A stretch of DNA of 64,000 bases from Microvirga sp. (lineage in GTDB: Bacteria; Pseudomonadota; Alphaproteobacteria; Rhizobiales; Beijerinckiaceae): positions 1 to 64,000 of the forward strand of contig JAQSWQ010000030.1 in the NCBI GenBank assembly GCA_029266525.1, written 5' to 3'. Below the pieces are notes generated by a model. It made no database searches. It saw nothing but the letters and a program-made list of their open reading frames with translations, and was not told the DNA's origin. Below, piece after piece: positions 1 through 64,000 of the stretch. Each line of letters starts with the position of its first letter. Position 1 is the stretch's first letter. Position numbers and translations under genes: made by a program.

Positions 1-105
1 GTTCCTCAGCCGACCACCCGGACCGGGCATGCGTTCCCGGCGCGGGCACCGGCCCCGCCCCACGTCACGACGCCTCATGAGCGCGCCCCTCGGGTGGACA
101 GGACA
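1..105 (-). ncRNA. Candidate structured small RNA, copy B (truncated by window edge)
   Basis: Reverse complement matches 36723-36823 over ~100 bp, including an identical ~55-bp core (CCGGTGCCCGCGCCGGGAACGCATGCCCGGTCCGGGTGGTCGGCTGAGGAA). TTGACA-N18-TAGGCT promoter at 112-141. Confidence 0.5.
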
Positions 106-111
106 GGCAGG

Positions 112-141
112 AGCCTAGGACGAAGTTCCGGGCGTTGTCAA
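112..141 (-). promoter_or_regulatory. Sigma70-like promoter of ncRNA copy B
   Basis: Minus strand TTGACA (136-141), 18-nt spacer, TAGGCT (112-117); same spacing as the copy at 36687. Confidence 0.5.
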
Positions 142-181
142 GGATTGTTTTCAGGAGGGCCCGTGACGAAGCTCTCCTCTT

Positions 182-268
182 TGTCATCGCCGGGCTTGAC
201 CCGGCGATCCCGACCGCGCCGCTCGCGACCGTCGCTGGATGCCCGGCTCGAGGCCGGGCATGACAAAG
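182..268. repeat. Two isolated copies of the same palindromic element, on the other side of the GIY-YIG gene
   Basis: gtcatcgccgggcttgacccggcgatcc and ctggatgcccggctcgaggccgggcatgaca. Confidence 0.85.
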
Positions 269-284
269 GGTGAGAGGCAGGCAC

Positions 285-584
285 TCACGCAAGATCGGCA
301 TAGAGGTCGCGCCATTCTGGATTCATTCGCTCGATTAACGCGAGCTTCCACCGGCGCGGCCACTTCTTGATGTTTTTCTCGCGCTGAATGGCGTCGCGCA
401 CATCCGGATAGGCTTCGTAATAGACCAGCAGCTTTATGCCATACTGCTGCGTGAATCCCTCGACGATGCCTTCCTTGTGCTCCCATACGCGCCGCGAAAG
501 ATTATTCGTAACGCCGACATAGAGCGTGCCATTACGCCGGCTCGCAAGGATGTAGACCCAATAGGTCTTCTCGAAGCTCGGCAT
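285..584 (-). CDS. GIY-YIG nuclease family protein
   Basis: 99 aa; WVYILASRRNGTLYVGVTNNLSRRVWEHK is the GIY-YIG motif region. Confidence 0.9.
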   Translation of the reverse strand: MPSFEKTYWVYILASRRNGTLYVGVTNNLSRRVWEHKEGIVEGFTQQYGIKLLVYYEAYPDVRDAIQREKNIKKWPRRWKLALIERMNPEWRDLYADLA

Positions 585-591
585 CGCGATT

Positions 592-1480
592 GGGCAGCGG
601 CCTGGATCGCCGGGTCAAGCCCGGCGATGACAAAGTGGATAAAGCCCAACCTTATCCATTGTCATGCCCGGGCTCGACCCGGGCATCCAGAAACGGCGAC
701 GCGCGTGCAGGCGGCGACACTGGATCGCCGCGTCAAGCCCGGCGATGACAACGTGGATAAAGCCCGACCCTTTCCATTGTCATGCCCGGGCTCGACCCGG
801 GCATCCAGAAACGGCGACGCGCGTGCAGGCGGCGACACTGGATCGCCGGGTCAAGCCCGGCGATGACAAAGTGGATAAAGCCCGACCCTCTCCATTGTCA
901 TGCCCGGGCTCGACCCGGGCATCCAGAGCCGCCGCAGCGCGCGTGCAAGGCGGTGGGGGCTGGATCGCCGGGTCAAGCCCGGCGATGACAAAGTGGATAA
1001 AGCCCAACCTTATCCATTGTCATGCCCGGGCTCGACCCGGGCATCCAGGAATGGGCCCGCGCGTGCAAGCGGTGGGACTGGATCGCCGGGTTCAAGCCCG
1101 GCGATGACAAAGTGGATAAAGCCCGACCCTTTCCATTGTCATGCCCGGGCTCGACCCGGGCATCCAGAAACGGCGACGCGCGTGCAGGTGGCGACACTGG
1201 ATCGCCGGGTCAAGCCCGGCGATGACAAAGTGGATAAAGCCCGACCCTCTCCATTGTCATGCCCGGGCTCGACCCGGGCATCCAGGAATGGGCCCCGCTC
1301 GTGCAAGCGGTGGGGCTGGATCGCCGGGTCAAGCCCGGCGATGACAATGGGGGGTGATAGGACGCCCTGCTTTGTCATGCCCGGGCTTGACCCGGGCATC
1401 CATTCACGGCTCCGCATGTGCAAGCGGTGGGACTGGATCGCCGGGTCAAGCCCGGCGATGACAAGAGAAGTGGCACGCGG
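592..1480. repeat. BIME-like tandem array of alternating palindromic elements, ~118-bp period, 7 full units plus a partial
   Basis: Units begin TGGATCGCCGGGTCAAGCCCGGCGATGACAA near 603, 721, 839, 961, 1079, 1197, 1316 and 1433; each also holds GTCATGCCCGGGCTCGACCCGGGCATCCAG in the opposite orientation. Confidence 0.95.
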
Positions 1481-1515
1481 TGGCATTGTCACGTCCAGGC
1501 TCGGAGTCGGCTTGC

Positions 1516-1755
1516 TCAGTTCGCGCGCTGCCCCGTCAACATCCCCGCCACGCTCAGATCCTCGTCGATGTCCGGCCAGTGGATGCCGAGCGGCGAGAGC
1601 TCGTAATTCTCGCGTTCCGCCGCCGAAGCGCGTTGCAGCCGCGGATACCAGTCAAGCGGCGTCGCGATGCGTCGACCGTCCGCAAGCCCGACCACGAGCT
1701 CGGTCGCGGTGAACTCGACGGAAGCCGGGCGCAGATCGCCCACCTCAATTTCCAA
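1516..1755 (-). CDS. DUF2442 domain-containing protein
   Basis: 79 aa; LVVGLADGRRIATPLDWYPRLQRASAAERENYELSPLGIHWPDIDEDLSVAGMLTG is typical of DUF2442. Confidence 0.85.
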   Translation of the reverse strand: MEIEVGDLRPASVEFTATELVVGLADGRRIATPLDWYPRLQRASAAERENYELSPLGIHWPDIDEDLSVAGMLTGQRAN

Positions 1756-1782
1756 AGTGCATTCCAGAGACCGCCTATACGA

Positions 1783-1899
1783 TTATCGCTCAAACAAGTG
1801 TTGCAGGGGGGCACCATAGAAGAGGCTACCAATCGAATATACCATCGCCACAAGAAACACTCCCACCGGGAGATAGAGGTATTGAAGGTTCAGCCGCAT
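1783..1899 (-). CDS. Small putative membrane protein, 38 aa
   Basis: MRLNLQYLYLPVGVFLVAMVYSIGSLFYGAPLQHLFER; starts 4 nt after the stop of the 1904..2122 ORF; below the ORF-track cutoff. Confidence 0.3.
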   Translation of the reverse strand: MRLNLQYLYLPVGVFLVAMVYSIGSLFYGAPLQHLFER

Positions 1900-1903
1900 G
1901 ACC

Positions 1904-2122
1904 TCAGTAAAAGTGTAATATGTAAGAAAAGTTGAGATAAATACAAACCATAAGTGAAACGAGGATAAGAGTGTTTTTCGAAATTTCTCCGATCTGTAGC
2001 CCGTACAGTGGTGCGCCTGATGCCACTCGGATAGAAAAGGCGGTAATAGCTATAGCGACCGCTGAAGAGAGCAGTGCAGATCTCTTGTTGCGGTAGAATG
2101 CTTCCTCTAACTTGGCGACCAT
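1904..2122 (-). CDS. Hypothetical small membrane protein, low-GC
   Basis: 72 aa with two hydrophobic segments; starts 2 nt after the pccB stop; local GC visibly low. Confidence 0.45.
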   Translation of the reverse strand: MVAKLEEAFYRNKRSALLSSAVAIAITAFSIRVASGAPLYGLQIGEISKNTLILVSLMVCIYLNFSYILHFY

Positions 2123-2124
2123 GG

Positions 2125-3657
2125 TTACAACGGTATATTATCGTGCTTCTTCCACGGCTGCTCGACCGCCTTCTCCCTTAGCATCGCCAATGCCCGCGCC
2201 ACGCGGCGGCGCGTCGAGTGCGGCATGATCACCTCGTCGATGTAGCCGCGCTCGGCGGCCACGAAGGGCGACATGAAGCGGTCCTCGTATTCCTTGGTGC
2301 GGGCGGCGATCTTGTCCGGGTCGCCGAGGTCCTGGCGGAAGATGATCTCGACCGCGCCTTTCGCGCCCATGACCGCGATCTGCGCCGTCGGCCAGGCGTA
2401 GTTCACGTCGCCGCCGATGTGCTTCGAGGCCATGACGTCGTAGGCGCCGCCGAAGGCCTTGCGCGTGATGATGGTGACGAGCGGCACCGTCGCCTGGCTA
2501 TAGGCGAAGAGCAGCTTGGCGCCGTGCTTGATGAGCCCGCCATATTCCTGCGCCGTGCCCGGCAAGAAACCCGGCACGTCGACGAGCGTCACGATCGGAA
2601 TCGAAAAGGCGTCGCAGAAGCGCACGAAGCGCGCCCCCTTGCGCGAGGCGTCGGCGTCGAGCACGCCGGCGAGCACCATCGGCTGCTGCGCCACGATGCC
2701 GATCGTGCGGCCCTCGATGCGCGCGAAGCCCGTGAGGATGTTCCTGGCGTAAGCCTCCTGGATCTCGAAGAAGTCGCCCTCGTCAGCGATCTTCAGGATC
2801 AGCTCCTTCATGTCGTAGGGCTTGTTCGGGTTGTCCGGCACGAGCGTGTCGAGCGACATCGCGACCCGGCCGGGATCGTCGAAGGAGGGCCATTCCGGCA
2901 CGCCGTCGGTGTTGTTCGCGGGCAGGAAGTCCATCAGGCGCCGGATCTGCAGGAGCGCCTCGACATCGTTGTCGTAGGCGCCGTCGGCGATCGAGGACTT
3001 CGTCGTGTGGACCTTGGCCCCGCCGAGCTCTTCGGCCGTGACGATCTCGTTCGTCACCGTCTTCACCACGTCCGGCCCGGTCACGAACATGTAGCTCGTG
3101 TCGCGCACCATGAAGATGAAGTCGGTCATCGCGGGCGAATAGACGTCGCCGCCGGCGCAGGGCCCCATGATCACCGAGATCTGCGGGATGACCCCCGACG
3201 CGATCACGTTGCGCTTGAACACTTCGCCATAGCCGCCCAAGGCCGCTACACCTTCCTGGATGCGCGCTCCGCCGGCGTCGAACAGCCCGATGACCGGAGC
3301 CCGGGCTTTGAGCGCCATGTCCTGGATCTTGGTGATCTTCTGGGCATGCGTCTCCGACAGCGAGCCGCCGAACACCGTGAAATCCTTGGAGAAGACGAAG
3401 ACGGTACGGCCGTTGATGGTGCCCCAGCCGGTCACGACGCCGTCGCCCGGGATCTTCGCCGCCTCCATGCCGAAGTCGGTCGCCCGGTGCTGGACGAACA
3501 TGTCGAGCTCCTCGAAGGAGCCATGATCCATCAGGAGCTCGATGCGCTCGCGCGCTGTGAGCTTGCCGCGCGCGTGCTGCGCCGCGATGCGCTTCTCGCC
3601 GCCCCCGAGCCGCGCCTCGCCCCGCCGCGCCTCGAGCCTTGCCAGCATGTCCTTCAT
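2125..3657 (-). CDS. pccB: Acyl-CoA (propionyl-CoA) carboxylase, carboxyltransferase beta subunit
   Basis: 510 aa; typical carboxyltransferase sequence ([45 protein letters not shown]). Confidence 0.93.
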
Positions 3658-3742
3658 GAAAGTGCCCGCTCGTCATACATCCGGTCGGGCATAGCATGAG
3701 CTGGAAAACTCGTTCCAGCTCCGCGACGAGCGCCGGATCGGA

Positions 3743-4726
3743 TCAGACCGCCGGCTGCACGGGTGCCTGCCTGTTCAAGGACCGCAGCGCGAAGGCGGCG
3801 CCGATCATCACGATGCCGCCGACGAGAACGCTGAAGGCATTTGGTCCGAGGATCGAGAACCATTGGGTGTAGAAATGGATGCCGGCGAACACCGCCGCGA
3901 CATTCACCACCCAGCGCCGGTTCGAGCGCACGCCCCAGACGCCGACCGCGATCAGCGCCAGCGCCCACCCGATCGAGAATGTGCCGGACGGGATCATGGC
4001 GCCGCCGCGCCGCACGATGCGGGCCGCGTCGTCATTGAAGATGACGGTGCGCACGAGGCGCAGATTGTCGCCCCAAAGCGAGCCGATCCAGAACCCGAAA
4101 TTCACCAGCACCACCGACATGCGGGCGGCCGCGATCGCGATGCGCTCGTAGTCGGCGCGCACCCGCAGCGACACGAGATAGAGCCCCAGCGCCAAAGCTG
4201 AGAACAGCACGATGGTGACGGCCGGCTCCTGGATCGAGAGCGAGTACATCGCATGCACGTATCCGGTCCGGGCGCCGAGACAGCCGGCAAGCGACACCAC
4301 CGAGAGGGCCGCCATCAGGCTGGATCGCGTCAGCACGGCGGTCGCGGCGAAGGCCGCCGTGACGAAGAGCGCGGCGCGCAGCGAGCCGCTTTCAAGCACC
4401 AGCAGTCCGCCCGCACCGGTCAGCGCCCCGATGATGATGAGGGTTTGCGACAAAAGGCTCCAGAGATCGCCGCGCAGGAGCCGGAGCAGCAATCCGAGAA
4501 CGAAGACGATGCCGCCGATCGCCGCCGCCGACGAGGCGCTGAAGTTGAACGCCGTCAACATGACGGCGACCGCGCCGACGCTCGCGGCGATGACGCCGAA
4601 GCCGGTGAGGATGGTGAGGCCGAGATTGCCGGTATCGTGCGCGGCGAGCGCCTTCAGGCGCTCGGACTCCGCCAGCGTGATGCGGCCCTCTTCGACGAGC
4701 TTCGACAGGTCAAGGGTGATCTTCAT
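3743..4726 (-). CDS. Hypothetical polytopic membrane protein
   Basis: 327 aa with multiple hydrophobic segments after a soluble N-terminus; DUF2157-like layout. Confidence 0.7.
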   Translation of the reverse strand: MKITLDLSKLVEEGRITLAESERLKALAAHDTGNLGLTILTGFGVIAASVGAVAVMLTAFNFSASSAAAIGGIVFVLGLLLRLLRGDLWSLLSQTLIIIGALTGAGGLLVLESGSLRAALFVTAAFAATAVLTRSSLMAALSVVSLAGCLGARTGYVHAMYSLSIQEPAVTIVLFSALALGLYLVSLRVRADYERIAIAAARMSVVLVNFGFWIGSLWGDNLRLVRTVIFNDDAARIVRRGGAMIPSGTFSIGWALALIAVGVWGVRSNRRWVVNVAAVFAGIHFYTQWFSILGPNAFSVLVGGIVMIGAAFALRSLNRQAPVQPAV

Positions 4727-4886
4727 GGCTCATGCCCATGCAGTTGAAATGCCGTGGCGCATCCCTGACGCCGGCGCCGGCTCATCGCCCAATCTCAGCG
4801 AAAATTCTCAACGAAAGCGAAATCGCTCCAAATGCCGGCGGCGCCCGTCAGCTCGCGAGCGCTGTGCGGAAGGCGGCTTGATCCGA

Positions 4887-5684
4887 TCACGCCGAAAGCG
4901 CGTAGACCCTCGACGCCGCCCGGAACTCGGCCTCGCGGGCCGCCCGGCGGAGCATCGCCTCCTCGTCCTCGCCCCAGAGCGATTCCTGGTAACGCTCGTC
5001 GACATGGGCCGCGGCCCAGGCGCCGTCCGCGTCGAGGCGCCCCGCCGCATGGGCAAGGGCGATCAGCACCGAGCCGGTCAGCGTGGTCATGACGTGGAGC
5101 GCCGCGAGGCGGAACGGCGAGGCGACCGCTTCGAGATGCGCCCGCACGGCATCGAGCGCAGCGGCCGGCTGCTCGACATGGACCACGCCTTGGCCAAGGA
5201 AGAACTGCGTCCCGAGCGCCTCGCGCGCCCAGGCGAGGATCGGATCCCAGGCTGTCCCCTGCTCCGCTGCGAGGCGTTCGGGCTCGCCGGCGCGGTAGCA
5301 GACGAGATCGGAACCGGCGTATTTTGCCATATCGGCGATCACCGCCTCTCGCCGCGGCGCGACGCCGTCGATCGCCGAGTTCACGATACGGGTCAGCGGC
5401 ATCGTCGAGGGGTCGACCTCGGCGCCTTGCGCGTTCCACTCCGCCGCGAGCTCCTCGCCCAAGGCTTGCGTCGGCGCCGCGACGGCGTTGCGGCCGGGCG
5501 TCCGGGCGGGGCGGCCGTCGAGCAGGAGCTGAAACGCGCCCTCGCGCTCCGCCACCGCAGCCGTCCTGTAGAAGCGCTTCGGCAGCCCCGGCCGCATCGC
5601 CGCCTGGGCGGCCTTGATCGGGTTCCCGGGCGTGTCGGACTGGGGAGACCAGCCGCCGGTCGGATCGCTCTTCATGGCCCGCAA
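4887..5684 (-). CDS. ATP12 family chaperone (F1-ATPase assembly)
   Basis: 265 aa; PKRFYRTAAV...LLLDGRPARTPGRN...LAAEWNAQG...MPLTRIVNSAID. Confidence 0.9.
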   Translation of the reverse strand: MRAMKSDPTGGWSPQSDTPGNPIKAAQAAMRPGLPKRFYRTAAVAEREGAFQLLLDGRPARTPGRNAVAAPTQALGEELAAEWNAQGAEVDPSTMPLTRIVNSAIDGVAPRREAVIADMAKYAGSDLVCYRAGEPERLAAEQGTAWDPILAWAREALGTQFFLGQGVVHVEQPAAALDAVRAHLEAVASPFRLAALHVMTTLTGSVLIALAHAAGRLDADGAWAAAHVDERYQESLWGEDEEAMLRRAAREAEFRAASRVYALSA

Positions 5685-5702
5685 ATAAGGCCCGGCGCGA
5701 GC

Positions 5703-6371
5703 TCAGGCGAGCGTCTTCGCGAGGATCGTCCGGCGCAGATGGTCGCGGAGCTCGCGATAGGAGCCGACGATCGCCTCGGCGCCGGTCTCGCGCAGCGCCT
5801 CCGGCCGGTGATAGCCCCAGGAGACCCCGACAGCGCCGATGCCGGCCGCCCGCGCCATCGCCATGTCGAAGGTCGAATCGCCGATCATGACGCTGTCGCG
5901 CGGCGCGGCGCCGGTCTCGGCGAGCGCCTGCTCGAGCATGGCCGGATGCGGCTTCGAGGGGTGATCGTCGGCGGTCTGGATCGTCGCGAAGACGCGCTCC
6001 CAGCCGTGCCGCGCGAGGAGATGCGCAACCCCACGCCGGGACTTGCCGGTCGCGATGCCGAGGACGACCTCGTCACGGCCGGAAAGCTCCGCGAGGAGCT
6101 CGGCGGCGCCCGGAAAGAGCGGCTCGCGATAGGCGGGGTCGGCCCGCAGCCGCTGAAAGGCGGTCTTGTAGCCCTCGGCAAGGCTCTCCGCCGGCCCGTC
6201 CGGGACGAGCACGCGCATCGCCTGCACGAGCGACAGGCCGACGATCGACAGCGAGCGCTCGCGGGTCGGCGGCTCGAGGCCGTGAGCCAGAAAGGCCGCC
6301 CGCTGGGCTGCGACGATGAGATCCTGGCTGTCGACGAGGGTGCCGTCGACATCGAAGACGATGAGCTTCAC
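5703..6371 (-). CDS. HAD-IA family hydrolase
   Basis: 222 aa; DVDGTLVDSQ and MIGDSTFDMAMARAAG motifs. Confidence 0.92.
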   Translation of the reverse strand: MKLIVFDVDGTLVDSQDLIVAAQRAAFLAHGLEPPTRERSLSIVGLSLVQAMRVLVPDGPAESLAEGYKTAFQRLRADPAYREPLFPGAAELLAELSGRDEVVLGIATGKSRRGVAHLLARHGWERVFATIQTADDHPSKPHPAMLEQALAETGAAPRDSVMIGDSTFDMAMARAAGIGAVGVSWGYHRPEALRETGAEAIVGSYRELRDHLRRTILAKTLA

Positions 6372-6414
6372 GGATCCTGCGACAGCGGGTGCGGACCCGG
6401 ATGCAAGCCGTCGA

Positions 6415-6579
6415 TCACGCCCAGGGGAAGCGCTCGACCGTGCGCCGGCCGAAATAGGGATCGAAGGGCTCGACGGCAGGTTTTTCGTCGAGGCCTTCGA
6501 CCGAAGTGGACTCCCGCTCGCGCTCGATCTTCTCGGTCAGCGCTTCCGCCGCGTCGGCGCGGTCTTCGGGAGCATTCAT
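6415..6579 (-). CDS. Hypothetical small protein, 54 aa
   Basis: MNAPEDRADAAEALTEKIERERESTSVEGLDEKPAVEPFDPYFGRRTVERFPWA; complete ORF between same-strand genes; below track cutoff. Confidence 0.5.
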   Translation of the reverse strand: MNAPEDRADAAEALTEKIERERESTSVEGLDEKPAVEPFDPYFGRRTVERFPWA

Positions 6580-6676
6580 GAGATCACCCCATCCCTGCGA
6601 TAGGGGAAGCTATCAGCCGAGGTCGGCTCAGGGGTGACTGAAAAGCCACAGCACGCGCCTGAGCGTTGCCCCGGCT

Positions 6677-7795
6677 CTATGCCTCCGGCGCCTCGACAAT
6701 CGGGTCGTAGCGCGCCGTGTCGAGGCCGAGCAGGTTGAAGCTCTGCTCCATATGCGGCGGCAACGGCGCCGAGACGTCGATCGGCCGTCCGGTGCGGGGA
6801 TGCGGGATGACGATCCGGCGTGCGAGCAGATGCAGCCGGTTCTGGATGCCGCCGGGCAGCTCCCAGTTCTCGACGTTGAAGTATTTCGGGTCGCCGACGA
6901 TCGGGTGGCCGATATGCGCCGCATGGGCGCGGAGCTGGTGCGTGCGCCCGGTCACCGGCTTGAGCGACAGCCAGGCCAATTTCTGCGCCGAGGTCTCGAC
7001 CACGGCGTAGTAGGTCAGCGCGTGGCTTGCTCCCTCGTCGCCGTGGCGTGCGACGCGCATGACCGAGTCGTGCTCGACCTCCTCCTTGGCCAGATAGGTC
7101 GAGATGCGCCCCTGCCGCACGCGCGGAACCCCGGCGACGAGCGCCCAATAGATCTTGCGGGCGGCACGGGAGCGGAAGGTCTTGCCGAGCGTCGCCGCCG
7201 CGAAGCGGGTCTTTGCGACGATGAGGCAGCCGGCGGTGTCCTTGTCGAGCCGGTGCACGAGGCGCGGCTTCTGCCCTTGCTCGTCCCGCAGGGCTTCGAG
7301 CAGGCCGTCGACGTGGCGCTTGGTCCCCGGCCCGCCCTGCACGGCGAGGCCGGCCGGCTTGTTGAGGATGAGGACGTCCTTGTCCTCGTAGAGCGCGATC
7401 GACTGCAGGAAGGCGCGCTCGTCCTGGTCGCGCGCGGCGCTGCGGGCGGCTGCCTTCTGCGGCGCGAGCTTGAGCGGCGGCACCCTGACCTTTCCGCCCG
7501 CCGCAAGCCGCGCCTCGGGCTGGGCGCGCTTGCCGTCGATCCGCACCTCCCCCTTTCGGATGATGCGCTGGATATGGGTGAAGGCGAGCTGCGGGAACCG
7601 CGCCACGAGGAAGCGGTCGACCCGCATGCCGGCTTCGTCGGGATCGACCATCAGGGTCTGGACGCCGGTCTCGAGCACGGCTTGCGTCTGCGCCTTGGCC
7701 TCGCGGCGGGTGGGCTGAGGCGCCGGGCGCGACGACGCAGGCTTCGGCCTTGCTCCCGCGGAGCGATGCTCGCCGGTGCGCGCGCTCCGGCTCAT
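6677..7795 (-). CDS. RluA/RluC-family 23S rRNA pseudouridine synthase
   Basis: S4-like N-terminus plus LVHRLDKDTAGCLIVAKT; start set to MSRSARTGEH, which overlaps the crcB stop. Confidence 0.9.
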   Translation of the reverse strand: MSRSARTGEHRSAGARPKPASSRPAPQPTRREAKAQTQAVLETGVQTLMVDPDEAGMRVDRFLVARFPQLAFTHIQRIIRKGEVRIDGKRAQPEARLAAGGKVRVPPLKLAPQKAAARSAARDQDERAFLQSIALYEDKDVLILNKPAGLAVQGGPGTKRHVDGLLEALRDEQGQKPRLVHRLDKDTAGCLIVAKTRFAAATLGKTFRSRAARKIYWALVAGVPRVRQGRISTYLAKEEVEHDSVMRVARHGDEGASHALTYYAVVETSAQKLAWLSLKPVTGRTHQLRAHAAHIGHPIVGDPKYFNVENWELPGGIQNRLHLLARRIVIPHPRTGRPIDVSAPLPPHMEQSFNLLGLDTARYDPIVEAPEA

Positions 7796-8175
7796 GCAAG
7801 ATGCCTTGCCAGGAAGAGGCCGAGGAGAAGCCCCCCGATCGAGAGGGCGACCGAGCCGCCGATATAGGCGAGCGCCGCGTATTTCGCTCCGCGCTCCCAG
7901 AGCAGGACGGCATCGAGGGAGAATGCGGAGAAAGTCGTGAACCCGCCGAGGATGCCGGTGGCGAGGAACAGCCGGACGGGTTGGGACCACTCGGCCCCTG
8001 CCTTCACCGCGAGCCAGCCGGCGAGCATGCCCATCGCGAAGGATCCGACGACATTGACGGCGAGCGTCGACCAGGGGAACCCAGGCCCGAACGCCCGTTC
8101 AGAGGCGAGGTTCACCCCGTGGCGCAACGCACCCCCGATGCCGGCGCCCACGAAAACGAGGAGATAGCCCTGCAT
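7792..8175 (-). CDS. crcB: Fluoride efflux transporter CrcB
   Basis: 127 aa; GAGIGGALRHGVN, NVVGSFAMG, GGFTTFSAFSLD. Confidence 0.95.
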   Translation of the reverse strand: MQGYLLVFVGAGIGGALRHGVNLASERAFGPGFPWSTLAVNVVGSFAMGMLAGWLAVKAGAEWSQPVRLFLATGILGGFTTFSAFSLDAVLLWERGAKYAALAYIGGSVALSIGGLLLGLFLARHLA

Positions 8176-8235
8176 CGGGCTCGTCTAGCGTTGCTTCAGC
8201 GAGAGGTCGAGGGCAGTCCGGGGATACGGGCGCCC

Positions 8236-10341
8236 CTAGTCGAGCGGCGCCGCGACGGCGCAGACAAGCCCCTCCGTCTCGAACGAGAGCGCAACCTCTC
8301 CGTCGAGGTCCTGCGCGAGCGTGCGCTCGATAAGGCGGGTGCCGAAGCCGCGGCGGATCGGGCGCGCGACCGGCGGGCCACCGCGCTCGGCCCAACGCAG
8401 GCGCATCCGGCCGTCCTCTGCTTCCCAGCGGATCTCGATGCGGCCGCGGCCGTTGGAGAGCGCGCCGTATTTCGCGGCGTTGGTCGCAAGCTCCTGGAGC
8501 GCCATGGCGAGCGCGAGCGCGCTCTTGGGACGCAGCCGCAGCTCCGGCCCGGAGAGCTCGAAGCGCTCGACGCCCGCTACCGCGAAGGGCTCGACGGCCT
8601 GCGCGACGATCTCGGCGAGGTTCGCCGACTCCCAGTTCTCGCGCGTGAGCACGTCGTGGGCGCGGGCGAGAGCGATGAGTCTCGCCTCGAAGCCGCGCGT
8701 CGCCTCCTCGACATCCTGTGGTGCACGGAAGGTCTGGGCCGCAATCGACTGCACCGTCGCGAGCGTGTTCTTCACGCGGTGGTTCAGCTCATGGATCAGA
8801 AGCTGCTGGCGCTCCTCGGCCCGCTTGCGGTCGGTGATGTCGAGCTCGACGCCGTCCCAGACCACGCTGCCGTCGCCGAGGCGGCGCGGGGCGGAGCTGC
8901 GCAGGAACCAGCGCAGCTCGCCCGAGGCGACGCGCATCGGCAGCTCGATGGTGATGGAGGACGCCTCGTCCGGCGTCTCGCGCCGCAGCGCCTGGAGCGC
9001 CGCCAGGTGCTCGGGGAGGATCTGCGCGTCGAGGAGCCCGGGATCCGCGAGCACCGCTTCGACGGGCAGCCCATGCAGCCGCTCGAGTCCCTGGCTGATA
9101 TAGATGAAGCGGACCGTCCCGCCGGGCTCGCGCACCGCCTGATAGACGAGGCCGTTCGGGACGTGGTCGGCGATGTTCCGCAGCCGCTCCTCGCTCTCCC
9201 GCAGCGCCTCCTCGGCGGCGCGCACATCGTGGATGTCGGTTGCCGCGCCGATGAAGGCGTGGACCGCCCCGTCGCGCCGCAGCGGAACGCAGGACATCCG
9301 GTGCCAGCGATAGGCGCCGTCGTGCCGCCGCAGGCGCGCGTCGAGCTGGAACGGCACGCCGGCGGCGACGGCGCGGTCGCGGATCGCGAGCGCCCCCGCC
9401 CGATCTTCCGGATGGATCAGCGAGCTGCGCTGGCCGACCTCGGGGCCGACCTCCTCGCCGTGATAGTCGCGGAAGCGCCGGTTGTAGAAGGTCGCGACGC
9501 CGTCCGCCGCCCGCATCACCCAGACGATCTGCGGCAGCGCCTCGGCAAGGTTGCGGAACAGCTCCTCGCTGTCGCGCAAGGCCTCCTCGGCGCCCCTGCG
9601 TTCGGTGACGTCGATGAGCGCGCCGAGCGCGCGCACGGCCCGCCCCTGCCCGTCGAAGAGCACACGGCCGCGCGTCGAGATCCAGCGCTCGGCGCCGTCG
9701 CTCGCGCGGCGGATGCGGAACTCGGCGGCGTAGCGGCCCGCGTCCTCGCCGCGATAGACGCGACGGAAGAGGTCATTCACGCGGTCCCGGTCCCGCTCGT
9801 CGATGAGCGAGGAGAACAATCGCGGATCGGGCTGCACCTCCGGGGAAAGGCCGAGCAGGGCCTTCATCTGCTCCGACCACCGCCGCTCCCTGCCGGGAAG
9901 ATCGACGTCCCAGGTCCCGATCGCTGCCGCGTCGGCCGCAAGGCGCAGGCGCTCCTCGCTTTCCGCGAGCAAGCGCTGCCGCTCGACCTCGGCGCTGTGC
10001 TGTTCCGTGACGTCGCGGAAGGACACGGCCAGCCCGTCGGCGAGCGGCAGCACGATCGCGCGCATGTGCCGCCCCGGCCGCATCTGGCTCTCGATCTCGA
10101 CCTCGACGCGGTCCCGGCTCGCAAGCGCGTTCGAGAAGGCGTTCTCGAGCGCGCTGCCGCGGGCGTGCGGTGCGACTTCCCAATAGGAGCGGCCGACCAC
10201 CTCGGCTTGCGGCCGGCCGGTCAGGCCGAGGCCGGCCTCGTTGCAGGCCGCGATCCGCCACTCGCGGTCGAGCGCGAAGAACACCTCTCCGAGCTGATCG
10301 TGATAGGCGAGAAGGCAACCGAGATCGGCGAGTCGCAGCAC
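8236..10341 (-). CDS. Multi-PAS sensor histidine kinase, HWE type
   Basis: 701 aa; several PAS/PAC segments; HELNHRVKNTLATVQSIAAQTFR; C-terminal ATPase domain. Confidence 0.92.
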   Translation of the reverse strand: MLRLADLGCLLAYHDQLGEVFFALDREWRIAACNEAGLGLTGRPQAEVVGRSYWEVAPHARGSALENAFSNALASRDRVEVEIESQMRPGRHMRAIVLPLADGLAVSFRDVTEQHSAEVERQRLLAESEERLRLAADAAAIGTWDVDLPGRERRWSEQMKALLGLSPEVQPDPRLFSSLIDERDRDRVNDLFRRVYRGEDAGRYAAEFRIRRASDGAERWISTRGRVLFDGQGRAVRALGALIDVTERRGAEEALRDSEELFRNLAEALPQIVWVMRAADGVATFYNRRFRDYHGEEVGPEVGQRSSLIHPEDRAGALAIRDRAVAAGVPFQLDARLRRHDGAYRWHRMSCVPLRRDGAVHAFIGAATDIHDVRAAEEALRESEERLRNIADHVPNGLVYQAVREPGGTVRFIYISQGLERLHGLPVEAVLADPGLLDAQILPEHLAALQALRRETPDEASSITIELPMRVASGELRWFLRSSAPRRLGDGSVVWDGVELDITDRKRAEERQQLLIHELNHRVKNTLATVQSIAAQTFRAPQDVEEATRGFEARLIALARAHDVLTRENWESANLAEIVAQAVEPFAVAGVERFELSGPELRLRPKSALALAMALQELATNAAKYGALSNGRGRIEIRWEAEDGRMRLRWAERGGPPVARPIRRGFGTRLIERTLAQDLDGEVALSFETEGLVCAVAAPLD

Positions 10342-10416
10342 TTTGAATCAATCGTCCGGTGCGCCAGGACCATCACACGCAGACCGGTCCTTCTCAACCG
10401 GATAGGCTTTCCCTTC

Positions 10417-10441
10417 GGAACGTTCCGGCCAAGCCTGCGTT
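10417..10441 (+). promoter_or_regulatory. EcfG-type general stress response promoter
   Basis: GGAAC (10417-10421), N16, CGTT (10438-10441), about 60 bp upstream of the 10502 gene. Confidence 0.65.
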
Positions 10442-10501
10442 CTTCCGACGAACCGCGCCCCTCAACTTCCCCGGGACGGCGGCGCGAGGGGAGTTCTGGC
10501 C

Positions 10502-11098
10502 ATGGCTGATCCGAACGACAAGGGCGGGCGCGCCCCGCAGGCATCCGACATCCTGGAAGACGCGCAGTCGCTCGCGGCGAAGGTCGCCGGCACGGCGCAG
10601 GAGAAGGTTCGCGGCCTCGCCGGCACGGCCGAGGAGAAAGCGCGCCAGCTTGCCGAAGACAAGAAGCGCGAGGCTGCCGAGCAGGTCGAGAGCGTGGCGC
10701 GCGTCATCGACAGCGTCGCGGAGCAGGTCGAGCGCGTCGTGCCGCCGGCGAGCGAATATGTGCGCGGCGTCTCCGAGCAGATCCATCGCGTCTCCGAGAC
10801 GCTTCGCGACCGCAGCGTCGACGAGATCATGGACGATGTCCGCTACTATGCGCAGCAGCGCCCCGGCCTCGTGCTCGGCGGCTGCCTCCTTGCCGGCTTC
10901 GGGCTCGCGCGCTTCCTCAAGGCCTCGGCCGACCGGCGTTCGGACGCGCGCATGCGCCACCACGCCGCCACGCGCGAGCGCATGCCTTCGGGCACGCACC
11001 GCCAGGCGGGCCGGCCCGAATATCCGTCCGACGTGGCGGTCGAGGGCAGTTCGGCTTCGGCGCGGCCGGCCCCCAGCGCCGGCCCGGCCTCGGTCTGA
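10502..11098 (+). CDS. Hypothetical stress/membrane-associated protein
   Basis: 198 aa; amphipathic A/E/K-rich region, then LVLGGCLLAGFGLARFLKAS. Confidence 0.75.
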   Translation: MADPNDKGGRAPQASDILEDAQSLAAKVAGTAQEKVRGLAGTAEEKARQLAEDKKREAAEQVESVARVIDSVAEQVERVVPPASEYVRGVSEQIHRVSETLRDRSVDEIMDDVRYYAQQRPGLVLGGCLLAGFGLARFLKASADRRSDARMRHHAATRERMPSGTHRQAGRPEYPSDVAVEGSSASARPAPSAGPASV

Positions 11099-11110
11099 GG
11101 AGTGCGCCCC

Positions 11111-12769
11111 ATGGCCGCCAATCCATCCGACGACGTCTCCACCATCGAGCACGAGGTGGAGGAGGCGCGCGAGCGCCTCGCCGGCACCATCGCCAAGCTC
11201 TCCGACCCTGCCACCCACCAGGCGGTGAAGGACGAGGTGATGGGCTATGTGGAGGGCTACAAGGAACAGCTCCTGCACAAGAAGGACGAGCTCATCGACG
11301 ATGCCCGCGCCGCCGTGACCCAGAAGGCGCAGGGCGTGGTCGCCGACCTCAAGCAGCGGGCGATGAACAACCCGGTCGCGGTCGCGATGATCGGCGCCGG
11401 CATCGCCTACCGGCTCTACCGCCATCCGCCGCTGACCACGCTTCTCGTCGGCGGCGGCATCGCGCTGATGATGCGCGGCCGCGGCCGTGCGATGAGCGAC
11501 CGCGCGGCGTATCGCGCGCCCTATGACGGCGAGCAGCCGCGGGGCTATGTGCCCGGCGGGGTCGCCGGCTACGGCTACCCGGTCGAGGAGGATGCCCCGG
11601 GCTCGACCACCACCGAGCGCATGATGCGCACGGCCTCCGAATACGGCGAAAAGGCCCGCGATGCCGCCTATCAGGCGAAGGACCGGATCTCGGAGGCCGC
11701 GGAGCGCGCGGGCTCGGCCGCCTATGACGGCTACGAGCGCACGCGCGAAGCGGCGATGGAGGCCTATGAGCGCAGCCGCTCGACGGCTTACGACGCCTAT
11801 GGCCGGGTGGGCGACGCCGCCTACGATGCGCGCGAGCGCGCGGCCGGCGCCTACGACAGCGTCCGCACGAGCCCGCTCGCGCTCGGTGCGATCGGCGTCG
11901 TCGCCGGCGCGGCGCTCGCGGCCGCGATCCGGTCGACCGAGACCGGCGACCGCTTCATCGGCGCAACCGGCGACGCGGTCGGCCGCAGCGCGCGCGGATT
12001 GGGCTCCGGCGCGCGATACGCCGGGCGGCGCATGGCCGACACCGCCTCCGGCATGGCCTCGACCGTGGCGTCAGCCGCTGCCGGCGCCGCGGGGACCGTG
12101 ACCTCCGCCGCCTCGGGGCTTGCCGACACGGCTTCTGACCTCGCCTCCTCGGTCGCCTCCGCAGCGTCTGGCATGGCTGGACGCCTGACGGGCGGCGACG
12201 AAGACGAATACGCGGAGGATCGCCGCAGGTCTGCTCGCGGCGCCCGCTCCGGCGGGCCGCAGCGTGCCGGTCGCCGGAGGCCCTCCCCTCGCGAAGAGGA
12301 GGACGAGGGCTTGATGTCCTCCGTGTCCGGCGCCGCTTCGAGCGCCTATCGTAGCGCGGCCGAGCAGGCCGAATGGGCGCGCCGCCGCAGCCTGGACCTG
12401 GGCAGCCGGACGGCCGGCCAGGTGTCCGAGCTTGCGCAGGAATACCCGCTGCTCCTCGGCACCATCGGCCTCGCTCTCGGTGCCGCGGCCGGACTCATGA
12501 TGCGGCCGACCGAGACCGAGGACGAGCTGATCGGCTCCTACAGCGACGCCTTGAAGGCACGCGCGCGCGATATGGCGGACGAGCAGTATCGGAGCGCGCT
12601 CGGCATGGCCGACGAGCTCGCCGAGGGACTGCGCCAGCCCGCCGCGTCGAGCGGCAGTGGCGACGGACGGGATCGCAGCGCCGACTGGGAAACCGTGATC
12701 GGTGGCGGCGCACCCCCGACGGCAGGTGCGAGACCGGGCAATCCGGGCGCGGGTCCGGCAAGAGGTTAG
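11111..12769 (+). CDS. DUF3618-like protein with Tyr/Ala-rich low-complexity region
   Basis: N-terminus IEHEVEEARERLAGTIAKL resembles DUF3618; central AYDGYERTREAAMEAYERSRSTAYDAYGR; several hydrophobic segments. Confidence 0.75.
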   Translation: MAANPSDDVSTIEHEVEEARERLAGTIAKLSDPATHQAVKDEVMGYVEGYKEQLLHKKDELIDDARAAVTQKAQGVVADLKQRAMNNPVAVAMIGAGIAYRLYRHPPLTTLLVGGGIALMMRGRGRAMSDRAAYRAPYDGEQPRGYVPGGVAGYGYPVEEDAPGSTTTERMMRTASEYGEKARDAAYQAKDRISEAAERAGSAAYDGYERTREAAMEAYERSRSTAYDAYGRVGDAAYDARERAAGAYDSVRTSPLALGAIGVVAGAALAAAIRSTETGDRFIGATGDAVGRSARGLGSGARYAGRRMADTASGMASTVASAAAGAAGTVTSAASGLADTASDLASSVASAASGMAGRLTGGDEDEYAEDRRRSARGARSGGPQRAGRRRPSPREEEDEGLMSSVSGAASSAYRSAAEQAEWARRRSLDLGSRTAGQVSELAQEYPLLLGTIGLALGAAAGLMMRPTETEDELIGSYSDALKARARDMADEQYRSALGMADELAEGLRQPAASSGSGDGRDRSADWETVIGGGAPPTAGARPGNPGAGPARG

Positions 12770-12795
12770 CGCTGCATCTTGAGCTCTGAGAACGG

Positions 12796-12829
12796 AAGCG
12801 CGATCGATCCTGGGGTCGGTCGCGCTTTT
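12796..12829 (+). terminator. Rho-independent terminator
   Basis: AGCGCGATCGA-TCCTGGGG-TCGGTCGCGCT then TTT, after the 12769 stop. Confidence 0.75.
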
Positions 12830-12834
12830 CGCGT

Positions 12835-13101
12835 TCAGTGCAGCCTTGCGGCGAGCTGCCCGATCGCCGCGTCGAACAGCGCGAGCGTCGCCTCCCGCGT
12901 CCGCGACAGCACGGCCATCGAGGCCGGCTCGCCCGTGCGCATCGCGGTGTCCATCAGCGCGAAATAGGCTTCGTCGCGCACCGGCGCCGGGACCTCTGCG
13001 CGCAGGGAACGGATGGCGCCTATCGCGCCTTCGCTCCCTCCGAGCTGCACTTGTTCTCGCCCGGCCCTCAGCGTTGCGAGAACGCTCCATTTTCCGTCCA
13101 T
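12835..13101 (-). CDS. Hypothetical protein
   Basis: 88 aa plausible ORF ending just past the terminator. Confidence 0.5.
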   Translation of the reverse strand: MDGKWSVLATLRAGREQVQLGGSEGAIGAIRSLRAEVPAPVRDEAYFALMDTAMRTGEPASMAVLSRTREATLALFDAAIGQLAARLH

Positions 13102-13367
13102 CGCAGGCCCCCACGCCCTTTGTGGTCGACGCGCGAGCTTAGCTCAGCCCGGGCGATCCGCGGCGTAGAACCGGACCCGAAAGCCCGCCTTTCCACCGCG
13201 GAATTCGCCGGCCGATTCGATGACGGGCTTGCGGCGCTGCGTTCTCGGCGCACAAACAAAATGCGCTTGCGCGCCGGAACGCTTCCGGATCGTCGGAGGT
13301 TCACCGGAGCGGCCACGCAGCGGGCGGAGCGGCTATCCGCCCACGCAGGCCGGTCGGGAGCCCCATC

Positions 13368-14543
13368 ATGAAAGCGCTGGTCTGGCACAAGCCCTCCGAC
13401 ATCCGCTGCGAGGAGGTCCCCGATCCGAAGATCGAGCACCCCCGCGACGCCATCATCCGGGTCACGACCTGCGCCATCTGCGGTTCCGACCTGCACCTCT
13501 ACAACGGCTACATGCCGGGCATGGTGAACGGTGACGTGGTCGGCCACGAGTTCATGGGCGAGGTGATGGAGGTCGGGCCCGAGGCGAAGGGCGCGCTCAA
13601 GGTCGGCGACCGCATCGTCGTGCCCTTCACGATCTTCTGCGGCGAATGCGAGCAGTGCCGGCGCGGCAATTTCTCGGTGTGCGAGACGACGAACCGCAAC
13701 AGGGAGGTCGCCGCGAAGGCCTTCGGCCGCACCACGGCCGGCCTGTTCGGCTACACCCATCTCACCGGCGGCTACCAGGGCGGGCAGGCCGAATACGTGC
13801 GCGTGCCCTTCGCCGACAAGACCCACATCAAGGTGCCGAAGAGCGGGCTCACCGACGAGCAGGTGCTGTTCCTCGGCGACATCTTCCCGACCGGCTGGCA
13901 GGCCGCGGTGCAATGCGATATCGAGCCGACCGACACGGTCGCGATCTGGGGCGCCGGCCCGGTCGGCCAGATGGCCATCCGCTCGGCCGTGCTGCTCGGC
14001 GCGAAGCAGGTCGTCGCGATCGACCGCGTGCCCGAGCGCCTCGACATGGCCCGCGCCGGCGGCGCCGTCACCATCAACTTCGAGGAGGAGAGCGTCATCG
14101 AGCGTCTCGACGACCTCACCAGCGGCAAGGGCCCCGAGAAGTGCATCGACTGCGTCGGGCTCGAGGCGCACATCACGAGCCACGTCGATTCGATGTACGA
14201 CCGCGTGAAGCAGGCGGTCATGGCCGAGAGCGACCGTCCGCACGTCCTGCGCGAGATGATCTATGTCTGCCGCCCGGCCGGCACGATCTCGGTCCCCGGC
14301 GTCTATGGCGGGCTCGTCGACAAGATCCCGTTCGGGGCGTCGATGAACAAGGGCCTCACCTGGCGCATGGGCCAGACCCATGTGAACCGCTGGACCGACG
14401 ATCTGCTGCGCCGGATCGAGGAAGGCCAGATCGATCCGTCCTTCGTCATCACCCACACCCAGCCGCTCGAACGCGGCCCCGAGATGTATCAGACCTTCCG
14501 CGACAAGCAGGACGGCTGCATCAAGGTGGTGCTGAAGCCCTGA
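13368..14543 (+). CDS. Zinc-dependent alcohol dehydrogenase
   Basis: 391 aa; CAICGSDLHLYNG, GHEFMGEVMEVG, CGECEQCRRGNFSVC, GAGPVGQMA. Confidence 0.93.
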   Translation: MKALVWHKPSDIRCEEVPDPKIEHPRDAIIRVTTCAICGSDLHLYNGYMPGMVNGDVVGHEFMGEVMEVGPEAKGALKVGDRIVVPFTIFCGECEQCRRGNFSVCETTNRNREVAAKAFGRTTAGLFGYTHLTGGYQGGQAEYVRVPFADKTHIKVPKSGLTDEQVLFLGDIFPTGWQAAVQCDIEPTDTVAIWGAGPVGQMAIRSAVLLGAKQVVAIDRVPERLDMARAGGAVTINFEEESVIERLDDLTSGKGPEKCIDCVGLEAHITSHVDSMYDRVKQAVMAESDRPHVLREMIYVCRPAGTISVPGVYGGLVDKIPFGASMNKGLTWRMGQTHVNRWTDDLLRRIEEGQIDPSFVITHTQPLERGPEMYQTFRDKQDGCIKVVLKP

Positions 14544-14620
14544 GGTCAGTCGGAGCGGTCAGGCGTGGGTTCAACGATCCGCACTGACGGCCGACTGCTC
14601 ACGCCAACGGAGAAACGATC

Positions 14621-15199
14621 ATGCGCTACGAAACCGAACGCACCGGCCGCCGCGGCCACCCCGATTCGACAACCGACGCGCTGGCCCGCGGATTGGGCGT
14701 GTTCTCGATCGCGCTCGGCCTCGTCGAGGTCGTGGCGGCGCGCTCGCTGACGCGGGCGCTCGGCATGCAGGGCAACGAGACGCTGGTGCGCCTCTACGGC
14801 TTGCGCGAGATCGCCAAGGGCGTCGGCATCCTCGCCTCGAACGACCCGATGCCATGGATGTGGGGCCGCGTCGCCGGCGACGCGCTCGACCTCGCGACGC
14901 TCGCGACCGGGCTCGAGGGCGACAACCCGAAGCGCGACAACGTCATGCTGGCGCTCGCCTCGGTCGCCGGCGTGACGGCGCTCGACATCTATTGCGCCCA
15001 GACGCTGAGCCGCGAGTCGCCGACGCCGCTCCCGCCGATGCGCGACTACAGCGACCGCAGCGGCCTGCCGCGCCCGCCGAAGGCCATGCGCGGCGCGGCA
15101 CGCGACTTCGAGGCGCCGCGCGATTTCCGCACGCCCGAGGCCCTGCGCCCGTGGACGAGCTCGCGGCCCGACGGCGCCGGCCGTGAGCAGCCGGCCTGA
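14621..15199 (+). CDS. Hypothetical protein, cyclase/dehydrase-associated membrane-domain type
   Basis: 192 aa; LARGLGVFSIALGLVEVVAARSLTRALGM...RLYGLREIAKGVGIL. Confidence 0.7.
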   Translation: MRYETERTGRRGHPDSTTDALARGLGVFSIALGLVEVVAARSLTRALGMQGNETLVRLYGLREIAKGVGILASNDPMPWMWGRVAGDALDLATLATGLEGDNPKRDNVMLALASVAGVTALDIYCAQTLSRESPTPLPPMRDYSDRSGLPRPPKAMRGAARDFEAPRDFRTPEALRPWTSSRPDGAGREQPA

Positions 15200-15228
15200 G
15201 CGACCGGCCCTGATTTGGGCGCCGCGCC

Positions 15229-15726
15229 TCAGGCGCGGCCGTTCCGCTTGCCGCGCTTCGCCTTGCGCAGATAGCGCTTCTTGCGCGGGCTCGGGGTCGC
15301 CTTCTCGATCGAAGCGGTCTGCTCGGCGGCTTTTTGCTCGGCCCGGGCCTGCTCCTCGCGCGTCTGGGCGATCTGCTGGCCGAGCGTGGTGAGCTCGGCG
15401 CGGCGCGCGGACACCTCGTTCTGCGCCGCGGCGAGCGCCCCTTGCGCCCGCTCCTGCGCCTCGCGGGTGCGGTCGAGGTTCTCCTGCAGGCCGCGGAGCT
15501 TGCGGTCGAGCTCGGCAAGCTCGGCGGTCTTGGCCTGCTGATCGTGCACGACCTTGACGAGCTCGGCCTTGTGCGCCCGGAGCTCCCGAAGCTCGCGCAG
15601 CTGCGCCTGCTCGGTCGCGACGGCACGCTCGGAGACGAGGAAAAAGGCGCCCCAGCCGCCGACTGCCGCGAGCACGGCGATGATCGCCGCCCAGAGCGCG
15701 GCGGTCGAAACGCTCGATCGCATCAT
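15229..15726 (-). CDS. Membrane-anchored coiled-coil protein
   Basis: 165 aa; one N-terminal TM segment then E/Q/A-rich coiled coil and basic tail. Confidence 0.6.
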   Translation of the reverse strand: MMRSSVSTAALWAAIIAVLAAVGGWGAFFLVSERAVATEQAQLRELRELRAHKAELVKVVHDQQAKTAELAELDRKLRGLQENLDRTREAQERAQGALAAAQNEVSARRAELTTLGQQIAQTREEQARAEQKAAEQTASIEKATPSPRKKRYLRKAKRGKRNGRA

Positions 15727-15801
15727 CCATCCCCTGACGCGTTATGGTTTCCCGGCGCGCCGAACGATCCCCAGGGCGCCGAGGTCAGCCCATTCTGACG
15801 C

Positions 15802-16896
15802 TTAGTGTGACCATAAAGGGGCAGGATGGGCGAACAGCCTCAGATGCACGACGGATGTTCCCAGGAGCGCCATGGCGAGGAGTTGGTGCGCGAGCCCCGC
15901 CCAAAGCGGCACGGCGAGAAGAAGCGTCACGATCCCAAGCGCCATCTGGGCCACGGCAAGCACGGCGACGATCGCCGCCCTACGGGCCGTCGCCGGATCG
16001 CCGGTCCGGACCGCGAACGCATGCCACAGGGCAAAACCCACGACCGCGTAGGCGACGATGCGGTGGTTGAACTGAACCAGGGCGACGTTGTCGACGAAGT
16101 TCTCGATCCAGGGGCTCACCGCGAAAAGGCCCGCGAGCGGCGGCGCGAGGCGCCCATCCATCAGCGGCCAGGTGTTATAGGCGAGCCCCGCCTTCGAGCC
16201 CGCGACAAGCCCGCCGAGCGCGATCTGGAGGAAGATCAGCCCGAGAAGAAAGCGGGCGCCCGCCCTGCCCGCTTGCGGGAGAGGTCTCGTCGGCGATGGC
16301 GGCCGCTGATCGCGCAAGCCCGTCGCGAGCCACAGCAGGATCGCGAGGATCGCGGTCGCGATCAGAAGGTGGAGCGTCAGCTTGATTGGCGCGACCGCGG
16401 TCATGCCCGGCTCGAGGCCGGACGCCACCATGATCCAGCCGACCGCCGCCTGCAGCCCGCCGAGCGCGCCGGTGGCGAGAAGCGCGAGCCCCAGGCCGCG
16501 GCTCAGATAGCCCTTGGCCCAGAACCACAGCAGGGGCGCGAAGAAGGCGAGGCCGAGGAAGCGCCCGAGCTGCCGGTGCGCCCATTCCCACCAATAGATG
16601 AAGCGGAACTCGTCGAGGCTCATGCCCTGGTTGAGGAGCCGGTATTGCGGGCTCGACCGGTATTTCTCGAACTCGGCGAGCCAGGCGCTCTCGGAAAGCG
16701 GCGGGATCGCGCCGGTGACCGGCTTCCACTCGGTGATCGACAGGCCGGAGCCGGTGAGCCGCGTCGCACCGCCGATCGCGACCATGGCGACGACCAGGGC
16801 GGCGAGGACATAGAGCCAGGTCCGCACCGGAGCGAACGAACGCACGCCGCGCTCCGGCGCGGCGAGGACCTCGTTTCGCGTGGCGGAAACAGCCAT
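15802..16896 (-). CDS. ctaA: Heme A synthase (COX15/CtaA)
   Basis: 364 aa; GGATRLTGSGLSITEWKPVTGAIPPL and YWWEWAHRQLGR. Confidence 0.95.
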   Translation of the reverse strand: MAVSATRNEVLAAPERGVRSFAPVRTWLYVLAALVVAMVAIGGATRLTGSGLSITEWKPVTGAIPPLSESAWLAEFEKYRSSPQYRLLNQGMSLDEFRFIYWWEWAHRQLGRFLGLAFFAPLLWFWAKGYLSRGLGLALLATGALGGLQAAVGWIMVASGLEPGMTAVAPIKLTLHLLIATAILAILLWLATGLRDQRPPSPTRPLPQAGRAGARFLLGLIFLQIALGGLVAGSKAGLAYNTWPLMDGRLAPPLAGLFAVSPWIENFVDNVALVQFNHRIVAYAVVGFALWHAFAVRTGDPATARRAAIVAVLAVAQMALGIVTLLLAVPLWAGLAHQLLAMALLGTSVVHLRLFAHPAPLWSH

Positions 16897-17098
16897 CAGC
16901 CCTTGGGAAACCCCCGGCAGGCGGCTTGATCCGCCGCCTCAACCCGGACACATAGGGCTCCTAACGCGACCGCACAACGAATTGGAAAGCTGCGCTGCCC
17001 TCTCCGGCCGCCGGCAGAAAACCCCTCGCGAAGGCATCCGCCCTCGCCGATGCACCCGCCCAAGCCCTCTTCCGTGCGCGGCAGAGGGGGAGAACTCG

Positions 17099-17320
17099 AT
17101 GCCTCGCCGCCTGCGCAAGCTCGTCGGAACGATCGTGATGATCGTCTTCGTGATGGTCTATGCGCTCTTCGCCATGGCGCTCGCCGACAGCCGCGTTTCG
17201 CAAACCTCGGAGCTTCTGCGCGCGCTCGTCTATGCGGTTCTCGGCCTCGCCTGGGTGATCCCGCTATTGCCGCTGATCCGCTGGATGGAGCGCCCGGACC
17301 CCGACCCGGCCGGCAGCTGA
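17099..17320 (+). CDS. DUF2842 domain-containing protein
   Basis: 73 aa, two TM segments; RKLVGTIVMIVFVMVYALFAMALAD...LPLIRWMERPDP. Confidence 0.8.
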   Translation: MPRRLRKLVGTIVMIVFVMVYALFAMALADSRVSQTSELLRALVYAVLGLAWVIPLLPLIRWMERPDPDPAGS

Positions 17321-17359
17321 CCTGACCCAATCCGCTCACGCCGCTCTTGAAGGACCGTA

Positions 17360-17704
17360 ATGAAGTACCTCGCTCTGCTCACTTTTCTCCTTCTGCCTGC
17401 CTCGGCCTTGGCCCAGCCGGCCCCACGGTCGATCGCGGATTGCGAGAAGATCAAGGGCGATCTCGCCTACAACCAGTGCCTCTCGATGTTCGGGCCGAAG
17501 GTCGGCGAGCGGCGCTCGCGCGGGGTGGCGGCGGCCGATGCCGGCGACGAGCCGGTGGTGACGCGCGGGCGGCGGGGACGCTCGGGCTATGGGCGCCGCG
17601 GCGGGCGTCAGCGCGCGGCGTTCGAGGTCGGCCGCAGCCGCTCGAGCCTGCGCGTGAGCCCGGCCTGGCAGGGTCGCGCGCGCTCGCGGCGGCGTGATCG
17701 CTAA
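17360..17704 (+). CDS. Hypothetical secreted protein
   Basis: 114 aa with signal peptide MKYLALLTFLLLPASALAQ. Confidence 0.65.
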   Translation: MKYLALLTFLLLPASALAQPAPRSIADCEKIKGDLAYNQCLSMFGPKVGERRSRGVAAADAGDEPVVTRGRRGRSGYGRRGGRQRAAFEVGRSRSSLRVSPAWQGRARSRRRDR

Positions 17705-17805
17705 AGCATGATCCCGAAAAGTGGGAACCGGTTTTCGGATAAGATCATGCGAAAACAAAGGGATAAAGCGGGATGGCGACTCGAAGAGAAGTCATCCCGC
17801 TCTAG
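17705..17805. repeat. Palindromic intergenic element (RIME-like), copy 1
   Basis: AGCATGATCCCGAAAAGTGGGAACCGGTTTTCGG...GATCATGC and AGCGGGATG...CATCCCGCT hairpins; ~88% identical by eye to 28783-28883. Confidence 0.9.
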
Positions 17806-18831
17806 GCGACGTTGACGCGCCGGCCGCGATTCCAGGCGAGGAACGGCACGCCGGAGAGCATCGCCCGAAGCGCCTCCTCGCTCTGATAGAGCCCGTTGAC
17901 CGAGACGCGCGGCAGCGCGTGCAGGTGGGACGCATGGGCGGGAAAGAGATGGCCCGGCCGCGTCGTCGCGGCGGTGACGAAGCCGACCTCCTCGGCAAGC
18001 GCGAACTCCCGGGCCCCGGCCGAAGCCGGATCGCCGACCGGATAGGCGAAGTGGCGCACCGGGACGGCGAGTCGCTCCTCGATCCCGGCCTTGCTCTCGG
18101 CCATCTCGCGGCGGGCGACGGCGGCCGGCCATTTCGCGAGCATCGGGTGCGAAAGGGTGTGCGCACCGATGGTGACGTTCGGCTCGCGCGCGAGCGCTGC
18201 GATCTCGTCCCAACCGAGACAGAGCGTTCGCACGAGCCTCGCCCCGTCGACGCCCGCCGCCTCGGCGAGGAGCGCGACGGTCGCGCGCAGGCGCTCCTCC
18301 GGGCCGCGCCGCAAGGCCCAGTAGAGCCGCTCGAAGGCGGCCTGCTTCTCCTCGGCCGTGCTGGCCGGCGCGGCGATGGTCTCCTCGCCGACATTGACCG
18401 AGATGCGGTCGAGCCAGGCAACCGCCTCCTCGAGCTCGAGCCACCACAGCCGGCCCGCGCCTTCCGCGAACTGCGTGGTGACGAACACTGTGAAGGGGGC
18501 AGCGTGCCGGCGCAGGACCGGGAGCGCAGCCGTCGTCGAAGGTGATGGCCGCGAAGGGCTGACCGCCGTTTCTGAGCCGCGCCGGCACCTCGTCGAGCGA
18601 GACGAGCTCGAAACCCATCTCGTCGACGAGCGCGAGCACGCGGTCGAGGAATTCCGGCGTGATCTCGAGAAGCCGGTTCGGCGCAAACGAGCGTCGCACC
18701 CATGGCCGGACATGGTGGAGCATCAGGATCACGCCGGCGCCCTGCGCGAGCGGGCGCAGCCAGCGATCGGCGCGCAGGGCGGTGGTCGCCACGAAGCCGG
18801 CGGTGAACAGGTGGTGGCGCAACGAGCTCAT
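17802..18831 (-). pseudogene. Polysaccharide deacetylase family protein, frame-disrupted
   Basis: N-terminus (LMLHHVRPW...AITFDDG) and C-terminus (ALPVLRRHAAPFTVFVTT...) in different frames; break near 18527. Confidence 0.8.
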
Positions 18832-18908
18832 GCGAAGAGCTTAGCGGCCACTTAAGAAAGCTTTGTTACCGCTCCGAAGGCCGCTCCTGCGCGGCGCCGG
18901 ATCGATGC

Positions 18909-20105
18909 ATGGCCGCTCTCGCCCCCTCGCCCGGGTTCCCGCTGTCGAGCGGCGCCACGGTCGAGCGACATCAGTTCACGACCGAGATCCATGCGGATTC
19001 CGGGGCGGTCGAGGCGTTGTGGCGGGAGCTCGAGACGAGCGGCGCGAGCTCGCCGTACCAACGCTTCGAGTGGCAGAGGGCCTATGCCGAGGCGATGTCG
19101 GCAAAGGGCCGTTTCGAGACGCGCGCCGTCGTCCTGCGCGACGGCGCCGGACACGTCTCGCTTCTTCTCCCGCTTGCGATCGAGCGGCGGCATGGCCTGC
19201 GCATCGCCGTGCCGGTCGGCGGCAAGCAGGCGAACTACCATCTGCCGCTGTTCGCCCGCGGCGCCGTCCTGCCCTCCGGGGCTGAGCTCCGGGCGCTGTT
19301 GCGCGAGACCGGCCGGGCGCTCCGGCTCGACACGTATATCTTCGGAAACCTCCCGCTGTCGTGGGACGGCTTTGCCAACCCGCTCGCCGAAGGCGGCCGG
19401 CCGAGCCCCTCGAACGGCTACCGGCTTGCGCTCTCCGGCGACGCCGAGGCAACGCTGTCGCGCGCGCTCAGCAAGGATGGGCGCAAGAAGCTCAGGCAGA
19501 AGGACAAGAAGCTGCGCGAGCTCGGGCCGGTCGCGCACCGGGTCGCGCGCACGGCCGAGGAGGCAGAGGCGATCCTCGCCGCGTTCCTCGATCAGAAGCG
19601 CGCGCGATTTCGCGAGCTCGGTCTGCCGAACCCTTTCGACGACGAAGCGACGCAAACCTTCCTGCGGAGAGCCGCCCGTGCCGGGCTCGCCGAAGGACGC
19701 CCGGCGATCGAGCTGCATGCGCTGATGCTCGGCGAGCGCATCGTCGCAAGCTTCGGCGCGGCGATCGATGCCGATCGCTGCTGCGGCATGTTCACTGCTT
19801 TCGATGCGGCACCGGAAATCGCACGTTGCAGCCCGGGCGAGCTTCTGATGCTCGAGGCGATCCGCTTCCATTGCCGCGCCGGCCGGCGCGTGTTCGATCT
19901 CGGCGTCGGCGAGGCGCGCTACAAGAGCTCGCTCTGCAACGAGGTCGAGGAGCTCGTCGACGCGACCGTGCCGGTCACCGCACGCGGCGCGCTCTACGCC
20001 GCAGCGCTTGCTGGCTTGCTCGGCCTAAAGCGCATGGTGAAGCGAACGCCGTGGCTATTTCGCGCCGCCAAGCGCTTGCGCAGCCTGCGCGCCGCCCCGG
20101 CCTGA
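18909..20105 (+). CDS. CelD/FemAB-like GNAT N-acetyltransferase
   Basis: 398 aa; YQRFEWQRAYAEA...KLRQKDKKLRELG...FDLGVGEARYKSSLC. Confidence 0.85.
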   Translation: MAALAPSPGFPLSSGATVERHQFTTEIHADSGAVEALWRELETSGASSPYQRFEWQRAYAEAMSAKGRFETRAVVLRDGAGHVSLLLPLAIERRHGLRIAVPVGGKQANYHLPLFARGAVLPSGAELRALLRETGRALRLDTYIFGNLPLSWDGFANPLAEGGRPSPSNGYRLALSGDAEATLSRALSKDGRKKLRQKDKKLRELGPVAHRVARTAEEAEAILAAFLDQKRARFRELGLPNPFDDEATQTFLRRAARAGLAEGRPAIELHALMLGERIVASFGAAIDADRCCGMFTAFDAAPEIARCSPGELLMLEAIRFHCRAGRRVFDLGVGEARYKSSLCNEVEELVDATVPVTARGALYAAALAGLLGLKRMVKRTPWLFRAAKRLRSLRAAPA

Positions 20106-20181
20106 ACGCGCCTTCACTTCGACGTTTCCATTCGCCGCGGATGGCGTAAGCTGGTTTGCGCGCGAACGCGCAGGAGAAGGG

Positions 20182-20310
20182 ATGACCGTCATGGCCAAGG
20201 GTCAGCAGCGTAGCAACCGCGAGGCGAGAAAGCCGAAAAAGGACAAGCCGAAGGAAACGCCGGCAGCCTCCCCCTTCGCCCAGGCGAAACCGACCGGCAA
20301 TCGCAAATAG
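20182..20310 (+). CDS. Small basic hypothetical protein, 42 aa
   Basis: MTVMAKGQQRSNREARKPKKDKPKETPAASPFAQAKPTGNRK; resembles a small alphaproteobacterial protein; below track cutoff. Confidence 0.6.
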   Translation: MTVMAKGQQRSNREARKPKKDKPKETPAASPFAQAKPTGNRK

Positions 20311-20314
20311 GACG

Positions 20315-21349
20315 TCAGAACTCGAAACCGGCCTTCAGCTTGATCTGGTGGCGCTCGAAATTCGCGAGGTCGTAGCGCCCCCGCCGGCCGAAGACGGGGA
20401 GCGGCGGGAGCGGATCGCCCGCCGCAAGCGCCGTCTCGAGGCTTTCGTTGTATTCGGCGAGCGCTGCGGCGCGCCCGGGGCGATCGACGGCCTCGCGTCC
20501 GCTCACCTGGACGTTCCACGCGGCTGAGATCCAGCCCTTCTCGAAAATCTTCGCGAACAGCGTCGGGCCGACGAAGAGCGCTTGGCCTTGGAATCTCTCC
20601 AATGCAAATCCTTCGTACGAGCGAAGGTAGCGCGCCTCCGCGCCGAGGAAGAGTTGGTCGGTGACCCGGTAGGCGAGCGCTGCGCCGATGCCGGCATTCG
20701 CCTCGCGCTCCGCCACGAACCCCTCGCGGCGCTCCTTCATCCGCTCGACGTCGTAAAGGAGGTTGATCGCGCCGAAGAGGGTGTTCGGGACAAGCTCGCG
20801 ATCGAAGATCAGCTTGTTCTCCGAGCCGATCTTGCGGCCGGACTGGCCCGACCGATCGTCGATTCGGGAGACGCTCGGCTCGATCTGCACGGTCAGGCCG
20901 AACGGGGCGGTCTTGCGGTCGAGAAACCGCCAGCGCAACTCGCTGCCGAAGCCGTTGAAGGCATAGCGCCCGCCGACATCGTCGAATCCGGGCACGCTGC
21001 GGATGCGGTGGTAGTCGCCGCGCAGCGAGAAGGAGATGCTCAGGTTGTCGGTCGCGCCGAAGCCGAATTCGAGCTTCTGGCCAAGTCCGCGATAGGAGCC
21101 GGCGCGCTTGCCGATCGCCGCAACGGTCTCGAAGGCCAGTCCCTTGGAGCCGGCCTCGGCGGTGTCGGAACCAGCGGTGAAGCCGAAAAGATCTTCGGTC
21201 TCGATGCCGTTGTCCTTGCCTTGACCGTTGCCCTGCGCCGCAACGTCCATGTGATCGGCGCGGCCGGATTGCGCATACGCCTCCGTGGTTGTCGCCGCCC
21301 AGAGCAGCGCCGCCGCGATGACGGGCAGAACGCTCGAAGCTCCGGCCAC
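20315..21349 (-). CDS. Putative outer-membrane beta-barrel protein
   Basis: 344 aa; signal peptide; alternating aromatic strands; C-terminal KLKAGFEF. Confidence 0.65.
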   Translation of the reverse strand: MAGASSVLPVIAAALLWAATTTEAYAQSGRADHMDVAAQGNGQGKDNGIETEDLFGFTAGSDTAEAGSKGLAFETVAAIGKRAGSYRGLGQKLEFGFGATDNLSISFSLRGDYHRIRSVPGFDDVGGRYAFNGFGSELRWRFLDRKTAPFGLTVQIEPSVSRIDDRSGQSGRKIGSENKLIFDRELVPNTLFGAINLLYDVERMKERREGFVAEREANAGIGAALAYRVTDQLFLGAEARYLRSYEGFALERFQGQALFVGPTLFAKIFEKGWISAAWNVQVSGREAVDRPGRAAALAEYNESLETALAAGDPLPPLPVFGRRGRYDLANFERHQIKLKAGFEF

Positions 21350-21467
21350 TGCGTCCTCCCGCCGAGTGTAACAATGTTACATGGCTAGCGGCCGGCGGCC
21401 GTTCGGTCGAGACCGAATCGAGGGCGAGCTCACGTCAGGTCAGGCCCGTGGCTCCGGAGCCACATCC

Positions 21468-23644
21468 TCACGCTGCGACAAGATCGGCGTCGGCCGTTTC
21501 CGCTTCGCGCGCGACAACCACATCCTTGGCGCCGGCCTCCTTGAGCCTTTCGTAGAAATCGACCAGTGCGGGGCTGGTCGCGTCCTCGTTCGACGAGACC
21601 ACGACGCTATCCATGCGCGGCGCGAGAAGCTTCAGAAGTTCGGCCTTGCCGCCGTCGTGGAGCACGCAGACGACCCAGTCGTAGGTCTGGTCGAAAGCCT
21701 CGAACGCCGCCTCGACCTCGCGCCATTCCTCCGCGAGCAGGGCCCCGTCGAGGAAGCCCGCGCCGACGATGTGCAGCCGCGACTGGCTCTCGCGCCCGAT
21801 GATCGCACCGAACGACACCTCGCCGGCGACAAGGTCGGTGAATCCGTGGCCCGCCGCCGCCTCGCCCCCCCCGTCGATCGCGACCAGGATGGCGCGGTTG
21901 CGCAGCGAAAGCGCGCGACCGAGGGCTTGCGCGAGATCGGGCGCGCTGCTTCCCGCCTCGAACCCCGTGACCAGGACGCGCCGGCCGCGGCCTTGCGGCA
22001 GCACCTCGGAAAGACGCGCGATGAGCGCCTCGAGCTCGAAGCGCTCCGCCTCGGCCGCGGCGATCGGCGGCGGCAGGGCGCGCGTGGCGTTCGCCGCCGG
22101 GGGCGGACCGGCCTCGTAGGGATTCTGCCGGGCATAGGTGAAGCGACCCTGGTCGCCCTCCCCTGCCCTTCCGGCGAGCGCATCCTCCTCCGGGTATTCG
22201 GGCACGCGGCCAGCGGCGCCGGGCGTGGCGAGCATCTCGCGGCCGACGATCCATCCGGCGGCGAGGATCATCGCGGCGAGCGTCGTGAACAGCACGATCG
22301 GCAGCTTCTTCGGGAACGAGGGCCGGTCGGGCACGATCGCATGCGAGACGATGCGCGCGTCCGGCGGAGCGGCGTTCTCGGCGTCCCGCGCCGTCGCTTC
22401 GCGATAGCGCGTGAGATAGGATTCGAGCTGGTCGCGCTGCGCCTTCGCCTCGCGCTCGAGCGCACGCAGCTGCACCTCGGCCTCGTTCGCCTGGACCACC
22501 ACGCCCTTCTGGGTGTCGAGCGCCGACTGCAGCGTCTCGACCCTCGATCCGGCGATCTTGGCGTCGTTCTCGAGCGTGCGCACGGTGCGCTCGGCGGCGC
22601 CGCGGACCTGCGCTTCGAGGTCGTTGACCTGGGCGTTCAGCTCCTTGATGCGCGGGTGCTCCGGCAGGAGGGTGCGCAGCTCGAGCGCGAGCTGGGCGCG
22701 CAGATTGATGCGCTGCTCGATGAGGCGGCGGATGAGCTCGTTTTGGCGACGTCCGGGATCTCGAAGGCGCGCCCGCCCTTGATCATGTCGCGGATGAGCT
22801 TCGCCTTCGCCTCGGCATCGGCCTTGGCCGTACGCGCCTCGGCAAGCTGGGTGTTGAGCTCGGACAGATGCTGCGCATTGATCGGCGCGTTGTTCGTGCC
22901 GACGAACAGCCCGCTCTTGCCGCGGAACTCCTCGACCTTCGCCTCGGCATCGGCGACCCGCCGGCGCAGCGCCTCGATGTTGATGCCGAGCCAGCTCGAG
23001 GCATTGCGCGCCGTGTCCTTCTTCGCCCCCTCCTGGAGGTTGAGGTAGAGCTCGGCGACGGTGTTTGCGCCCTTGGCCGCAAGCTCCGGATCGCGCGAGC
23101 GGAACTCGATCGCGATGATGCGCGAGCGCCCGACGGGATAGACCAGCAGACGCTCGTAGTAGTTCTCGAGCACGCGGTCCTCGGCCGGACGGTCGAGCGG
23201 GTTCTTCGTGAGCCCGACGAGGATCATCAGGCGCCGCAGCAGCCCCATCTCGCCGGCAAGCGGGTCGAACTCCGGATTGCCCACGAGGCCGAGCTGCTTG
23301 ATCGCCTCGCGGGCGAGGTCGCGCGACAACACGACCTGCACCTGGCTCGCGACCGCCTGCTCGTCGATCTGCAAAGGCTGCTCGCTGCGGTCCTGGGTCG
23401 GCCGCGTGTAGAAGCTGTCGCGGCTCTCGAGAATCAGCCGGGCCTCGCCTGTGTAGCGGGGCGTGACCACGGTGACGAAGAGGAAGGAGGCGGCGAAAGC
23501 CGCAAGCCCCGCTCCCGCAACGAAGCGCCACCTGTCGCGCAGGAGACGCATCGCCTGGCCGGCATGCAGCGAATCGAGTGCTCGCGGGGAGGCATCATGC
23601 GGCAGGACGCCGATGGGCGGAGCGGCGTAGGACGAACTCATCAC
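21468..23644 (-). pseudogene. Wzz/GumC-type polysaccharide co-polymerase with C-terminal kinase-like domain, frameshifted
   Basis: N-terminal ORF 22637..23644 continues in another frame as NELIRRLIEQRINLRAQLALELRTLLPEHPRIKEL...; break at TTTT 22741-22744. Confidence 0.85.
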
Positions 23645-23815
23645 GGCAACCTCGGGGAGCGACTGCGAGTCGGCTCCGGCGATTACGCCTCATTAAGGTT
23701 GCCGCTCGGTTAAGGCAGCGCGGCCCTGGCGATCGGCCCGCGGGCGGTGAGCCTTTGTTAACCATGAACGACGAAGACTGGCGCCATTCGAGCCCGCCGC
23801 GAGTCCCATATCCGC

Positions 23816-24379
23816 ATGAACCGGCGCACCGCCCTCGCCCTTCTCGCCTCGAGCCTTTGGCTTTCGGGCTGCGAGCATCCGCCCTACCGGTTGGACCTTC
23901 TCGATCTGCCGACCGGCAGCGCCTATACGCTGGCGAGCGGCGACCGCCTGCGCATCATCGTCTTCGGCCAGGTGAACCTCTCGAACATCTACGCCGTCGA
24001 CGGCGCCGGGCGCATCTCCATGCCCCTGATCGGGCTGGTCCCGGTCGCCGGCCGCACGACCGTGCAGGTCGAGGAGGCGATCGCCGCGAAGCTGCGGGCG
24101 GGCTACATCCGCGAGCCCAAGGTGACGGTCGAGATCGACGTCTACCGTCCCTTCTTCGTTCTCGGCGAGGTCACGACGTCCGGCCAGTACCCTTACGTGA
24201 ACGGCATGACCGTGCAGACGGCGGTGGCCATCGCCGGCGGCTACACGCCGCGCGGTGCGAAGGACTACGCCGAGGTGACGCGCATCGATCGCTACGGGCG
24301 GCCGATCACCGCGGCGGTTCCCATCAACTATCCGGTGCGCCCGGGCGACACGATCGTGATCAAGGAGCGTTGGTTTTGA
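23816..24379 (+). CDS. Polysaccharide biosynthesis/export protein (Wza-like)
   Basis: 187 aa; lipoprotein-like signal; LASGDRLRIIVFGQ...VDGAGRISMPLIGLVPVAGRT. Confidence 0.92.
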   Translation: MNRRTALALLASSLWLSGCEHPPYRLDLLDLPTGSAYTLASGDRLRIIVFGQVNLSNIYAVDGAGRISMPLIGLVPVAGRTTVQVEEAIAAKLRAGYIREPKVTVEIDVYRPFFVLGEVTTSGQYPYVNGMTVQTAVAIAGGYTPRGAKDYAEVTRIDRYGRPITAAVPINYPVRPGDTIVIKERWF

Positions 24380-25582
24380 ACGCCGAGCCGCATCCCCGCC
24401 CGGTCGCGTTCTCGCCCTCCCACATCCCGAACCCGAGCCGTCGGCTGCGCATCCTGCACGTCTTCCGCGCGCCGGTCGGCGGGCTCTTCCGCCACGTCGT
24501 CGACGTGGCGCGGGCGCAGATCGCGCGCGGGCTGGAGGTCGGCATCTTCTGCGATTCCTCGACCGGCGGCGAGCGTGCCGCCGAGGCGCTCGCCGAGCTT
24601 CGGCCGGGTCTCAAGCTCGGCGTCACCCGCGTTCCGATGCGCCGCAACCCGCACCCGCTCGACGCCGCCGCGCTCCTGAGCTTCACCGGCATCTACCGCG
24701 CCCTGAAGCCGAACGTGCTGCACGCCCACGGCTCGAAGGGGGGCGCCTATGCGCGCACGGCGTTCGCCCCTGGGCTCGACCGCGCGACGATCCGCGCCTA
24801 CACGCCCCATGGCGGCAGCTTCAACTACAAGCCCGGCACCCCCATGCACGGGCTCTACATGACCGCCGAAGGCCTACTTGCGAAGCGCACCGATGTCTTC
24901 CTGTTCGAGAGCGACTACATCGCCGGCCGCTTCCGGGAGAGCGTCGGCGAGACCGACAAGGTCGTGCGCATCGTCCACAACGGCATCGGCGAGACCGAGT
25001 TCGAGCCGATCGCCCATGTGCCCGACCCCGTTCGACCTCGTGTATGTCGGCGAGCTGCGCCCAGCCAAGGGCATCGGGACCCTGATCGACGCAGTCGCGC
25101 TGCTGCGCCGCGAAAAGCAGCGGCGGCTCACCATGCTGATCGTCGGCTCCGGGCCGGACGATCACGCCCTGCAGGCCCGCGCCAAGGAGGCCGGGATCTG
25201 GGACTCGGTCGCCTTCGTGCCGCCGCAGCCGATCCGCCACGCCCTCGCCCGCGGCGCGATCATGGTGATCCCGTCCTATGCCGAGTCGCTTCCCTACGTG
25301 ATCCTCGAGGCCGCGGCCGCAGCACAGCCGCTGGTGTCGACGAATGTCGGCGGCATCCCCGAGATCTTCGGCCCCTACGCCGACGAGCTCATCCCGGCGC
25401 GCGATACGCAGGCGCTCGCCGATGCGATCCTGACCAAATGCAGCGAAGGCCCGCAGGAGCGGCGCGCCAAGGCCGAGCGCCTGAGCGACTTCGTGCGCTG
25501 CCGCTTCTCGTTGAAGCAGATGGTGGACGGCGTGCTCGACGGGTATGAGGCAGGGTTCGAGGCGCGCGCCATCCCGGCCTGA
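24376..25582 (+). pseudogene. Glycosyltransferase family 4, frameshifted
   Basis: RRLRILHVFRAPVGGLFRHV...IAHVPDP in one frame, FDLVYVGELRPAKGIGTLIDA...PSYAESLPYVILEAAAAAQPLVST in another; break at CCCC 25026-25029; TTG start overlaps the wza-like stop. Confidence 0.85.
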
Positions 25583-25588
25583 GGCCAA

Positions 25589-25855
25589 TCAGACGTCGTT
25601 CCCGGAGTTCAGCTCGCTCACCCGAATCGCATTGCGGGCGTGCTCGTCGAAGGCGCCGATGCCCTGGTTGAGGATGCGCCGGATCGCCTCCGCCCGGCTC
25701 GGCTTCGGCCCGTTCTGGTCCTCGATCCAGGCGTCGAGGGCGGAAAGGTCTGCCGGCGAGAGCCGGACCGTCACGGATATCCCGCCGGGTTGCTGCGCGG
25801 GCTCGGACCTGCGGGCTGCTGTTGCGGGCATGAGGGCGTCCTTTCGCAAGGACAA
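25589..25855 (-). CDS. Hypothetical protein, possible ribbon-helix-helix
   Basis: 88 aa; ISVTVRLSPADLSALDAWIEDQ...SRAEAIRRILNQGI. Confidence 0.65.
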   Translation of the reverse strand: MSLRKDALMPATAARRSEPAQQPGGISVTVRLSPADLSALDAWIEDQNGPKPSRAEAIRRILNQGIGAFDEHARNAIRVSELNSGNDV

Positions 25856-25972
25856 CGCGCAAGCGCGGCCGGCGGGTCCTCGGTTCCGTTAAGCCTTCCT
25901 AGACCCTCCTCGTGGAAACTCCGCCCGCGCCCGGAGCCGCCTCGGCGGCGCGGCTGCGCAACGGGTGTGCGT

Positions 25973-27514
25973 ATGAGCGGGTTCGACTTCCGGGAGTTCA
26001 TCCAGGCGGCCTCGGCCGCCGCGATCGAAGGCGGGGCAACGCGCCCTTCCCGGCGGCGCCAGCGCACCCCGACCGCCGAGGGTGTCGCCGACATCGACAT
26101 GCGCCCGAGCTACTCGCCGGTCGTGCTCGAGGGCGCCGTACGCCTCGTCGAATTCGCGATCGTGGCGGCGCTCGGCGTGCTCGTCCACCAGGTCTATCTT
26201 GCGGGCTTCGTGCCCTTCGATTTCCTCTATGGCAGCGCCGTGATCGGGCTTGCGGCGCTGACCGTGCTCGTCTTCCAGGCGGCAGGCGCCTATGCGGTCT
26301 CGGCCTTCCGCGCCTTCTTCCTGTTCGGCTTGCGCATCATCGCCGCGTGGTCGCTCGTCATCCTCATCGCGCTGATGGTGGTGTTCTTCGCCAAGATCGG
26401 CGGCAACCTCTCGCGCGTCTGGCTCGCCAGCCTCTACTTCCTCGGCGCCGGCGCGCTCATCGTCGAGCGGCTGATCCTGTCCTTCTTCGTCTCGGCGATG
26501 ACCCGCGCAGGGCGCTTCGACCGGCGCACCGCGATCGTCGGCGGCGGCCAGGCCGCGGAAGCGATGATCAAGGCGCTCGACGCGCAGCCGGAGACCGGCA
26601 TCCGCATCGTCGGGCTGTTCGACGACCGCGACGAGGCGCGCTCGCCCGACGTGGTCGCGGGCTATCCCAAGATGGGCACGGTCGACGATCTCGTCGAATA
26701 TGCGCGGCGCACCAAGCTCGACCTCGTCGTCTTCACACTCCCGATCTCGGCCGAGAGGCGCATCCTGCAGATGCTGGCGAAGCTCTGGGTCCTGCCGATC
26801 GACATCCGGCTTTCGGCGCATACGAGCAAGCTCAGGCTTCGGCCGCGCAGCTACTCCTATATCGGCTCGGTCCCGGTCCTCGACGTCTTCGACAAGCCGA
26901 TCGCCGACTGGGACCTCGTGCTGAAAGGCCTCTTCGACAGGATCGTCGGAACGCTGCTGCTCCTCCTCCTTTCGCCGGTGCTTCTCTTCACCGCGATTGC
27001 GGTGAAGCTCGACTCGCGCGGGCCGGTGTTCTTCCGGCAGAAGCGTCACGGCTTCAACAACGAGCTCATCGAGGTCTTCAAGTTCCGCTCGATGTATGTC
27101 GAGCAGTCGGATGCGGCGGCGGCAAAGCTCGTCACGAAGGACGATCCGCGGGTGACCCGGGTCGGGCGCTTCATCCGCAAGACCTCGATCGACGAATTGC
27201 CGCAGCTGTTCAACGTGGTGTTCAAGGGCGACCTCTCGCTCGTCGGGCCGCGCCCGCACGCGCTCCAGGCCAAGGCGCAGAACCGCCTCTACGACCAGGT
27301 CGTCGACGGCTATTTCGCCCGGCACAAGGTCAAGCCCGGCATCACCGGCTGGGCCCAGATCAACGGCTGGCGCGGCGAGACCGACACCGAGGAGAAGATC
27401 CAGCGGCGTGTCGAGTTCGACCTCTACTACATCGAGAACTGGTCGGTGTTCTTCGACTTCTACATCGTCGCGATGACCCCGTTCGCGCTGTTGAAGTCCG
27501 AGAACGCCTACTGA
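25973..27514 (+). CDS. Undecaprenyl-phosphate glucose phosphotransferase (WcaJ/ExoY type)
   Basis: 513 aa; KLDSRGPVFFRQKRHGFNN...SIDELPQLFNVVFKGDLSLVGPRPHA...KPGITGWAQINGWRGETDT. Confidence 0.95.
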   Translation: MSGFDFREFIQAASAAAIEGGATRPSRRRQRTPTAEGVADIDMRPSYSPVVLEGAVRLVEFAIVAALGVLVHQVYLAGFVPFDFLYGSAVIGLAALTVLVFQAAGAYAVSAFRAFFLFGLRIIAAWSLVILIALMVVFFAKIGGNLSRVWLASLYFLGAGALIVERLILSFFVSAMTRAGRFDRRTAIVGGGQAAEAMIKALDAQPETGIRIVGLFDDRDEARSPDVVAGYPKMGTVDDLVEYARRTKLDLVVFTLPISAERRILQMLAKLWVLPIDIRLSAHTSKLRLRPRSYSYIGSVPVLDVFDKPIADWDLVLKGLFDRIVGTLLLLLLSPVLLFTAIAVKLDSRGPVFFRQKRHGFNNELIEVFKFRSMYVEQSDAAAAKLVTKDDPRVTRVGRFIRKTSIDELPQLFNVVFKGDLSLVGPRPHALQAKAQNRLYDQVVDGYFARHKVKPGITGWAQINGWRGETDTEEKIQRRVEFDLYYIENWSVFFDFYIVAMTPFALLKSENAY

Positions 27515-27537
27515 TGGCGTAAGCCGGTGCGGGACCG

Positions 27538-28782
27538 ATGAGCGTCGCCGCCTCCGGGATCGCGCTCGCCCGGCCGACGAGCCGCGGCGTCCCGATCCTG
27601 CGCCTCGCGCAAGCCTTCGCCTATGCGCTCCTCGGCGCGTTCATCTTCTTCATCTGCTTCACCTTCCTGCGGCCCTCGCCCTACGACTTCATCGCGCTCC
27701 CCGCGATGGCGCTGTGGCTCGCCCTCGGCATCCGCCTGCACCGCAGCTCGGTGCCCTTCGTCGGCCTGCTGTTCGCCTATCACGTCGGGCTCCTGATCGC
27801 GCTCCTGCCCTATTTCGACGAGCCGCGCCCGGTCGAATGGACCTATCAGTCCGTGTACCTGATGGTCACCGCGATCTTCTTCGCGATGTTCTTCTCCGAT
27901 CGCACGGCGAGCCGGATCGAGTTCGTCCTGAAGGCCTATCTCGCGAGCTGCCTGTTCGCGGCCGCGGCCGGAATCGCGAGCTATTACGACCTCTTCGACC
28001 GCGTCCTGTTCAAGATGGACGGACGCGCGGCCGGCGTGTTCGAGGATCCGAACGTGCTCGGCTCGTTCCTGATCCCGGGCGCGCTCTACTTGATGCACAA
28101 CCTGATCGCCGGGCGCTCCCGCGTGCCTCTGCTCGCGGTGGCGAGCCTCGCGGTTCTCGCGACCGGCATCTTCCTCTCCTTCTCGCGCGGCTCCTGGCTC
28201 GCGTTGGTGGTCTCGACCGGCACGATGGTCGCCCTGATGTACCGCACCAGCGTCTCGGCCAGGCTGCGTGCCCGCATCGTCGCGCTTACCGTGGCGGCGG
28301 CGGCGCTCGCCGCGGTTGCGGTCGCGGGCGCCCTGAGCGTGACCGACATCGCCGATCGCTTCGAGGACCGCGCCCAGCTCACCAAGGATTACGACGAGGG
28401 CGTCACCGGGCGGTTCGGCAACCAGCTGCGCTCGATTCCCATGCTGATCGAGCGGCCGAACGGCTTCGGGCCCCTGCGCTTCCGCCTGTTCTTCGGGCTC
28501 GAGCCGCACAACTCCTACATCGGCGGCTTCGCCAATGGCGGCTGGCTCGGCGGCTTCTCCTTCCTCTTCCTGGTGCTCGCGACGACCTATGTCGGTTTCC
28601 GGCTATGCCTCGCGCCCTCCCCCTTCCGCCGCGAGGCGCAGATCGTCTGGCCGGCGCTGTTCATCTTCTTCCTGCAGGCGCTGCAGATCGACGTGGATCA
28701 TTGGCGCCACGTGTTCCTGTTGTTCGGGATGGTGTGGGGGCTCGAAGCCGCGCGGGTGAGGTGGCTGCAGACGCGTGCGTGA
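27538..28782 (+). CDS. O-antigen ligase/polymerase family membrane protein
   Basis: 414 aa polytopic; FLSFSRGSWLALVVS and PHNSYIGGFANGGWLG. Confidence 0.85.
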   Translation: MSVAASGIALARPTSRGVPILRLAQAFAYALLGAFIFFICFTFLRPSPYDFIALPAMALWLALGIRLHRSSVPFVGLLFAYHVGLLIALLPYFDEPRPVEWTYQSVYLMVTAIFFAMFFSDRTASRIEFVLKAYLASCLFAAAAGIASYYDLFDRVLFKMDGRAAGVFEDPNVLGSFLIPGALYLMHNLIAGRSRVPLLAVASLAVLATGIFLSFSRGSWLALVVSTGTMVALMYRTSVSARLRARIVALTVAAAALAAVAVAGALSVTDIADRFEDRAQLTKDYDEGVTGRFGNQLRSIPMLIERPNGFGPLRFRLFFGLEPHNSYIGGFANGGWLGGFSFLFLVLATTYVGFRLCLAPSPFRREAQIVWPALFIFFLQALQIDVDHWRHVFLLFGMVWGLEAARVRWLQTRA

Positions 28783-28883
28783 AGCATGATCCCGAAAAGT
28801 GGGAACCGGCTTTCGGATAAGATCGTGCAAAAACAAAGGGATGGAGCGGAATGGCGGCTCGAAGAGCAGCCATCCTGCTCTAG
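28783..28883. repeat. Palindromic intergenic element (RIME-like), copy 2
   Basis: Direct copy of 17705-17805. Confidence 0.9.
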
Positions 28884-29077
28884 GCGCCGCCGATGCCCTC
28901 GATCACCTTGCCGGTGCCGCCGCAGGTCGGGCAGGCGCGCGATTCGAGCCGGCCCGAGCCGCCGCAATCGGGGCAGGTATTCTCGCCGGCACCCGGCGTT
29001 CCTGGGCGGGCGTCGTCGCCCGGGTTGAGCTTCGGGGCGCTCTTCGCTTGATCGGCTTTGCCGCGTTCGCCGGCCAT
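28880..29077 (-). CDS. Small DnaJ-type zinc-finger-like protein
   Basis: 65 aa; CPDCGGSGRLESRACPTCGGTGKV (two CxxCxGxG repeats). Confidence 0.75.
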   Translation of the reverse strand: MAGERGKADQAKSAPKLNPGDDARPGTPGAGENTCPDCGGSGRLESRACPTCGGTGKVIEGIGGA

Positions 29078-29352
29078 GGCTCGTTCCTCCGGATGTCCTT
29101 GGACAGAACGCTCCCGTTCGACCGGAGTTCGGGGCCGAAAAGCGGAACGGCCCCGCCGCGGGGCGAGGCCGTTCACGGGAGAACGCGGTGGGAGAAACCG
29201 CGCCTCCCCAGCTAGGCGGAAACCTTGCGGGAAAACTTGTGCTTCCCGACTGTGCAAATGAGATTGCATCGGCTCCCGGCTGGTCTCGGTGCGGCGGCGC
29301 ACGGGGCTTCACGCCGGCTCTCGCGCGGCATAAGAGGCCGCGACCGCGCTCA

Positions 29353-29604
29353 ATGAAGCCTCTGCCATCGGCGCCGCACCCCATGCCGCTCATCGTCAAG
29401 CGCAAGCTCACCGAAACCTGGCGGGATGCCGTCGCCCGCCGCGCCCGCGAGCTCGGGGTCGAGCAGGAGTGCCTGCAAGCCTACGAGGAGCGCCTGGAGG
29501 AGGGGATGCACGAGGCCGAGGCGGCCTTTCGGGCGCTCGAGAGCTTCAACGGCTTGTTCGTGGCGCCAGACGGCCCCGTGCCCGGCCGCCGCGAGGAGCT
29601 GTAG
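29353..29604 (+). CDS. Hypothetical protein
   Basis: MKPLPSAPHPMPLIVKRKLTETWRDAVARRARELGVEQECLQAYEERL...; alternative start 29383. Confidence 0.6.
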   Translation: MKPLPSAPHPMPLIVKRKLTETWRDAVARRARELGVEQECLQAYEERLEEGMHEAEAAFRALESFNGLFVAPDGPVPGRREEL

Positions 29605-29684
29605 CCGCAGCTGCCGGCTCGATGTCGCGTGCGCTGCGGCACGGTGGGACGAGTCCGCTTCCGTCAAGGTCCGATCAACGGCGC

Positions 29685-29709
29685 CGAACCAAGAGGTTCG
29701 TAGCGCGTT
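29685..29709 (+). promoter_or_regulatory. Weak EcfG-type promoter candidate
   Basis: CGAAC-N16-CGTT, one mismatch to GGAAC, 20 bp upstream of the 29729 gene. Confidence 0.3.
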
Positions 29710-29728
29710 GATGAGGCGGAGGCCCAGC

Positions 29729-30025
29729 ATGACAATCCTGGATCGCGGCTCCCGGAGCCCAGCCCGGCTCGCTACGCTGGCGCTTGCCGGCGCGCTGCTT
29801 GCCCTTGCGATGCCGGCCGAGGCGCGGCTGCACGATCCGGGGATCGGCGGGCCGATCTCGGGCGGCTCGTTCCAGGGCTTGCCGGTGCGGGCGCAGGCGC
29901 CGGCCGCAAGGACGAGCGAGCGCGGGCTGCGCGGGGTCGTGGGCGAGAACTGCTACGTCGTCCGCCAGGTCGTTCGCGACCGGCTCGGCGCAACCCAACT
30001 GCGCACCGTCCGCGTCTGCGAGTAG
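29729..30025 (+). CDS. Hypothetical secreted protein
   Basis: 98 aa; signal-like LATLALAGALLALAMPAEA. Confidence 0.55.
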   Translation: MTILDRGSRSPARLATLALAGALLALAMPAEARLHDPGIGGPISGGSFQGLPVRAQAPAARTSERGLRGVVGENCYVVRQVVRDRLGATQLRTVRVCE

Positions 30026-30044
30026 CCGAAACCGCGGCCTCGAA

Positions 30045-30073
30045 GGGAAAACGCCCGCCTCGCGGCGGGCGTT
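30045..30073 (-). terminator. Rho-independent terminator after ecfG
   Basis: AACGCCCGCC-TCGC-GGCGGGCGTT with TTTT on the minus strand. Confidence 0.8.
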
Positions 30074-30078
30074 GCGAT

Positions 30079-30651
30079 TCAGAGTGCGGCGCTTGCGCCG
30101 GCCTGTGTCATGTCGCTCTGGAGGGCCGCCGCGACGAGGCCGTCCGAAACGAGGTCCTCGGCGTCGTCGAGGAACATCAGCTCGGCAAGCCGTCGGCGGG
30201 CGCGGTTCACGCGGCTCTTGATCGTGCCGACCGCGCAGCCGCAGATCGCGGCGGCATCGTCATAGGCGAAGCCCTGCGCGCCGACGAGCAGCAAAGCCTC
30301 GCGCTGATCTTGCGGCAGCTTCGCGAGCGCCGCTCGCAAATCCTCGAAATCGAGATGGGCGTGCTGGTCGGGCGCCGTGCGCAAGGTCGCGGCATAGCTG
30401 CCGTCGGCGTCCTCGACCTCGCGGCGGCGCTTGCGGTATTCGGAATGGAAAAGGTTGCGCAGGATGGTGAAGAGCCAGGCGTTGAGGTTGGTGCCGGGCT
30501 CGAAGCGGTGGACATTCGCGAGCGCCCTGACCAGCGTGTCCTGGACGAGGTCGTCGGCCCGGTCGACGTCGCCGGAGAGCGAGATCGCGAAGGCGCGCAG
30601 GCTCGGCACGGCGCCGAGCAGCGCCTCACGCATGTTGAACTCGGATTTCAT
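30079..30651 (-). CDS. ecfG: EcfG-type ECF sigma factor
   Basis: 190 aa; typical ECF sigma2/sigma4 regions; adjacent to nepR-like gene. Confidence 0.9.
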   Translation of the reverse strand: MKSEFNMREALLGAVPSLRAFAISLSGDVDRADDLVQDTLVRALANVHRFEPGTNLNAWLFTILRNLFHSEYRKRRREVEDADGSYAATLRTAPDQHAHLDFEDLRAALAKLPQDQREALLLVGAQGFAYDDAAAICGCAVGTIKSRVNRARRRLAELMFLDDAEDLVSDGLVAAALQSDMTQAGASAAL

Positions 30652-30653
30652 GA

Positions 30654-30899
30654 TCAGTCCTTGGGATCCGCGAGCTTGCCGACTAGATCGAGCAGGCGTT
30701 GCGGGACCGGCTGGCGCCCGAGCTCCGCGTACATCGCACGCAACTCGTGCCCGATGCGGTCCTGGGCGGACCGATCGAGGGTGGGCGTCGGTAGCGAAGG
30801 ATCGCGCAAGGCGAGATCCGCATAAGGTTGTGTGTAGGGCAGGATGCGCGGCGCGGTTCGGCTCGCGCTGCGGCGCCCCTTCGATGCGGTCGGTCTGTC
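30654..30899 (-). CDS. nepR: NepR family anti-sigma factor
   Basis: IGHELRAMYAELGRQPVPQRLLDLVGKLADPKD; immediately upstream of ecfG. Confidence 0.9.
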   Translation of the reverse strand, partial: DRPTASKGRRSASRTAPRILPYTQPYADLALRDPSLPTPTLDRSAQDRIGHELRAMYAELGRQPVPQRLLDLVGKLADPKD

Positions 30900-30929
30900 C
30901 ATCGGCTGCTTCGTCCTCCGCGCCCCGTT

Positions 30930-30954
30930 AACGCCAAGCTTGGCGCATGGTTCC
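30930..30954 (-). promoter_or_regulatory. EcfG-type promoter of nepR-ecfG
   Basis: Minus strand GGAAC-N16-CGTT; spacer contains perfect 14-bp palindrome CGCCAAGCTTGGCG. Confidence 0.8.
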
Positions 30955-31165
30955 GACCCGCGTCGACAGCTCATTGGTCAGCTAAGTGCGAAACCCCATC
31001 CCAGCTCGTGACCGATTTTGTCGGTTCTTGACCGTTTACGAATGGCCGCGCTTGTTGTCCGGAATGTGGCGTTCGTTCCCGGCTGGAGTTGCGCCGCCTT
31101 GACCGCGGCCGGACGGAGCAACAAAAGCGCCGCTCCAGCTGCCCCATGCCTCGAAAGGTTTGCCA

Positions 31166-32716
31166 ATGAACGGCGCCGAAGCCCTCGTCCGCACGCTCCT
31201 CGGCTCCGGCATCGACATGTGCTTCGCCAATCCCGGCACCTCGGAGATGCACTTCGTCGCGGCGCTCGACAGGGTCGAGGGGATGCGCTGCGTGCTGTGC
31301 CTGGAGGAAGGCTCCGTCACCGGCGCCGCCGAGGGCTATGCCCGCATGGCCGAGAAGCCGGCCTCGACGCTGCTCCATCTCGGCCCCGGCCTCGCGAACG
31401 GGCTGACCAACCTGCACAACGCCCGGCGCGGCTACTCGCCGATGGTCAACATCGTCGGCGAGCACGCCACCTATCACCGGGTCTACGACGCTCCCCTCAC
31501 CTCCGACATCGAGGCGGTCGCGAAGACCTTCTCGCACTGGGTGCATATGGCGACCGAGGCCGGCTCGGTCGCGCAGGATGCCGCAGGGGCGATCGCGGCC
31601 GCACGCAGACCGCCCGGGCAGATCGCGACGCTGATCCTTCCCGCCGACGTCGCCTGGAACGAGGCGCCGGACGGCCCGGCCGCGCCGCCGGCGATCGCCC
31701 GGCCTGAGCCGGTCGAGCCGGACGCGCTTCGGCGCGCCGCCGCGATCCTGCGCTCGGGCGAACCCGCCGCGATCCTGATGACCGGCCGGGCGCTGCGCGC
31801 GACGAGCCTCGACGTTGCCGGCCGGATCGCCGCGGCGACCGGCTGCCGCCTTCTCGCCCAGACCTCGAATGCGCGCATGGAGCGCGGCGCCGGACGCGTC
31901 GCGGTCGAGCGCATCCCCTATCCGGTCGACGCGGCGCTGAAGACCCTTCACGGCCTCAAGCATCTGATCCTGATCGGCGGCAAGGCCCCGGTCGCCTTCT
32001 TCGCCTACCCCGACAAGCCGAGCGTGCTCACGCCGTCCGACTGCGAGATCTTCACCCTCGCGCGGATCGACCAGGATCTCGAAGCCGCGCTCGCAGGCCT
32101 CGCCGAGGAGCTCGGCGCGACGAAGCACGCGCCGGCAGCCGAGCCGCTGAAGCGCCCTGCCCCGCCGCAGTCCGGCCCGATCACGCCCGAGACGCTCGCC
32201 GCGACTCTTGCCGCTCAGCTGCCGGAGAACGCGGTGGTGGTCGACGAATCGATCTCGGTCGGACGCGCCTTCTACGCCTCCTTGCGCAACGCGCCGCCGC
32301 ATGACTGGCTGCAGCTCACCGGCGGGGCGATCGGCGACGGGCTGCCGCTCGCGACCGGCGCCGCCATCGCCTGCCCGGACCGCCCGGTCATTTGCCTCGA
32401 GGGCGACGGCAGCGCGATGTACAATATCCAGTCGCTGTGGACGCAGGCGCGGGAGAAGCTCGACGTCACGACGCTCGTCATGAACAACCGCTCCTATGCG
32501 ATCCTCAAGGGCGAGCTCGCCAACGTCGGCGCGCAAAACGCCGGCCCGAAGGCGCTCGACATGATGAGCCTCGACAAGCCCGACATCGACTGGTCGGCGC
32601 TCGCCCGCTCGCTCGGCGTCGAAAGCCACCGCGCGAGCACCGTGGAAGAGCTCAACCGCGCGCTCGACGCCTCGCTCGCCGCACGCGGCCCGCAGCTGAT
32701 CGACGTGGTGCTTTAA
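31166..32716 (+). CDS. Thiamine-pyrophosphate enzyme, acetolactate synthase large-subunit family
   Basis: 516 aa; CFANPGTSEMHFVAALD...GDGSAMYNIQSLWTQAREKLDVTTLVMNNRSYAILKGE. Confidence 0.9.
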   Translation: MNGAEALVRTLLGSGIDMCFANPGTSEMHFVAALDRVEGMRCVLCLEEGSVTGAAEGYARMAEKPASTLLHLGPGLANGLTNLHNARRGYSPMVNIVGEHATYHRVYDAPLTSDIEAVAKTFSHWVHMATEAGSVAQDAAGAIAAARRPPGQIATLILPADVAWNEAPDGPAAPPAIARPEPVEPDALRRAAAILRSGEPAAILMTGRALRATSLDVAGRIAAATGCRLLAQTSNARMERGAGRVAVERIPYPVDAALKTLHGLKHLILIGGKAPVAFFAYPDKPSVLTPSDCEIFTLARIDQDLEAALAGLAEELGATKHAPAAEPLKRPAPPQSGPITPETLAATLAAQLPENAVVVDESISVGRAFYASLRNAPPHDWLQLTGGAIGDGLPLATGAAIACPDRPVICLEGDGSAMYNIQSLWTQAREKLDVTTLVMNNRSYAILKGELANVGAQNAGPKALDMMSLDKPDIDWSALARSLGVESHRASTVEELNRALDASLAARGPQLIDVVL

Positions 32717-32767
32717 TCGGTGCGACCCGCTTGACAGCCGCGCCGCCGCGACCTAACACTTAACCCG

Positions 32768-33202
32768 ATGGTTAAGCATCAGCAGCCCCTCGACCGCACC
32801 TTCGCGGCGCTCGCCGACCCGACGCGGCGGGCGCTGATCGCGCGGCTGAACGACGAGGACAGCCTGTCGGTGAGCGAGCTCGCCCGGCCGTTCCCGGTGT
32901 CGCTGCCGGCGATCATGAAGCATCTCGACGTGCTCTCGGATGCCGGACTGATCGCCCGAACAAAGATCGGCCGCACCGTCGCCTGCGAGCTCACCGCCGG
33001 ACCGATGGAGGAAGCGATGCATTGGCTCGCCCGCTACCAGCGCTTCTGGTCCGAACAGCTCGATCGTCTTGCCGCTTTCGTGGAGGAGGAACCATGCTCG
33101 CCCAGCCCGGCATCGCCGCCAAGCCCAGCCTCACCCTCAAGCGCCGCCTCAACGCCGCCCCCGCGAAGGTCTACGCCGCGTGGACGGACCCCGCGAAGCT
33201 GA
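32768..33202 (+). CDS. ArsR family transcriptional regulator
   Basis: FAALADPTRRALIARLNDEDSLSVSELARPFPVSLPAIMKHLDVLSDAGLI; C-terminal 36 aa overlaps the next gene out of frame. Confidence 0.9.
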   Translation: MVKHQQPLDRTFAALADPTRRALIARLNDEDSLSVSELARPFPVSLPAIMKHLDVLSDAGLIARTKIGRTVACELTAGPMEEAMHWLARYQRFWSEQLDRLAAFVEEEPCSPSPASPPSPASPSSAASTPPPRRSTPRGRTPRS

Positions 33203-33540
33203 AGCAATGGTTCGGCCCCGACTCGGGCGCGGTCGAGCGCGCCGAGACCGATCTTAGGGTCGGCGGGCGCTACGTCGTCGTGTTCTACACCGAGGACGGC
33301 GAGGAGCATCACGTCAGCGGCAGCTATCGCGAGGTGGTGCCGAACAAGAAGCTCGTCTTCACCTGGGCCTGGCGCTCGACGCCGGAGCGCGAATCGCTCG
33401 TCACCGTGCTGATCAAGCCGGACGGGGACGGCTCGCTCCTCACGCTCATCCACGAGCAGTTCTTCGACGAGGCGGCGCGCGACCGCCACGCCTTCGGCTG
33501 GACCGGCTCGCTCGACAAGCTCGAGCGGCTCTTCGCCTGA
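33094..33540 (+). CDS. SRPBCC (AHSA1-like) family protein
   Basis: 148 aa; RRLNAAPAKVYAAWTDPAKLKQWFGP...WRSTPERESLVTV. Confidence 0.9.
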   Translation: MLAQPGIAAKPSLTLKRRLNAAPAKVYAAWTDPAKLKQWFGPDSGAVERAETDLRVGGRYVVVFYTEDGEEHHVSGSYREVVPNKKLVFTWAWRSTPERESLVTVLIKPDGDGSLLTLIHEQFFDEAARDRHAFGWTGSLDKLERLFA

Positions 33541-33573
33541 CGATCGAAGCTTTCCACTACCAAAGGACCGACC

Positions 33574-33942
33574 ATGGACATGCAAGGAAAATACGTCGAC
33601 GGCTTCGTGGCGCCGGTGCCGAAGAAGAATGTCGATGCCTACAAGCGGTTCTCGGAGAAGGCCGGGCAGGTCTGGAAGGAGCACGGCGCGCTCGCATACG
33701 TCGAATGCATTTCCGACGACGTGAAGCCGGGCAAGGTCACGTCCTTCCCGCAGGCCGTGAAGCTCGAGGAGGACGAGGTCGTCGCCTTCTCCTGGATCGT
33801 CTACCCGTCGCGCGAGGATCGCGACCGCATCCTTGCCGCGGTCATGTCCGATCCGCGCCTCAAGGACATGGACCCGAAGTCGATGCCGTTCGACGGCATG
33901 CGCATGTTCTTCGGCGGCTTCAAGGTGCTGCTCGCGATGTGA
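33574..33942 (+). CDS. DUF1428 family protein
   Basis: 122 aa; YVDGFVAPVPKKNVDAYKRFSEKAGQVWKEHGAL...MFFGGFKVLL. Confidence 0.88.
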   Translation: MDMQGKYVDGFVAPVPKKNVDAYKRFSEKAGQVWKEHGALAYVECISDDVKPGKVTSFPQAVKLEEDEVVAFSWIVYPSREDRDRILAAVMSDPRLKDMDPKSMPFDGMRMFFGGFKVLLAM

Positions 33943-33978
33943 GCGGCGAAAAGCCATTCGTCACTTCGAACAAGGAGA

Positions 33979-34422
33979 ATGACCATGAAGGTGCAACCGT
34001 ATCTGTTCTTCAACGGCCGCTGCGAAGAGGCCCTCGAATTCTACAAGAAGGCGCTTGGGGCCGAGGTGATGATGCTGATGCGCTTCAAGGAGAACCCCGA
34101 CAAGCCCGGACCCGAGATCGTGCCGCCCGGCTTGGACGAGAAGGTCATGCATGCCTGCATGCAGATCGGCGAGACGCAGGTCATGGCCTCGGACGGGATG
34201 TGCAGCGGCAAGTCCGGCACCGAAGGGGTGTCGCTGTCGCTTGACGTGTCGAGCGAAGCCGAGGCCGACCGCCTGTTCAACGCGCTCGCCGAAGGCGGGC
34301 AGGTGCAGATGCCGATCGGCAAGACCTTCTTCTCGCCGCGCTTCGGCGTGGTCGCCGACCGCTTCGGCGTCTCGTGGATGGTGGTCACGACGGCGGCCAG
34401 CGAAGCGAAGCAGGCCGCCTGA
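33979..34422 (+). CDS. VOC family protein (PhnB-like)
   Basis: 147 aa; QPYLFFNGRCEEALEFYKKALGAEVMMLMRF. Confidence 0.9.
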   Translation: MTMKVQPYLFFNGRCEEALEFYKKALGAEVMMLMRFKENPDKPGPEIVPPGLDEKVMHACMQIGETQVMASDGMCSGKSGTEGVSLSLDVSSEAEADRLFNALAEGGQVQMPIGKTFFSPRFGVVADRFGVSWMVVTTAASEAKQAA

Positions 34423-34490
34423 CGAAGAGCCCGCGGCGGCCGCCCGCGGCCGCCGCTCGATCTCCGAGCAACTCTCCCGAAAGGCTCGCC

Positions 34491-34898
34491 ATGCCGACCA
34501 AGATCTTCGTCAACCTGCCGGTCAGGGACCTCGAGCGCTCGATGGCGTTCTTCAAGAAGCTCGGCTTCTCGTTCAACCCGCAATTCACCGACGAGACCGC
34601 AGCTTGCATGGTCATCAGCGACGACATCTACGCGATGCTCCTGACCCACAAGAAGTTCGGCGAGTTCACCACGAAGACGATCGCCGATGCGACGAAGACC
34701 ACCGAGGTGCTGACCTGCCTGTCGCGCGACAGCCGCGCCGAGGTCGACGCGCTCGTCGACGCGGCGCTTGCAGCCGGCGGCACGAAGCCGCGCGAGCCCG
34801 CCGATCACGGCTTCATGTACGAGCGCAGCTTCGAGGATCCCGACGGGCATATCTGGGAGATCATGTGGATGGACCCGAGCGCGGTCGCGACGAGCTGA
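34491..34898 (+). CDS. VOC family protein (glyoxalase-like)
   Basis: 135 aa; KIFVNLPVRDLERSMAFFKKLGFSFNPQFTDE...DPDGHIWEIMWMD. Confidence 0.9.
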   Translation: MPTKIFVNLPVRDLERSMAFFKKLGFSFNPQFTDETAACMVISDDIYAMLLTHKKFGEFTTKTIADATKTTEVLTCLSRDSRAEVDALVDAALAAGGTKPREPADHGFMYERSFEDPDGHIWEIMWMDPSAVATS

Positions 34899-34992
34899 GC
34901 GCTCGATCAAGCGCCGACCTCTTGGTCGAAATCCGACACATGGTTCCCGGGCCGACGGCTCGGTGTCGACATCAAAGCGGAAAGGACAGGCA

Positions 34993-35466
34993 ATGGCCAA
35001 GAACACAATTTGCCTTTGGTATGACAAGGACGCCGAGGCTGCGGCCCGCTTCTACGCCGCGACCTTTCCCGACAGCGCGGTGGGCGCCGTCCACCGCGCA
35101 CCCAGCGACTACCCGTCGGGCAAAAAAGGCGATGTGCTGACGGTCGAGTTCACGGTCGCCGGAATACCCTGCCTGGGCCTCAACGGCGGCCCCGCCTTCA
35201 AGCACAATGAAGCCTTCTCGTTCCAGATCGCCACCGACGATCAGCAAGAGACCGACAGGTACTGGAACGCAATCGTCGGCAATGGCGGCCAGGAGAGCGC
35301 GTGCGGCTGGTGCAAGGACAAGTGGGGCATCTCCTGGCAGATCACGCCGCGAGTGCTGATGGAGGCGCTGGCGGCCGGCGGCGATGAGGCAAAGCGCGCG
35401 TTCGACGCAATGATGGACATGAAGAAGATTGACGTCGCCGCGATCAAGGCGGCGCGGCGCGGCTGA
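34993..35466 (+). CDS. VOC family protein (PhnB/3-demethylubiquinone methyltransferase-like fold)
   Basis: 157 aa; CLWYDKDAEAAARFYAATFPDSAVG...CGWCKDKWGISWQITP. Confidence 0.9.
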   Translation: MAKNTICLWYDKDAEAAARFYAATFPDSAVGAVHRAPSDYPSGKKGDVLTVEFTVAGIPCLGLNGGPAFKHNEAFSFQIATDDQQETDRYWNAIVGNGGQESACGWCKDKWGISWQITPRVLMEALAAGGDEAKRAFDAMMDMKKIDVAAIKAARRG

Positions 35467-35544
35467 CGATCCGCCCTCGCGCAGAGCCACCGGATCAGCT
35501 CGGAACCAAGTCTCAGTTTTCGACCAGCAGGAGAGGAGACGATC

Positions 35545-36183
35545 ATGAAGCTTCACGGATATCCGGGCTCGCCCAACACCTGGAAGGTGCGTGCCGTCGC
35601 GGCCCATCTCGGCGTCGCGATCGAGGACGTGCTGGTCGATCTAGGCAAGGGCGAGCAGCGTGCGCCGGACTATCTTAGGCTCAACCCGACCGGCCGCACG
35701 CCGACGCTCGTCGACGGCGATTTCGTGCTCTGGGAGTCGACCGCAATCATGCAGTATCTCGCGAGCCGGACGCCGAACGCGCTCTGGCCGGACGACGCCC
35801 GCGCGCGGGCCGACATCGTGCGCTGGCAGAGCTGGCAGCTGCAGCACTGGGGCGCCGAATCCTGCGAGCCGCTGCTGTTCGAGCGCTTCGTCAAGACCTT
35901 CTTCGACCTGGGCTCGCCCGATCCGGTGGTGGTGCTCAAGGCGACCGAAGCCTTTCACCGCGACGCGGCCATCCTCGAGCGCCATCTCTCGGCACAATCC
36001 TATCTCGTCGGCTCCGGCCTTACGCTCGCCGACTTCTCGGTCGTGTCGGCGATGGTCTATGCGAAGGAGGGCGGCTTCCCGCTCGAGCCCTATCCGCGCC
36101 TCCGCGAGTGGTCCGCCCGCGTGCTGGCCCTGCCGGCCTGGCAGGCGACAGCGCCGGCCTTTGCCGCCGCGGCCGCGGCCTGA
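35545..36183 (+). CDS. Glutathione S-transferase family protein
   Basis: 212 aa; KLHGYPGSPNTWKVRAVAAHLGV...LNPTGRTPTLVDGDFVLWESTAIMQYLA. Confidence 0.93.
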   Translation: MKLHGYPGSPNTWKVRAVAAHLGVAIEDVLVDLGKGEQRAPDYLRLNPTGRTPTLVDGDFVLWESTAIMQYLASRTPNALWPDDARARADIVRWQSWQLQHWGAESCEPLLFERFVKTFFDLGSPDPVVVLKATEAFHRDAAILERHLSAQSYLVGSGLTLADFSVVSAMVYAKEGGFPLEPYPRLREWSARVLALPAWQATAPAFAAAAAA

Positions 36184-36198
36184 CGCTGAGGCCTCGCC

Positions 36199-36612
36199 AT
36201 GTGGTCGCACGGCCGTTTCCATTGGAACGAGCTCATGGCGCGCGACGTCGAGCGCGCGAAGCGCTTCTACGCCGAGACCATCGGCTGGAGCTTCACCTCG
36301 ATGCCGATGGACGGAGGCCGCCTCTATTGGTGCGCGATGCTCGACGACATGCCGGTCGCGGGCCTTTTCCCGCTCGATGCGCTCGAGTTCGAGGGCGTGC
36401 CGGAGGGCTGGATGCCCTACCTTGCGGTCGACGACGTGGACCGGCGCGCGGCGCTCGCCGTCAAGGCCGGGGCGAAGCTGATGCGCCCGATCTTCGACGT
36501 GCCGGGTGTCGGCCGCATCGCCATCCTCACCGAGCCCGGCGGCGCCGGCATCGGCTGGATGACCCCCGCCGCGGCGGCGTGCGGAGCGCAGGATCAGGGC
36601 GTGCGCGGATAA
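36199..36612 (+). CDS. VOC family protein
   Basis: 137 aa; FHWNELMARDVERAKRFYAETIGWSF. Confidence 0.9.
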   Translation: MWSHGRFHWNELMARDVERAKRFYAETIGWSFTSMPMDGGRLYWCAMLDDMPVAGLFPLDALEFEGVPEGWMPYLAVDDVDRRAALAVKAGAKLMRPIFDVPGVGRIAILTEPGGAGIGWMTPAAAACGAQDQGVRG

Positions 36613-36686
36613 GGGGGCCGACCTTACTTTGGCGGATCGTCGCCTATGCGAAGCTCCCGTCGGCGGAGGCCAGAGTGCAAGCGCGC

Positions 36687-36716
36687 TTGACAATCTCCTG
36701 ATTTTAGTCCTAGATA
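36687..36716 (+). promoter_or_regulatory. Sigma70-like promoter of ncRNA copy A
   Basis: TTGACA (36687-36692), N18, TAGATA (36711-36716). Confidence 0.6.
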
Positions 36717-36722
36717 AGCCCA

Positions 36723-36830
36723 GTTCCGTCCGCCGGGGGACGCTCTCGCGAGGCGTCGTTAGGGTGGGACGGGACCGGTGCCCGCGCCGGGAACGCATGC
36801 CCGGTCCGGGTGGTCGGCTGAGGAAGGGGG
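36723..36830 (+). ncRNA. Candidate structured small RNA, copy A (or trmFO leader)
   Basis: Homologous to 1-105 minus strand over ~100 bp with compensatory changes in two stems; CCGGG-AACGCATG-CCCGG hairpin; 3' end approximate. Confidence 0.5.
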
Positions 36831-36903
36831 ATTTGGCGCGCCTTTTAGATCGCGAGAGGGCTTCCGCTTGAACGCCGCGCTCCGCTCCCGATATGCAAAA
36901 GGT

Positions 36904-38316
36904 ATGACCATGGCTCCCATCCATGTCGTCGGCGGCGGGTTGGCAGGCTCGGAGGCGGCCTTTCAGATCGCGCAAGCCGGCGTGCCGGTGGTGCTCCACG
37001 AGATGCGGCCTGAGCGCGGCACCGAGGCGCACAAGACCGCGGGCCTTGCCGAGCTCGTCTGCTCGAACTCCTTCCGCTCGGATGATGCCGAGGCGAACGC
37101 GGTCGGGCTGCTGCATCAGGAGATGCGCGCCTTGGGCTCGCTGGTCATCGCCAAGGGCGACGCGCATCAGGTCCCGGCCGGCGGCGCGCTTGCGGTCGAT
37201 CGCAACGGCTTCTCCGACGCCGTGACGGCAGCGCTCGAAGCGCATCCGCTCGTCACGATCGAGCGCGGCGAGATCGGCGGGCTGCCGCCACAGGAATGGG
37301 ACAGCGTCATCGTCGCGACCGGCCCCCTCACCTCACCCGCCCTTGCCGAAGCGATTCGCGGGCTCACCGGCGAAAGCGAGCTCGCCTTCTTCGACGCCAT
37401 CGCGCCGATCGTCCATCGCGACACGATCGACTTCGGCGTCGCCTGGTTCCAGTCGCGCTACGACAAGGCCGGGCCCGGCGGCACCGGCGCCGACTACGTC
37501 AACTGCCCGCTGGACAAGGAGCAGTACGACGCCTTCGTCGAGGCGCTCCTCGCCGGCGACAAGACGAGCTTCAAGGAGTGGGAGGGCACCCCCTACTTCG
37601 ACGGCTGCCTGCCGATCGAGGTGATGGCCGAGCGCGGGCCGGAGACCTTGCGCCACGGGCCGATGAAGCCCGTCGGGCTCACGAACCCGCACAAGCCGGG
37701 CGAGAAGCCCCACGCGGTCGTGCAGCTGCGCCAGGACAACGCGCTCGGCACGTTGTTCAACATGGTGGGCTTCCAGACCAAGCTGAAGCACGGCGAGCAG
37801 GTGCGGATCTTCCGCACCATTCCGGGGCTCGAGGAGGCCGAGTTCGCGCGGCTCGGCGGCCTCCACCGCAATACCTATCTCAACTCCCCGAAGCTCCTCG
37901 ATCGAACGCTGAGGCTCAAGGCGATGCCGCGGCTGCGCTTCGCCGGCCAGATCACCGGCTGCGAGGGCTATGTCGAGAGTGCCGCGGTCGGGCTGATGGC
38001 CGGGCGCTGGGCGGCGGCCGAGCGGCTCGGGCAGCCGATCCGGCCGCTCCCGGAGACGACGGCGCTCGGCGCGCTCCTCGCCCACATCACCGGCGGGCAT
38101 ATCGAGGCAGCCGGGGAAGGGCCGCGCTCCTTCCAGCCGATGAACGTCAATTTCGGCCTGTTCCCGCCGCTCGAGCGCGCGCCGAAAGCCGTGGACGGCG
38201 CCCGCCTGCGCGGCTCGGCCAAGGCGGTCGCCAAGAAGAAGGCGCTCACCGACCGCGCGCGGGCCGACCTGTCGCGCTGGCTTGCCGCCGAGGAGATGCC
38301 GGCTGCGGCGGAATAG
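36904..38316 (+). CDS. trmFO: FADH2-dependent tRNA (uracil-5-)-methyltransferase TrmFO
   Basis: [27 protein letters not shown]...[11 protein letters not shown]...[19 protein letters not shown]. Confidence 0.96.
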
Positions 38317-38395
38317 CCGGTGTGAGGGAGCTCACGGAACCGGCCCCCGATCCATGCCATTCACGGGCTCGGGCGATACGCGAGGAGACAATGCG

Positions 38396-38746
38396 ATGAA
38401 CACTGGAAAGCTCGTCGGCTTGGCCTTGGGCGCGCTGCTGCTCGGCGCCGCTTCCGCCTCCGCCCAGCCCTTCGACGACGAGGGCCTCGGCTGGGGCCCC
38501 TACTACAACAACCACCTCAGCGCCTGGGACGGGCGTCCGCTCGGGCCTCCGCTCGGCGCGCTGCCGCCCGGCTCGGAGTACTACAACGGCGTGCCGCGGC
38601 TCGGGTATCAGGTCACGCCCGGCCCGGCTTACGGGCCGGGGCGGACCTATCGCTATCCGGCCTACCGCCAGGGCTATGTCGCCGCGCGCCGCCACCCGGC
38701 GCGCAAGCAGCGGGCGGTCAAGCGCCGTGTCGCCGAGCGCCGCTGA
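38396..38746 (+). CDS. Hypothetical secreted protein
   Basis: 116 aa; signal peptide MNTGKLVGLALGALLLGAASASAQ; basic C-terminus. Confidence 0.65.
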   Translation: MNTGKLVGLALGALLLGAASASAQPFDDEGLGWGPYYNNHLSAWDGRPLGPPLGALPPGSEYYNGVPRLGYQVTPGPAYGPGRTYRYPAYRQGYVAARRHPARKQRAVKRRVAERR

Positions 38747-38749
38747 GCC

Positions 38750-39598
38750 TCAGAACCGCCCGGCGCGGGCGGCACGCCACAGGATGATCTGCCGGCGCCA
38801 TTGCGGCAGCTCGATCACGGCGCGAAAGGGGTCGCCCGCTCGCTCCGTCCGGGCGAGGTAAGGCTCGACCAGGGCGGTCGGCAGGAAAGCCGGCAGAACT
38901 TGCGGCGGAATAGTCGCGCGCAGGGCTCGCGCGCGGCGCAGATGGTCGCGTGCGATCTCGCGCAGCTCCGCGAGCGCCGCCGGAAAGCCCGGTCCGCCCC
39001 GTCCGAGCACCACGTCGTCGCGCGACACCCCATACCGGTTGAAGATCTGGGCCGGCAAATAGACCTGCCCGCGCCGCGCATGCCACGGAAAGGCGCGCAG
39101 AAGCCCGGCGATCGCGTAGGCGACGCCGGCGTGCCCGGCCGCATCCGCCGCTCCGGGATCGGTCCCATCGTTCAGGACGATCCCGGCGAGCCGGATCAGA
39201 GCCGAGGAGGTCTCGCCAGCATAGCCCTCGAGATCGGCGATGGTCGGCATCGGGTCGTCGTAGAGGTCGAAGGTCCGGGCATCGACAAGGTCGACCAGCG
39301 CCTGGCGCGGCAGGCGGAAGCGCACGATCGTGTCGTCGAGGGCGGCGGCGACCGGATTGGCACGCACGTTGCCGCGCGCCTCGCCCTGCAGCGCATCGCG
39401 CCACCACTGCAGACGAATCTCGCCGGGCATGGGGTCGCTCACGCTCTCGCGCACGCGGGCCGCTTCGAGACTGAAGGCGTAGAGCGCGAAGAGGAAGGGC
39501 CGCTTGTCGGCCGGCGCGAACAGCGTCGCGAAATAACGGTCGCGGTCGCCCTCCCGCACCAGCGTCTCGCAATGCGAGAAAGGCCAAGTGTCGCTCAA
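38750..39598 (-). CDS. Phytoene/squalene synthase family protein (NDUFAF6-like)
   Basis: 282 aa; LFALYAFSLEAARVRESVSDPMPGEIRLQWWRDAL. Confidence 0.88.
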   Translation of the reverse strand: MSDTWPFSHCETLVREGDRDRYFATLFAPADKRPFLFALYAFSLEAARVRESVSDPMPGEIRLQWWRDALQGEARGNVRANPVAAALDDTIVRFRLPRQALVDLVDARTFDLYDDPMPTIADLEGYAGETSSALIRLAGIVLNDGTDPGAADAAGHAGVAYAIAGLLRAFPWHARRGQVYLPAQIFNRYGVSRDDVVLGRGGPGFPAALAELREIARDHLRRARALRATIPPQVLPAFLPTALVEPYLARTERAGDPFRAVIELPQWRRQIILWRAARAGRF

Positions 39599-39981
39599 GG
39601 CACCGCCACGAGCGCCGCCGCGACCTTGCGGTTCTCGGCCGCGAGGATGTTGTAGGTCCGAGCGGCGGCACCGGTCTGCATCGCATCGACGCCGATTCCT
39701 GCGTCCTTGAAGCGCCGCCGCAGCGCCTCCGGCAGCGCCGCGGCTTCGCGCCCGGTGCCGACGAGGAGCACGTCGATCTCGGCCGCCTCGGCGAGCACCG
39801 GGGCGAAAGCATCGAGCGAGAATTCGGCCGGCGAGGTCACCTCCCAGGCCTTGATGCCGGAGGGCAGCGCCAGGATCGAGCCGCGGTGCGACATCTCGGC
39901 GAAGCGGAAGCCGCCGGCGCCGTAGGAGTCGATCAGGTGCCGGCCCGGGACGAAGCCGTCATACATCCGGCCGGGGGCCAT
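39595..39981 (-). CDS. Mth938-like (DUF498) domain protein (NDUFAF3-like)
   Basis: 128 aa; IDSYGAGGFRFAEMSHRGSILALPSGIKAWEV...DVLLVGTG; 4-nt overlap with next gene. Confidence 0.88.
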   Translation of the reverse strand: MAPGRMYDGFVPGRHLIDSYGAGGFRFAEMSHRGSILALPSGIKAWEVTSPAEFSLDAFAPVLAEAAEIDVLLVGTGREAAALPEALRRRFKDAGIGVDAMQTGAAARTYNILAAENRKVAAALVAVP

Positions 39982-39984
39982 CGC

Positions 39985-40929
39985 CTACTCCGCCGGCTGC
40001 GCCACCCTACCGTCGACGACCGGCGCCTCGGCGCCGCCGACCCGCAGCCCGAGATAGATCAGGACCGGCGCCGCGATGAACACCGAGGAATAGGTGCCGA
40101 CCACGAGGCCGAACAGCATCGCGTAGGCGAAGCCCTTGATCACCTCGCCGCCGAAGATCGCGAGCGCGACGAGGACCAGGAAGGTGGAAACGCCGGTGAT
40201 CAGCGTGCGCGAGAGGGTCGAGTTCATCGAGAGGTCGAGCATCTCGATGATGGGCATGCGCTTGTACTTGCGCATGATCTCGCGCACCCGGTCGTAAACC
40301 ACGACCGTGTCGTTCAGCGAATAACCGATGATCGTGAGGATCGCGGCGATCGAGGTCATGTTGAACTCGATCTGGGTCAGCGCGAAGAAGCCGATCGTCA
40401 GCACGAGATCGTGCAGCGTCGCGACCACCGCTCCGATCGCGAACTGCCACTCGAAGCGAAACCAGAGATAGACCAGCACGCCGAAGATGGCGAGAATCAC
40501 GCCGAGCGTGCCCGATTGCACGAGCTCGCCGGAGACCCGCGGCCCGACGACCTCGACGCGGCGGAACTCGTAATTGTCGCCGAAGGTCTCGCGCAGGCGG
40601 CTCACGACGTTCTGCTGCGCCTGCTCGCCGCCCGGCTGCAGCTCGACTCGGACGGAGACGTCCTGTGGCGTCCCGAACTGCTGGACCTCGACTTCGCCGA
40701 AGCCGAGCGCCTCGGCGCGTTGGCGGATAGCCGCAACGTCGGCGGCCGCGGAGCGGGACTGCAACTCGACGAGGGTTCCGCCCTTGAAGTCGATGCCGAA
40801 GTTCATCCCCCAGCCGAAAAACAAGAGGACCGAGACCACGGACAGGAAGGCCGAGAACGGAAAGGTCATGCGGCGAACCCGCATGAAGGCGAATTTCGTG
40901 TCGGTCGGGACGTATTGGACGAGCCACAT
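39985..40929 (-). CDS. secF: Protein translocase subunit SecF
   Basis: 314 aa; GIDFKGGTLVELQ...SLNDTVVVYDRVREIMRK...LSRTLITGVSTFLVL. Confidence 0.96.
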   Translation of the reverse strand: MWLVQYVPTDTKFAFMRVRRMTFPFSAFLSVVSVLLFFGWGMNFGIDFKGGTLVELQSRSAAADVAAIRQRAEALGFGEVEVQQFGTPQDVSVRVELQPGGEQAQQNVVSRLRETFGDNYEFRRVEVVGPRVSGELVQSGTLGVILAIFGVLVYLWFRFEWQFAIGAVVATLHDLVLTIGFFALTQIEFNMTSIAAILTIIGYSLNDTVVVYDRVREIMRKYKRMPIIEMLDLSMNSTLSRTLITGVSTFLVLVALAIFGGEVIKGFAYAMLFGLVVGTYSSVFIAAPVLIYLGLRVGGAEAPVVDGRVAQPAE

Positions 40930-40938
40930 GGCGGGTAC

Positions 40939-42558
40939 TCAGGCGATCGCGATGCGTTGCGGCCGCGTGACGCGGAACCAGGTCGCGACCATCAGGCGCG
41001 TCAGCGTGTAGGCGGTGAAGACGGTCGTCAGGATGCCGAGCGACAGCGTCACCGAGAAACCGCGGACCGGCCCGGTGCCGAGGAAGAACAGCGCCACGGC
41101 CGCGATCAGCGTCGTCAGGTTCGCATCGACGATGGTGGTGAGCGCACGGGCGAAGCCCGCGTCGAGCGAGGACGCCGCCGATCGGCCAAGCCGCGCCTCC
41201 TCGCGCACGCGCTCGTAGATAAGCACGTTGGAATCGACCGCCATGCCGATGGTCAGGACGATGCCCGCGATGCCGGGAAGCGTCAGCGTCGCGCCGAGCG
41301 CCGACATCAGGCCGAGGATCAACCCGACGTTGACGAGAAGCGCGATCGTCGCGAGCACGCCGAAGAAGCCGTAGGCGAGCACCATGAAGATCGCGACGAG
41401 CACGGTGCCGACGAGGGCGGCAATGATGCCGGCGTTGATCGAATCCTGCCCGAGGCCCGGACCGACGGTGCGCTCCTCGACGATGGTCAGCTTGGCCGGC
41501 AGCGCACCAGCGCGCAAGAGAACCGCGAGATCGTTCGCCTGCTGGACCGTGAACCGCCCGGAGATCTGGCCCGAGCCGCCGGTGATCGGCTGCAGGATGC
41601 GCGGCGCCGAGATCACCTGGTTGTCGAGCACGATCGCGAGGAACCGCCCGACATTCTCCGAAGTCGCCGCCCCGAAGCGCTGGGCGCCGCGGATGTTGAA
41701 CTTGAAATTGACGATCGGCTCGCTCGTGCGCTGATCGAAGCCGGGCTGCGCGTCGATGAGGTCGCCGCCTTCGACGATCACGCGCCGTTCGATCGGCATG
41801 GTCTGGCCGGGACTTTCCTTCGACGGCAGCTGGTCGACATCCGCTGCACCGGGGTCTGCCACCATGCGGAACTCGAGCTTCGCGGTCTGGCCGAGAATGT
41901 CCTTGAGGCGCTGCGGGTCCTGGAGACCGGGCACCTGCACGAGGATGCGATCGGCACCCTGGCGCTGGATGTTCGGCTCGGTCGTCCCGAGCGCGTCGAC
42001 GCGCCGGCGCAGCACCTCGCTCGCCTGATCGATCGCCCGGCGCACGCGCTCGGCGATGCCCTGCTCGGTATAGGTGAGCTGGATCAGCCCGTCCGGCTGC
42101 TCGACGAGGTCGATGTTGCGGGCTCCGGTCTGGCCGAGGATCGGATTGGTGATCTGCTGCGAGAGCTCGCGCAGCTTGGGGAGCACGCGGGCTCGCTCCG
42201 CGGGGTCGGCGATGCGCAGCTGCACGCCGCGTTGCGCGACCTGGATTCCGCCCTCGACGCGCGCGCTCGTCTCGCGCAGCACCCGCCGGACATCGTCGCG
42301 GAGCTGGTTCACGAGCCCGGTGCGGCCGCGGACGAGGTCCTGGACGTCGACTTCGAGCACGACATGAGAGCCGCCCTGGAGGTCGAGCCCGAGCACGATG
42401 CCGCGGGTCGGCACCGCCCAAGACGGTATCCAGCTCGGCAGCGAGCGCGTGAAGGCCTCGCGCCGCTCGGGCGCGAACAGGCTCGGTACCGCGAGCAGCA
42501 ATCCGACGACGATCGCCAGCACGATCGCGATGGTCTTTCCGAGGGAGAATCGCAGCAT
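40939..42558 (-). CDS. secD: Protein translocase subunit SecD
   Basis: 539 aa; LGLDLQGGSHVVLEVD...GMAVDSNVLIYERVREE. Confidence 0.97.
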   Translation of the reverse strand: MLRFSLGKTIAIVLAIVVGLLLAVPSLFAPERREAFTRSLPSWIPSWAVPTRGIVLGLDLQGGSHVVLEVDVQDLVRGRTGLVNQLRDDVRRVLRETSARVEGGIQVAQRGVQLRIADPAERARVLPKLRELSQQITNPILGQTGARNIDLVEQPDGLIQLTYTEQGIAERVRRAIDQASEVLRRRVDALGTTEPNIQRQGADRILVQVPGLQDPQRLKDILGQTAKLEFRMVADPGAADVDQLPSKESPGQTMPIERRVIVEGGDLIDAQPGFDQRTSEPIVNFKFNIRGAQRFGAATSENVGRFLAIVLDNQVISAPRILQPITGGSGQISGRFTVQQANDLAVLLRAGALPAKLTIVEERTVGPGLGQDSINAGIIAALVGTVLVAIFMVLAYGFFGVLATIALLVNVGLILGLMSALGATLTLPGIAGIVLTIGMAVDSNVLIYERVREEARLGRSAASSLDAGFARALTTIVDANLTTLIAAVALFFLGTGPVRGFSVTLSLGILTTVFTAYTLTRLMVATWFRVTRPQRIAIA

Positions 42559-42629
42559 GGATGCTCAACCTTGCGGGCGGCCGCCCGGGCAAGCCGCGGC
42601 CATGGCCATATAGGCCGGGATCCCGCCCG

Positions 42630-42968
42630 TTACGACTTGACCGGCTCGCCCTTGGTCCGGACCTCGGAGATCATGCCGCGGACGAGCTTCACCCGCACCC
42701 CGTCGGCGATCTCCACCTCGAGCTCCGGATCGTCGGTCGCCTTCGTGACCTTGCCGACGATGCCGCCGGTGGTCACCACCGTGTCGCCGCGGCGCACGTT
42801 CTTCACCATCTCGGCGTGCTCCTTCACCCGCCGCTGCTGCGGCCGGATGATCAAGAACCACATGATGACGAAGATGAGCAGGAACGGGACGAGCTGGAGG
42901 ATGATGTCTCCGCTGCCCCCCGTGCCGGCCGCTTGCGCGAATGCGGGGGTGATCAAACTGGGCTCCAT
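42630..42968 (-). CDS. yajC: Preprotein translocase subunit YajC
   Basis: 112 aa; FLLIFVIMWFLIIRPQQRRVKEHAEMVKNVRRGDTVVTTGGIVGKV. Confidence 0.96.
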   Translation of the reverse strand: MEPSLITPAFAQAAGTGGSGDIILQLVPFLLIFVIMWFLIIRPQQRRVKEHAEMVKNVRRGDTVVTTGGIVGKVTKATDDPELEVEIADGVRVKLVRGMISEVRTKGEPVKS

Positions 42969-43123
42969 GGATGGCGCGAGGCGCGCGAGACCGCGCCCGG
43001 GCCCGACGGGGTTCCGGAAGTGGCGCGGACTATAGCCATCGACCTTGCGAAATCAATTCGCGCCATGGACCGGCGAGCTTCGCCGCGATAAGGAGCCGCA
43101 CGCTTCGCAAACCCAAGACAAAG

Positions 43124-44047
43124 ATGCCTAGGGCCGACCAGATCCGCCTCGCCGCCTCCTCCGCCTCGTCCTCGGCATCGAGCACGCCGGAGGTCGTGGA
43201 GTTGCTCCGCCGGATCGCCGATGCCCTCGAGCGCGCCGCGCCGGCGGAGCCCGCAGCGCCCGACTTCGCCGCGGCCGACGCCTTCGTCTGGCATGCGGAC
43301 GGGCGGCTTGCGCCGGTGTCGAAGGTGAGCCGGGTCGAGATGGCGCTGTTGCGCGGCATCGACCGGGTCCGCGACATGCTCACCGAGAACACCGAGCGCT
43401 TTGCGCGCGGCCTGCCCGCCAACAACGCGCTGCTCTGGGGCGCGCGCGGCATGGGCAAGTCGTCGCTCGTCAAGGCCGTGCACGCCGAGATCAACCGCGG
43501 GCTCGCCGGTACGCGCGGCGCCGCCCCGCTCAAATTGGTCGAGATCCACCGCGAGGATATCGAGACGCTGCCCGAGCTGATGGCGCTGCTGCGCGCGGAC
43601 GCGCACCGCTTCGTCGTGTTCTGCGACGATCTCTCCTTCGATGCGGACGACACCTCCTACAAGTCGCTGAAGGCCGTGCTCGAGGGCGGCATCGAGGGCC
43701 GGCCGGAGAACGTGATCTTCTACGCGACCTCGAACCGCCGCCATCTTCTCCCGCGCGACATGATGGAGAACGAGCGCTCGACCGCGATCAATCCGGGCGA
43801 GGCGGTCGAGGAGAAGGTGTCGCTGTCGGACCGCTTCGGGCTATGGCTCGGCTTCCACCGCTGCAGCCAGGACGAATATCTGGAGATGGTGTTCGGCTAT
43901 GCCGACCACTTCGCGCTCCCCTGCGACCGCGACGCGACCCGCGCCGAGGCCCTCGAATGGGCGACGACGCGCGGCTCGCGCTCGGGCCGCACGGCCTGGC
44001 AGTTCATCCAGGATCTGGCGGGAAGGCTGGGCAAGGGGCTAGGGTAA
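43124..44047 (+). CDS. DUF815 family ATP-binding protein
   Basis: 307 aa; NNALLWGARGMGKSSLVKAVHAEIN...FVVFCDDLSFDADDTSYKSLKAVLEGG. Confidence 0.92.
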   Translation: MPRADQIRLAASSASSSASSTPEVVELLRRIADALERAAPAEPAAPDFAAADAFVWHADGRLAPVSKVSRVEMALLRGIDRVRDMLTENTERFARGLPANNALLWGARGMGKSSLVKAVHAEINRGLAGTRGAAPLKLVEIHREDIETLPELMALLRADAHRFVVFCDDLSFDADDTSYKSLKAVLEGGIEGRPENVIFYATSNRRHLLPRDMMENERSTAINPGEAVEEKVSLSDRFGLWLGFHRCSQDEYLEMVFGYADHFALPCDRDATRAEALEWATTRGSRSGRTAWQFIQDLAGRLGKGLG

Positions 44048-44070
44048 CCTCTCCCGGAAGGAGAGGTATG

Positions 44071-45375
44071 CTACCCGCCCTGCAGATGCGGCATCGGGTC
44101 GATCGGCGTCGCCCCTTTCCGAATCTCGAAATGGAGCTGGGGCGAGGTCACGTTGCCGGTCTGGCCGGACTTCGCGATGGTGTCGCCGCGCTTCACCTTC
44201 TGGCCGTGCTTCACGGCGATCTCGCCGTTGTGAGCGTAGGCTGACACATAGCCGTTGTCGTGGCGGATGAGCACGAGCTTGCCGTAGCCCTTCACCTCGC
44301 TGCCGGCATAGGCGACCGTGCCGTCCTCGGCGGCCTTCACGGACGTTCCCTCGGGCACGGCGATGTTGATGCCCTCGTTCCCGCCCGAGCCGCCGAAGCC
44401 GGCGATCACGCGGCCCTTGGCCGGCCAGCGGAAGCCCACCGGCTGCGCGGCGGCGGTGGCCGGGGCGGGGGCATAGGCGGTCGCCTGCGGGGCGATGCTC
44501 GCGGTTTGCTCCGGCTCCTTTGCCGACGACTTTGCCGGCGTTTTCGCGATCTCGATCTGGGCGGGCTTCTGAGCCTCGGCCGCCTTCAGAGCCGGCTTAA
44601 CCGGCTGGACGGCCCCGAGCTTCTGCAGCTCGGGCTTCGCGGCCTGCTTCGCCGGCTCCGGTTTCGGCTGCGCCTTGGCGAGCTTCGGATCGGGCTTGGC
44701 TTCGGGCGTCTTGGCGCCGGCCTGGCGGACGCGGTCCTTGGCGCTGCCCGGCTTCTCCTGGGCTTTCGGCCCCTGCACGAAGCGCGGCTTCGCCTCGCCG
44801 GCCTGGCGTTGCGGCGCAGGAGCCGCCTTCGCCCGGACCGGCGCTGCCGCGACCCCGCCGGCGTTGTAGACTGGGATTACGATCTGCCGGCCGGGCGACA
44901 CCTGTGCTGCACTCTTGAGGCCGTTCGCCTCGAGGATGGCAGAGGCCGGAACGCCGTAGCGGGTGGCGATCAGGTTGAGGCTGTCGCCGGTCCGCACGGT
45001 GACAGGCGTGCCGCCCTGGATGGTCCAGCCGGCAGGACCGGAGGCGACCGGACGCGCGGGTGCCACCGGCCTCGGAGCCGGCGCGGAGGCGATCGGCGCA
45101 GGGGTGGACGGCCGGTTATAGACCGGTGCCGCCGAAGCTTGCGGCGGCGCAAGCGGCTGGGTCTCGACCCGGGCGCTCGGGACGGCGGCCGCCTTCGGCG
45201 GAACGCTGCCGGTCATCGTCGGCTCGCCGCCGGCGCCCGACTTGAAGGGATTCGAGAAGGGGCTGTCGCCGAAGCGGGCAACATCCGAGCTGCAGGCGCT
45301 CGCAACACCGCCGATCGCCACGATCACCGCGAACCGCGACAGGCTCCGCATCAGATCAACGCCACAGGAACGCAT
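44071..45375 (-). CDS. LysM/M23 family metallopeptidase (NlpD-like lipoprotein)
   Basis: LysM VTVRTGDSLNLIATRYGVPASAI; M23 FRWPAKGRVIAGFG...HLHFEIRKG-type end; lipobox-like GGVASAC; start may be 45351. Confidence 0.9.
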   Translation of the reverse strand: MRSCGVDLMRSLSRFAVIVAIGGVASACSSDVARFGDSPFSNPFKSGAGGEPTMTGSVPPKAAAVPSARVETQPLAPPQASAAPVYNRPSTPAPIASAPAPRPVAPARPVASGPAGWTIQGGTPVTVRTGDSLNLIATRYGVPASAILEANGLKSAAQVSPGRQIVIPVYNAGGVAAAPVRAKAAPAPQRQAGEAKPRFVQGPKAQEKPGSAKDRVRQAGAKTPEAKPDPKLAKAQPKPEPAKQAAKPELQKLGAVQPVKPALKAAEAQKPAQIEIAKTPAKSSAKEPEQTASIAPQATAYAPAPATAAAQPVGFRWPAKGRVIAGFGGSGGNEGINIAVPEGTSVKAAEDGTVAYAGSEVKGYGKLVLIRHDNGYVSAYAHNGEIAVKHGQKVKRGDTIAKSGQTGNVTSPQLHFEIRKGATPIDPMPHLQGG

Positions 45376-45477
45376 CGCTCACCCCACCACGCACGCAACC
45401 CCGGTAGCGGCGATTAAAAGCGCGTTCAGGTTAAGCATCCGTTGCCCAAGCAAGGCGGCGAGATGGTTTTTTCGCGC

Positions 45478-46167
45478 TCAGGCTGCGGCCTGGAGCGCCC
45501 CGCGGCCGCATGTGAGACGCGCAAGCCGCAGCGGCGCGCCGAGGGTCTGCGCCAAACTCCCGTCCTCGCCCCGCTCGACCTTGATCAGCCGCGGGAACCC
45601 GTCGACCGCAAGCCCGCCGACGAGCCGGCCGCCGACCGCGAGCAGCGAGGTCAGCGCGCTCGGCACGGCGGGCACGGCACCGTTGACGAGGATACGGTCG
45701 AAGCGCTCGGCGCCGAGGTCGAGCTTGAGGCCGTTTCCGACGCCCATCTCGATACCGGGATCGGCGCCGGCGATCTCGAGCCGGACCTGCGCCTCCTCGG
45801 CGAGCGTCGCGTAGCGCTCGATCGTGGTCACGCGGCAGCCGATCCGCGCAAGAAGCGCCGTGACGTAGCCCGAGCCCGTGCCGATCTCGAGCGCGCGCTG
45901 GCCGGGCTCGGGCCCGAGCGCGGCGAGCATCGCCGCGACGGCGCTCGGCGCCGTCATGGTCTGGCCGAAGGGCAAGGGCAGCGACACGTCGGTCCTGGCA
46001 AGGTCGCCGAAGCGCCGCGGCGCGAACAGCTCGCGCCGCACCCGCTCCATCGCGCTCAAGATCGTCGTGTCGCGAATGCCGCGCGCCCGCAGCGACAGGA
46101 TGAAGGAGGCCGCATCGACGCGCTCGGAGGGCGCCTCGGGCTGAGCTTCGGTCGGCAGGGCGAGCAT
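45478..46167 (-). CDS. pcm: Protein-L-isoaspartate O-methyltransferase
   Basis: 229 aa; ALEIGTGSGYVTALLARIG. Confidence 0.93.
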   Translation of the reverse strand: MLALPTEAQPEAPSERVDAASFILSLRARGIRDTTILSAMERVRRELFAPRRFGDLARTDVSLPLPFGQTMTAPSAVAAMLAALGPEPGQRALEIGTGSGYVTALLARIGCRVTTIERYATLAEEAQVRLEIAGADPGIEMGVGNGLKLDLGAERFDRILVNGAVPAVPSALTSLLAVGGRLVGGLAVDGFPRLIKVERGEDGSLAQTLGAPLRLARLTCGRGALQAAA

Positions 46168-46259
46168 GGGCGGACGCCAGGGTGAACGCTTCCCTACCTA
46201 ACCCGGCGAAGGTTGAGAGAGTGTGAGCGCCGCCTATCCCCTCGCCGCAAGGGGAGGGC

Positions 46260-47021
46260 TTACTCGAACGCCTGCGCGTAGCGCGTCAGCGTCGGCTCGT
46301 CGGTAAGGTCGAGGCGGAGCGGCGTGACCGAAATGCGCCGGTCGGCGAGGGCCCAGAGATCGGTGCCGTTCGCGGGGATGTGCTTGCCGCGGGCAAAGGC
46401 AATCCAGAAGTAAGGGTTGCCGCGCCCGTCGACGCGCTCGTCGATGCGCAGGAGCTCCTGGCTGCGCTGCCCCTGGGCAGCCACCGCAATGCCGCGCACG
46501 TCTCCGGGCTCGCAATCGGGGAAGTTCACGTTGACCAGGATGTCCTTCGGGATGCCTTCGGCGAGGATTTTGCGCACGATCCCCGGCGCGTGCGTCTCGG
46601 CGCAGTGCCATTTGATGGCGTTCCTGCCGCCGGGGCCGTAGGCCTGGGAGAGCGCGATCGAGGGCACGCCAAGGATGGTGCCTTCCATGGCGCCCGCGAC
46701 CGTGCCCGAATAGGTCACGTCCTCGGCGACGTTCTGGCCGCGGTTGACGCCCGACAGCACGAGGTCGGGCCGGGCCTCGCGGATGATGTGGCGGATGCCC
46801 ATGATGACGCAATCGGTCGGCGTGCCTTTCACGGCGAAGCGCCGCTCCTCGATCTCGCGCAGGCGCAACGGATCGTTGAGCGAGAGCGAATGCGACACGC
46901 CGCTCTGGTCGGTCTCGGGCGCGACCACCCAGACGTCGTCCGAGAGCTCCGCGGCGATCCCCTCGAGGAGCTTCAGCCCCGGCGCATGGATGCCGTCGTC
47001 GTTGGTGACGAGGATGCGCAT
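46260..47021 (-). CDS. surE: 5'/3'-nucleotidase SurE
   Basis: 253 aa; [17 protein letters not shown]...[27 protein letters not shown]. Confidence 0.97.
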
Positions 47022-47048
47022 CTAATCCCCCTCGCCACACAACGCGCC

Positions 47049-47156
47049 GTCGTCCCGGACGCGCCGCAGCGCACAGCGGTGCGGCGCAGGTCCGGGACCC
47101 ACGCGCAGGCGGCGCCGATGGGTCCCGGCTCTCCGCTCCGCTCCGGCCGGGACGAC
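47049..47156. repeat. Palindromic intergenic repeat
   Basis: Ends GTCGTCCCGG...CCGGGACGAC, with internal GGTCCGGGACCC and GGGTCCCGG. Confidence 0.75.
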
Positions 47157-47170
47157 CGCGCGGGAGGCGG

Positions 47171-48655
47171 TCACTTCGCCCGCGCTCCCTCGATCCGCTT
47201 CACCCCGCCCATATACGGTGCGAGCGCGTCGGGCACGGTCACCGAGCCGTCCTCGTTCTGGTAGTTCTCCATGACCGCGATGAGCGCGCGGCCGACCGCG
47301 ACGCCGGAGCCGTTGAGGGTGTGAACGAAGCCGCGCACCTTGCCGTCCTTAGCCCGGTAGCGCGCGTTCATGCGCCGCGCCTGGAAATCGGTGCAGACCG
47401 AGCAGGAGGAGATCTCGCGGTAGGTCCCCTGCCCCGGCAGCCAGACCTCGATGTCGTAGGTCTTCGCCGCCGAAAAACCCATGTCGCCGGTGCACAGCGT
47501 CATCACGCGATAAGGCAGGTCGAGCCGGCGCAGCACTTCTTCCGCGCAGGCCAGCATGCGCTCGTGCTCCTCGGCCGATCGCTCGGGCGTGGTGATCGAG
47601 ACCAATTCGCATTTGGTGAACTGGTGCTGCCGCAGCATGCCGCGCGTGTCCTTCCCCGCCGCGCCCGCTTCGGCGCGGAAGCAGGGCGTGAGCGCGGTGA
47701 CCCGGAGGGGGAGCTCGTCTTCGGGGGTGATGGACTCCCGGACGAGGTTGGTGAGTGAAACCTCAGCCGTTGGAATCAGCCACAATCCTATGTACGCGTC
47801 CCAGAACCCCTCTCTCGCGAGCGCAAAGAGATTGGCGTTCACCCATGCTAATAGAGCTTCTTTGCTCTTAAGACCTTGGCCTAGGGCAGCCTGTGCGACG
47901 GGATTGTCCGCCCTAGCCATGAGATCTCCCGCTTCTCGGGAGAAGCGTTCGAAGAGTTTCGTATTCAGGTCTGAAGCGTCGGTCAGGCGCGATGTCGCAA
48001 ATTGATCCTCACGGAACTTCGGCAACTGGCCTGTCCCGAACATCACCTCGTCGCGCACCAATAGCGGCGGCGCGACCTCGGTGTAGCCGTGCTCGGTCGT
48101 GTGCATGTCCATCATGAACTGGCCGAGCGCGCGTTCGAGCTTTGCGAGCTGGCCTTTAAGCACCACGAAGCGCGAGCCCGAGAGCTTCGCGGCGGTCTCG
48201 AAATCCATGAGGCGCATGGCCTCGCCGAGCTCGTAATGCTCCTTCGGCTGCGCGAAGTTGCGCGGGTTGCCGAAGCGGCTCTTCTCGACGTTGTCGTGCT
48301 CGTCCTTTCCGACCGGCACCTCCCCGCTCGGCAGGTTCGGGATCTCGGCAAGGCGCTTGTCGAGCGCGGCGCTGGCATCCCGCTCCGCGGCCTCGAGCTG
48401 CGGCACGTCATCCTTCAGCCGCGCCACCTCGGCCATCAGCGCCTGCGCGCGCGCCTCGTCCTTCCTCGCCTTCGCCTGCCCGATCTCCTTCGAGAGCGCG
48501 TTCCGCCGCTCCTGCGCCGCCTGCAGCGCGGCGATGGCGGCGCGGCGCGCCTCGTCGAGCGCAATGAGCTCGCGCGACATGGGCTCGAGCCCCCGCCCCG
48601 AGAGGCCCTCGTCGAAGGCGTCCGGGTTGTCGCGGATGAAGCGGATGTCGTGCAT
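47171..48655 (-). CDS. serS: Seryl-tRNA synthetase with in-frame insert
   Basis: 494 aa; typical motifs ([55 protein letters not shown]); ~70 extra residues between REDQF and WLIPTAEV. Confidence 0.94.
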
Positions 48656-48675
48656 GTGCGGGCGCTGACCTAGGA

Positions 48676-48793
48676 TGTCATTCCGGGGCCGAGCGCAGCG
48701 AGGAGCCCGGAACCCATAAACACCGGCGGAGCAAGTAGGGCCCCCTCGTGTTTATGGGCCCCGGGTTCTCGCTTCGCGAGCCCCGGGATGACA
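48676..48793. repeat. Long palindromic intergenic repeat
   Basis: TGTCATTCCGGGGC...ACCCATAAACAC and GTGTTTATGGGCCCCGGG...CCCCGGGATGACA arms. Confidence 0.85.
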
Positions 48794-48829
48794 GCGGCGG
48801 GCTATGTCAGCAAGCGGCGGGCTTGGCAA

Positions 48830-49633
48830 TCACTCCGCCGCCGCGGCGGCCTCGCGCTCCTGCGTCCGCTTCTTCTCGACCATGCGCACCGCGAAGATCG
48901 AGGCCTCGTAGAGGAGGAGCGTCGGCAGCGCGAGGGCAAGCTGGGAGATCACGTCGGGCGGCGTCAGCACCGCCGCGATCACGAACACGATGACGATGGC
49001 GTAGCGGCGCTTCTCGACCAGGAACTGCGCATCGATGATCCCGGCCTTGCCAAGGAGCGTCAGGATCACCGGCATCTGGAAGCAGATGCCGAAGGCGAAG
49101 ATCAGCGTCATGGTCAAAGAGAGGTACTCGTTGACCTTGGGCAGGAACTGGATCTCGGGATTGCCTTCCCCGGTCCCGAACTGCTGCATCGAGACGGAGA
49201 ATTTCATGAGCAGCGGCAGGGCGATGAAATAGACCACGCAGGCGCCCAGGAGGAACAGCAGCGGGGTCGCGACGAGGAAGGGCAAAAAAGCCTGGCGCTC
49301 GTTCTTGTAGAGGCCCGGCGCGACGAATTTGTAGATCTGGTTCGCGATCACCGGGAAGGCCAAAAAACCGGCGCCGAACATCGCGACCTGGAGCTGGGTG
49401 AAGAAGAACTCGAGCGCGTGGGTGTAGACCATATGCGCCTTGGCCGGATCGCCCACCGCCCAGACATAGGGTTGGACCAGAATGTTGTAGATGTACTTGG
49501 CGCCCCAGAAGCAGCCGACGAACATCACGATGAAGGCGATGAAAGCGCGGATCAGCCGCTGGCGCAGCTCGATCAGATGATCCATCAGCGGCGCACGGGA
49601 AGCCTCGACTTCATCCTCGTCCGGCGTCGTCAT
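48830..49633 (-). CDS. tatC: Sec-independent translocase subunit TatC
   Basis: 267 aa; MDHLIELRQRLIRAFIAF...FGICFQMPVILTLL. Confidence 0.97.
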   Translation of the reverse strand: MTTPDEDEVEASRAPLMDHLIELRQRLIRAFIAFIVMFVGCFWGAKYIYNILVQPYVWAVGDPAKAHMVYTHALEFFFTQLQVAMFGAGFLAFPVIANQIYKFVAPGLYKNERQAFLPFLVATPLLFLLGACVVYFIALPLLMKFSVSMQQFGTGEGNPEIQFLPKVNEYLSLTMTLIFAFGICFQMPVILTLLGKAGIIDAQFLVEKRRYAIVIVFVIAAVLTPPDVISQLALALPTLLLYEASIFAVRMVEKKRTQEREAAAAAE

Positions 49634-50094
49634 GCCTTGCTCTCGGCCGGGCGGATGTCGCCCGAGGCGCCGCTCTCAGGCGCGGATGCTTGGGCGGGAG
49701 CCGGGATGGCGAGGTCGAAGGCCGGCTCGCCCGGCAGCGGTGCCGGGACCGGAACCGGCGTTGCCGCGCTACCCGCTTCGGGGGCGGCCGCGGCGGAACC
49801 GGGAAGCGGCGTCGAGGAGCCGGTGATCGGGTCGAAGGCGGTGTTCAGCGAGCTGACCTCGTTGCCGATCGAGCTCACCTCGTCGTTCAAGCCCGAGACC
49901 TGCTTCTTGATCTCGTCGAGCTCCGCCTCGCGCATCGCCTCGTTGAACTGGCTCTGGAACTCGCCCGCCATCTTGCGCACGCCCGCCGTCATGTTGCCGA
50001 GCGTGCGCAGGGCCTTGGGCAGGTCCTTCGGCCCGATGACGACGAGGGCGACGGCGCCGATCACCAGCACCTCGCCCCAGCTCATGTCGAACAT
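49630..50094 (-). CDS. tatB: Sec-independent translocase subunit TatB
   Basis: 154 aa; MFDMSWGEVLVIGAVALVVIGPKDLPKALRTLG. Confidence 0.96.
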   Translation of the reverse strand: MFDMSWGEVLVIGAVALVVIGPKDLPKALRTLGNMTAGVRKMAGEFQSQFNEAMREAELDEIKKQVSGLNDEVSSIGNEVSSLNTAFDPITGSSTPLPGSAAAAPEAGSAATPVPVPAPLPGEPAFDLAIPAPAQASAPESGASGDIRPAESKA

Positions 50095-50140
50095 GGTCCG
50101 ACCTCGAAACCCGGTCCCGGCCGGCTGGCCGGCTGGCCGA

Positions 50141-50476
50141 TTAGCCGACCTTGCGCTCGCCCACCGGCGCGGTCGACATACTTGTCGGCGTTGTCGATGC
50201 CGTCGGCGTCCCAGTCACGGGAGCTGTTGGGGCTGCCTGCGTGGCCGGCATCGGCTGCGCCGAGACCGGGGCCGGCTGGTGCTCGATCGTCCGCACGGGC
50301 TCCCCGGGAGGAGCGGCCGGCGCGGTCGCCGCGGTCTCTTCTTCGGTCATGCCCTTCTTGAAGGCCTTGATGCCCTTCGCCACGTCGCCCATCATCTCCG
50401 AGATCTTGCCGCGTCCGAACAGCAAGAGCACGATGACGCCTACAACGAGCCAGTGCCAAATGCTTACGCCACCCAT
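50141..50476 (-). CDS. tatA: Sec-independent translocase subunit TatA
   Basis: 111 aa; [39 protein letters not shown]; long P/T/A-rich tail. Confidence 0.95.
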
Positions 50477-50533
50477 GGTGATCCTCCTGCGCCGTTGTGC
50501 TCGGCGCGGCATCGTTTTCAGGTCGCGGCCAAA

Positions 50534-51658
50534 CTAGGAGTGACCTGCGGCGAAAACAAGAACTTCGGCGGGGTCGATCTCGACGCCCACGTCTTCGCCC
50601 GGCCGTGCCGGAAGCGGTCCTCGCACCCGGGCCTGTAACGGGTTTTCGAGCCCTTGCACAGCCACCTGGACGAGATCGACCTCGCCGAGAAAGCGCCTGG
50701 AGAGCAAGCGGCCCGGCAGGCAGAACCCGGCGCCGGCAAGCCTGACGCCCTGCGGGCGGATGCAGACCACCGCGCTCGCTCCATCCGCGAGATCCGGGGC
50801 CGGAAACAGGCCGACCGGTGTGTCGACCCGCCCTCCCCGGCTCACGCCCTCGACCTCGTTGAAATCGCAGAAGAAGCGCGCCGCGAAGATGTCCACGGGT
50901 TGGCGGTAGATCGCCTCGGCGCTGCCCTCCTGGACGATCCGGCCCGACTGCATCAGCACGATGCGGTCGGCGATCTTCATCGCCTCCTCGGGATCATGCG
51001 TGACGACGATCGTGGTCGCGCCGGTCTCGCGGAGGATCGCGACGGTCTCGTCGCGGATCGCGTCGCGCATGCGGCGGTCGAGGTTCGAGAAGGGCTCATC
51101 CATGAGGAGCACGCCGGGCCGGGGCGCGATCGAGCGCGCCAGCGCCACCCGCTGCTGCTCGCCGCCGGAGAGGACGTGCGGGTAGTCGGACGCATAGTGC
51201 TCGAGGCCAACCCGCGAGAGCGCCCGCCGGGCCGCAATGTCGGCGTCGCGGGCCGCAAGGTCGCGCAGCCCGAACTTGACGTTCTCGATGATCGAGAGGT
51301 GCGGGAAAAGCGCGTAGTCCTGGAACATCAGCCCGATGCCGCGGTCCTCCGGCGGCAGGAACAGCTTCGGCCCGGTGACCTCGCGGCGGTCGAGTAGCAC
51401 GCGGCCGGTCGTAGGGCTCTCGACGCCCGCCGCGACCCGAAGCAGCGTCGTCTTGCCGCAGCCGGAATGGCCGAGGAGGCAGACGAGCTCGCCGGCCTTC
51501 ACGGCGAGCGAGACGCCGTCGAGCGCGCGCAACGAGCCGTAGACCTGGCTCACGCTCTCGAAAGCAAGCTCCGCCGGGATGGAGGCGCCCGTCGTGCCGC
51601 GCTGGCCCCAACGGGGAAATCGCAATCGGTCACGAGGGCGGATGGGGTCCGCCGTCAT
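50534..51658 (-). CDS. ABC transporter ATP-binding protein (FbpC/PotA-like)
   Basis: 374 aa; LLGHSGCGKTTLLRVAAG, LSGGEQQRVALARSIAPRPGVLLMDEPFSNLD; no permease or binding protein nearby. Confidence 0.92.
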   Translation of the reverse strand: MTADPIRPRDRLRFPRWGQRGTTGASIPAELAFESVSQVYGSLRALDGVSLAVKAGELVCLLGHSGCGKTTLLRVAAGVESPTTGRVLLDRREVTGPKLFLPPEDRGIGLMFQDYALFPHLSIIENVKFGLRDLAARDADIAARRALSRVGLEHYASDYPHVLSGGEQQRVALARSIAPRPGVLLMDEPFSNLDRRMRDAIRDETVAILRETGATTIVVTHDPEEAMKIADRIVLMQSGRIVQEGSAEAIYRQPVDIFAARFFCDFNEVEGVSRGGRVDTPVGLFPAPDLADGASAVVCIRPQGVRLAGAGFCLPGRLLSRRFLGEVDLVQVAVQGLENPLQARVRGPLPARPGEDVGVEIDPAEVLVFAAGHS

Positions 51659-52401
51659 TCCTGCGATAGATAAGCCTCGCCGTCCGGCTCGTCATCCACT
51701 TCCGGGAACTCTGCCGGCTCGGGCGGAAGCGGCTGGAAGAGGTCGTCCTCGAGCGGATCCTCGTCGGCACGCAAGGTGGTGTCGTCGGACGGCACCGGCA
51801 CCGAGAACCCGGGCGGGATGCGTCCTTGGAGGAGCCCGGCGCCCTTCAGCTCTTCGAGACCAGGGAGATCGTCGACGGCGTTTAGCCCGAAATGCTCGAG
51901 GAAATGCGGGGTGGTGCCGTAGGTGACCGGCCGCCCGGGCGCCTTGCGGCGGCCGCGCAGGCGGATCCAGCCGGTCTCGAGGAGCGTGTCGAGCGTGCCC
52001 TTCGAGGTCGCAACGCCGCGGATCTCCTCGATTTCGGCCCGCGTCACCGGCTGGTGATAGGCGACGATGGCGAGCGTCTCCATCGCGGCGCGCGAGAGCT
52101 TGCGCGGCTCAACCACCTCACGCGCGAGGATGAAGGAAAGGTCGCCCGCGGTCCGAAAAGTCCATTTCCCGGCGACCTGCACGAGGTTGACCCCGCGCGG
52201 TGCATACTGCTCGGCAAGATCGGTCAGCACCGCGCCGATGTCGCTGCCCTGCGGCAGCCGGCCGGCGAGCTCCTGGGCCGAAAGGGGTTCGCGCGCCGCG
52301 AACAGGATGGCCTCGGCGGTGCGAAGCGCCTCGGCATGGTCCGGAGCGGCCGGCAAATCCACCGAGAGCTTATGGGCGACGGCGCTCATTCGCTTGTCCA
52401 T
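51655..52401 (-). CDS. scpB: Segregation and condensation protein ScpB
   Basis: 248 aa; EAILFAAREPLSAQEL...AMETLAIVAYHQPVTRAEIEEIRGV. Confidence 0.95.
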   Translation of the reverse strand: MDKRMSAVAHKLSVDLPAAPDHAEALRTAEAILFAAREPLSAQELAGRLPQGSDIGAVLTDLAEQYAPRGVNLVQVAGKWTFRTAGDLSFILAREVVEPRKLSRAAMETLAIVAYHQPVTRAEIEEIRGVATSKGTLDTLLETGWIRLRGRRKAPGRPVTYGTTPHFLEHFGLNAVDDLPGLEELKGAGLLQGRIPPGFSVPVPSDDTTLRADEDPLEDDLFQPLPPEPAEFPEVDDEPDGEAYLSQE

Positions 52402-52405
52402 CTCC

Positions 52406-53203
52406 TCAAGCCTCGGCCGGCGCCCTGGGACGGCTGCGCACCCAAAGAGGCGCGAAGGCCTCGTCCTGACGCAGCGCGAGCCGCCCCTCGCGCACGAGCT
52501 CCAGCATCGCCGAGAAGGCGGAGGCTATGACGGTCGGGCGCTGCTCGGGCGCGGCGATGTAGCGGAGGAGGAAGCTGTCGAGCACAGTCCAGTCCCGGGC
52601 GATGCCGACAAGCCGCTCCAGCGCCTCGCGTGCCTCGACGAGCGACCATACCTGGCGCTTCGGCATCACCACGCGGGTGTTCATCTGCTTCTGCCGCTGC
52701 CGGGCATAGGCCGAGAGGAGATCGTAAAGGCTCGCCTCCCAGGCGACCTCCTTGCGAATCTGGAGCGGCTCCGGCGCGCCGCGGGCGAAGACGTCGCGGT
52801 TGAGCTGGGCGCGCTCCTCCATGCGTCTCGCGGCCTCGCGGATCGCCTCGAGCCGGCGCAGGCGCAGCGCGAGGGCAGTGGCAAGATCAGCCGCGCTCGG
52901 CTCGTCGCCCTTGGCGGTCTCAGGAAGCAGCAGGCGCGATTTCAGGTAGGCGAGCCAGGCCGCCATGACGAGGTAGTCGGCGGCGAGCTCGAGGCGCAGC
53001 TTGCGAGCTTCCTCGATGAAGACGAGGTACTGCTCGGCCAGCGCCAGAATCGAGATGCGGTGGAGGTCGACCTTCTGCCGGCGCGCAAGCTCGAGGAGGA
53101 GATCGAGCGGGCCTTCGAAGCCGTCGACATCGACATGCAGGGTCGGCTCGCCGGTCGCGCGCTCGGCAAGCTCCAGATCCTCGAAGGGTAACACCTCGGC
53201 CAT
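52406..53203 (-). CDS. scpA: Segregation and condensation protein ScpA
   Basis: 265 aa; VDGFEGPLDLLLELARRQKVDLHRISILALAEQYL. Confidence 0.95.
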   Translation of the reverse strand: MAEVLPFEDLELAERATGEPTLHVDVDGFEGPLDLLLELARRQKVDLHRISILALAEQYLVFIEEARKLRLELAADYLVMAAWLAYLKSRLLLPETAKGDEPSAADLATALALRLRRLEAIREAARRMEERAQLNRDVFARGAPEPLQIRKEVAWEASLYDLLSAYARQRQKQMNTRVVMPKRQVWSLVEAREALERLVGIARDWTVLDSFLLRYIAAPEQRPTVIASAFSAMLELVREGRLALRQDEAFAPLWVRSRPRAPAEA

Positions 53204-53241
53204 AGCCCAACTGATTCGCGCTGAATGCGAGCTTTGGCCGC

Positions 53242-54258
53242 TCAGGCGAGCGCCGCAAGCGCGGCCGCGAACCTCTGCCTTGCGTCCACAACATTCAGGG
53301 GCTCGGGAATGTGCCGGATCCGGGCGAGGGCCGCCTCGGCACGCCGGTTCGACTCGCCCGTAAGCTCGGGCGTCTCGGAGGCGACCGCCTCCATCTCGTC
53401 GAGGCGGCCATTGCAGTGAAGCGCCATGTCGCAGCCGGCGGCGAAGGCAGCGGCCGCGCGTTCGGCGAGGTTCCCGGCGAGCGCGTCCATCGAGAGGTCG
53501 TCGCTCATGACGAGGCCGTCATAGCGCAGATGCCCGCGGATCACGTCCCGCATCACCGCAGGCGACGTGGTCGCCGGGCGATCACGGTCGAGCGCCGCGT
53601 AGACGACATGCGCAGTCATCGCGAGCGGCATGTCGGCAAGGTGCCGGAAGGGCACGAAATCCTGGCGCTCGAGCTCCTCTCGGGGCGCATGCACGATGGG
53701 AAGGTCGTGGTGGCTGTCGGCGCCGGCGCGGCCATGGCCGGGAACGTGCTTGATGACGGGCAGCACACCGCCGGCGATCAGCCCCTCGGCGGCCGCCCGT
53801 CCGAGGATCGCCACGGTCTCCGGATCGCGGCCGTATGCGCGGTCGCCGATGACGTCGTGCGCGCCTTCGACCGGCACGTCCAGCACCGGCACGCAATCGA
53901 CATTGATCCCGACCTCGCGCAGGTCGTGGGCCATCAGCCGGGCGCCGAGCCGCGCGATCTCGCGCTGGAAAAGCGAGTCGTTCCCGGCAATCCGACCATA
54001 GGCCCGGCCAGGCGGATAGGCCGGCCAATGCGGCGGCCCCATCCGCTGCACGCGCCCGCCCTCCTGGTCGATCAGGATCGGCGCGTCATCCCGTGCGACG
54101 GTCTCGCGCAAAGCCTGCGTCAGCGCCCTCACCTGTCCGGGCGCCTCGATGTTGCGCTTGAAAAGGATGAAGCCCCAGGGCTTGGAGGCGCGGAAGAACG
54201 CGGCCTCGTCCTCCGTGAGGGCCGGGCCGGAGCAGCCGGCAATGAAGGCGCGGGTCAT
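53242..54258 (-). CDS. nagZ: Beta-N-acetylhexosaminidase NagZ
   Basis: 338 aa; LIDQEGGRVQRM...VIKHVPGHGRAGADSHHDLP. Confidence 0.96.
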   Translation of the reverse strand: MTRAFIAGCSGPALTEDEAAFFRASKPWGFILFKRNIEAPGQVRALTQALRETVARDDAPILIDQEGGRVQRMGPPHWPAYPPGRAYGRIAGNDSLFQREIARLGARLMAHDLREVGINVDCVPVLDVPVEGAHDVIGDRAYGRDPETVAILGRAAAEGLIAGGVLPVIKHVPGHGRAGADSHHDLPIVHAPREELERQDFVPFRHLADMPLAMTAHVVYAALDRDRPATTSPAVMRDVIRGHLRYDGLVMSDDLSMDALAGNLAERAAAAFAAGCDMALHCNGRLDEMEAVASETPELTGESNRRAEAALARIRHIPEPLNVVDARQRFAAALAALA

Positions 54259-54301
54259 GGCTCGCCGGACAAGCGCGTCGGCCGCAGGGAAGTCCGCGCT
54301 T

Positions 54302-55723
54302 TCAGTTCTTGGCGACGAAGCAGTTGCCGCCGGCGCCCTTCACCTTCGTGCAGAGGTCGGAGGCGTCGTCCTTCGACATCGGACCGACCCGCACGCGATA
54401 GAGCGTCTTGCCGTCGACCTCCGCGGTGCGCACGAGAGCCGAACGTCCGCCGAGCACGCCGGCGTATTTGCGCTGGAGCGCCTGAGCCTGCGCGCGAGCG
54501 GTCTCCTCGGTGGTGGTGACCGAAAGCTGGACGGCAAAGCCGCCCGCCGCGCTCGTGGTCTCGGCCGCGTCGGCTCCGCGGGGCGCGGAAGCCGGTGCGA
54601 CGGCCGCGCTGCGGTTGGGTGCGGACGGCGTGGCGGCGCTTGGGGCGACGGCCGGAGGGGCGCTCGGCGGCGCGGCACTGGCGGGCGGCGGCCGCACGGC
54701 GGCGGGGGGCGGCGACGGCGTCGCGGTCGTGCTCGGCCCGGTGGTGCGAGACGGCTGCGGCGGAGCCGCAGCAGGCGCGGCCGGAGCCGGGGTCGTGCCA
54801 TTCGAGGAGCCCTGGGAGGCGGCCGCCTGAGGCGGGCGCGCCGTGGCGGGCGGCATGATCGGCGGCTCCGGGGCGGCGGCCTGATCGGGACCCACGATCG
54901 TGCCGTCGGGCCGGACCGCAACCGTGCGCACGCGGCGCGGCTCGCCGAGGCTCGCCACGGCGTTGTTCGGCGCGGAGGCGGTCGGGCCGGGGCTCGGAGG
55001 CACCATCGCGGGCGCCGAAGGCACCGGCTGCGTGCCGTTCGGAGCCGCCTGGGCAGAGCGCGCGGCCTGCTGCACGTCGACCGGCTGCTCCTCGCGATTG
55101 ACGACCCGGGTCTGCTTGTCAGGACCGCTCCGCTCATAGACCTGGGCGTTCTGGTTCGGGATCTCGACGCCGCCGGGGTTCTCGGGCTTGATCTTGAGCG
55201 GGTCGCTCTCGGCCTTGATGATCGGAGGCTCGCCACCGACGGTTGCGACCGGTCGATTGCGCATCATCAGCGCGCCCGAGACCGCCGCGACCGCCGTGCC
55301 GAGCACCAGCGCCACGGTCAAGAGGCCACGCCGCGAGCGGCGGGATTCGGGCGGCTGCAGCTCATGCAAAGCCGTGTCGTAGGGAGCCTCGGCGGGCGCG
55401 GCGTAGTCCGCCGCCGAGGGAGCGTAGCCTCCACCGATCCGGTCTGCGAGCGTGACCGCCGCGGGGGCCGCGGCATGGGCGTGCGGCGCGCTCCCATACG
55501 GGTCCGCTGAGGCGAAGAAGCTCTCGTCCTCGAAGCGGGCGGCGGGGTTCGCCGGCTGCCGCTCCGCCGCGAGCAGGGTTCTGAAGGGATCGTTCTGGCC
55601 GACGATCCGCGCGAGCTCGGCCAAGGGGTCGCTCTTCGAGAGCGGCGACTGGAGCTGCGTCTGCTTCAGCTGCCGCTCGATCTCGTCGAGGTCGAGCACG
55701 AGGCGCTGGGTCGATTGAGCCAT
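54302..55723 (-). CDS. SPOR domain-containing protein
   Basis: 473 aa; single TM (GLLTVALVLGTAVAAVSGALMM), P/A-rich linker, C-terminal SPOR-like domain. Confidence 0.9.
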   Translation of the reverse strand: MAQSTQRLVLDLDEIERQLKQTQLQSPLSKSDPLAELARIVGQNDPFRTLLAAERQPANPAARFEDESFFASADPYGSAPHAHAAAPAAVTLADRIGGGYAPSAADYAAPAEAPYDTALHELQPPESRRSRRGLLTVALVLGTAVAAVSGALMMRNRPVATVGGEPPIIKAESDPLKIKPENPGGVEIPNQNAQVYERSGPDKQTRVVNREEQPVDVQQAARSAQAAPNGTQPVPSAPAMVPPSPGPTASAPNNAVASLGEPRRVRTVAVRPDGTIVGPDQAAAPEPPIMPPATARPPQAAASQGSSNGTTPAPAAPAAAPPQPSRTTGPSTTATPSPPPAAVRPPPASAAPPSAPPAVAPSAATPSAPNRSAAVAPASAPRGADAAETTSAAGGFAVQLSVTTTEETARAQAQALQRKYAGVLGGRSALVRTAEVDGKTLYRVRVGPMSKDDASDLCTKVKGAGGNCFVAKN

Positions 55724-55804
55724 GGGCGGCCGGACCTTCCGTTGGGCGAACGCGGCCGCCCGAACGACCCGAGACTACCGCCAGTCTGCCGGGCGACGCG
55801 ATCC

Positions 55805-57559
55805 TTATCGCATCTCGTCGGGCGCCGTGACGCCAAGGATGGCGAGACCCGAGGCGAGCACGCAGCGGACCGCGTGCACCAAGGCGAGCCTTGCCTGTGT
55901 CGATGGTTTATCGCTTTGATTAACAAACCGTAATTGCGGCAAGTCTTTGCCCTTGTTCCACAAGGCATGGAAGGCGCCGGCGAGGTCGTAAAGGTAAAAA
56001 GCGAGCCGGTGCGGCTCGTGGCTGTCGGCCGCGCCCTCGACCACCCGCGGATATTGGGCGAGGTGGCGGATGAGGCCGAGCTCGCTCGGGTCGGCGAGCT
56101 GGGCGGGATCGACCTCGGCAAGCGTACCGGGCGAGAAATCCGCGCCCGGGAAGGCCTCTGCGGCCTGGCGGAACACCGAGGCGCAGCGGGCATGCGCGTA
56201 TTGGACGTAGAAGACCGGGTTGTCCTTCGATTGCTCGAGCACCTTCTGCAGGTCGAAATCGAGCGACGCATCGTTCTTCCGGAACAGCATCATGAAGCGG
56301 ACGGCGTCCTTGCCGACTTCATCAACAACTTCACCAAGCGTCACGAAGTCTCCGGCCCGCTTCGACATTTTAACCGGCTCACTGGCCCGCAATAAGCGCA
56401 CGAGCTGGCACAGCTTGACGTCGAGCTCAGCCTCTCCGCCGCTCACCGCAGCGACCGCCGCCTTCATCCGTTTGACGTAGCCGCCGTGATCGGCGCCCCA
56501 GACGTCGATCATCGTCCTGAAGCCGCGCTCGAGCTTGGAGCGGTGATAGGCGATATCGGCCGCGAAATAGGTGTAGGAACCGTCCGACTTGAGCAGCGGC
56601 CGGTCGACATCATCGCCGAAGGCGGTTGCCCGGAACAGCGTCTGCTGGCGGTCCTCCCAATCCTCGATCGGCTGGCCCTTGGGCGGCGGCAGCCGGCCCT
56701 CATAAACCAGGCCGCGGCGCTTAAGCTGCTCGATAGTCTCGCGAATCTGATCCGTCTCGCCCGCGAGCGAGCGCTCGGAGAAGAACACGTCGTGGCGGAT
56801 GTCGAGCGCCGCGAGGTCCTCGCGGATCATCATCATCATCGCCTCGATCGCGGCCTCGCGGACGATCGGCAGCCATTCGCTTTCGGGCTTGTCGACGAGC
56901 GAGCGGCCGAAGCGCGCGGCAAGCGCCTCGCCCACCGGCTTCAGATATTCGCCGGGATAGAGCCCGTCGGGAATTTGCACTTGTTCGCCAAGGGCTTCGC
57001 GGTAGCGGAGATGGGCCGAGCGGGCGAGCACATCGACCTGCGCGCCGGCGTCGTTGATGTAGTACTCGCGGGCGACGCGATAGCCTGCGAAGGAGAGAAG
57101 GCTCGCGAGGGCGTCCCCGAACACCGCGCCGCGGCCATGCCCGACATGCAGGGGGCCGGTCGGATTGGCCGAGACGTATTCGACGTTCACCGGGCCGCTG
57201 TCCGTGCGCTCGCCGCGCCCGAAGGCCGGGCCCTCCCGGAGCAGGGCCCGGAGCACCTCGCCGTACAGCTCGGGGTTCAGCCTCAGATTGATGAATCCCG
57301 GACCGGCGACCTCGGCAGCCGCGACTTGACCGTCCTTGCGCAGCTCCGCGGCGATCGCCTCGGCAAGCGCCCGCGGGTTCATGCGCGCTTCCTTGGCGAG
57401 CACCATGGCCGCGTTGGTGGCAAGATCGCCGTGGGAGGGATCGCGCGGGGGCTCGACCAGCACGCGGCCGAGATCGAGGCCGGGCGGCAGCGCTCCCGTC
57501 GCGGCAAGCCGCTCGAGGGCCTCGCGCAGGCGGGCCTCGAACAGTCGGAAGATGTTCAT
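55805..57559 (-). CDS. argS: Arginyl-tRNA synthetase
   Basis: [28 protein letters not shown] and [12 protein letters not shown]; start set to [15 protein letters not shown]. Confidence 0.97.
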
Positions 57560-57894
57560 GACGACCTCATCGACGCGCGACCGCGCGCCGCCCCAGGGCC
57601 GCGGCCATAGCAAGGCCAAGCCAGGGTGTCAGCCCTCCTCCTCCTCCTCTCTCCCGGATGGGAGGGGGTATAGTGATAACGGTGTAAGCGAACCAGTCTT
57701 GACCAGGGTGAGCTGAGTTAAAGGTTGTCCGTGTCGTAGTCACGGGACAACTGAGGAAGCCCCTCCCGCGGGATCGGGAGCGCAGCGTCCCACGGATTTT
57801 CATGCTTCGAGGATGCCAGAACTCGTGGGCTGTAGCGGATCACAATCGCACACCTACGAAGGTCTGGGAAATCAGCCCGTTGGGATTATTGGGC

Positions 57895-58332
57895 CTATTG
57901 GGTGCGTTCTGGACGATCCTCTTGCACGTTTCGCACAGTCGGATCAGACGCCAACCGCTCCACCCCACGAGCGGTCAGTTCCATGACCACGTACGGTGTT
58001 CCCTCAATGGGCTGGATAACTGGGGCGTCGGGGCCGCGCAGGCGATCTATGAGCCGCTTTTTTGCGGTCTCGACCTGCGGACTCGTCTCATCCCCGTGCT
58101 CAGGAGGGGCTACACTGACGATCGCACGGACGCCGCCGTACTGAGCGGCGTTAGCCTTCAGAGTCTTTAGCTTGCTCTCAAGTGTGGCGCTCTTGGATGG
58201 TAGTGATTCAGTGGCCATAAGCTCCGCAATAAGGAAATGAGGAAATGCAAGGAAGATACCGCAGCATACGACGACGCACCATCCTCGCGCTCCCGTCGCG
58301 TGGCCCTCTCGATCTAGGCGGCCATACCACAT
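57895..58332 (-). CDS. Standalone protein resembling a subtilase propeptide (inhibitor I9-like)
   Basis: 145 aa; VRAIVSVAPP...AKKRLIDRLRGPDAPVIQPIEGTPYVVMELTARGVERLASDPTVRNVQEDRPE aligns with the propeptide of the adjacent subtilase. Confidence 0.6.
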   Translation of the reverse strand: MWYGRLDREGHATGARGWCVVVCCGIFLAFPHFLIAELMATESLPSKSATLESKLKTLKANAAQYGGVRAIVSVAPPEHGDETSPQVETAKKRLIDRLRGPDAPVIQPIEGTPYVVMELTARGVERLASDPTVRNVQEDRPERTQ

Positions 58333-58441
58333 GCTTTACAGCGTCCTTCGGGCTCAGCCATTGTTCGTTGAGGCCAAACCGGACCACCACCCCTTACACC
58401 CTTTGAGCCCCCGAAGAAAGGGAGCGTTTCAGAACGACCCT

Positions 58442-60870
58442 TTATCGCGCTCCGAGTGCAAAAAGTTGGTCCGCTGGTGACTTCAAGTCGTACCCACCAA
58501 TGCCGTTCCCCGGGTCACCTTGTGCGTAAACCGGCGCGAACTTACCGGATCCATCCTTCTTCAAAAGCCAAATCGTCCCCGTTCCCGGTCGATAAAGGCC
58601 GAGATGATCGAGCTTTCCATTGCCGTCATAGTCAAAAGCGAACACTCGATCGGCTGGCGACTTAAGATCGTATCCGCCAATGCCATTCCCCGGATCACCT
58701 TGCGCATAAACCGGCGCGAACTTTCCGGATCCATCTTTCTTAAGAATCCAGATGGTCCCCGTTCCCGGTCGATACAGAGCGAGATGATCAAGCTTCCCGC
58801 TGCTGTCATAGTCGAAAGCGAACGCACGGTCGGTTGGAGACTTCAGGTCATACCCACCGATGCCGCTTCCCGGATCTCCTTGCGCGTAAACCGGCGTGAA
58901 TTTGCCAGTGGGATCTTTCTTCAAAATCCAGATCGTGCCCGTTCCGGGCCGATACAGAGCGAGATGATCAAGCTTCCCGCTGCTGTCGTAGTCGAAAGCG
59001 AACGCTCGGTCGGCTGGAGACTTCAAGTCATACCCGCCGATACCGCTTCCCGGATCTCCTTGGGCATAGACCGGCGCGAACTTACCCGTCGGATCCTTTC
59101 TCAAAATCCAGATCGTGCCCGTTCCGGGCCGATACAGCGCGAGATGATCGAGCTTGCCGCTGCTGTTATAATCGAAGGCGAACGCTTGGTCCGCCGGTGA
59201 CTTTAGATCGTACCCGCCAACGCCGCTACCGGGATCACCTTGCGCGTAAACGGGTGTGAAATCCCCACACGCGTCATTTCTCAAGGTCCAGATGGTCCCG
59301 GTACCTGGCCGGTAGAACACTACGTGGTCCAGCTTCCCGCTGCTATCGTAGTCGAAAGCGAACGCTCGGTCGGCTGGGGACTTCAGGTCATACCCACCGA
59401 TACCGCTTCCCGGATCCCCTTGGGCGTAGACAGGCGTGAACTTACCGGCCCCGTCCTTCTTCAGGATCCAGATCGTGCCCGTGCCCGGCCGGTACAAAGC
59501 CATTTGCCTTGGTTCGCTGTGCCGCTGCTGGAGTTTTTCGAGCGCCGCCGCGACATCGATACGAGGCCGAGCAATGCCATTCGGTATGCGAGTGTCTACG
59601 ATACTTCGCCCGTTCCCTTTCAACGCGTTCTCAACATCGTCGACCGTGGAATTGGTGCAAACGGACCGAAGCGCTGTGATTGCACCGGCGACATGTGGAG
59701 TCGCCATGGACGTACCATTGAAGGGAGCGAACCCCCCGCCTGGAACCGATGAGTTAATACTGGAGCCCGGCGCCAAGAGATCAACCATTGATGCGCTGTT
59801 CGAAAACGACGAAAGGGAGTCAGTTTTCGTCGTCGCTCCGACCGTTACGGCTTCGGTAATGCAGCCGGGTGAGTTCACGGCGTTGGTGAAGCCGTCATTG
59901 CCCGACGCAATTACGGTTGCGATCCCCATCCCGCGCAGTGTCTGGATGATTGGACGGCGAGTATCGGCGGCGCACGGGTTTGTCTGCATGCCGCCGCCGA
60001 GGCTCATATTGGCAGCTGAGATCCCGCCTACGGGACCACGGGCGAGGTCTCGCACGTGTCCAAGCGCCCTGATTTGGTCCGATGGAAAGGTGAGGGTGCA
60101 CGGAGAGGCTTCACCCGCATTTGCGCAGGGCGTTGGCCCGCCTGCGCGATCGTCGAAGCGGCTAAATACCTGAACGGCAATAATGTTGGCGTCGGGAGCC
60201 ATCCCCGAAAAGTTCGCGCCGCGACCGGCGGCAATACCCGCTACATGTGTCCCGTGATTGCACCCGCTCACGCCGCACGGCGCCCCGCGCCAGGGCCAAC
60301 CTGTTGATTGCTCCCGTCGGGACACACGGTGGTCGAACCCTGGCTCGGCGAACTCGTCGAAAAGCAAGCTTCAGCCGTCACTCTTCCTGCCAAAAAAGGG
60401 TGGCTCGCATCGACGCCGGTGTCGAGAATGGCCACAGCCCTGCCAGCGCCGCGTGCACCTCTTGCCCATGCATCCGGCGCCCGAACAAGCGGGCCGCTTT
60501 GCGCTAGCACGGCCTTTTCAGGGATGTCCTCCTGGACTGCGGCGACATCGCCGCTTTCGATCAGCCGCTGCAATTCAGCGCTACTAACCTCCAAGACAAT
60601 GAACGGCATATCATGGATCGGCTCGACTCGTAGAGCGTTCGCGGCGAGCATACTCGCGGCGATGCGCGATTTCGCGGCGGCAGCTTCCGGCGTCTGAACG
60701 CCAGTGGCAGCTTGCGGCGCGCGCACAGCGGCGATGACTCTTATCAAGGGTTTGGTCGAGGCGGCAGCCCGAACCGCCGCAGCGCCTTGAACTTGGTCTT
60801 GAGCCTCTGCATTGGGTCCGGCCAGCAGCAAAACAAAGGCCGCAGCAAACGCTCCTAATGTTCGTGCCAT
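58442..60870 (-). pseudogene. S8 family subtilisin-like protease with C-terminal tandem repeats, frame-disrupted
   Basis: Catalytic motifs AVAILDTGVDASHP (frame 1), HGTHVAG and NGTSMATPHVAG (frame 2); break at CCCC 60283-60286. Confidence 0.85.
58445..59503 (-). repeat. Six tandem 60-aa (180-bp) repeats in the subtilase C-terminus
   Basis: Consensus LALYRPGTGTIWILKKDGSGKFAPVYAQGDPGSGIGGYDLKSPADRAFAFDYDSSGKLDH; five full copies plus 53 aa. Confidence 0.97.
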
Positions 60871-61215
60871 CGAACGCACTCCTCTTTGACCAGCTGAACC
60901 CGTTGCAGGAACCTCAAGTCCCGCACGCAAGCAGCACGCGTGCATACGATAAGAGTCCCATCCAAACCCGGCGTTGTCAAGCCAGGGTAGCTTGACTGTA
61001 GGTTTGCGGCCAGGAGCTATGACGCGGAGTGGCAGCTAACGTCCCAATACAGTGTCTACGACACGGTGCGGCGTGGGGCGGGAGCCCATTTAACGGCCCC
61101 TACATCACCCAGCAGTTTCCGTTGCACAGTGACGGGTGATGCCCTCTTTTTTCGTGGCGGCGCCCCCGCCGCCTTTGGGGGCCTGCTTGCGTGTTGCGCG
61201 AGGGCCCTGCCTCAC

Positions 61216-61241
61216 CCCACTCGGGCTTACGCCCGAGTGGG
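61216..61241. terminator. Hairpin, possible terminator
   Basis: CCCACTCGGGC-TTAC-GCCCGAGTGGG, 11-bp perfect arms; no T-run seen. Confidence 0.4.
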
Positions 61242-61465
61242 CTCTGTCCCGTTCGGGAGAGCGGGTGCGCCACCCCCCCCCCGGGAGTGCCCGGGCGAAG
61301 GTGCGGCAATGTCAAAGAGCGAAGCGGGGGGAGCAGGACGCCAGGGCCGGCTCGATATTTTTTGAACGCCAGGACACCTGGCGTCCCGCACGGCGATTTC
61401 TGTTCCAAGGCCTTCCTGGCCCGTAGGAGCGTGCTATCTCCAAAGGGCAACGCAGGCATGGGGTG

Positions 61466-61801
61466 TTACAGAATCGCCTCGACACCCTTTGCTTTCGCAA
61501 GCGAGAGGAGCTTGAGGGATGGTCCGCTCGGCCGCTTCTCGCCGCGCTCCCACTGGCTTACGAGCGACGTCCCAACATTGAGCGTGAGCGCGAAGATCGC
61601 TTGGCTCATATGGGCTTGCTCGCGGATGCTCTTAATGTCTTCCGGCTTGAGGTCCTCCACCGGGGTGAGACAAGCGGCGTCGAACCGGCGCATCGTGGCC
61701 TTGTCGACGGCGCCTGCCTTGTGCAGGCCCTGCATGGCCAGATGAGCGCTCCGCAGCGCCTCGCTCCGGTACGTCCGCCGCTTGCTCGTGCCCTGCTTCA
61801 T
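61466..61801 (-). CDS. HTH antitoxin (HigA/NadS-like, XRE type)
   Basis: MKQGTSKRRTYRSEAL...LKPEDIKSIREQAHMSQAIFALTLNVGTSLVSQWERGEKRPSGPSLKLLSLAKAKGVEAI; alternative start at 61822. Confidence 0.88.
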   Translation of the reverse strand: MKQGTSKRRTYRSEALRSAHLAMQGLHKAGAVDKATMRRFDAACLTPVEDLKPEDIKSIREQAHMSQAIFALTLNVGTSLVSQWERGEKRPSGPSLKLLSLAKAKGVEAIL

Positions 61802-61956
61802 GTTCCTGCGACCGGGATCCATTCCTTGGCTTCCACCAGCGCCGCGACCGTCCCCTCGGCGAGCGCCGCCACATGCTTCGCAAGCTCCCGATCATCTCCT
61901 CTTCGCCCGTTCCCGACGGGCAAGCCGCGCGAACCGCTCGTCTTGAATACCTGCAT
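61798..61956 (-). pseudogene. Degenerate RelE/HigB-like toxin remnant
   Basis: MQVFKT start; RFARLARRERAKRR in an adjacent frame; 52-aa remaining ORF overlaps the antitoxin start (ATGA). Confidence 0.6.
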
Positions 61957-61971
61957 CCCCTAGCCCCGAGC

Positions 61972-62000
61972 TGATCTATAGCACCGGGTGCTATAGATCA
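61972..62000. promoter_or_regulatory. Perfect palindrome, probable autoregulatory operator of the toxin-antitoxin module
   Basis: TGATCTATAGCACC-G-GGTGCTATAGATCA: 14-bp perfect arms, 1-bp centre. Confidence 0.7.
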
Positions 62001-62040
62001 AGACGAATGCCGGGTTTTTGTCGCGCACAGAACTCGGCCC

Positions 62041-63249
62041 CTACCGCAGCTCCGGCGTCGCACTGAACAGCCGGCGGTGCTCCTCGAGGGCGTAGTTGTC
62101 GGTCATGCCGGCGATGTAGTCGGCGACTCGGCGGGCCACGCGCCCCTCGCCAGCCCGCTCCAAGCCTGAGCGCCACTCCTCGGGCATGGCGGAGGGCTCC
62201 GCGGTGAAGCGGCCGAAGAGGTCGCGCACCACTGCCTCGGCCTTGACGCGGACCGCGACGACGCGCGGATGGCGGTACATGCGCGGGTGGAGGAAGGCCT
62301 TGATCGCCGCGTCCGCCGCAGCCATCGGCGCCGAGAAGGCGACGACCGGGCCGTCGGCGGCGCGGATCGCCTCGGCCTCGGGCGGCGCAAGCGCGGCAAG
62401 ACGGCGCTCGCTCTCGCCGATCACGTCCTCGACGAAGCGGGTGATCACCCGCCGGACGACCTCGTGGATGCGGCGCGGCGGCTCGAGCCCGGGATAGCGG
62501 ACGTCGACCTCGGCCAGGAGGTCGGCGACGAACGCCACCTTTCGAAGCTCCTCGATCGGGAACAGCCCGGCCCTCAGCCCGTCGTCGATGTCGTGGGCGT
62601 TGTAGGCGATGTCGTCGGCAAGCGCCGCGCCTTGGGCCTCGGCCGAGGCGAAGGTCGAGAGCCCGAGAGGCTGCCGGGCGTCGTATTCGAGGATCGCGAG
62701 CGGCACGCCCTGATCGGCGTAGCGGGTCGTCGGACGCCCGTCCCGGTCCACAAGCGGCCCGTTGTGCTTCACGAGCCCTTCGAGCGTCTCCCAGGTGAGG
62801 TTGAGACCGTCGAACTCCGCGTAGCGCCGCTCGAGCCGCGTGACGAGCCTGAGCGCCTGGGCGTTGTGGTCGAAGCCGCCGAAAGCGGCCATGCAGGCGG
62901 CGAGCGCGTCCTCGCCGGTGTGGCCGAACGGCGTGTGGCCGAGGTCGTGCGAGAGAGCGAGCGCCTCGGCAAGGTCCTCGTCGAGCCCCAAGGCCCGCGC
63001 CAGCGCCCGCGCGATCTGGCTCACCTCGATCGAATGGGTGAGGCGCGTGCGGTAATGGTCGCCCTCGTGGAAGACGAAGACCTGGGTCTTGTGCTTCAGC
63101 CGGCGGAAGGCGCTCGAATGGACGATACGGTCGCGGTCGCGCTGGAACGCGCTGCGGGTCGGCGAGGCCGGCTCGGCATGGAGGCGGCCGCGGCTCCGGG
63201 AGGGGTCGCAGGCGTAGGGGGCGCGCCATCGTTCGCCGAAACGGTGCAA
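62041..63249 (-). CDS. dgt: Deoxyguanosinetriphosphate triphosphohydrolase-like protein
   Basis: [46 protein letters not shown] start (LHRFGERW) proposed because the longer ORF overlaps divergent erpA. Confidence 0.9.
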
Positions 63250-63338
63250 CTTCGCCCCCGATTGAACCGGCCCTGCCCCGCGCTTACCTTCCGGCCATGC
63301 GTCGGGGCAAGCAAGGCTTGCCTTTGAAGGGTGGACGA

Positions 63339-63665
63339 ATGACCGGTCTCTCTCTGAGCGAGCGCGCCGCAAGGCGCATCAACGACATCATGGCCGGCGA
63401 GCCGACCGGCTCGATGCTGCGGATCAGCGTCAACGGCGGCGGCTGCTCGGGCTTCTCCTACGCCTTCGAGGTCGACCGGGCGCGGCAGGAGGACGACATC
63501 CTGATCGAGCGCGACGGCGCCAAGGTCGTGGTCGACCAGGTCTCGCTCCAGTACATGGAGGGCTCGACCATCGATTTCGTCGACGACCTCATCGGCCAGT
63601 CCTTCAAGATCGAGAACCCCCACGCCACCGCCTCCTGCGGCTGCGGCACCTCGTTCTCGATGTGA
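63339..63665 (+). CDS. erpA: Iron-sulfur cluster insertion protein ErpA/IscA type
   Basis: 108 aa; [19 protein letters not shown]...[16 protein letters not shown]. Confidence 0.94.
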
Positions 63666-64000
63666 GGCAGGGCGCCCAAAGGAATACGGTGCCCAGTCAC
63701 TCAGAACATTGTTTTTACAGGGCTTTTTCAGACAGCGTGTAGCAAGAATGTAGCACGCCGGAGGAGCATCCGGCAAGTCCGAGGCAGGGCGCCCGAGAGC
63801 GCCTGCTGGACTAGATCAGACCAGCACTTCGGGGATAGCCGAGGAGACAAATTAGGGCATGGTTTGCCGCCAGCGGAGAAATGCCCATGATGTGATCGCC
63901 TGATCACGAAACGGCCCTGACTTCCCGCACACGCCTTTGAACTCGCGAGATCTACCGGTCGTCAACGGCGCACCCCGTGCCTTGTGCCGCGAGCACATCC

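Follow-up and report, generated by a model that had tools for sequence, protein, structure and literature searches.

Two homologous segments within the 64,000-nucleotide stretch of DNA analyzed here (the window) probably belong to an undescribed family of dispersed, multicopy, concertedly evolving, and independently transcribed structured-RNA genes of Hyphomicrobiales, which would be SOS controlled in Microvirga and act in trans. A search of open-licence papers found no description of this family. Complete copies are units of 220 to 450 nt, each with a promoter, putatively of the sigma-70 type, that would be followed by the RNA. A first-pass annotation of the window had expected a transcript of ~100 to 150 nt, but complete copies are longer than this, and both of the copies in the window (here, copies A and B) are partial.

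Copy B occupies window positions 1 to 141 on the minus strand, and copy A occupies positions 36687 to 36842 on the plus strand. Both contain a -35 hexamer TTGACA (136..141 in copy B and 36687..36692 in copy A), at a position shared by almost every copy whose 5' end is intact, followed after a spacer of 18 nt by a -10 hexamer (TAGGCT at 112..117 and TAGATA at 36711..36716, respectively), in agreement with the matching promoters (TTGACA-N18-TAGNNN) described in the first-pass annotation. The 5' domains (45..106, minus strand, in copy B; 36721..36782, plus strand, in copy A) match the covariance model R2 (69.5 bits and an E value of 1.4e-9 for copy B; an E value of 6.3e-9 for copy A). These matches include the 5' stem P1 (about 94-104 with 53-63 in copy B; 36723-36731 with 36766-36775 in copy A), the apical hairpin (GGCGC/GCGTC, 83-87 with 69-73; GACGC/GCGTC, 36739-36743 with 36753-36757), and an apical-loop strand (CGAGGG, 87-92, the proposed partner of which is the 3' end of the RNA; CGGGGG, 36734-36739). 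The compensatory drift claimed for the two copies holds: both the outer stem (GTCCTGTCC/GGGCGGGGC versus GTTCCGTCC/GGGACGGGA) and the inner stem (GGCGC/GCGTC versus GACGC/GCGTC) are paired in each copy despite base changes. The core shared by the copies (2..52, minus strand, and 36775..36825, plus strand) is identical, as had been reported, but with 51 nt it is slightly shorter than the ~55 bp given.

Base 1 of the window is also base 1 of the contig, so that copy B is cut at the contig start and its remainder lies beyond the contig; it is probably a normal family member that is only partly visible. In copy A, the core runs directly into GGGGGATTTGGCGCGCC (36826..36842, plus strand) at the junction 36825/36826, and this tail is identical to the 3' tail of the complete type-2 copies L007 and L042. 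Roughly 250 nt are absent at this junction; the middle domains, the 3' hairpin, and the pseudoknot partner of complete copies are all missing from copy A. Judged from its sequence, copy A has kept its promoter intact but has been deleted internally. Elsewhere in the window (600-1500), we observed an intergenic repeat run whose translations read PGLDPGIQ...SSPAMT and which adjoins a GIY-YIG-like reading frame (285-584, minus strand).

The homology between copies A and B is not due to chance. In the genome from which the window derives (4.5 Mb in 135 contigs), a BLAST search with copy A identified 19 places and the covariance model identified 21 copies, while a complete type-2 query identified 14 places, more diverged ones included. 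Since the genome contains no fewer than 21 copies, the two segments are members of a dispersed family and not the products of a simple duplication, as had been supposed. Many contig ends of this assembly coincide with a copy or lie no more than about 190 bp from one, as is expected because repeats break assemblies. The complete genome of Rhizobiales bacterium YIM 77505, which belongs to the window's genus, contains five copies. A family-level scan with the 5'-domain model found 44 positive genomes among 397 (counting a few g12 matches unconfirmed by R2); an order-level scan found 7 among 398, spread over several other families; and a class-level scan of 385 genomes returned the window's genome as the only carrier. 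The g12 matches of model R1 (G068 and G301), which the improved model R2 did not confirm, were dropped, as was a weak BLAST match in G021 that the covariance model did not support.

Within Hyphomicrobiales, at least eight genera carry the family. Its main carrier, identified from named records, is Microvirga. Matches were found in 41 of the 48 Microvirga genomes, with a maximum of 34 copies per genome; G157, a low-copy species, has nine, and several of these genomes carry one or two copies only. The other seven (G086, G284, G211, G368, G363, G137, and G349) yielded no match and provide natural controls for studies of the family's function. This patchy spread, with seven empty Microvirga genomes and several with one or two copies, indicates that the RNA is dispensable.

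The fold comprises a 5' stem (P1), an apical hairpin, a 3' hairpin, and a long-range helix that surrounds one to several hairpins. When 77 distinct 5' domains were aligned by fitting to the covariance model, a procedure that favors the model structure, 98.4% of the cells were paired (39 to 56% in slid controls), and 106 two-sided changes were counted, compared with 19 +/- 5 after shuffling (0 of 500 shuffles were as high). Two-sided changes affected all eight P1 pairs, and the apical hairpin GGCGC-GCUCGCGAG-GCGUC was almost unchanging in the same 77 sequences. A second alignment of 19 compact Microvirga copies, built independently with MAFFT, covered 43 pairs in eight helices, including the long-range helix and the 3' hairpin. 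It showed two-sided changes at 17 pairs versus 10.8 after shuffling (0/500) and 96% pairing versus 35 to 45% when slid, figures that are self-favoring because the structure is the RNAalifold consensus of the identical rows. This covariation upholds the structured RNA proposed from the window alone.

No conserved ORF was found across the copies, and a coded peptide was rejected because a complete ATG ORF is missing from 63% of them. We also rejected an omegaRNA-type RNA of RNA-guided transposons, since the copies have a constant 5' end and a variable guide-like end was not observed. Compensatory changes beyond those of the controls, a promoter of its own (recognized from the consensus only), and the lack of a conserved ORF together characterize the element as a structured noncoding RNA gene. 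The first-pass annotation had put forward a duplicate of 6S RNA for testing, and a long GC-rich stem behind an own promoter would fit this idea. However, Rfam 15 covariance models (6S models included) applied at gathering and relaxed thresholds to the window, the elements of its genome, YIM 77505, and Microvirga detected no relevant family. The fold is branched, with eight helices and a proposed pseudoknot, instead of a single long hairpin opened by a central bubble, and up to 34 copies are present per genome. The covariance-model searches refute the 6S explanation, to which we assign a negligible probability.

Reading the copies by eye across clades, we propose a pseudoknot that links the apical loop to the stretch immediately following the 3' hairpin. 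Its putative strands are CGAGGG/CCCUCG in most copies, CGGGGG/CCCCCG in the type-2 copies L004 and L007 of the window's genome, GGAGGG/CCCUCC in G722, and CACGAGGG/CCCUCGUG in G737. In the RNA so envisaged, P1, which drifts in sequence yet pairs, would be capped by the invariant apical hairpin, and the CGAGGG loop would pair with CCCUCG at the 3' end. The family resembles the GOLLD, ROOL, OLE, and HEARO class of large structured bacterial RNAs in its size of hundreds of nucleotides, branching, pseudoknot, lack of an ORF, and putative own transcription unit. It differs from them in the lack of an Rfam match, its 5 to 34 chromosomal copies per genome, the putative LexA operator of the Microvirga copies, and its absence from the phage and viral collections searched.

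The motif GTTC-N7-GTTC, which is the LexA (SOS) box published for Caulobacter (PMC12700426, PMC6237742), overlaps the -35 hexamer in 113 of 118 promoters, nearly all of them from Microvirga copies, compared with 23 occurrences in the remaining 852 kb of sequence at these loci. Both GTTC words are 96 to 100% conserved, and four spacer bases are variable; because the copies are homogenized, conservation of the box within one species is not independent, and the between-species comparison alone counts. The same motif lies upstream of recA in the window's genome and in three Microvirga genomes (G157, G324, and G388). No LexA box was found at the copies of the window's genome (A and B included), although its recA has one, nor at those of YIM 77505 or of the other non-Microvirga clades seen. 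The predicted LexA control is therefore a trait of Microvirga and not of the family as a whole. In the window's genus, as in G722, the place of the box is held by another recurrent word, the A-rich TGAAAATAATCC. In several other families (L194, L197, L206, L210, L196, and L202), a TTATCCCCGCCC-like word stands at a similar distance from the RNA and is possibly another operator or activator site. In G092 (genus g57), a copy (L347; C1:890027-890091, plus strand) is located immediately upstream of recA.

The genomic sites of the copies are partly fixed. Pairwise comparisons of three Microvirga genomes revealed matching flanks at several sites with orientation kept, and between species pairs, roughly ten shared sites were two-sided and conserved in orientation. 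A site between an erythromycin-esterase-like gene and ettA (putative names, read from translations) was occupied in 11 of the 12 other Microvirga genomes tested, G236 having no copy there. The trmFO site of copy A is copy free in YIM 77505, whose upstream neighborhood also differs; sites may thus also be gained or lost. Identity between copies is 0.93 to 0.95 within species, 0.82 to 0.89 at shared sites between species, and 0.84 to 0.87 for the between-species background. Copies at shared sites are therefore no more alike than random copies from different species, which demonstrates concerted evolution. In G388, the intervals between copies are significantly more even than random (coefficient of variation [CV], 0.52 versus 0.96); the four other genomes tested showed a trend in the same direction that was not significant.

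A non-autonomous mobile repeat (MITE- or SINE-like) that happened to contain a promoter and a structured RNA and depended on a protein encoded elsewhere for its movement would account for the many near-identical copies per genome in unrelated flanks, the lineage-specific sites (e.g., that at trmFO), the 5'-truncated copies L016 and L042, and the patchy distribution. We nevertheless consider this explanation unlikely. Among 67 copies, we found neither target-site duplications (flank similarity of 3.63 versus 3.71 for re-paired flanks) nor terminal inverted repeats, one site is held across a genus, and the two-sided shared sites keep their orientation. All 34 copies of G388 lie on its 4.97-Mb chromosome (C1) and none on the 2.35 Mb of other replicons (32% of the DNA; P of about 2e-6). 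Plasmid, phage, and viral-contig collections yielded no family match, and every P1 pair shows two-sided compensatory change. The fixed sites, the chromosomal restriction, and the conservation of base pairs argue against a pure mobile repeat; a domesticated mobile element is possible. The first-pass annotation favored an RNA over a mobile repeat, and its RNA structure stands, but the contrast was drawn too sharply in view of lineage-specific as well as genus-fixed sites and homogenization within species.

RIME and REP-type repeats of Rhizobiales are likewise dispersed, intergenic, and GC-rich; in comparison, the family described here conserves a promoter, a directional unit, a LexA box, and compensatory structure. 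In two copies of the window's genome, L018 (C134) and L041 (C103), foreign sequence interrupts the element at almost identical positions, following CCGTAC in a hairpin whose loop is cUACGg. The foreign sequences share TTGTACCCAGTTTTGTGCCCAG, as if integrating islands had used the RNA gene as an attachment site.

In many Microvirga copies, homology between copies halts immediately after GCTCTTTGACA, which is identical to the boxA of the 16S leader in YIM 77505 and is often preceded by a hairpin. This sequence is present exactly in 66 of 169 copies and with at most one mismatch in 88 of 169, compared with 0 of 161 control windows, and the type-2 copies L004 and L017 of the window's genome also contain it. 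The boxA part would lie within the transcript. A wider relation to the rRNA leader was rejected, as the 16S leader of YIM 77505 shares boxA only. An rRNA antitermination decoy, in which the 3' boxA would bind NusB-S10 and the SOS-induced RNA would lower rRNA synthesis after damage, is consistent with this enrichment over the controls, with the identity to the leader boxA, and with the hairpin and the abrupt end of homology on either side. Against it, boxA is absent from the YIM 77505 and type-1 copies, other copies terminate in plain T-runs, and some of the boxA-like ends may simply be terminators, to which CTCTTT could belong. We regard the decoy as rather unlikely.

The boxA end would also suit a cis-acting leader or antitermination module (put/nut-like) for the downstream gene, as would the fixed site upstream of ettA, the location of trmFO ~85 nt past copy A, and the co-directional orientation of 43 of 66 downstream genes. 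The remaining 23 genes are convergent (i.e., one third of the copies face a convergent gene), which argues against a pure leader. Moreover, the downstream genes vary, and conservation of the unit is the same at every site, making such a module improbable.

In the trans-acting RNA family that we favor, the LexA operator over the -35 hexamer would allow DNA damage to switch on all Microvirga copies together. Copy number would provide dosage, and gene conversion would keep the copies alike. The product would act in trans as an abundant structured RNA, either as an RNP scaffold or as a protein-titrating RNA with a presumed partner protein. We infer that its molecular job lies in an RNP, in Nus-factor titration, or in an antitermination leader. 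Neither the LexA box, which is absent outside Microvirga in the clades seen, nor boxA, which only some of the copies possess, defines the core function. Like rRNA operons, the family is multicopy, evolves concertedly, and would have boxA in its transcript, but it contains no rRNA sequence, and the YIM 77505 leader is unrelated beyond boxA. Multicopy "sibling" sRNAs (Qrr, LhrC, and CcsR type) are sets of several homologous RNA genes under shared regulation; the present family is far more numerous and larger, has a covarying closed fold, and is homogenized within species. Its closest counterparts in alphaproteobacterial RNAs tied to DNA damage are the 84-nt ChvI-controlled sRNA ChvR and other mitomycin-induced sRNAs of Caulobacter; the mitomycin screen found an SOS box at none of the induced sRNAs (PMC6237742).

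A bolder reading, which we hold with little confidence, is that dozens of near-identical, pseudoknotted RNAs with a boxA end, controlled by LexA, would flood the cell after damage, capture Nus factors, and retune transcription (rRNA synthesis or Rho termination), representing a new class of RNA regulator; the idea is weakened because boxA is not universal. Few RNAs under direct LexA control are known from alphaproteobacteria. Most of Microvirga appears to carry LexA-box copies (up to 34) of one structured RNA, which offers a concrete entry to the use of RNA in the damage response and an unusual bacterial example of a small dispersed RNA gene that evolves in concert. The family may represent a hitherto unrecognized branch of the bacterial response to DNA damage.
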